From Prevotella merdae (GTDB taxonomy: Bacteria; Bacteroidota; Bacteroidia; Bacteroidales; Bacteroidaceae): DNA of 28,478 bases. Shown here one piece after another: positions 1 to 28,478 of the stretch; position 1 is the first letter of the stretch; every line of letters begins with the position of its first letter. The notes beneath the pieces were generated by a model. That model was not told where the DNA came from and did not search any database. It was given only the letters and a program-made list of their open reading frames with translations. The DNA lies in assembly GCF_900290275.1 (NCBI RefSeq), contig NZ_LT985330.1, positions 1 to 28,478 on the forward strand. The letters are read 5' to 3'. The position numbers and the translations under genes are program-made.

Positions 1-135
1 TGGGGTAACACTCGCAAGGGCTATTGGCGAATAGCTGACAGCCCTGTTCTAAAAAGGGCGATAGATAACAATAAACTACGCTCCGCAGGGTATGCTACTT
101 TAATGGAGGCGTATCTCGAATGGTATCCAAAATAG
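1..135 (+). CDS. ltrA: Group II intron reverse transcriptase/maturase, C-terminal fragment
   Basis: Reading frame 1 is open from the window edge to TAG at 133-135 and gives 44 residues. They match the conserved C-terminal end of group II intron-encoded proteins: a WGNTRKGYWR-like start, an SPVL.RAI..KL...GY block and an EAYLEWYPK-like finish. In this family the end belongs to the maturase-side C-terminal region, after the reverse transcriptase domain. The stop lies right next to domain V of the intron RNA, the normal arrangement when the ORF sits in domain IV. Start codon and catalytic domains are outside the window. Confidence 0.85.
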   Translation, partial: WGNTRKGYWRIADSPVLKRAIDNNKLRSAGYATLMEAYLEWYPK

Positions 136-227
136 GAACCGCCGTATGCGGAACCGCACGTACGGTGGTGTGAGAGGTCGGAAAACGAAAGTAGGAAGAA
201 AACTGCTTCGTTTTCCTCCTACTCGAT
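136..227 (+). ncRNA. Group II intron RNA domains V and VI
   Basis: Domain V is visible as a hairpin whose outer arms are ACCGCCGTA (138-146) and TACGGTGGT (161-169), with the inner helix GCGG/CCGC. Domain VI follows: GTAGGAAGAAAAC (191-203) pairs with GTTTTCCTCCTAC (210-222) with one mismatch. A competing pairing 181-189 with 207-215 is also possible. These domains carry the splicing active site and the branch point. The base-pairing was read by eye. Confidence 0.8.
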
Positions 228-301
228 TAGCGTTGTTTGCGCAAACTTAATGCAAAGCCATTAATATTTGTTTACATTGTGCCATAATCTTAGGTTTCTT
301 C

Positions 302-333
302 TTTGTTTGTTTGACCTTTTTTGGCTATATTTG
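302..333 (+). promoter_or_regulatory. Bacteroidetes-type promoter for the nhaD-like gene
   Basis: A -33 box TTTG (302-305) and a -7 box TATATTTG (326-333) are separated by 20 bp, matching the Bacteroidetes sigma-ABfr consensus (TTTG, 19-21 bp, TAnnTTTG). The start codon at 369 is 35 bp downstream. No other convincing element is seen between the intron end and the gene. Confidence 0.65.
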
Positions 334-368
334 CACTCGAAACTTAAAAATACTCGTAACAAATATCT

Positions 369-1733
369 ATGACAACATTAACATTCATGATTGTATTAGC
401 TTTCGTGTTCGGATATGCATGCATAGCCACTGAAAGCCTAACTAAGGTAAACAAAGCGGCAATAGCCTTGCTTATGTTTGTTGTGTGCTGGACGCTGTAC
501 ATGTTTGACCCTATGCAGTATCTTTCAGCAATGCATCCCGACTATACAGGCGGGTTGGCAGGCATGGCAGAGAAAGTTACATCAATTATACAAGAGCACT
601 TGGGCGATACATCCACCACACTCTTCTTCCTTATGGGTGCTATGACTATTGTGGAGATAGTCGACCAGAATGGTGGTTTCAATTGGGTGCGTACCGTGAT
701 GAAAACACGCTCAAAACGTGCTTTGATGTGGCGAATAGCCTTCATGACATTTATATTGTCCGCTATTCTCGATAATTTGACTACAAGTATTGTGATGATT
801 ATGATTCTGCGCAAGCTCGTTGCCGACCATCAGGACCGTATCATATATGCCTCGCTTGTAATTATCGCGGCCAACTCGGGTGGAGCCTTCTCGCCGATAG
901 GCGACGTAACTACAATCATGTTATGGAACAAAGGACTTATAACTGCCGTAGGTGTTATCAGCGAAATACTTATCCCGTCGCTCGTATCGATGATTATACC
1001 AGCGTTTATCTTGCAATATCAGCTCAAGGGAGAGTTGCATGTGCCTGAGGTAAATAGCGGTACCGAGGCAGATCTTGGCGACTTTACCGAACTACAGCGC
1101 CGTGCTGTATTCTGCATTGGTGTTGGTGGCTTGATGTTTGTGCCAGTGTTCAAGAGCATTACACACTTGCCTCCGTTTGTAGGCATATTGCTTGTTCTCG
1201 GTGTGTTGTGGACTACAACAGAGCTGTTCTACAGCCATTTGCATCGTGGACACGACCAAGGAGGCACAATGAAACGTGTAAGCAATCTGCTCTCGCGTAT
1301 AGATATGTCAACCATTCTTTTCTTCCTCGGCATACTTATGGCTGTGGCTTGTCTATCTGAAGTAGGCGTTCTGCAGGCTCTTGGTCAAGGTCTTAACGTT
1401 TGGTTTGACGGTAACCACTATATCGTAACTGGTATTATCGGTGTACTTTCAAGTATTGTAGACAATGTGCCACTTGTTGCAGGATGTATGGGTATGTATC
1501 CTGTTGCTCCTACTGGTGACATGGCTGTGGACGGTATCTTCTGGCAACTTCTTGCCTATTGTGCCGGTGTAGGTGGCTCAATGCTCATTATTGGTAGCGC
1601 CGCAGGCGTGGTGGTTATGGGCTTGGAGAAGATAACCTTCGGCTGGTATATGAAGAAGATTACGTGGATAGCATTTGTTGGCTATTTCGTCGGCATTGTA
1701 TGCTATTGGGCTTTGCGTACGTTCGTATTCTAA
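369..1733 (+). CDS. nhaD: Na+/H+ antiporter, NhaD family
   Basis: This 454-residue protein is almost entirely hydrophobic helices, with no signal peptide but a first membrane segment from residue ~3. It resembles NhaD-type sodium/proton antiporters of the ion transporter superfamily. Recognisable parts are the ILDNLTTSIVMIMIL segment and an AANSGGAFSPIGDVTT segment in the first half. In the second half SSIVDNVPLVAG and GGSMLIIGSAAGVV are the inverted-repeat counterparts; the paired DN and SPIGD/GSAAG motifs are typical of this superfamily. The expected role is Na+ or Li+ extrusion in exchange for protons at the inner membrane. It has its own promoter and a long gap on its 3' side, so it is probably monocistronic and unrelated to the uronate block downstream. 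Confidence 0.9.
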   Translation: MTTLTFMIVLAFVFGYACIATESLTKVNKAAIALLMFVVCWTLYMFDPMQYLSAMHPDYTGGLAGMAEKVTSIIQEHLGDTSTTLFFLMGAMTIVEIVDQNGGFNWVRTVMKTRSKRALMWRIAFMTFILSAILDNLTTSIVMIMILRKLVADHQDRIIYASLVIIAANSGGAFSPIGDVTTIMLWNKGLITAVGVISEILIPSLVSMIIPAFILQYQLKGELHVPEVNSGTEADLGDFTELQRRAVFCIGVGGLMFVPVFKSITHLPPFVGILLVLGVLWTTTELFYSHLHRGHDQGGTMKRVSNLLSRIDMSTILFFLGILMAVACLSEVGVLQALGQGLNVWFDGNHYIVTGIIGVLSSIVDNVPLVAGCMGMYPVAPTGDMAVDGIFWQLLAYCAGVGGSMLIIGSAAGVVVMGLEKITFGWYMKKITWIAFVGYFVGIVCYWALRTFVF

Positions 1734-1740
1734 ACATAAA

Positions 1741-1762
1741 GGCAGCGGCTTAAGCCGCAGCC
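1741..1762 (+). terminator. Possible hairpin after nhaD
   Basis: GCGGCTTAAGCCGC (1745-1758) is a perfect palindrome, and with GGC/GCC outside it forms a longer stem with one mismatch, 8 bp after the nhaD stop. It is not followed by a clean T-run, so termination is uncertain. Confidence 0.35.
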
Positions 1763-1881
1763 ACTTATTGTTTATATCTTAAAATCGTTCAAACCTTTAG
1801 CTAATACCAATATAACGTTTTTTATGTACGATAATGTAAAATTTCTGTACAAAAACGCAACTACTTATCTTGTCTAATACG

Positions 1882-1889
1882 TAATTTTG
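1882..1889 (+). promoter_or_regulatory. Candidate -7 element upstream of the sulfatase
   Basis: TAATTTTG fits the TAnnTTTG -7 consensus and lies 53 bp before the likely start codon of the sulfatase. No matching TTTG box is present 19-21 bp upstream, so this could be a regulated promoter or a chance match. It is the best candidate for driving the uronate block. Confidence 0.4.
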
Positions 1890-1941
1890 TATCAGAAACT
1901 AAAGCGAACTAATTACTGAACAAACATAAATAATTTTGCAA

Positions 1942-3477
1942 ATGAAAAAACAGCACATCTCATTGATTTTGGGTGCTATGGCACTGGGTGTAGAGGCAAT
2001 GGCGCAAGAGCGTCCTAATGTAATCTACGTTTTTCCTGACCAATACCGCAACTATGCAATGGAGTTTTGGGCGCAACCTGATTTTGCCGGACAGCTAAAC
2101 TCAGCTTCCGACCCAGTTCATACGCCTAACATCAATCGGTTCGCACGCGAGAGTGTCGTTCTGTCGTCAGCTCAGAGCAATTGCCCGTTGAGTAGTCCTC
2201 ATCGTGGCTCGCTTCTAACTGGTATGTATCCTAACCGCAGCGGTGTGCCTCTCAACTGCAACTCAAGTCGTCCTATCTCATCACTTCGCAAAGACGCTAC
2301 TTGCTGGAGCGATGTAATGAGCCAGGCTGGTTATGATTGTGCATATATAGGTAAGTTGCACACCGATTTCCCTACAAAGAACTCTCCTCAGCATCCTGGC
2401 GATTATGTAGAGACACAGCGTCCTGTTTGGGATGCATATACAGAGCCTCAGAATCGTCATGGTTTCAACTATTGGTACTCTTATGGTACATTCGACGAGC
2501 ATAAGAATCCACATTATTGGGATACAGAGGGCAATCGTCATGAACCACATGAGTGGTCGCCTACTTACGAGGCAAAGAAGGCCATTGAATACATTCAGAA
2601 CAAGAATGGACAGCGCGATGGATCGAAGCCGTTCTTCCTTATGGTTGGTATGAATCCGCCTCACAGCCCGTATCGTACACTGAACGACTGTATGGAGGAG
2701 GACTATAACCTATACCGTGATGTTCCAATAGACAAGCTTTTGGTACGTAAGAATGCCAACCGCGATATGGCTAAGGCTGAGTCGGCACGCTATTACTTCG
2801 CTTCGGTTACTGGTGTTGACCGTGCTTTCGGTATGATTCTTGATGCGCTTAAGGAGGCTGGTCTCGACGAGAATACTGTAGTAGTATTTAGCTCTGACCA
2901 CGGTGAGACAATGTGCTCGCAGAATACTGACGACCCAAAGAACTCGCCTTATACCGAGTCAATGAACGTTCCATTCATCATCCGTTATGGTTCACGTCTT
3001 AAGCCACACGTTGACAATCTGCTCCTTTCATCGCCTGACATCATGCCTACAATGCTTGGTATGGCAGGTTTGCACGATAAGATTCCTGCAGAGATTCAGG
3101 GTGTTGACTATTCTCCATTGTTCTATCAGCCAGGTTCGCAGAGCGTAAAACGTCCGGATGCAGCTCTATATATCCAGAACATGGACGGCAACAAGGATGC
3201 TCAGGGCAACGTTGTCGACTACTTCCCGTCAGCACGTGGCATCAAGACACATCAGTATACAATGGCTGTATATATTGATCGCAATAACAATCGCGACCAT
3301 GTATTGCTGTTTGATGATCAGGCCGACCCGTACCAGCTTAATAATATAGCTGACGCCAAGGAGGGCAAGGCTGCCATTAAGAAACTGTACAAGCGTATGG
3401 GCGAGCTGCTTACCGAGATTGACGACCCTTGGATTTCGCGTGGCATCTACAAGCGTGTTGCCAAGCAGCTTAAGTAA
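1942..3477 (+). CDS. Exported sulfatase (S1 type, serine-type active site)
   Basis: The start is placed at ATG 1942, which begins a normal signal peptide (MKKQHISLILG... ending AMAQ); an in-frame TTG at 1936 would only add two residues. The mature protein is an alkaline-phosphatase-fold sulfatase. The active-site signature is CPLSSPHRGSLLTG: the S-x-P-x-R form places the residue to be converted to formylglycine at Ser84 (numbered from 1942). A metal-site motif FPDQ is near residue 33 and SDHGE near 318-322 (Asp319, His320). Ser-type enzymes need an anaerobic radical-SAM maturase (anSME), which is not in the window. Length of 511 residues is normal. It opens the uronate block, so it probably removes sulfate from a sulfated uronate glycan such as a glycosaminoglycan; the exact linkage cannot be read from sequence. 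Confidence 0.9.
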   Translation: MKKQHISLILGAMALGVEAMAQERPNVIYVFPDQYRNYAMEFWAQPDFAGQLNSASDPVHTPNINRFARESVVLSSAQSNCPLSSPHRGSLLTGMYPNRSGVPLNCNSSRPISSLRKDATCWSDVMSQAGYDCAYIGKLHTDFPTKNSPQHPGDYVETQRPVWDAYTEPQNRHGFNYWYSYGTFDEHKNPHYWDTEGNRHEPHEWSPTYEAKKAIEYIQNKNGQRDGSKPFFLMVGMNPPHSPYRTLNDCMEEDYNLYRDVPIDKLLVRKNANRDMAKAESARYYFASVTGVDRAFGMILDALKEAGLDENTVVVFSSDHGETMCSQNTDDPKNSPYTESMNVPFIIRYGSRLKPHVDNLLLSSPDIMPTMLGMAGLHDKIPAEIQGVDYSPLFYQPGSQSVKRPDAALYIQNMDGNKDAQGNVVDYFPSARGIKTHQYTMAVYIDRNNNRDHVLLFDDQADPYQLNNIADAKEGKAAIKKLYKRMGELLTEIDDPWISRGIYKRVAKQLK

Positions 3478-3480
3478 GCG

Positions 3481-3518
3481 AAATAGTGCTTATATAATAA
3501 AATAGTGCTTATATAATA
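3481..3518 (+). repeat. 19-bp perfect tandem duplication
   Basis: The unit AAATAGTGCTTATATAATA occurs twice back to back (3481-3499 and 3500-3518), just after the sulfatase stop. It fills half of the 73-bp gap to the next gene and has no visible function. Confidence 0.9.
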
Positions 3519-3550
3519 AATAGGATACCATAATTAATAAATAGATAACA

Positions 3551-4783
3551 ATGATGCGAAATCTTAAGTGTATCTTTGCCTTGGCTTTGGCTCTTACAAT
3601 GGGCTTGACATCAGCTTCGGCTAAGGTGGTTCTTACCGTAAAGAATGCTGGAAAAGAACAGCGTCACGAGGTTGTGGCCTTCGATGCCAAGAAGGTTTGG
3701 CAGAAACTCGGTGTTGCAGAAGGCACACCAATTAGGGTAAAGGACCTTTACAACCTCGAGGTACCAAGTCAGCTTACTCATGACAACCAACTGCTTGTTG
3801 AGACTAACGTAATTCCTGGTGGAGTGGCTAAGTTTAATGTAGTGGCAGGCACACCTCGCAAGACTACCAACTATACAGACGGCAAGTTGTATGCGTGGCG
3901 CGTGGATGACTTTACATGGGAGAACGATAAGTGCTCTTATCGTGCTTATGGTCCAGCTTTGCAACGTACTGGAGAAAAGGCTTTTGGTATTGACGTATGG
4001 CTAAAGAGCACTCCTTATCTCGATGTAGAACGCCGCTATGCTGTTGTGTTTGACGGACACAAACGCGCTGATGTGCTTGAGGCTGCCGGACATAAGGCTG
4101 AGGCTGACTCTATACGTGGTGAGGTATCTTTGCACCTTGAGCATGGTACAGGACTTGATTGTTACAATGTAGGTCCGTCGCTCGGTTGCGGTACACCAGG
4201 TGTGCTTATCGGCGACAGTATAGTATTCCCTTACTGCTTTAAGGAAGTGCGCGTGCTTGATAACGGTCCGCTGCGCTTTGTGGCTGAATTTGTGTATAAC
4301 AAAACGAATATCGGAAATCAGAATATTACAGAACATCGTATTATAAGCCTTGACAAAGGCTCTTATTTCAATAAAATGACCGTCTGGTACGAAGGTTTAG
4401 TGAAACCTATAGATGTGGTAGGCGGTGTAGTCGTGCACACAGATAATCCTTATGACCTCAAATTAGAGTCTGATTTCGTTGCGTATACCGACCCAACCGA
4501 CAGTCCTAAGAAGCATAACTTTGAGATTTATGTGGCAGCACTCTTCCCAGGTGGCGCCGACAAGACAATGCTGGTTAAGGACCCTTGGCATCATAAGGCA
4601 GGCATCGTGGGTAATGCTGTTGGTGTGAAGCGCGGCTTGAATAACAACGAGCCTTTCAGCTATTATTTTGGTGCAGGATGGTGCGAGAGTGGCATTCCAA
4701 ATCAACGCTTTTGGCATGAGAACATAAGATTGTTCCTCGACAATTTGAGTAAACCGCTTGTTGCCGATGTCGTTAGCGAGTAA
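3551..4783 (+). CDS. Secreted DUF4861 family protein
   Basis: The protein has 410 residues, with a signal peptide (hydrophobic FALALALTMGLTSASA, likely cut after residue ~24) and no lipobox, so it is periplasmic. Start could be either of two adjacent ATGs (3551 or 3554). The body is soluble and beta-rich and resembles DUF4861 proteins, which are known mainly from Bacteroidetes polysaccharide-utilisation loci, often beside lyases or unsaturated uronyl hydrolases. Visible features are a WRVDDFTWENDKCSYRAYGPALQ segment near 117-138 and a GLDCYNVGPSLGCG segment near 200-213; conserved Asp, Glu, Tyr and His residues there could form an active site. It lies between a sulfatase and the intracellular uronate enzymes. 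No function has been assigned by me; an unknown lyase, hydrolase or binding role is possible. Confidence 0.85.
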   Translation: MMRNLKCIFALALALTMGLTSASAKVVLTVKNAGKEQRHEVVAFDAKKVWQKLGVAEGTPIRVKDLYNLEVPSQLTHDNQLLVETNVIPGGVAKFNVVAGTPRKTTNYTDGKLYAWRVDDFTWENDKCSYRAYGPALQRTGEKAFGIDVWLKSTPYLDVERRYAVVFDGHKRADVLEAAGHKAEADSIRGEVSLHLEHGTGLDCYNVGPSLGCGTPGVLIGDSIVFPYCFKEVRVLDNGPLRFVAEFVYNKTNIGNQNITEHRIISLDKGSYFNKMTVWYEGLVKPIDVVGGVVVHTDNPYDLKLESDFVAYTDPTDSPKKHNFEIYVAALFPGGADKTMLVKDPWHHKAGIVGNAVGVKRGLNNNEPFSYYFGAGWCESGIPNQRFWHENIRLFLDNLSKPLVADVVSE

Positions 4784-4805
4784 TACGTAAAAAGATGTTG
4801 GCAAT

Positions 4806-4882
4806 CGTATCTTAAAAGATACGTCACATTATTATATATAGGTAACGAACAAAAAATATTAACGAACAAAAAAATAACGAAC
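4806..4882 (+). promoter_or_regulatory. Palindrome and triple AACGAAC motif before kdgK
   Basis: CGTATCTT-AA-AAGATACG (4806-4823) is a perfect inverted repeat. It is followed by three copies of AACGAACAAAA starting at 4844, 4861 and 4876, spaced 17 and 15 bp, ending shortly before the kdgK start at 4900. This could be an operator or a mRNA processing or leader element inside the block, or simple AT-rich repeats. Confidence 0.45.
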
Positions 4883-4899
4883 AAAATAAATATATATTT

Positions 4900-5922
4900 A
4901 TGGCAAAGATTATAACCCTTGGCGAGATTATGCTTCGCCTTTCTCCAGTCGGTAACGACCGTTTTATCCAGTCAGAAACCCTTCGCGTCATTCCTGGTGG
5001 CGGTGAGGCTAACGTAGCTGTTAGTTTAGCTAATTATGGTCATGAGGCTTACTTTGTGAGCAAGCTTCCTAAGCATGAGATTGGTCAGATGGCAGTTAAC
5101 GCATTGCGTCGTTATGGTGTAGATACAAGTTTTGTTGCTCGTGGTGGCGACCGTGTAGGTCTATACTATGCTGAAACAGGTGCTTCAATGCGTCCGTCAA
5201 AGGTTGTTTACGACCGTGCTCACTCTGCAATTGCAGAGGCTAAGCCTGAGGATTTCGACTTCGATGCTATTATGGAAGGTGCTCAGTGGTTCCACTGGAG
5301 TGGCATTACTCCTGCTATCAGCGACAATGCAGCCGAGCTTACACGTCTTGCTTGTGAGGCTGCTAAGCGTCACGGTGTAACAGTGAGTGTTGATCTCAAC
5401 TTCCGTAAGAAGCTTTGGACATCAGAGAAAGCTATCTCTGTAATGCGTCCTTTGATGAAGTATGTTGACGTTTGCATAGGCAACGAGGAAGACGCACAGC
5501 TCTGCCTTGGCTTTAAGCCTGACGCTGACGTTGAGGGTGGACAGACCGACGCAAGTGGCTATCACAAGATCTTTGAGCAGATGAAGCAGGAGTTTGGCTT
5601 CAAGTATGTTGTTTCTACTCTACGTGAGAGCTTCTCGGCAACACATAATGGTTGGAAGGCTCTTATCTATAACGGCGAGGAGTTCTATGAGAGCCGTCGT
5701 TATGACATTATGCCTATTATCGACCGTGTAGGTGGTGGCGACTCATTCTCAGGTGGTCTTATCCATGGTTTGCTTACAAAGCCTACACAGGGTGAAGCTC
5801 TTGAGTTTGCCGTTGCAGCTTCGGCATTGAAGCACACTATTAACGGTGACTTCAACCTTGTTACTGTTGATGAGGTAGAGGCTTTGGCGGCTGGTAATGC
5901 TAATGGTCGTGTACAGCGATAA
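4900..5922 (+). CDS. kdgK: 2-keto-3-deoxygluconate kinase (PfkB family)
   Basis: This 340-residue cytoplasmic sugar kinase phosphorylates 2-keto-3-deoxygluconate (KDG) to KDPG with ATP. The N-terminal PfkB part shows LGEIMLRLSP and the substrate-side GGGEANVAVSLA (residues 33-44). The C-terminal PfkB signature is DRVGGGDSFSGG (275-286), with Asp281 as the likely catalytic base. SVDLNFRKKLW (163-173) and GNEEDA (194-199) also fit KDG kinases. It sits directly before the KDPG aldolase gene, whose substrate it makes. Another PfkB sugar specificity is possible from sequence alone, but the neighbourhood makes KDG by far the best fit. Confidence 0.92.
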   Translation: MAKIITLGEIMLRLSPVGNDRFIQSETLRVIPGGGEANVAVSLANYGHEAYFVSKLPKHEIGQMAVNALRRYGVDTSFVARGGDRVGLYYAETGASMRPSKVVYDRAHSAIAEAKPEDFDFDAIMEGAQWFHWSGITPAISDNAAELTRLACEAAKRHGVTVSVDLNFRKKLWTSEKAISVMRPLMKYVDVCIGNEEDAQLCLGFKPDADVEGGQTDASGYHKIFEQMKQEFGFKYVVSTLRESFSATHNGWKALIYNGEEFYESRRYDIMPIIDRVGGGDSFSGGLIHGLLTKPTQGEALEFAVAASALKHTINGDFNLVTVDEVEALAAGNANGRVQR

Positions 5923-5931
5923 ATAAAGGCT

Positions 5932-6145
5932 AAAAGCCTCACCCACGTCCCATCCCAATAGGGGGAGATTGGTATGCTGATATTGCTTATAAAAGTTTTG
6001 ATACAGCTTTTATACATATAATATACAGCTGATAAAAGGAATGAGGGAGCCTAAGCTTTATATAATAATAACTTTATTTTAAACAACAATTTGCCCAACA
6101 TACCGCTCCTCTCCCTATGGGGGGAGGTGATGGGGTAGGGCTTTT
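5932..6145. repeat. Imperfect long inverted-repeat element between kdgK and eda
   Basis: Two arms of about 45 nt, starting AAAAGCC at 5932 and ending GGCTTTT at 6145, pair with roughly three quarters identity, including internal matches ATAGGG and GGTATG. The centre is AT-rich. The element fills the 241-bp gap between two genes that should be cotranscribed. It resembles the palindromic GC-rich intergenic repeats (AAAGCC...TCCC...GGGA) scattered in Prevotella-like genomes; this last point is from general memory. Confidence 0.6.
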
Positions 6146-6163
6146 CATTTATCATTAATCATT

Positions 6164-6838
6164 ATGGCTAAATTCAACAAACAGCAGGTGCTTGCAAAGA
6201 TTACCGAGACTGGTATGGTGCCTGTATTCTATAATAAAGACGTAGAGATAGCAAAGAACATCGTAAAGGCTTGCTATGATGGTGGTGTTCGTGCATTCGA
6301 GTTTACCAACCGTGGTGACTTCGCTCACGAGGTATTCGCAGAGGTAGTTAAGTTTGCAGCTAAGGAATGTCCAGATATGGCAATGGGTGTAGGCTCTATC
6401 GTTGACGCTCCTACAGCATCTCTTTACATCCAGCTTGGTGCTTGCTTTGTAGTAGGTCCGTTGTTCAACCCAGACGTAGCAAAGGTTTGCAACCGTCGTC
6501 TTATTCCTTATACACCAGGATGTGGCTCAGTAACCGAGGTTGGTATGGCTCAGGAGATGGGTTGCGATCTTTGCAAGGTATTCCCTGGTGACGTTCTTGG
6601 TCCTAACTTTGTTAAGGGCTTGAAGGCCCCAATGCCTTGGGCGCTTATCATGGTTACAGGTGGTGTATCTCCAGATGCTGATAACATAGCTTCTTGGATT
6701 AAGGCTGGTGCCAACTGTGTAGGTATGGGCTCTAAGCTTTTCCCGAAGGCCACTATCGCTGCTGGTGATTGGAAGGCAGTGAGCGACAAGTGCCGTGAGT
6801 CTTTGGCTTTTGTTGCACAGGCTCGTGAGAAGAAGTAA
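6164..6838 (+). CDS. eda: 2-dehydro-3-deoxy-phosphogluconate (KDPG) aldolase
   Basis: This 224-residue cytoplasmic class I aldolase splits KDPG into pyruvate and glyceraldehyde-3-phosphate. The family's Schiff-base lysine is Lys138 in [10 protein letters not shown]. Glu46 and Arg50 in FEFTNRGD correspond to the general acid/base and phosphate-side residues of KDPG aldolases. MGVGSIVD (74-81), PYTPGC (115-120) and VTGGVSPD (164-171) are the other conserved barrel motifs. Some members also cleave 4-hydroxy-2-oxoglutarate. It completes the pathway begun by kdgK upstream and by kduI and kduD downstream. Confidence 0.93.
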
Positions 6839-6923
6839 CAAATAATAAAGGTGTCTCCTCAGCCCAACAAGTGGAGGAGCTCCTTCTCAATAGATTAAAA
6901 TCTATTCTTTTAAAACAAATTTA

Positions 6924-8288
6924 ATGGAACAAGTATTCAGTTATATTATCAGTCTGGGTGCATCGGTGATGATGCCTATCCTTTTTACCATTATCGGTCT
7001 CTGTATCGGTATGAAATTTGGTAAGGCATTCAAGTCGGGACTCTATGTAGGTGTCGGCTTCGTTGGACTTGGTGTGGTTACAGCTTTGCTTACCAGCAAT
7101 TTCAATGATCCATTGAAGTGCATCTCAGACATCTATCATCTACAGCTTAATGTATTTGACATGGGCTGGCCTGCAGCAGCAGCTGTTGCATACAATACAG
7201 CCGTTGGTGCGCTTATCATCCCTATCTGTCTTGGTGTGAACTTCCTTATGCTTATCACAAAGACTACCCGTACTGTGAACATCGACCTTTGGAACTATTG
7301 GCATTTTGCCTTTATTGGTGCCGTAGTATATTTTGTTATGGGCGAGAGCCTTATCTGGGGTTACTTTGCTTCTATCGTTTGCTACATCATCACATTGGTG
7401 TGTGCCGACCTTACAGCAGAGAAGTTTCAGAAGCACTACGACCTCGATGGTATCTCTATACCACAACCGTTCTGCCAGAGCTTCGTGCCATTTGCTGTTA
7501 TCCTAAACAAGGCATTAGACTATATTCCAGGTTTCTCTAAGCTCGACATCGATGCAGAGGGAATGAAGAAGAAGTTTGGTGTATTGGGCGAGCCTCTTGT
7601 TCTTGGTGTTATCGTAGGTATGCTCATTGGTTGGGCAGCACAGCTTGATATCAAGAAGGTGCTCTTCCTCGGTGTTACAATGGGTGCAGTTATGGAGCTT
7701 ATCCCACGTATTACATCACTCTTTATAGAGGGATTGAAGCCTATCTCGGAGAAGACCCAGGAACTTGTAAAGACCAAGTTCAACGGCAAGAAGGTATACA
7801 TTGGTATGAGTCCAGCCTTGGTTATCGGTCATCCTACAACACTCGTTGCTTCGGTTATCCTTATTCCGGTTATCCTTGCATTGGCAGTGTTCCTCCCAGG
7901 CAACCAGTTCCTTCCATTGGCATCGCTTGCAGGTATGTTCTATCTCTTCCCAATGGTATTGCCGTTTACAAAGGGTAATGTGGTTAAGACCCTCATCATC
8001 GGTCTTGTAACCCTCATTATCGGTTTGTACTTTGTAACAGACATGGCTCCTGACTTTACACTTGCAGCCAATCAGGTATACGAGGCTACACATGATGCAA
8101 CAGCACATATCCCCGAAGGATTCTCGGGTGGTGCTCTCGACTTTGCCGCTTCGTTCTTTGGATGGACTATATACAAGCTCTCTTGCCATATCAAGTACGT
8201 TGGTCCGGCAGTGCTCGTTATCATTACCCTTGGTATGATGCTCTACAATCGCAGCCGCATCATCAAGGAAGAGAAGGCAGCCAAATAA
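6924..8288 (+). CDS. PTS EIIC component, galactitol (GAT) family, without EIIA/EIIB
   Basis: The protein has 454 residues, about the same length as GatC of Escherichia coli, and is hydrophobic throughout. Family motifs are intact: GLYVGVGFVGLG near residue 39, FDMGWPAAA near 78, TRTVNIDLWNYWHF near 115-128, FGVLGEPLVLGVI near 217-229, MSPALVIGHPTT near 295 and PGNQFLPL near 325. It has no fused EIIA or EIIB domain and none is encoded nearby; classical sugar PTS systems are generally missing from Bacteroidales. It lies between eda and kduI with short gaps (85 and 52 bp), and it is the only inner-membrane carrier in the block. I infer that it imports a keto-uronate such as DKII or DKI without phosphorylating it. 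Substrate and coupling ion are unknown. Confidence 0.88.
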   Translation: MEQVFSYIISLGASVMMPILFTIIGLCIGMKFGKAFKSGLYVGVGFVGLGVVTALLTSNFNDPLKCISDIYHLQLNVFDMGWPAAAAVAYNTAVGALIIPICLGVNFLMLITKTTRTVNIDLWNYWHFAFIGAVVYFVMGESLIWGYFASIVCYIITLVCADLTAEKFQKHYDLDGISIPQPFCQSFVPFAVILNKALDYIPGFSKLDIDAEGMKKKFGVLGEPLVLGVIVGMLIGWAAQLDIKKVLFLGVTMGAVMELIPRITSLFIEGLKPISEKTQELVKTKFNGKKVYIGMSPALVIGHPTTLVASVILIPVILALAVFLPGNQFLPLASLAGMFYLFPMVLPFTKGNVVKTLIIGLVTLIIGLYFVTDMAPDFTLAANQVYEATHDATAHIPEGFSGGALDFAASFFGWTIYKLSCHIKYVGPAVLVIITLGMMLYNRSRIIKEEKAAK

Positions 8289-8340
8289 GTAAGCCAATAG
8301 ACTTAAGAATATAAGAAACTTATTAAATTACAATAGACAA

Positions 8341-9258
8341 ATGAAGAAATTTTTTATCACTGCTGCCGTAGCCCTCATGTCAATGTCGGCAATGGCACAG
8401 AAAACCAACTATGAGGTGCGTTGGGCTAATCACCCAGAGGATGCAAAGCATTACACAACAGAGCGTCTGCGCAAAGAGTTTCTCATTGAAAAGGTATTTG
8501 CTCCTAATGAGGTAAACTGGACCTACTCTATGTACGACCGTTTCCTTATGGGTGGTGCCGAGCCAACCGACGCTCCTATCAAGCTTGAGCCAATCGAGCC
8601 ATTGCTCGCAAAGACTTTCCTTGAGAACCGTGAGATTGGTATCATCAACATCGGCGGTCCTGGTGTTGTAGAGGTAGACGGCAAAAAGTACGACCTTAAC
8701 TTCCAGGAGGGTATCTATGTTGGTCGATCTACAGAGAAGAATCCTAATAATATTACTCTCACAAGCAAGGACCCAAAGAACCCAGCCAAGTTCTATATGA
8801 ACAGTGCCACAGCTCACGCTTCATATCCTACAAAGCGCGTGACATTGAAGGAGGCTAATAATATCAAGGCTGGTTCGCTTGCCGAGAGCAACGACCGTGT
8901 TATACATCAGCTCATTATTAATGGTGTTGCAGGTGTTCGCACATGCCAGTTGCAGATGGGTGTTACTGAGCTTAAGACAGGTTCGGTTTGGAATACAATG
9001 CCTGCTCACACACACATTCGTCGTATGGAGACATATCTCTATTTCAAGGTTCCAGAAGGTCAGCGTATATGCCACTTGATGGGTGAGCCACAGGAAACAC
9101 GCCCTATGTGGTTGGATAATGAGCAAGCTGTTATATCTCCGCAATGGTCTATCCACTGTGCTGCTGGTACAAGCAACTACACATTTATCTGGGGTATGGC
9201 AGGCGAGAACCTCGACTACACAGATATGCAGAAGATTAAGACTACTGATTTAAAATAA
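8341..9258 (+). CDS. kduI: 5-keto 4-deoxyuronate isomerase with a signal peptide
   Basis: The protein converts 4-deoxy-L-threo-5-hexosulose uronate (DKI) to 3-deoxy-D-glycero-2,5-hexodiulosonate (DKII). The cupin metal site is intact: His223, His225 and Glu230 in HTHIRRME, and His272 in [11 protein letters not shown]; the tail FIWGMAGEN is typical. Length is 305 residues; the cytosolic E. coli enzyme has 278. The extra part is an N-terminal signal peptide: lysines at 2-3, a hydrophobic core and SAMA followed by Gln20, the common Bacteroidetes signal peptidase I site. There is no internal ATG close to residue 21 that would give a normal cytosolic form. There is no lipobox. The enzyme is therefore predicted to work in the periplasm. 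It is followed 10 bp later by kduD. Confidence 0.93.
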
Positions 9259-9268
9259 CAATACTACT

Positions 9269-10063
9269 ATGGACAAAATGTTTTCACTTGAGGGCAAGGT
9301 AGCTCTCGTTACCGGTGCCGCTTATGGCATTGGCTTCGCTATGGCGGAGGCTCTTTATAATGCAGGCGCTAAGATTGCGTTCAACTGCCGTTCACAGCAT
9401 CACATGGATCAGGCTCTTGCCGACTATAAGGCTAAGGGTATTGATGCTCATGGTTATATTTGCGATGTTACAAACGAGGAGCAAGTTAAGCAGATGGTTG
9501 CCGACATCGAGAAGGAACTCGGTGTTATCGATATTCTTGTAAACAATGCAGGTATTATCAAACGTATACCTATGACAGAGATGTCTGTAGAGGACTTCCG
9601 TCAGGTTATCGATATCGACCTCAACGCTCCGTTCATCGTATCTAAGGCTGTTATCCCTGGCATGAAGGCTAAGGGCCACGGCAAGATTATCAACATCTGC
9701 TCTATGATGTCTGAGCTTGGTCGCGAGACTGTATCGGCTTATGCTGCCGCTAAGGGTGGCTTGAAGATGCTTACACGCAACATTTGCTCTGAGTTTGGCG
9801 AGGACAACATCCAGTGCAACGGCATTGGCCCTGGTTATATTGCAACTCCTCAGACAGCTCCTTTGCGCGAGCGTCAGCCGGATGGTTCACGTCATCCATT
9901 TGACAGCTTTATTGTTGCTAAGACACCTGCTGCACGTTGGGGTACACCTGAAGACCTCATGGGTCCGGTTGTTTTCCTTGCCAGCGATGCTTCAAACTTC
10001 GTAAACGGTCATATCCTTTACGTTGATGGTGGTATCTTGGCTTACATTGGCAAGCAGCCATAA
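9269..10063 (+). CDS. kduD: 2-dehydro-3-deoxy-D-gluconate 5-dehydrogenase (SDR family)
   Basis: This 264-residue classical short-chain dehydrogenase has no signal peptide. The dinucleotide motif is TGAAYGIG (15-22), NNAG is at 92-95 and the catalytic set is Ser145, Tyr158 and Lys162 (YAAAK). FNCRS after beta-2 and the C-terminal YVDGGILAYIGKQP end fit KduD. It reduces DKII to KDG using NAD(P)H in the cytoplasm and so hands its product to KdgK. The 10-bp gap from kduI implies translational coupling. Because kduI is predicted to be exported and KduD is not, the DKII intermediate must cross the inner membrane between the two steps. Confidence 0.92.
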   Translation: MDKMFSLEGKVALVTGAAYGIGFAMAEALYNAGAKIAFNCRSQHHMDQALADYKAKGIDAHGYICDVTNEEQVKQMVADIEKELGVIDILVNNAGIIKRIPMTEMSVEDFRQVIDIDLNAPFIVSKAVIPGMKAKGHGKIINICSMMSELGRETVSAYAAAKGGLKMLTRNICSEFGEDNIQCNGIGPGYIATPQTAPLRERQPDGSRHPFDSFIVAKTPAARWGTPEDLMGPVVFLASDASNFVNGHILYVDGGILAYIGKQP

Positions 10064-10127
10064 TGTATATGAATTTCATAATACTATTTAGTGCTACGTG
10101 TGTGTAAAAGCCACGGCATAAAGAGTT

Positions 10128-10166
10128 AGCCCGGTTAGCTGGTTTATCAGTTTAACCGGGCTTTTC
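10128..10166 (+). terminator. Rho-independent terminator after kduD
   Basis: AGCCCGGTTA (10128-10137) pairs perfectly with TAACCGGGCT (10153-10162) and is followed by TTTCTTGTTT. It closes the uronate block 64 bp after kduD and separates it from the susC operon. Confidence 0.85.
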
Positions 10167-10246
10167 TTGTTTATAAAAAAAATAGGAGGTACGGCAAATC
10201 GGTAGCCATAAAATACTTATAATTTATTTAATTTTCGCAAGTCCAA

Positions 10247-10282
10247 TTATTTGTTGTCTTTATTTTGTTCCTGCATCTTTTT
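10247..10282 (-). pseudogene. Remnant 3' end of a minus-strand gene, resembling the sdaA tail
   Basis: Read on the minus strand, the 36 bases next to the mobile element encode KKMQEQNKDNK and a stop. The end of sdaA at 20193 encodes KKIREQNKEK and a stop, and 22 of 24 bases are identical over the AAAAAGAT.C.GGAACAAAATAAA stretch. The gene body would have lain where the element now is. Short and AT-rich, so chance cannot be fully excluded. Confidence 0.4.
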
Positions 10283-10292
10283 CCTGACTTCG

Positions 10293-10904
10293 TCATTGCG
10301 TACCCAATAAATCTTCATCAAAGAGTTTGGCGATTTTCTGATGTCTTGCCATCAGCATTGTTTGGGTGTAAACCTCCTTGTTCAGAGGTAGCTTAATTTG
10401 TATGGTTGTGATGTTTTTTGCTAATGCAAGCCCCTTGTCTACGCTCATCTTAACCTCTGAGACTTTCAGCATACGTTCCAATTCTTTGTACACTTTCAAA
10501 GCCACAAAACAGATGCATATATGAGCCTCGATGCGTTTGCGTGTAAAGTGAAACATGGGACATATCTCTATCTTTGATTTGGCTATACGGAAAGCCCGTT
10601 CTACGTGCCAAAGGTTGTGGTATGCTGTGTATACATCCTGTATTGGTATATCCGTATTGGTGAGATATCCTTTTAGGCCGTCCCATTCACACGCGTCACG
10701 CTCCTCACCATACAAATCGAGTTGAGGATGACGGTGGGATTCTTCCTTGAAAATCCATTCCTTTGCTTCATTGACAAGATTTTCGACCTCATCTTCACTA
10801 TATGCAACACCAATTGTTGCAAGTTCCTTCATCTTGCCACCGATTTTCTCAACAACAATAACTCAGATATTGCCAGATGGATATTTCTTTTTGCGGACAA
10901 ACAT
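10293..10904 (-). pseudogene. IS1634-family transposase, centre deleted and with an early stop
   Basis: The reading frame starts with MFVRKKK at 10904, typical of the IS1634 family, and runs through the family's N-terminal block (ATIGVAYSEDEVENLVNEAKEWIFKE). It then jumps to the C-terminal block GYLTNTDIPIQDVYTAYHNL and HVERAFRIAKSKIEI...RRIEAHI-like. Full family members have roughly 550-600 residues (from memory), so some 350-400 central residues with DDE residues are gone. In addition codon 14 is TGA (10863-10865), where copy 2 has GGA for glycine. The longest open part begins at MKEL, 10832. Nonfunctional as a transposase. Confidence 0.85.
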
Positions 10905-10920
10905 AGTTAAAATACCTTTC

Positions 10921-10951
10921 GTGTCACCCAATATTAGGTGACACAAAGATA
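10921..10951 (-). promoter_or_regulatory. Transposase promoter -7 box with adjoining operator-like palindrome
   Basis: On the minus strand TATCTTTG (10944-10951) matches the -7 consensus. Right downstream of it lies GTGTCACC-N8-GGTGACAC (10921-10944), a perfect 8-bp-arm palindrome that would cover the transcription start. Copy 2 has the same palindrome at 20023-20046 with one arm slightly changed. No clear -33 box is seen. It looks like an autoregulatory operator of the parent element. Confidence 0.5.
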
Positions 10952-11011
10952 CAAAATATTGTTTATCCACCAGTTATAAAATACGTGTTTTTTGAGTGAC
11001 GAAGTCAGGAA

Positions 11012-11101
11012 AAAGGAACATCAGATAAGCCCATTGAGATTAATCTAAGTTGGAGTTTGTCTGGTTTTATGTGGAGAGAAGTTTATATGAAGTCTTATTA
11101 A
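11012..11101 (+). pseudogene. Remnant 3' end of an unidentified plus-strand gene
   Basis: A frame open from the right end of the mobile element runs 29 codons (KGTSDKPIEINLSWSLSG..., ending VYMKSY) to TAA at 11099-11101. A good terminator follows 18 bp later, as expected after a real gene. The 5' part would have lain inside the space now taken by the IS1634-like element. The protein is not recognised. Confidence 0.4.
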
Positions 11102-11118
11102 ATAAATAAGCAGATTCA

Positions 11119-11168
11119 AAGAAGCGTATCAAGACTTGTCGTTTGGTTTTGGTGCGCTTCTTTTTTTG
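11119..11168 (+). terminator. Rho-independent terminator
   Basis: AAAGAAGCG (11119-11127) pairs with CGCTTCTTT (11156-11164), followed by more T residues. It serves no intact gene today, which supports a decayed plus-strand gene just upstream. Confidence 0.75.
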
Positions 11169-11235
11169 TTTTTCTTCTATAAGTATAATATCGGTATATT
11201 TTCTGTATATTGTATATTTTTTACGTTTACCTTAA

Positions 11236-12815
11236 TTCCGCAACACTATAGTTTAACATTATTTATAAGTGCCTGAGCAACAAAAAGTTACCCAGGATTT
11301 TGCCATGTCAGAATTTTCACTTACCTTAGTGTTGCGAAAAGAAGACAAGCAAAACTCTAATATGACATGGCAAAGATACAAATTAAATCAGAGAAACTCA
11401 CTCCTTTTGGGGGAATTTTTTCGATTATGGAGCAATTTGATGCTCTTTTAGCTCAAACCATAGATTCCACCTTGGGATTGAGATGCACTATGTTTGGTTA
11501 TCAATATAGCGAGATTCTACGCTCTCTGATGTGCGTATATCTTTGTGGTGGCTCATGCATTGAGGATGTTACAACTCACCTGATGAAACATTTGTCTCTT
11601 CATCCAACTCTTCGCACTTGCAGCGCAGACACCATATTACGTGCTATCGAAGAACTGACATTTAAGAGCATCACCTATAAGTCTGCTTCTGGCAAATCCT
11701 ATGATTTCAATACTGCAGACAAGATGAACTGCTTACTGGTCAATGCCCTGCTTGCTACTGGTCAATTGAAATCCGGTCAAGAGTATGATTTTGACTTTGA
11801 CCATCAGTTCATTGAAACAGAGAAGTATGATGCAAAACCAACCTACAAGAAGTTCTTGGGCTATAGTCCAGGCGTAGCTGTCATTAACGACATGATTGTT
11901 GGTATTGAAAATAGAGACGGCAACACAAACGTACGCTTCAACCAAAAAGAAACTTTGGAAAGAATCTTCAAGCGATTGGAGGCTTCGGAAATATATATTT
12001 CTCGTGCCCGCATGGATTGCGGCTCATGTTCGGAGGAAATCGTAGATATGGTAGAGGCTCATTGCAGGCATTTTTATATTCGTGCCAACAGATGCTCTTC
12101 TTTCTACGATTCCATGTTTGCCTTAACTGGATGGAAAACTGTTGAAATCAACGGTATTGAGTTTGAGTTGAATTCTATCCTTGTTGAGAAATGGAAAGGA
12201 AAACCGTATCGTCTTGTCATACAGAGACAAAGGCGAATAGATGGAGACCTTGACATTTGGGAAGGCGAATATACCTACAGATGTATACTGGCTAACGATT
12301 ACAAGTCGAGTGCAAGAGACATCGTGGAATTCTACAATCTTCGTGGTGGCAAGGAACGCATCTTCGATGACATGAACAATGGCTTTGGCTGGAATCGATT
12401 GCCAAAATCGTTCATGGCACAGAATACTGTATTCCTGCTTATGACAGCTCTCATCAGAAACTTCTACAAAGCTATTATGCAGAGATTGAAAACCCATGAA
12501 TTTGGATTGCGTGCCACCAGCAGAATCAAGACCTTTGTTTTCAAGTTCATCTCTGTTCCTGCGAAATGGATTAAGACATCACGTAGGCATGTATTGAACA
12601 TTTACTCAGACAACAATGCTTATGCCAACCTGTTCAAGACAGACTTTGGTTAAAGACCATGCTTTTCTGGTTAAACCAGCGTATTACCTCAAGTCGCTTT
12701 ATGGGGTAAGGGGATTTTGTGTCTGCGACATTTCTGTTGTGCAAGAAATATGTACAATAAAATGAATTTTGTCGCTTTGCAAGCAAAATCCCACTAAACC
12801 CTATAGGTTGCGGAT
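11236..12815 (+). mobile_element. IS1380-family insertion sequence, apparently complete
   Basis: A full-length transposase gene is enclosed by imperfect inverted repeats: TCCGCAACACTATAG at the left (from 11237) and, read inward on the minus strand, TCCGCAACCTATAG at the right (12801-12814). About 1.58 kb is normal for the family. The left non-coding part contains another inverted pair (CGCAACACTA and TTAGTGTTGCG). Exact ends and target duplication are uncertain. A degraded left end of a related element is at 27745-27895. Confidence 0.8.
11367..12653 (+). CDS. IS1380-family transposase
   Basis: The protein of 428 residues is a DDE transposase similar to those of Bacteroides elements of the IS1380 family. 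The likely catalytic residues lie in DFDHQFIETEKYDAK (first Asp), ARMDCGSCSEEIV (second Asp) and YNLRGGKERIFDDMNNGFGW (Glu). The C-terminal block with NTVFLLMTALIRNFYKAI is typical. Start at ATG 11367 gives MAKIQIKSEKLTPFGG, the usual opening. No frameshift or stop is seen, so the element may be active. Confidence 0.92.
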   Translation: MAKIQIKSEKLTPFGGIFSIMEQFDALLAQTIDSTLGLRCTMFGYQYSEILRSLMCVYLCGGSCIEDVTTHLMKHLSLHPTLRTCSADTILRAIEELTFKSITYKSASGKSYDFNTADKMNCLLVNALLATGQLKSGQEYDFDFDHQFIETEKYDAKPTYKKFLGYSPGVAVINDMIVGIENRDGNTNVRFNQKETLERIFKRLEASEIYISRARMDCGSCSEEIVDMVEAHCRHFYIRANRCSSFYDSMFALTGWKTVEINGIEFELNSILVEKWKGKPYRLVIQRQRRIDGDLDIWEGEYTYRCILANDYKSSARDIVEFYNLRGGKERIFDDMNNGFGWNRLPKSFMAQNTVFLLMTALIRNFYKAIMQRLKTHEFGLRATSRIKTFVFKFISVPAKWIKTSRRHVLNIYSDNNAYANLFKTDFG

Positions 12816-12868
12816 TTGAGGGTTTATTTGCATTGTTGTTGTTTTTTTTGATTTTTTTCCATAAAATG

Positions 12869-12899
12869 ATTGCTGTTTATAAAAAAATATATAACTTTG
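12869..12899 (+). promoter_or_regulatory. Promoter of the susC-susD operon
   Basis: ATTG (12869-12872) and TAACTTTG (12892-12899) are 19 bp apart, a Bacteroidetes-type promoter outside the IS1380 right end. The start codon is at 13086, giving an untranslated leader of about 180 nt, which contains the small hairpin ACATC/GATGT (12917-12931). The rest of 12654-13085 is the non-coding IS right end and AT-rich DNA. Confidence 0.65.
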
Positions 12900-13085
12900 C
12901 AAAAAAATTATTGCTAACATCTTGATGATGTATTCGCAATATCAATTAAACCTATGAAATATTATAGATAAAGCATTTAATATAAACCATATAAATCGTT
13001 CTAACAAAAGAATTAAACCATAAACACCATAAACGCATCCAGCAATGGGTGTAAAAATTCATAATTACATTAAACTTACTACTTT

Positions 13086-16000
13086 ATGCAAAACAAACAA
13101 AAAATCGGCATAGGGGGGGTAATTGGTGCAGCATTTCTGTTGCCGTTATCAACCTTCGCTGCTGACAATGCCATTGGCAGCAATAGCACCAATGCTGTAA
13201 GTTTGCTGAAGCCCAAGGCCGAGACAGTTGCATTCGCCGATCAGCAGGCGAAGCATCAGAAAGTTACCGGTCAGGTGGTTGACGAAAACGGAGAAACTGT
13301 AATCGGAGCATCCGTTGTATTGAAGAGCAATCCCAAGGTTGGCACAGTAACCGACGCTGACGGTAAATTTATGCTTAATGTGACCAACACTAAGGACGTA
13401 CTCGTCGTTTCGTATCTCGGCTATCAGTCGCAGGAGGTACCAATGAAGGGTAAGACCATCTTCTCCATCACTCTTAAGGAAGACGCCAAGCAGCTTGGCG
13501 ATGTTGTGGTAACGGCTTTCGGTGCCACACAGAAAAAGGAGACCGTGGTAGGTTCGGTCCAGCAGGTTAAACCTGAGAGTCTGCGCGTACCTTCGGCAAG
13601 TATTTCATCTTCATTCGCCGGCCGTCTGTCGGGTGTCATCGCCACACAGAGTAGCGGTCAGCCTGGTGCCAACGGTTCTGACTTCTACATCCGTGGTATT
13701 GCCACCATTAGTGGTGCCAAGTCTCCGCTTATCGTTATGGATGGTATGGAGATTTCGCAGGACGACCTCAACCACCTCGACCCAGACGTAATTGAGAGCT
13801 TCTCTATCCTTAAGGACGCCTCTGCCACCGCCATGTATGGTTCGCGTGGTGCTAACGGTGTGCTCATCATTACAACAAAGAGCGGTCAAGACCTCGACCG
13901 TCCGAAGATTTCGTTCCGTGTGGAGGCCAACGTAACAATGCCTACATCAAAGCCTAAGTTTGTCGACGGTGCTCGCTTCATGGAGCTGTTCAACGAGGCT
14001 GTGACCAACGAAGGCACTGGCAACACTCTCTACACAGCCGAGCAGATTGCAAACACTCGCAATCATGTTAATGGCGAGGTGTTCCCTGATGTCAACTGGT
14101 ATAAGGAGATGTTCAAGACAGCATCTTACAACCAGAAGGCCAACATGAACGTGCGTGGTGGTACAAGCAAGATTGTGTACTTCATGAACCTCAACGTGAG
14201 CCATGAGACTGGTATGTTGCGCAATCGCAGTAAGGAGTACTACTCTTACAACAACAACATCGACTACATGCGCTATGCTTTCCAGAACAACATCGACTTC
14301 AACATGTCTAAGTCGTCGAAGATCTCACTCCACCTCTATGCTGGTCTCGATAACATGCACGGTCCGCTTGCTGGCAGCAACGACATCTCTCGTTCTTTGA
14401 ACGACCTCTACTCGCAGATGATGAACGCCAACCCGGTGCTCTTCCCTATCAAGTACGACAGCGAGGGCGACGAGTGGGTACACTGGGGCTATCGTCAGCT
14501 TGCCAACGGTGGTAACTTCAACCCTATGGCACGCCTCGTGAGCGGCTATCAGGACTCATTTGCAAGTACCATCACAGCCAACTTGAACTTTGACCAGAAA
14601 CTTGACTTCATTACCAAGGGACTCGGCTTCCACGTGATGTTCTCATTCAAGAACTGGTCGAAGAGTACTACTTTCCGTTCGCTCAACTTCAACCACTACG
14701 AGCTGAAGAACTATACTCAAAACGAGGACGGCACATTCTCATATGTGCAGACTCCTAAGGGCGATCCGTCTAAGCCAGTGCTTAGCAACTCAGGTCAGAA
14801 CGCCGGCGACCGTCGCTACTATGCTCAGGCATATTTCGACTACAACCGTTCGTTCGGCGACCATACCGTTACGGGTATGCTCCTTTGGAACATCAACCAG
14901 TACAGTTCGAACATGTATTCTGACAATGTGCTCGCTTCTCTGCCACAGCGCAAGATAGGTTTCGCTGCACGTGCCACATACGACTATAAGCACCGCTACC
15001 TCATTGAGTTCAATGCCGGTTACAACGGTTCGGAGCAGTTTGCCAAGGGCCATCAGTGGGGCTTCTTCCCATCAGTAGGTTTGGGCTATAACATCAGCGA
15101 GGAGAAATTCTGGGAGCCTGTGAAGAGCGTTATTTCAAACTTCAAGATCCGTGGTACTTACGGTCTTGTAGGTAACGACCAGTATGGCTACGAGCGTTTC
15201 ATCTATCGTGAGGACGTAGCTCTCACCGGCAACGGTGGGTTCACAACTGGTTTGCCAGGCAACTTCGTTACATACTCAGGTCCGGGATGGAACCGTCTGC
15301 GCAACGAGAACGTGTCATGGGAGATAGGTCATAAGCTCGACCTCGGTTTCGACATGCAGCTCTTCAACGCTCTCGACATCACCTTCGACTGGTTCCGCGA
15401 GCGTCGTACCAACATCTTCCAGCAGAAGCTCTCTATACCTAACTACTTGGGAACTGCCAACACCAAGATCTACGGTAACCTTGCTGAGGTAATCAACAAG
15501 GGATTTGATATGGCTGTGAACTACAGCAAGCGTATCAATAACGATCTCTCAATCCAGTTCCAGGGTACATTCACCTACAACAACAACAAGATTTCGGTAT
15601 ACGACGAGGCTCCGGGCAAGCGCGAGGCTATGAAGAGCCAGGGTAAGAACGTCAACACAGTATGGGGTTACGTGGCCAACGGTCTCTACATCGACAAGGC
15701 TGACATCGCCAACAACCCGACATCGACCCTTGGCAACATCGCTATCGCTCCTGGCGACATCAAGTATGTTGACCAGCCCGACCGCGACGGCAATTATGAC
15801 GGACGCATCACATCCGACGACCAGGTGCCATTGGGCGTAAGCGTTCCTAAGATCATTTATGGTTTCGGTCCGTCAGTAGGCTACAAGAACTGGGACTTCT
15901 CGGTATTCTTCCAGGGTCGTGGCAACGTGGCTCTCATGCTTAGCGACATCCAGCCGTTCGGTTCTTCTTACCGCCGTGGCGTATTGGAATTTATTGACGA

Positions 16001-16301
16001 GGACCACTGGAGTCCAGACAACCAGAACCCGAACGCCAAGTATCCGCGTCTGACCGACAACTACAACAACCACAACACAGTATCTTCAAGCTACTGGTTG
16101 CGCAACGGTAGATTCCTCAAGCTCAAGAACGCAGAGATTGGCTACTCGCTGAAGAACATGCGATTCTATGTAAATGGTACCAACCTGCTCACATTCTCAC
16201 CGTTCAAGAAGTGGGATCCTGAGATGGGCGGTGGCAACTACACCACCAAGTATCCGACACAGATGACCGTTAACGTAGGTGTTCAACTCACAATTAATTA
16301 A
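13086..16301 (+). CDS. SusC/RagA-family TonB-dependent outer-membrane transporter
   Basis: The protein has 1071 residues. A signal peptide (to about residue 25, ending TFAAD) is followed by a carboxypeptidase-regulatory-like domain (about 58-135: VTGQVVDENGETVIGASV, DGKFML). Next comes the plug domain with VVVTAFGATQKKE, the RIGIA-like segment FYIRGIATISG, PLIVMDGMEI and the SusC signature DASATAMYGSRGANGVLIITTK. The rest is a long beta-barrel ending in TVNVGVQLTIN. It imports oligosaccharides across the outer membrane with the SusD protein encoded 9 bp downstream. The substrate cannot be read from the sequence, but the nearby sulfatase and uronate enzymes suggest a uronate-rich glycan. The gene is rich in C-ending codons (AAC, GAC, TTC), typical of very high expression. 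Confidence 0.95.
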   Translation: MQNKQKIGIGGVIGAAFLLPLSTFAADNAIGSNSTNAVSLLKPKAETVAFADQQAKHQKVTGQVVDENGETVIGASVVLKSNPKVGTVTDADGKFMLNVTNTKDVLVVSYLGYQSQEVPMKGKTIFSITLKEDAKQLGDVVVTAFGATQKKETVVGSVQQVKPESLRVPSASISSSFAGRLSGVIATQSSGQPGANGSDFYIRGIATISGAKSPLIVMDGMEISQDDLNHLDPDVIESFSILKDASATAMYGSRGANGVLIITTKSGQDLDRPKISFRVEANVTMPTSKPKFVDGARFMELFNEAVTNEGTGNTLYTAEQIANTRNHVNGEVFPDVNWYKEMFKTASYNQKANMNVRGGTSKIVYFMNLNVSHETGMLRNRSKEYYSYNNNIDYMRYAFQNNIDFNMSKSSKISLHLYAGLDNMHGPLAGSNDISRSLNDLYSQMMNANPVLFPIKYDSEGDEWVHWGYRQLANGGNFNPMARLVSGYQDSFASTITANLNFDQKLDFITKGLGFHVMFSFKNWSKSTTFRSLNFNHYELKNYTQNEDGTFSYVQTPKGDPSKPVLSNSGQNAGDRRYYAQAYFDYNRSFGDHTVTGMLLWNINQYSSNMYSDNVLASLPQRKIGFAARATYDYKHRYLIEFNAGYNGSEQFAKGHQWGFFPSVGLGYNISEEKFWEPVKSVISNFKIRGTYGLVGNDQYGYERFIYREDVALTGNGGFTTGLPGNFVTYSGPGWNRLRNENVSWEIGHKLDLGFDMQLFNALDITFDWFRERRTNIFQQKLSIPNYLGTANTKIYGNLAEVINKGFDMAVNYSKRINNDLSIQFQGTFTYNNNKISVYDEAPGKREAMKSQGKNVNTVWGYVANGLYIDKADIANNPTSTLGNIAIAPGDIKYVDQPDRDGNYDGRITSDDQVPLGVSVPKIIYGFGPSVGYKNWDFSVFFQGRGNVALMLSDIQPFGSSYRRGVLEFIDEDHWSPDNQNPNAKYPRLTDNYNNHNTVSSSYWLRNGRFLKLKNAEIGYSLKNMRFYVNGTNLLTFSPFKKWDPEMGGGNYTTKYPTQMTVNVGVQLTIN

Positions 16302-16310
16302 AAAAACAAT

Positions 16311-18278
16311 ATGAAAATTCTAAATAAAGCAATCATAGGCTGTATGCTCGCTGCAGGACTCACGATGACATCATGCGACTACCTTGACGTTATCCCCGAC
16401 GAGACAACCACTGGCACCGACATGACCAAGGACCGCCAGGCAGCCCTCAACTATCTGTACTCTTGCTACGGATATTTGCCTACACCTAACGCCGGACCTA
16501 CGTCGCTCGACTTCCTTACCGGTGACGAGGTGGTGACAGCTTTCGAGCATGAGACATTCGCCGCTTTCCCGAAGGGCAACTATTCTGCCTCAAACCCAGT
16601 GATTAGTTACTGGAACACTCTGTATCAGGGCATACGCCAATGCTACATGTTCCAGGACGAGCTTAACAAGACTGGCAACTTCCATGGACTGGCAGAAAAG
16701 GACCGCAACGACTACAAGGCACAGGTGACATTCCTCATCGGCTACTATCACTTCATGCTCTCTCGCTGCTATGGTCCTATCATTCTTGTTCACCAAACTC
16801 CAGACCCAATGCTTCTGCCGTCTGACTATCAGGGTCAGGAGCCTTACGACGACTGCGTGAACTTCATTTGCGAGAAGTTCGACGAGGCTGCCAAGGGTCT
16901 TCCAGCAACACGTACTGGTGCTCAGGCAGGCGAATTCGGTCTTGCCACAAGCGTAGCTGCTAAGGCAATGAAGGCAAAGATGTTGCTCTATGCAGCTTCG
17001 CCTCTATTCAACGGCAACAGCAAGTTCTACTCTGAATTTAAGGACAAGAATGGCAACGCCCTTATGCCTTTGACATACGATGCCAACAAGTGGGAAAAGG
17101 CCGCCGCTGCATTCAAGGAGGCTATCGCCGCAGCCGAAACAGCCGGCTACCACCTCTATGATCGTGGCGACTGCAAGCTCAACAAGAACGGCTATCCTGC
17201 CGACCCAAACGTGCGTGCTTTACGCTATACCATCACCGACTACTCGGCTGAGGACGAGAAGGCTGGTGCCAACTCTGAGGTTATCTGGGCTGACTCACGT
17301 GGTGAGGGCTACTATGGATTGCAGAACAAGAGTATACCGTACATCAATGGTGGATGGGGATGGAATGGTGTGGCTCCTACTATTGCCATGCTTAGCCGCT
17401 TCTACACCAAGAACGGTCTGCCTATCGACCAGGACAAGACATTCGACTATGCCAACCGCTGGGATCCGGTAGAAGTGGACGAAGCACATAAGGACGAGGC
17501 TTATCCAGGACGCAAGACTCAGAAGTTCAACCTCGACCGCGAACCACGCTACTATGCTTGGGTTGCCTTCCAGGATGGCTACTACGAGATTCTGAGTGCT
17601 TCAAACAACGGTGCATATAGTGATGATGCCAACTACACACTCACTTCAGACAACACTCACGGTCGACTTATCTGCGACTTCGTGCTCGGTGGCAACTGTA
17701 GCCGTGGTGTAGACGCTAACTCTAAGCGTACCAGCAACTATTCACCGACAGGCTTCCTGAACAAGAAGTTCATCAATCCAGACCTCACAAAGTCGAAGAC
17801 AGGTGCCGACTACACCAATACTCCATGGCCGCTCATACGTCTTGCAGAATTATATCTTGGCTATGCAGAATGCCTCGTTGAGACAAACCACCTTGACGAA
17901 GCCTGCACTTATCTTAACAAGGTGCGCACACGTGCTGGTCTGCCAGGTGTAAAGGAAGCATGGGAGCAGTTTGGCAAAGAGCCTGCAAAGGCTACTACCA
18001 AGGAAGGTCTGCGCGACATCGTGCGCAACGAGCGCATGAACGAGTTCTATCTTGAGAATCAGAACTTCTGGGATATGCGCCGTTGGTTGCTCGCCGAGAA
18101 ATACTTCAACGTAAAGGTGAAGGGCTTGAACATCGACGCTGAAAATATCAACGACTTCGGTGAGGTTCAGGAGGTTGTATTCGAGCGTAAGTTCCAATCG
18201 CCTATGAACTACCTTATGCCAATCCCGTCTGCCGACATCAACCGTAACGACCACGTAGTACAGACTCCTGGTTATTAA
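16311..18278 (+). CDS. SusD/RagB-family surface glycan-binding lipoprotein
   Basis: This 655-residue lipoprotein has lipobox LTMTSC with Cys22 and the typical mature start CDYLDVIPDE. The middle and C-terminal parts show the SusD helical repeats and ending: LAELYLGYAECLVETN, CTYLNKVRTRAGLPG, RDIVRNERMNEFYLENQNFWDMRRW and a final MPIPSADINRNDHVVQTPGY. SusD proteins form the lid of the SusC transporter at the cell surface and bind oligosaccharides. The gene begins 9 bp after susC, so the pair is translated together. Confidence 0.95.
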   Translation: MKILNKAIIGCMLAAGLTMTSCDYLDVIPDETTTGTDMTKDRQAALNYLYSCYGYLPTPNAGPTSLDFLTGDEVVTAFEHETFAAFPKGNYSASNPVISYWNTLYQGIRQCYMFQDELNKTGNFHGLAEKDRNDYKAQVTFLIGYYHFMLSRCYGPIILVHQTPDPMLLPSDYQGQEPYDDCVNFICEKFDEAAKGLPATRTGAQAGEFGLATSVAAKAMKAKMLLYAASPLFNGNSKFYSEFKDKNGNALMPLTYDANKWEKAAAAFKEAIAAAETAGYHLYDRGDCKLNKNGYPADPNVRALRYTITDYSAEDEKAGANSEVIWADSRGEGYYGLQNKSIPYINGGWGWNGVAPTIAMLSRFYTKNGLPIDQDKTFDYANRWDPVEVDEAHKDEAYPGRKTQKFNLDREPRYYAWVAFQDGYYEILSASNNGAYSDDANYTLTSDNTHGRLICDFVLGGNCSRGVDANSKRTSNYSPTGFLNKKFINPDLTKSKTGADYTNTPWPLIRLAELYLGYAECLVETNHLDEACTYLNKVRTRAGLPGVKEAWEQFGKEPAKATTKEGLRDIVRNERMNEFYLENQNFWDMRRWLLAEKYFNVKVKGLNIDAENINDFGEVQEVVFERKFQSPMNYLMPIPSADINRNDHVVQTPGY

Positions 18279-18310
18279 TAAAAAAGCATTGTTACAAATA
18301 AAAAGACACA

Positions 18311-19207
18311 ATGATGAAAAAGACAATTATAAAAATGCTTATGGCTGTAGCTCTTGTTGGCACCGTAGCATCATGCTCTGATGACGACAATACAACACCG
18401 AGGGTGAACATCGAGGAGTCGACTGTCACCGTTGACAGCAAGCAGCCGGGCAAAGTGGTGTTCCACTGGACCACTCCAGAGAACGCAGACTTTTACTATA
18501 TCAAAGTAGAGTATGACGACCCGGTTAAGGGGCATCGTGTACTCAACGCCAGCACTTATGCCGATTCTATTATGATTGACGGTCTGTATGCCAAGTATGG
18601 CGAACTGGCCTACTCGTTCACAGCAGTAAGCGAGGACGGCGGCGAGAAGGCTCTCTTCACAAAGACAGCCAAGGCTGGCTACGTGCCTGCCGACATCAAG
18701 GACTATGAGGTTGGACCTATCAGCCTTACAGCCGCACAGCTTTGGACCGACGACCAGGAGTCGTCAGAGGGTCCTATCGCTGCCCTCGTCGACGGCAACA
18801 ACGGCACCTACTTCCACATGAGCTGGAGTGCGCCTTCTGCATGGCCTCACTACATCCGTGTAGACCTTGGCAAGAAGGTGAAGGGCATCTCATTCTGGTA
18901 CAAGGGACGTAACAACGGCAACAATGACAACCCGAAGAAGATGACCATCCTCGCAAGCAACAATGTTGGCGACAACCCTGATGCTGCTGGAGCATGGGAG
19001 ATTGGCAAGCTCGGAAGCAATGTTCTGCCAAGTGGCAGAGCTCCTGAGTACACATCACCGGGATTGTTCAGCGAGACTGAGTTCCAGTATCTATGGTTGC
19101 AGATTGAAGAGGCTTACTCTGGCAACAACTGGATTGCTATGGCTGAGCTTACTGTAAAGGAAATGACTCGCTCGATTTACGACCCTGAGAACGAGCCAAT
19201 CAAGTAG
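18311..19207 (+). CDS. Surface lipoprotein with fibronectin-like and discoidin-like domains
   Basis: The protein has 298 residues (or 297 if the second ATG is used). It is a lipoprotein: GTVASC with Cys22, followed by SDDDN, which fits the acidic signal for export to the outer surface in Bacteroidetes. Residues about 30-120 form a beta-sandwich of the fibronectin III type (GKVVFHWTTPENADFYYIKVEY). Residues about 150-285 resemble an F5/8 type C (discoidin or CBM32-like) fold, with LVDGNNGTYFHMSW, PHYIRVDLGKKVKGISFWYKGR and YLWLQIEEA. It sits 32 bp after susD as third gene, the place of SusE/F-type glycan-binding proteins. Its role is probably to hold the glycan at the surface. No catalytic motif is seen. 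Confidence 0.85.
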   Translation: MMKKTIIKMLMAVALVGTVASCSDDDNTTPRVNIEESTVTVDSKQPGKVVFHWTTPENADFYYIKVEYDDPVKGHRVLNASTYADSIMIDGLYAKYGELAYSFTAVSEDGGEKALFTKTAKAGYVPADIKDYEVGPISLTAAQLWTDDQESSEGPIAALVDGNNGTYFHMSWSAPSAWPHYIRVDLGKKVKGISFWYKGRNNGNNDNPKKMTILASNNVGDNPDAAGAWEIGKLGSNVLPSGRAPEYTSPGLFSETEFQYLWLQIEEAYSGNNWIAMAELTVKEMTRSIYDPENEPIK

Positions 19208-19255
19208 TCTAACTCAAGTATTCTTATGGCGAAACAAGCTCGTTAAGAATACAAT

Positions 19256-19314
19256 AAAAAAGACTCCGTAGACAGCGGCTTGAAATATAGCCAATGTCTA
19301 CGGAGTCTTTTGTT
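19256..19314 (+). terminator. Strong terminator after the susC operon
   Basis: AGACTCCGTAGACA (19261-19274) pairs perfectly with TGTCTACGGAGTCT (19295-19308), with AAAAA before and TTTGTTTTTT after. It should end transcription of the susC-susD-lipoprotein operon. Confidence 0.9.
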
Positions 19315-19361
19315 TTTTGAAATGTTTATGCTAACCCCGTATTCAGTAGGTTTTCTGAAAT

Positions 19362-19478
19362 TTACTGCACGCGCAAGCGGTATTTGTCGGCATAGTAGAT
19401 GCTCATCAGTCGGCGTGGCTTGTGTATGGTAGGAGTCAGGGCAAGAGCCACGTGTCCCATAGTGCGGCGCAGATTCAG
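19362..19478 (-). pseudogene. Remnant 3' end of an unidentified gene cut by the IS1634-like element
   Basis: On the minus strand a coding-like frame of 38 codons (starting LNLRRTMGHVALALTPTI, ending YYADKYRLRVQ) leads to TAA at 19362-19364. It abuts the left end of the second IS1634-type element at 19481. Nothing similar follows on the other side of the element, so the 5' part has been lost. The composition and the dense Arg/Tyr/Leu pattern look like a real protein end. The family is not recognised. Confidence 0.5.
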
Positions 19479-19480
19479 CT

Positions 19481-20111
19481 CCTGACTTCGTCATTGCGTC
19501 ACCCAAAAATTTTCGTCAAAGAGTTTGGCGATTTTCTGATGTCTTGCCATCAGCACTGTTTGGGTGTAAACCTCCTTGTTCAGAGGTAGCTTAATTTGTA
19601 TGGTTGTGATTGTCTTAGCCAATGCAAGCACCTTGTCTACGTTCATCTTAATCTCTGAGACTTTCAGCATACGCTCCAATTCCTTGTACACTTTCAAAGC
19701 CACAAAGCAGATGCATATATGAGCCTCGATGCGTTTGCGTGTAAAGTGAAACATGGGACGTATCTCTATCTTTGATTTGGCTATACGGAAAGCCCGTTCT
19801 ACGTGCCAAAGGTTGTGGTATGCTGTGTATACATCCTGTATTGGTATATCCGTATTGGTGAGATATGCTTCATTGACAAGATTTTCGATCTCATCTTCAC
19901 TATATGCAACACCAATTGTTGCAAGTTCCTTCATCTTGCCACCAATTTTCTCAACTACAATAACTCCGATATTGCCAGATGGATATTTCTTTTTGCGGAC
20001 AAACATAGTTAAAATACCTTTCGTGTCACCCAATATTAGGTGACCCAAAGATTCAAAATATTGTTTATCAACAAGTTATAAAATACGGATTTTTTGAGTG
20101 ACGAAGTCAGG
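19481..20111 (-). mobile_element. Internally deleted IS1634-family element, copy 2
   Basis: The ends are CCTGACTTCGTCA (19481-19493) and TGACGAAGTCAGG (20099-20111). At 631 bp it is 96 bp shorter than copy 1 at 10283-11009, almost wholly because of a further in-frame deletion in the transposase gene. The remaining sequence is highly similar to copy 1. Both copies have the same orientation and bracket the susC operon and the IS1380 element. Confidence 0.85.
19491..20006 (-). CDS. Miniature IS1634-type transposase, central part deleted, frame open
   Basis: From MFVRKKKYPSGNIGVIVVEK the frame is open for 171 residues to TGA in the left inverted repeat; an upstream ATG at 20048 would add 14 unlikely residues. 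The N-terminal family block runs to LVNEA. It is joined directly to YLTNTDIPIQDVYTAYHNL and the C-terminal block with HVERAFRIAKSKIEIRPMFH. Compared with copy 1, 32 residues (KEWIFKE... to ...WDGLKG) are also missing. The DDE core is absent, so it cannot catalyse transposition. It could still bind element ends or the parent transposase and act as a regulator, or it may simply be a decaying gene that stayed in frame. Confidence 0.6.
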   Translation of the reverse strand: MFVRKKKYPSGNIGVIVVEKIGGKMKELATIGVAYSEDEIENLVNEAYLTNTDIPIQDVYTAYHNLWHVERAFRIAKSKIEIRPMFHFTRKRIEAHICICFVALKVYKELERMLKVSEIKMNVDKVLALAKTITTIQIKLPLNKEVYTQTVLMARHQKIAKLFDENFWVTQ

Positions 20112-20130
20112 AGATTGTATTGATAAAATA

Positions 20131-20178
20131 AAAAAAATGTGTGTCAAAACTCGCAAGTTATGACACACACTTTTTTAT
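20131..20178 (-). terminator. Terminator after sdaA
   Basis: TGTGTGTCA (20138-20146) pairs with TGACACACA (20161-20169). On the minus strand the hairpin is followed by a run of T residues. It lies 24 bp after the sdaA stop. Confidence 0.8.
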
Positions 20179-20192
20179 TACTTCTTTTTTTA

Positions 20193-21437
20193 TTATTTCT
20201 CTTTATTTTGTTCCCGTATCTTTTTAATATGTTGCTCGTAGGCACGTGCCAATCCGCCTTCGCTCGTTTCCTTATACAAAGAAGGAAGGTCGTGGCCAGT
20301 CTGCTTCATCACCTTAACCACACGGTCGAACGATACAGTATGCGTGCCGTCGGAGAACGAGGCATATAGGTTGGCATCCAATGCACGTGTTGCTGCAAAG
20401 GCATTACGCTCGATACAAGGAATCTGTACCAGTCCGCAAACAGGGTCGCATGTCATACCAAGATGATGCTCAAGACCCATCTCGGCTGCATATTCAATCT
20501 GTGATGGACTACCGCCAAACAACTGACAGGCTGCTGCTGAAGCCATGGCACAAGCCACACCAACCTCGCCTTGACAGCCAACATCTGCACCTGAGATAGA
20601 AGCATTCTTCTTAACCACATTTCCAAAGATACCGGCAGTTGCCATAGCATGCAGTATGCGTGTATCGCTAAACTTGTGTCCCTTGGCAAGATGATACAAT
20701 ACGGCAGGCAATACGCCACAAGAGCCACATGTAGGGGCTGTAACAATAGTACCGCCAGATGCATTCTCCTCGCTAACCGACAAGGCATAGGCATAAACAA
20801 GCGCGCGCGACTGCAACGACTGCTTATATCCGCTTGCCTTAACATAATATATAGGACCCTTGCGCGGAAGCTTAAGTGGACCAGGTAATGCACCCTCGTG
20901 GTCGATGCCACGCTCCACACTTAGCTGCATAGCCTTCCATACCTCCATAAGGTAGTCCCAGATGTCTTCTTCCTCGCATTCGTCAACATACTCCCAGTAG
21001 TTGCGTCCGTGTTTTTCGCACCATGTCTGTATCTCGAGCAGCGTGTTCTTCTGATATACCTCACGCTTGCTTGTAAGCCAACGTCCCTTCTCGCCTTCCG
21101 ACAAGGCACCGCCACCAACGCTGTAGCAAATCCATTCGTCCATCTTTGCACCATTGGCATCAAATGATACAAACTTCATACCATTTGGATGGAAAGGCAA
21201 AAACACTTGTGGTTGCCACTCTATACGTAATGGAGCTACAGGGCGAAGCACCTCGTCTATAGCAACATCGGTCATGTGGCCACGACCAGTTGCGGCCAGA
21301 CTGCCATATAGTGTAACCTCAAACGAAGCCGCGTTGCGGTTGTGGGATACAAATACCTGCGCTGCCTTTTGTGGACCCATAGTATGGCTACTTGACGGTC
21401 CTTTACCTATTCGGTATATTTCTCTTAACGATTCCAT
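20193..21437 (-). CDS. sdaA: L-serine ammonia-lyase, iron-sulfur, single chain
   Basis: This 414-residue cytoplasmic enzyme deaminates L-serine to pyruvate and ammonia. The N-terminal part has the family's RIGKGPSSSHTMGPQKAA. The C-terminal catalytic part has TAPTCGSCGVLPAVL, GADVGCQGEVGVACAMASAA and MTCDPVCGLVQIPC; the conserved cysteines here hold the [4Fe-4S] cluster. Both alpha- and beta-type domains are in one chain, as in E. coli SdaA. It is monocistronic, with a promoter candidate upstream and a terminator downstream. Confidence 0.95.
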   Translation of the reverse strand: MESLREIYRIGKGPSSSHTMGPQKAAQVFVSHNRNAASFEVTLYGSLAATGRGHMTDVAIDEVLRPVAPLRIEWQPQVFLPFHPNGMKFVSFDANGAKMDEWICYSVGGGALSEGEKGRWLTSKREVYQKNTLLEIQTWCEKHGRNYWEYVDECEEEDIWDYLMEVWKAMQLSVERGIDHEGALPGPLKLPRKGPIYYVKASGYKQSLQSRALVYAYALSVSEENASGGTIVTAPTCGSCGVLPAVLYHLAKGHKFSDTRILHAMATAGIFGNVVKKNASISGADVGCQGEVGVACAMASAAACQLFGGSPSQIEYAAEMGLEHHLGMTCDPVCGLVQIPCIERNAFAATRALDANLYASFSDGTHTVSFDRVVKVMKQTGHDLPSLYKETSEGGLARAYEQHIKKIREQNKEK

Positions 21438-21535
21438 TGCTTATATGTGAGTCTTTAAATAGTTCAAGATGTTAATATATTGTTGTTTATACAGTTAATG
21501 TTTTGTTGTTATTTGAGTAATTGTTTTGTTGTTTA

Positions 21536-21568
21536 CAAAGTTACGACAAATTTATTGATAGCTTGCAA
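21536..21568 (-). promoter_or_regulatory. Candidate sdaA promoter
   Basis: On the minus strand TAACTTTG (21536-21543) fits the -7 consensus and TTG (21566-21568) lies 22 bp upstream, slightly wide. The start codon is about 99 bp downstream. The rest of the 295-bp gap to the divergent DUF2807 gene shows no other convincing signal, except AGGAGA shortly before ATG 21733. Confidence 0.45.
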
Positions 21569-21732
21569 GGCGAACGGAATACAACTGTTAAATATTTGTT
21601 AAATGTGATGTTTGGATATTTAGAATTTTCTATTTCTACGTTATTAACTATAGAAAGGGGTGAGAACCAAGCCAATGTTTGGTGCATATCCTATATATAT
21701 AATGTGTAACTTGTTAAATAGGAGATAATGTT

Positions 21733-22515
21733 ATGAAGAAGTATCTTTTAATAGTTATGGCCATTATGTTTATGGCGGCAACGTCGGCATATGGCACGCA
21801 GAAGAGTGAGAAGGTTATGTCGATTCAGCCTTTCAGCGAGCTAAATGTTCTTGGAAATCTGGAGGTTGTATACGAGCAATCGAAGACGTGTGAGGTGCGC
21901 CTTGTGGGCGATGCCAACGACATCAACCAAATATACATAGAGAATAGCGGTGCTTCGCTCAATATCCGAAAGGCAGCCAAACAGATAGGCAATGTATATA
22001 TAGACACATCCAAAAAGTCGGGAAAGTTCAACGTTGTTATAAAGGTAAAGGCTCCGGAGGTTAGCGTCTTCAATCTTGCAGGTGGCGGATATATTATTGT
22101 AGACAATATGTCGGGCAATAAGGTTACATTCAATCAAGCTGGTTCGGGCGAAATTGCTGTTGGTAGCATAACTGCCAGCAATACATTCTTCAACAATGCA
22201 GGTTCGGGAAGCATACGTATTGATGAAGTCAAGGCTGATAATGTTTGTTTGTCGATGGCTGGTTCGGGTGTGATTAGCGGCAAAGTAAGTGGGGCAGACA
22301 AACTGAATTGCACGCTTACAGGGATTGGACGAATATATGTTTCGGGTAAGACAGACAAGTATGGAAAGGTGATTATTAGCTCGGGCAGTATTGATGACAG
22401 TATGCTGAAGTACGACTCAATAAGCACTACAAGCACCCATACCAATGTGATAAAAGACAGTGATGCATCGAGCGCACCCAAAAGTCCTGACGGCATAATC
22501 AATGCCCAACCCTAA
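21733..22515 (+). CDS. Exported DUF2807 (head GIN domain) protein
   Basis: The protein has 260 residues. A signal peptide ends near SAYGTQK. The body matches DUF2807, a right-handed beta-helix-like adhesin fold: PFSELNVLGNLEVVYEQS at the start and repeated GSGEI, NAGSGSIRI and MAGSGVISG units typical of it. The function of this family is unknown; in Bacteroidetes it is frequently found near ECF sigma or anti-sigma genes. AGGAGA lies 7 bp before the ATG, a Shine-Dalgarno-like site unusual for this phylum. It precedes the sigma factor gene by 38 bp and probably shares its transcript. Confidence 0.85.
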   Translation: MKKYLLIVMAIMFMAATSAYGTQKSEKVMSIQPFSELNVLGNLEVVYEQSKTCEVRLVGDANDINQIYIENSGASLNIRKAAKQIGNVYIDTSKKSGKFNVVIKVKAPEVSVFNLAGGGYIIVDNMSGNKVTFNQAGSGEIAVGSITASNTFFNNAGSGSIRIDEVKADNVCLSMAGSGVISGKVSGADKLNCTLTGIGRIYVSGKTDKYGKVIISSGSIDDSMLKYDSISTTSTHTNVIKDSDASSAPKSPDGIINAQP

Positions 22516-22553
22516 TAGACAAAAGTGGATATCATACACAAATATCGAAAATC

Positions 22554-23072
22554 GTGAATCAACTACAGTTTGAACAGATATCTCCGCAACTGCGCAATAT
22601 AGCTACGGGTTATGCTAGGCGTTATCTTGCGCGTGCCGATGATGTAGACGATGCGGCAAGTGATGCTATGCTTAGGCTATGGGCTGTACACGACTCTCTC
22701 CGCGATACAGCCCATGCCTCTCGTCTATCAGCTGTTGTTGCCCGCAATATCTCTATAGATATGTTGCGACGGCAACGTCTGGTTAGCATAGACGCAAGCG
22801 AGGTGCCAACGTCGTGGCTTATGAGGCAACAATCCAACGATGCAACTCCTGAAAGTCAGCTTGAATGGAAGGAAGACGAGCAATGGTTAAGGCTACGCAT
22901 AGAGCAATTGCCGCCAAGGGAGATGCAGGTTATGAGTCTAAGGCAGACCGAAAGGCGCACAAATGAGGAGATTGCCGCAATATTAGGCATTAGTAAAGAG
23001 TCGGTGGCGACGGTGTTATCGTCGGCTCGCCGAAAACTATTCAATCAGATAAAGGAAAGGAACAGAAAATGA
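22554..23072 (+). CDS. ECF-type RNA polymerase sigma factor
   Basis: The protein has 172 residues. Sigma region 2 covers about residues 17-80 (DVDDAASDAMLRLW; ISIDMLRRQR), and region 4 covers about 115-165 (LPPREMQVMSLRQTERRTNEEIAAILGISKESVATVLSSARRKL, helix-turn-helix). The start is GTG at 22554, since no ATG fits the conserved N-terminus. The end overlaps the next gene by 4 bases (ATGA), the usual coupling of sigma and anti-sigma genes. It probably controls a cell-envelope regulon and may control this operon. Confidence 0.92.
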   Translation: MNQLQFEQISPQLRNIATGYARRYLARADDVDDAASDAMLRLWAVHDSLRDTAHASRLSAVVARNISIDMLRRQRLVSIDASEVPTSWLMRQQSNDATPESQLEWKEDEQWLRLRIEQLPPREMQVMSLRQTERRTNEEIAAILGISKESVATVLSSARRKLFNQIKERNRK

Positions 23073-23752
23073 CCGACCTACAAATCATATCACTTCTACA
23101 GCGTTACATGGACGGCTTGACCACCATAGACGAGGAGAAAGCCTTGGCTGAATTCTTCAGCAAGGCTACCGATGACAATCGTCCCGAAGCTATATCGGCC
23201 GACGATTGGAGGGCCTATCGTGAGATGTTCGGCATGTTTGCAACGGCAAATGAACCTATAGAGCAGCCTAAGGAAGAGATATCTGCCATCACACATGGCT
23301 TTAACTTGCGCAATATTGCTGTTTGGATAACATCTGCCGCAGCTGTGGCTCTGCTCGTGTTTGCAGCTTCAACTCAATTAGACAACAACACAATGGACAA
23401 TAAGCCATTGGCACAACAGGTGATAAATAAGATATCTGTAGACTCAATTGCCGACAGTATCTCGGCCGAACGTCCACAGCCAATAGCTGTTGACAGCATA
23501 AAGCCACAGCCTGTTAAGCAACAAAGCCACAAGACGGTTAGACCATATTGGCAACCACGTCCGCCAAAGGTTTATGTTGCAGATGCTCTTGATGCAAAGC
23601 CAGACACTACAGACATTGAGGAGGCTGTACGCCAGGCCGACATTCTACTGCAAGCTATAAGTGTATACCAGTCGGCTGAGATAAAACAACTGGAACTTCA
23701 AGCCCTGGAAGTTTTCGAGAATGATGACTCGGACAACGACATGGCACAATAA
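23069..23752 (+). CDS. Single-pass membrane protein, likely anti-sigma factor
   Basis: The protein has 227 residues and no recognised family signature. Residues 1-75 are cytoplasmic-looking and helical (LLQRYMDGLTTIDEEKALAEFF, the opening often seen in Bacteroidetes anti-sigma factors). A single membrane helix lies at about 82-101 (NIAVWITSAAAVALLVFAAS). The periplasmic rest is rich in Pro, Gln and Lys with repeated PQP segments, then an acidic helical end. Topology, the 4-base overlap with the sigma gene and gene order all support an anti-sigma role; it is an inference. Confidence 0.75.
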   Translation: MTDLQIISLLQRYMDGLTTIDEEKALAEFFSKATDDNRPEAISADDWRAYREMFGMFATANEPIEQPKEEISAITHGFNLRNIAVWITSAAAVALLVFAASTQLDNNTMDNKPLAQQVINKISVDSIADSISAERPQPIAVDSIKPQPVKQQSHKTVRPYWQPRPPKVYVADALDAKPDTTDIEEAVRQADILLQAISVYQSAEIKQLELQALEVFENDDSDNDMAQ

Positions 23753-23801
23753 TAGAGTGTATATAATATTTAATATAAAAAAACAGTAAAATATATATCG
23801 T

Positions 23802-24746
23802 ATGAGACAGATTGTAATAATGGCATTATTGCTATTGCAGACTGTTGCGGTTTCGGCACAGGAAAAAATCGAGACAATCTTCAAGATCGTGTTGAATGAT
23901 CCTTCTACTGAAATATTGTCAAATACAAACTTTAATGTCGATTGCCCCGATGGCTCTGTAAGCTATTGCAAGTATACCGAGTTCACACTACCGACAAAAA
24001 AGAAAAAATTGTTTTCGGAGATAGAGAAGGTTATGCTTAACGCCACGTTGAAGGCTTACGACGTGTATGTAAAGAAGCCTGGTAGCAACGCCCAGCTTGT
24101 TAAAAATAACAAATACGTGTATGGTGTCAACAACGAGTACAGCGTGCAGCTTGGTATCAATAAGTCGCACTATTATTATGGATTATGCTTCAATGATGCC
24201 AACGACCCGCTTCGCCGACATGCCTACCTGTATATATGGTTTAAGGACGGCAGCAACTACCATTGCTATTACTATCATATATATGGTGTCAGTCCGGCCC
24301 GATTCGAAGAGTATAAGTCGAAAATTACCGCGTCTAATAAGTCTACAACCAAGACATCTGTAGTGCGTACAAAGACTTACACGGATGGCGATGTGGTTGT
24401 AACTACCACTTATGACAATAATGGTAATGTAAAAAGCACACAGTCGAGTACGTGGTCTGCGGAGATGAACAATATAAAGACCGATACCGACTTTATGCTT
24501 CAGTTTGGCAATATGCGCGTAGCTTTCCTTGATGCTATAAAGGATGCTGGTGCCAAAACGTTGCAGACAGGCATTGTGGTTAAGATGGCACGTATGTGTA
24601 AGGAATATAGCAAGCTGCTCACCCAAAACGAGAAGAAAACTTGCATGTACAGCATCAACGAAATGAAGGAGAAGCTGAAAAAGACCAATGCCGACACCTT
24701 TATGGATGGTATGCTGCAAGAGGCTTGGATTGCCCTGTCCAAATAG
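23802..24746 (+). CDS. Secreted protein of unknown function in the sigma factor operon
   Basis: The protein has 314 residues and a signal peptide ending at VSAQ (residue ~20). The mature part is divided into a Tyr/Lys-rich beta-like region (about 25-175, with HYYYGLCFNDANDP and SNYHCYYYHIYG), a Ser/Thr-rich linker with a TYDNNGN segment (about 178-215), and a helical C-terminus (about 220-314). No family is recognised. It begins 49 bp after the likely anti-sigma gene and ends before a strong terminator, so it is probably the last gene of this operon and possibly part of the sensed envelope function. Confidence 0.75.
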   Translation: MRQIVIMALLLLQTVAVSAQEKIETIFKIVLNDPSTEILSNTNFNVDCPDGSVSYCKYTEFTLPTKKKKLFSEIEKVMLNATLKAYDVYVKKPGSNAQLVKNNKYVYGVNNEYSVQLGINKSHYYYGLCFNDANDPLRRHAYLYIWFKDGSNYHCYYYHIYGVSPARFEEYKSKITASNKSTTKTSVVRTKTYTDGDVVVTTTYDNNGNVKSTQSSTWSAEMNNIKTDTDFMLQFGNMRVAFLDAIKDAGAKTLQTGIVVKMARMCKEYSKLLTQNEKKTCMYSINEMKEKLKKTNADTFMDGMLQEAWIALSK

Positions 24747-24835
24747 AATTGTTATGTCAGTTTGCTGATGCTTATGAACCAATTAATTTAACAGTCAGTA
24801 TCAGTAAGTATTCATTTCAGTACTGCCTAACTGCT

Positions 24836-24926
24836 ACTCCAGTACCAATTGTATGATACTGCAGTACCATATAACTGAAACTCCAGTACCAGTTATATGA
24901 AACTCCAGTACCAGTTATATGGTACT
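24836..24926. repeat. Four tandem 22-bp repeats containing a 15-bp inverted repeat
   Basis: Units start at 24836, 24858, 24880 and 24902, with consensus ACTCCAGTACCAGTTATATGAA. In unit two the inner CAGTTATATG is replaced by its exact reverse complement CATATAACTG. As a result AGTACCATATAACTG (24863-24877) pairs perfectly with CAGTTATATGGTACT (24912-24926), looping out unit three. It lies 90 bp past the last gene of the sigma operon. There are no spacers, so it is not a CRISPR array. Confidence 0.85.
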
Positions 24927-24957
24927 AAAAAACGGTACTGTTGATATTGGCAAATAG

Positions 24958-25041
24958 ATAAGGCTCATCCAGAATATTAAGTGATATAAGTTAGAATATC
25001 AGTTTATATCCCTTAAAATTCTGGATGAGCCTTATTTTTTT
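24958..25041 (+). terminator. Long-stem terminator between convergent operons
   Basis: ATAAGGCTCATCCAGAAT (24958-24975) pairs perfectly with ATTCTGGATGAGCCTTAT (25018-25035), 18 bp, with a 42-nt loop and a following T-run to 25041. It ends the sigma factor operon and may also block readthrough from the convergent fabI. Confidence 0.85.
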
Positions 25042-25095
25042 ACCATAAAGGTTTTGCCTCCTTTATTTTGTGTTATATGTAGACGATGATGTTGT

Positions 25096-25159
25096 TTGTC
25101 GGCGGATGATGATGTTGTTCATCTGCCGACAATCAAGTTGTTCATCTGCCGACAATCAT
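25096..25159. repeat. Hairpin arm plus two 23-bp direct repeats next to fabI
   Basis: GTTGTTCATCTGCCGACAATCA(A/T) is present at 25114-25136 and 25137-25159, ending 6 bp before the fabI stop codon. TTGTCGGCGGATGA (25096-25109) is the reverse complement, with one mismatch, of the repeat core TCATCTGCCGACAA (25119-25132; a second core is in copy two). The hairpin would form in the 3' end of the fabI transcript, with a choice between two partner arms. Confidence 0.8.
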
Positions 25160-25165
25160 ATTGTT

Positions 25166-26026
25166 TTATCCGTAGATAATATTTCCGTTCTCGTCGCGGT
25201 TCTCGTCGATGAACGACTTGTTGTACTGGGTCATACCACGCAACGACATACCCATGTTAGAGAATCCACCATCGTGGAAAAGAGTCTGCATAGTAACCTT
25301 CTTGGTAAGGTCGGAGAACATCACAACGCAATAATCGGCACATTCGTCGGCACTTGCATTGCCAAGTGGAGACATACGGTCGCTGAAGTCGTAAAGACCA
25401 TCAAAGCCCTTGATGCCGCTTCCGGCTGTGGTGAATGTAGGCGACTGAGAGATAGTGTTGATGCGTACCTTCTTCTCGCGGCCATAGATATAGCCGAAGC
25501 TGCGTGCTATAGACTCAAGCAGCGACTTGGCGTCTGCCATGTCATTGTAGCCGAAGAAAGTACGGTGTGAAGCTACGTATGTAAGAGCAAGAACCGAAGC
25601 CTCATCGTTAAGAGCGTCAAGCTTCTTGGCTACCTGAAGCATCTTGTGGAATGATATGGCCGAGATATCGAGGGTCTTGTCCAGAAATCCATAGTCAAGA
25701 TCGTCGTATGTACGCTTCTTGCGCATGTTAACGCTCATTGCACATGAGTGGAGTACAAAGTCAATCTTTCCACCCAAAGCCTCCTGGGCCTTAACAAAGA
25801 GATTGTTCAAATCCTCTACCGATGTCGCATCAGCTGGGATAATAGTTGCGCTGGTCTTCTTGGCAAGCTCGTCGATAGTGCCCATACGACATGCCACAGC
25901 AGTGTTGGTCAACACTATCTGAGCGCCTTCCTCTACGACACGTTCTGCTACTTTCCACGCAATCGATGCGTCATTCAATGCGCCGAAGATGATACCGCGC
26001 TTTCCTTTCAATAAATTGTAAGACAT
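25166..26026 (-). CDS. fabI: Enoyl-[acyl-carrier-protein] reductase (NADH), FabI type
   Basis: The start is set at ATG 26026, giving MSYNLLKGKRGIIFGALND, the normal FabI opening; the longer frame to 26155 only adds unrelated leader sequence that includes the promoter. The 286-residue enzyme performs the last reduction step in each fatty-acid elongation cycle. Active-site residues are Tyr150, Tyr160 and Lys167 (Y-x6-K in YNDMADAK). The nucleotide site uses the FabI form of the glycine motif near 12-22. Residues 93-96 read HSCA where E. coli has HSIG (Gly93), a position linked to triclosan sensitivity. Monocistronic. Confidence 0.95.
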   Translation of the reverse strand: MSYNLLKGKRGIIFGALNDASIAWKVAERVVEEGAQIVLTNTAVACRMGTIDELAKKTSATIIPADATSVEDLNNLFVKAQEALGGKIDFVLHSCAMSVNMRKKRTYDDLDYGFLDKTLDISAISFHKMLQVAKKLDALNDEASVLALTYVASHRTFFGYNDMADAKSLLESIARSFGYIYGREKKVRINTISQSPTFTTAGSGIKGFDGLYDFSDRMSPLGNASADECADYCVVMFSDLTKKVTMQTLFHDGGFSNMGMSLRGMTQYNKSFIDENRDENGNIIYG

Positions 26027-26132
26027 AAATGTTCTATTATATAATGTATGTTTAATGTTTATTGATGCTATCCTTTTCGATTTATCCAACAAATTAGTCT
26101 TTTCTTTACCTTGATGTATTCTTAAGACTGTG

Positions 26133-26163
26133 CAAAGGTATAACTTTTTGCACATTTACCAAT
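26133..26163 (-). promoter_or_regulatory. fabI promoter
   Basis: On the minus strand ATTG (26160-26163), 19 bp, then TACCTTTG (26133-26140) matches the Bacteroidetes consensus, with the same -7 box as the rRNA promoter. The start codon is about 107 bp downstream. Confidence 0.7.
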
Positions 26164-26256
26164 AGTTGTGTGCGAAAAAGTGCACTAATTTAGTGTTTTT
26201 ATATCCTATATCATCATATAATTGCACAAACCTAATAGAATGTGCATTAATTTGGC

Positions 26257-27735
26257 CTATTTTGATAAAATAAATTTCTTGCCTTTATTAATAACAACAC
26301 CACGATAATTTGCACCAACTTTTTGTCCCATTATATTATATAATGTGTTATTGTTCATATTTGTTGTTTGGTCCTTATTTGTAGATATATCAACGATGTT
26401 AGTGGTGCCGAGGTTTTTGAAAACAGAGTTGTATAGATTGTCATAGTTATGGCTATACCAATCTTTTACATAATCTGCCTCTTCCTTCAGATCTTTTTTT
26501 AGAGCAACTGGATTGCCGTTCCACTTAGAATATTCACGCTCCCAAGCCCCAGAAATAGTTAGAGCCTCTACATAGCTGTCTACACGACTATTAAATCCAT
26601 CCTTTGATAATATGCCATTCGTGCTCAAATTACGCCAACAAACAGCTACACGGTTACGATAATCAATAATGTTGTTGTACCATAGACGGGAAAAAATTCT
26701 CGTTGGTAAAATCTCTTGGTTTGTAGCAGGATAGTTATAATATGTTCCGTCCCAGTTTCCTCCAAGTGAACAATCAAGGTCCCATGGTGTCAACATTATA
26801 CATTTACTTTCATTTTTGTCAACAATACTTAAGAAAGTATTCTTCAGATTATTGTCATGAAGCCCTTGTGAAAGCAAAAAAACATGGTAGTCAATAAAGT
26901 TTTGCAAATAGAATAGCTTATCGATACCTTTTGTAAACTCTTTATCAGAAGATGAGGTACAATAATCAATAAATTCTTTAAGTGGCATGTAGCTATCTGC
27001 ACACGGATAATCGTCAGGGTAGTCAAGCGACCAATTGTTCCATATTTCTTTATCCATACTTTCTTCGTTATAGCCATTCAGGTTGGCAGCATCTCCCCAA
27101 CTTTCACACTTATACATTACACCATTTATCTTCACATTATCTTTATCCGTGTCGTCTGCCTTCTTTATACCGAGCAACTTTCGATTAACCTTGTCTGACA
27201 TGCAATACAAACCATGATACTCTCCGTTTATGAATAATTCAACGAAATACCCTTTGGTTCCATTGCGGTTTTCGGTGTCTGTTGAATATGGGGTAGAGGA
27301 CATGCTGTTCCATATATCAAAGTTTATTCTGTTGCGCATACGCAACCGGTCGATAGCCATGGCATCAAGTATCCAAGCGTCATCCTTACGTATGCCTAAT
27401 ATTTTTGCATTCAGACTATTCCCTTTTTCATTAAGTAATTTTACATTGAATGATTTTTTGTCATATACCAGCGATGAGGCGCCTCTATACTTCACCTTAC
27501 AATTGAATGTAGCCTCAATGTTACCGTTTGTGCGTTTTAATGGGTCGACAATTTCAATTTTGGCTTGAGTATATTCAGGTTTACTTACTTTGTCTATTTT
27601 TACAGTTAAATTAACTAATGGCAGCGAGTTCTCACCTATCATATTCTTCATCGTTGTAAAGTTTGGTGTTTGAGAAGAGATTGTTGCCACATAAGCCAAA
27701 ATAAAGTAAATAGCGAGTAGTATTCTTTTATTCAT
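26257..27735 (-). CDS. Exported CotH-kinase-fold protein with a sorting-like C-terminus
   Basis: ATG 27735 is chosen because it starts the signal peptide (MNKRILLAIYFILAYVATISSQ); an upstream GTG would lie in repeat-derived DNA. The 492-residue protein matches the CotH family, an atypical protein-kinase fold: KYRGASS (82-88), KKSFNVKL (93-100), INGEYHGLYCMSDKV (169-183), HDNNLKNTFL (293-302) and the metal-site TPWDLDCSLGGNWDG (316-330). The final part (LYNIMGQKVGANYRGVVINKGKKFILSK-like) resembles the C-terminal domains that send Prevotella proteins through the type IX secretion system or anchor them. CotH of Bacillus phosphorylates spore coat proteins; in Bacteroidetes the target is unknown. 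Codon use is more AT-rich than in its neighbours. Confidence 0.88.
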   Translation of the reverse strand: MNKRILLAIYFILAYVATISSQTPNFTTMKNMIGENSLPLVNLTVKIDKVSKPEYTQAKIEIVDPLKRTNGNIEATFNCKVKYRGASSLVYDKKSFNVKLLNEKGNSLNAKILGIRKDDAWILDAMAIDRLRMRNRINFDIWNSMSSTPYSTDTENRNGTKGYFVELFINGEYHGLYCMSDKVNRKLLGIKKADDTDKDNVKINGVMYKCESWGDAANLNGYNEESMDKEIWNNWSLDYPDDYPCADSYMPLKEFIDYCTSSSDKEFTKGIDKLFYLQNFIDYHVFLLSQGLHDNNLKNTFLSIVDKNESKCIMLTPWDLDCSLGGNWDGTYYNYPATNQEILPTRIFSRLWYNNIIDYRNRVAVCWRNLSTNGILSKDGFNSRVDSYVEALTISGAWEREYSKWNGNPVALKKDLKEEADYVKDWYSHNYDNLYNSVFKNLGTTNIVDISTNKDQTTNMNNNTLYNIMGQKVGANYRGVVINKGKKFILSK

Positions 27736-27744
27736 AATAATTAA

Positions 27745-27895
27745 ATTCTGCAACACTTAGTTTATATATCTAAAAGTATTAGAGCAACAGTAAATTGCTT
27801 AATATTTTGTCATATTGAAGAATTCCATTGTTTTAGTGTTGCATAAAAACAAGAAGATTCAACCACAGACATTGCAAAGATACAAATTAAAAATG
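27745..27895. mobile_element. Degenerate left end of an IS1380-family element
   Basis: This stretch aligns along its length with the left end of the intact element at 11236-11388. Shared blocks in order are TTC.GCAACACT, AGTTTA, GAGCAACA, ATTTTG.CAT, TTAGTGTTGC and the terminal GCAAAGATACAAATTAAA. No transposase follows. The outer end lies about 10 bp from the CotH start codon. A minus-strand TATCTTTG (27875-27882) resembles a -7 box directed at that gene, without a good -33 partner. Confidence 0.65.
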
Positions 27896-28066
27896 AAATA
27901 TATCAGAGGTGAAGTATATTTAATAGAAAGTCGTAATGAGATAATATATTGTTTGAACTCCATTGTGTTGTTTATGTACAAAATATATTGAAGTATATAT
28001 AATTATTGATTTATCTCAATTATAGAATAAAAAAAACATCTTTTCTGAAACTTTTTCTTCAAAACT

Positions 28067-28098
28067 CTTGCACGGTTGAATTATTTGTTATACCTTTG
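28067..28098 (+). promoter_or_regulatory. Ribosomal RNA operon promoter and leader start
   Basis: CTTG (28067-28070), 20 bp, then TACCTTTG (28091-28098) matches the Bacteroidetes consensus. A leader of about 265 nt runs from here to the 16S start and includes a purine-rich AGAAAGAGTTCTTTGAAAAG segment. I see nothing gene-like in 27896-28066. Confidence 0.75.
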
Positions 28099-28369
28099 CA
28101 TCCGCTTTCGAGAAAGAACGAAACCTCAAGCTAAACGAGTTTAGTTCGTGTTAAGATTGCATTAAGAAAGAGTTCTTTGAAAAGATTTACATAAACAGAC
28201 AAGTAGTACAAGAAGCAAATATGATAAACTTCGGTTTTGATTATTTGGGTAAAATACGAACCGTTAATCTTTATAATAAGGTTAAAACTTCAATAAAAAT
28301 GGAAGCTCGTTCTGAAACAGATATAAACAAATGCCGCCTTAGTAATAGGGCAGCAGTAAAAGATATTTT

Positions 28370-28478
28370 ACAATGTAGAGTTTGATCCTGGCTCAGGATG
28401 AACGCTAGCTACAGGCTTAACACATGCAAGTCGAGGGGCAGCATGACGATAGCTTGCTATTGTTGATGGCGACCGGCG
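28370..28478 (+). rRNA. rrs: 16S ribosomal RNA, 5' end (cut by the window edge)
   Basis: AGAGTTTGATCCTGGCTCAG begins at 28377 and GATGAACGCTAGCTACAGGC follows, the Bacteroidales form of the 16S 5' end. The mature start is placed 7 nt before AGAGTTTG by comparison with E. coli. The first variable region shows GGGGCAGCATGACGATAGCTTGCTATTGTTGATGGCG-like sequence, in keeping with Bacteroidales and probably Prevotellaceae. Confidence 0.95.

Follow-up and report, generated by a model that had tools for sequence, protein, structure and literature searches.

A predicted exported KduI paired with an EIIC-GAT carrier suggests periplasmic isomerisation of DKI in a branch of the Bacteroidales

In one branch of the Bacteroidales, the 5-keto-4-deoxyuronate isomerase KduI appears to have been moved to the periplasm and tied to an EIIC-GAT family carrier without phosphotransfer partners. 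In the proposed route, exported lyases and unsaturated uronyl hydrolases (GH88/105) would free DKI in the periplasm, the exported KduI would isomerise it there to DKII and the EIIC would bring DKII inward with no phosphorylation; a cytosolic KduD/DhuD reductase would convert DKII to KDG, from which KdgK and Eda would yield pyruvate and glyceraldehyde 3-phosphate. We give this reading, built on sequence comparison, a probability of roughly 70%. The overall scheme (exported KduI, EIIC carrier, cytosolic KduD-KdgK-Eda) had been put forward in an earlier note on this DNA, and it is supported by the leader of KduI, its pairing with the EIIC and the absence of PTS components. We infer the location of KduI, DKII as the cargo of the EIIC, the direction of transport and the energetics, in which the reactive keto-uronate would be kept outside the cell and its reduction would pull import.

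The locus belongs to a window of 28,478 nucleotides of Prevotella merdae (contig NZ_LT985330.1), that is, the whole stretch analysed, in which five genes with open frames follow one another on the + strand between positions 4900 and 10063 in the order kdgK, eda, EIIC-GAT, kduI and kduD. The first (4900..5922) encodes a PfkB-family sugar kinase (PF00294, 115.8 bits), a probable KdgK named from its context, since it stays below the cut-off of every NCBIfam KDG-kinase model. It is followed by eda, for a KHG/KDPG aldolase (6164..6838; NF005499, 378.7 bits, cut-off 275), by the gene of the 454-residue EIIC-GAT family carrier (6924..8288; PF03611, 251 bits, cut-off 24.2), by kduI (8341..9258; 305 residues, predicted exported; NF002091, 399.5 bits, cut-off 250) and by a kduD/dhuD-type SDR reductase with no leader (9269..10063), which scores 497 bits with NF005488 (cut-off 369) and falls below the cut-offs of both KduD equivalog models, NF005390 (244.5 bits, cut-off 369) and TIGR01832 (227.2 bits, cut-off 338.85). 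Upstream, on the same strand, lie an exported sulfatase (1936..3477), a probable upstream step of glycosaminoglycan use that is closest to the solved endo-4-O-sulfatase 6s21 (790 bits), which we take to be BT3349, and an exported DUF4861 protein (3551..4783; PF16153), a possible pathway member whose family recurs in 43 of the 72 leaderless loci, there downstream of kduI-kduD. The sulfatase is kept in the corresponding locus of L. stercorea (L019, 76%), the nearest relative of the window. No PTS IIA or IIB gene was found in this stretch, and its promoter-like and terminator-like sites showed no excess over shuffled sequences.

Among the five pathway proteins, a type I leader (MKK...SAMA|Q) is seen only in KduI. 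The signal peptide (8341..8397, + strand) has its predicted cleavage at A19|Q20, called by eye, from relatives and from the deposited solved chain 9kd0, which begins at the Gln matching the predicted mature residue. Similarity to solved KduI chains begins at residue 21-26, leaving an N-terminal extension that combines a pair of lysines, a hydrophobic core whose best 12-residue mean Kyte-Doolittle value is 2.15, and A-x-A|Q; by eye, no comparable extension is present in KdgK, Eda and KduD of the window. The motif H-x-H-x4-E (HTHIRRME in the window), whose residues are presumably zinc ligands, is kept in 108/109 exported and 141/143 leaderless KduI, and A/G/S-Q stands at residues 17-27 in 105 of the 109 leader-bearing proteins, down to relatives 48% identical to the window KduI. 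This leader has the basic start, hydrophobic core, small-x-small and Gln of Bacteroidetes signal peptidase I substrates, for which A-x-A|Q is the pattern given in the accessible part of the Q-rule paper (PMC5837995). Signal anchor and lipoprotein readings were considered and rejected.

Leaders were called with simple rules and reading by eye. The filter flagged ten KduI without an adjacent EIIC, two of which (L231, L233) were accepted as real; the other eight (L066, L154, L163, L168, L236, L245, L278, L281) were rejected and counted as leaderless, since in each of them an ATG lies three residues before the homology, their upstream stretches beginning at TTG in five and at ATG in three. L163, L168 and L236, all in EIIC-less genomes, share a hydrophobic stretch behind the TTG and might conceivably possess a leader, although they are counted as leaderless. 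A start-site error in the annotation was ruled out as the source of the split, since the extension before homology is of 1-4 residues in 135 of the 138 leaderless rows in which the start was read and of 20-40 residues in the 107 EIIC-adjacent proteins.

The association was surveyed in 256 distinct KduI, 295 Bacteroidales genomes and 251 genomes of the same family. A leader is present in all the 107 KduI with an EIIC directly upstream, and a clear one in two of the 149 without, one at a contig end and one with an EIIC elsewhere in the genome; conversely, an EIIC is directly upstream of 107/109 leader-bearing versus 0/143 leaderless KduI (Fisher p 3e-70, common descent being ignored). Among the 251 same-family genomes, 85 of the 87 with the EIIC hold an exported KduI, the remaining two being cut by contig ends, versus no clear exported KduI in the 61 EIIC-less genomes with KduI. 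The survey that the earlier note had proposed was thus passed, and independence of the two genes was seen in neither genome set. Of 17 EIICs that at first appeared without a KduI neighbour, 13 have one, three (G705, G913, G939) are at contig ends and one (G879) is unlinked from an exported KduI and sits behind a KduD-like gene, yet both partners are kept. A second identical copy of exported KduI in G708, beside a run of N, was counted once.

On the KduI tree, built without the truncated L095, L098 and L284 and with L232, cut at the leader boundary, unlabelled, exported KduI is one change and no leader loss occurs inside the clade. As read from this tree, the leader is of single origin and its correlation with the EIIC reflects a single event, retained many times since. 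The earlier note expected a strict correlation to support coupling strongly; the correlation is strict but, because one change suffices, it does not amount to many independent trials. EIIC and KduI distances show a modest correlation (r 0.53 over 105 pairs, 0/1000 permutations as high), on which we do not lean.

Gene neighbourhoods were compared between 69 exported loci, picked for an adjacent EIIC (hence 69/69 by construction), and 72 leaderless loci. KduD is near 71/72 leaderless versus 15/69 exported KduI, and kdgK and eda are each near 9/69 exported KduI. The one-locus pathway described in the earlier note is thus real as a gene order in the window, but the conserved unit is only the EIIC with exported KduI. 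The further suggestion that leaderless KduI pairs with MFS or other carriers did not hold, its actual partner being KduD; an MFS gene is near 3/72 leaderless loci versus 24/69 exported ones. With exported KduI the reductase is usually encoded elsewhere, and KduD (72-97% identity) was found in 15/15 tested genomes whose only KduI match is the exported one.

The earlier note held that its proposal would be refuted if the flux ran through an additional KduI in the cytosol. No leaderless KduI accompanies the confirmed exported one in 70 of 85 EIIC genomes, so most of them have no cytosolic KduI for this role, but 14 do, which is a point against periplasmic isomerisation; in G929 the leader state of a second KduI match is not assigned. 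As for the source of DKI, GH88/105 is present in 28 of 30 EIIC genomes, lies head to head with the EIIC four times and has a leader-like start in 29 of the 30 loci read, starts being taken as the longest frame at the match with a simple rule that misread L287. No match was found in G001 and G042 and the match in L. stercorea is weak (42.9 bits), which counts against the proposed source in these genomes.

The carrier belongs to the same family (PF03611) as GatC of the galactitol PTS from Leminorella grimontii (9u82), to which the window EIIC scores 272 bits; the model of the latter (pLDDT 72) has GatC 9u82 as closest fold (TM 0.72), with UlaA next. It differs from galactitol carriers in scoring 393 bits with TIGR00827 (cut-off 542.2) and in the genomes of its relatives, where EI and IIB were found in 0/30 and HPr in 0/15, controls being detected. 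In the absence of EI and IIB, the EIIC should not phosphorylate its cargo. One metagenomic EIIC (P0194) carries a fused IIB of the sorbose type, which counts against a plain carrier. A precedent is found in Escherichia coli, in which, in the accessible text, a GatC-type EIIC is deduced to import unphosphorylated xylose (PMC10989795).

Regarding the cargo, a plasmid of Lactobacillus intestinalis (NZ_CP072985.1), a Gram-positive organism without a periplasm of the Bacteroidales kind, carries a kduD-EIIC-kinase-eda operon whose EIIC is 56% identical to that of the window. As in the window, no IIA/IIB is beside the EIIC; KduD is over its cut-off, and no KduI match occurs within about 99 kb around. 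An operon with reductase, kinase and aldolase but no nearby kduI points to DKII as the cargo.

It is unlikely that KduI is exported while DKII enters by another carrier, such as an MFS protein encoded nearby, and the EIIC takes up some other sugar from the same glycans. The MFS protein could be the importer where its gene is near, but 45/69 pairs have none, while the EIIC adjoins 107/109 exported KduI, and the Lactobacillus operon has an EIIC and no MFS gene. Also improbable is a role of the pair in plain hexuronate use, with periplasmic galacturonate or glucuronate converted to tagaturonate or fructuronate for import by the EIIC: E. coli KduI was proposed, as a hypothesis in the accessible text, to act on both hexuronates (PMC3578941) and pectinesterase genes are near 3/69 pairs, but GH88/105 is near 5/69, the pathway genes beside the pair, where present, are KduD, KdgK and Eda, and the Lactobacillus EIIC sits with the same functions. 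A leader that is decaying or has no function, on a cytosolic KduI in a normal operon whose EIIC imports DKI, would fit the metal-site motif shared by both groups and the fact that only one mature-protein column is nearly fixed-different between them (at thresholds chosen here), but is very improbable given the retained A/G/S-Q, the single change without loss and the start of 9kd0.

Periplasmic isomerisation would use the same isomerase family, reductase, kinase and aldolase as the canonical KduI-KduD-KdgK-Eda pathway and the Bacteroidota kduI-dhuD (type E) clusters, whose reductase is named DhuD, according to the accessible part of PMC12838403. The type E arrangement described there, a leaderless kduI beside the reductase, is what 71/72 leaderless loci show, and kduI and the reductase are also adjacent and codirectional in the window; in contrast, the EIIC-paired KduI has a leader, the EIIC as standing partner and its reductase usually elsewhere. 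No mention of signal sequences or Bacteroidota EIIC carriers was found in that part of the paper. The window sulfatase recalls the Bacteroides thetaiotaomicron chondroitin/hyaluronan locus, in which periplasmic GH88 and sulfatases free DKI; in its accessible text, that account sends DKI straight into cytoplasmic metabolism and names neither an isomerase location nor an inner-membrane DKI carrier (PMC6994673). Published pathway accounts, as far as accessible, have KduI meet its substrate in the cytosol or leave the location unstated, and no report of periplasmic KduI or of KduI with this EIIC was found in a search of mainly open-access journal papers, which also covered the 9KD0/9KCZ structures.

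If the proposal is true, many gut Prevotella and Bacteroides would import DKII rather than DKI, and the EIIC would be a candidate for an inner-membrane step in the use of glycosaminoglycans and pectin that has so far had no named protein. This would explain why its gene is kept in genomes without PTS EI and IIB, a PTS carrier having been recruited as a plain transporter. A more doubtful extension is that DKII is exchanged between bacteria as a free nutrient: Bacteroidales would convert DKI on the outer side of the inner membrane and take up the product via the EIIC, and neighbours such as L. intestinalis, near whose operon neither isomerase nor hydrolase was found, might live on leaked DKII.

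On the plus strand of the window, genes for an NhaD-like protein (369-1733), a sulfatase (1936-3477), a DUF4861 protein (3551-4783), a PfkB kinase (probable KdgK, 4900-5922), a KDPG aldolase (Eda, 6164-6838), an EIIC-GAT carrier (6924-8288), KduI (8341-9258; sharing 92% identity with the Leyella stercorea protein) and an SDR reductase (9269-10063) follow one another. The sulfatase resembles the solved endo-4-O-sulfatase 6s21 (790 bits), which suggests that the operon serves chondroitin or dermatan sulfate. The kdgK-eda gap (5923-6163) contains, at 6111, the self-complementary and G+C-rich sequence CTCCCTATGGGGGGAGG, present as a single copy in the window and perhaps a dispersed repeat. Transposase remains and then a SusC/SusD pair lie 3' of the reductase gene. 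Two related minus-strand ORFs (10293-10832 and 19491-20048), a DDE transposase (11367-12653, within the stretch 10277-12653) and a 19-base inverted pair without mismatch (10277-10295/10997-11015) separate the operon from the SusC/SusD pair or lie past that pair, so that an earlier link between operon and pair may have been broken.

The alignment of the window KduI to solved KduI chains starts only at residues 21-26, and the 19 residues before Gln20 run from a basic start through a hydrophobic core to A-M-A|Q. This leader fits the Q-rule for signal peptidase I, as described for Bacteroidetes in the available part of PMC5837995. Alignment to the solved chain 9kd0, which is near-identical to the exported Bacteroides finegoldii KduI, begins at the predicted mature glutamine, so the mature form seems to have been expressed by someone, and a literature search found no publication carrying this structure code.

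KduI was searched in 17 relatives, 295 Bacteroidales, 251 same-family genomes and 375 genomes of the phylum, and all genome-level counts refer to these relatives and not to the window's own genome. EIIC-GAT matches occurred in 8 of the 295 Bacteroidales and 87 of the 251 same-family genomes, and over cut-off in 3/395 phylum genomes. For the window and for 278 KduI hits on 284 loci (256 distinct KduI), the N-terminus and the genes upstream were examined. A leader was present in all 107 KduI with EIIC directly upstream, including 8 from the order sample, and was clear in 2 of the 149 others. The Fisher values for this association ignore descent and should not be taken as probabilities. One of these two (locus L233) starts ~680 bases from a contig end, and the EIIC of the same genome ends a different contig; for the other (L231, genome G879), the EIIC lies on a different contig behind a KduD-like gene. 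L231, the sole clearly unlinked exported KduI, is directly 5' of an apparent SusC/SusD pair, judged by eye. In a further sequence, L232, the truncation falls precisely on the leader boundary, and 8 more KduI without adjacent EIIC that a leader filter had flagged were not accepted as leader-bearing. In the family sample, exported KduI was found in 85 of the 87 EIIC genomes, the other two being cut at contig ends, and among 61 EIIC-less genomes with KduI 60 scored leaderless and one was truncated. KduI matches were found in 105 phylum genomes (90 over cut-off), with no leader among 30 best loci read. The coupling of leader-bearing KduI to EIIC, proposed in the earlier note as the test of a periplasmic isomerisation route, thus holds across the survey; in a sharper form of that proposal, the orphan EIIC and the exported KduI would constitute a two-gene module.

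In a tree of 253 mature KduI a single change explains the leader (local support 93), and one change is again found in a tree of 64 sampled rows under a better model (SH-aLRT 96); the correlation therefore goes back to one founding event. What gives it weight is its retention despite divergence, down to 48% identity with the window's KduI, and despite shifting gene neighbourhoods, together with the case of G879, in which EIIC and exported KduI are separated yet both retained.

The neighbourhoods were compared at loci flanked on each side by 4.5 kb or more, and the 69 exported-KduI loci had been picked by their EIIC. The reductase was near 15 of these 69 versus 71 of 72 leaderless KduI, and EIIC was near none of the 72, so that the window arrangement, with both EIIC and reductase, is a minority type among exported-KduI loci. 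An MFS gene was near 24/69 versus 3/72, and two example MFS proteins did not reach the cut-off of a model for galactonate transporters.

Of the PTS components other than IIA, EI and IIB were found in none of 30 relatives' genomes and HPr in none of 15, with E. coli and other control genomes positive; the EIIC should therefore not belong to a phosphorylating PTS. In PMC10989795, xylose import through a GatC-type EIIC in E. coli was deduced to proceed by facilitated diffusion, with no phosphorylation. The predicted fold of the window's EIIC matches GatC best and UlaA next, at a mean model confidence of only 72. In the metagenomic protein P0194 (625 aa, 5 member sequences), an EIIC that shares 87% identity with that of the window is joined to a sorbose-type IIB domain; the fusion may be a chimera or else a real PTS link. 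The best non-Bacteroidota EIIC match in the plasmid collection, from Lactobacillus intestinalis (56% identical), is flanked by kduD (446 bits, over cut-off) and by a sugar kinase and KDPG aldolase, with no KduI or GH88 match in the ~99 kb around it on the plasmid. IIA and IIB adjoin the next-best match, in C. difficile. The retention of EIIC with a DKII reductase and without the isomerase, in the one operon of L. intestinalis, points to DKII as the cargo.

The GH88/105 family, which produces DKI, was found in 28 of 30 EIIC genomes searched (all except G001 and G042), and 29 of 30 such loci read have a leader-like start, the remaining one being misread by script. The genome nearest the window, G015 (Leyella stercorea), has one weak match (42.9 bits) despite its EIIC-KduI pair; in G846, G946, G942 and G759 the EIIC gene and a GH88 gene are arranged head to head. 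The possibility that a second, cytosolic KduI carries the flux finds room in 14 of the 85 EIIC genomes with exported KduI, which additionally have a leaderless one, but not in the 70 that show none, among which G708 and G734 have two exported copies; G929, which has a second KduI match, is counted in neither group. All 15 genomes selected for exported KduI as their only KduI match contain the reductase at 72-97% identity, the match in G042 spanning residues 64-264.

Isomerase-reductase clusters have been surveyed in 3,550 strains and kduI-dhuD described for Bacteroidota in PMC12838403, in whose available text the word "signal" does not occur. In the portions at hand, PMC6994673 and PMC9067506 let monomers enter the cytoplasm and leave the DKI carrier unnamed, and our literature search found no report of an exported KduI. 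The location of KduI, the cargo DKII and the direction of import are predicted from the genes: DKI would be made outside by GH88/105 and isomerised there by exported KduI, and, if the reductase is inside, DKII would have to cross the membrane, putatively via EIIC, before meeting it. A plausible benefit, suggested in the earlier note, is that the reactive keto-uronate would be kept outside the cell, with import pulled by reduction.
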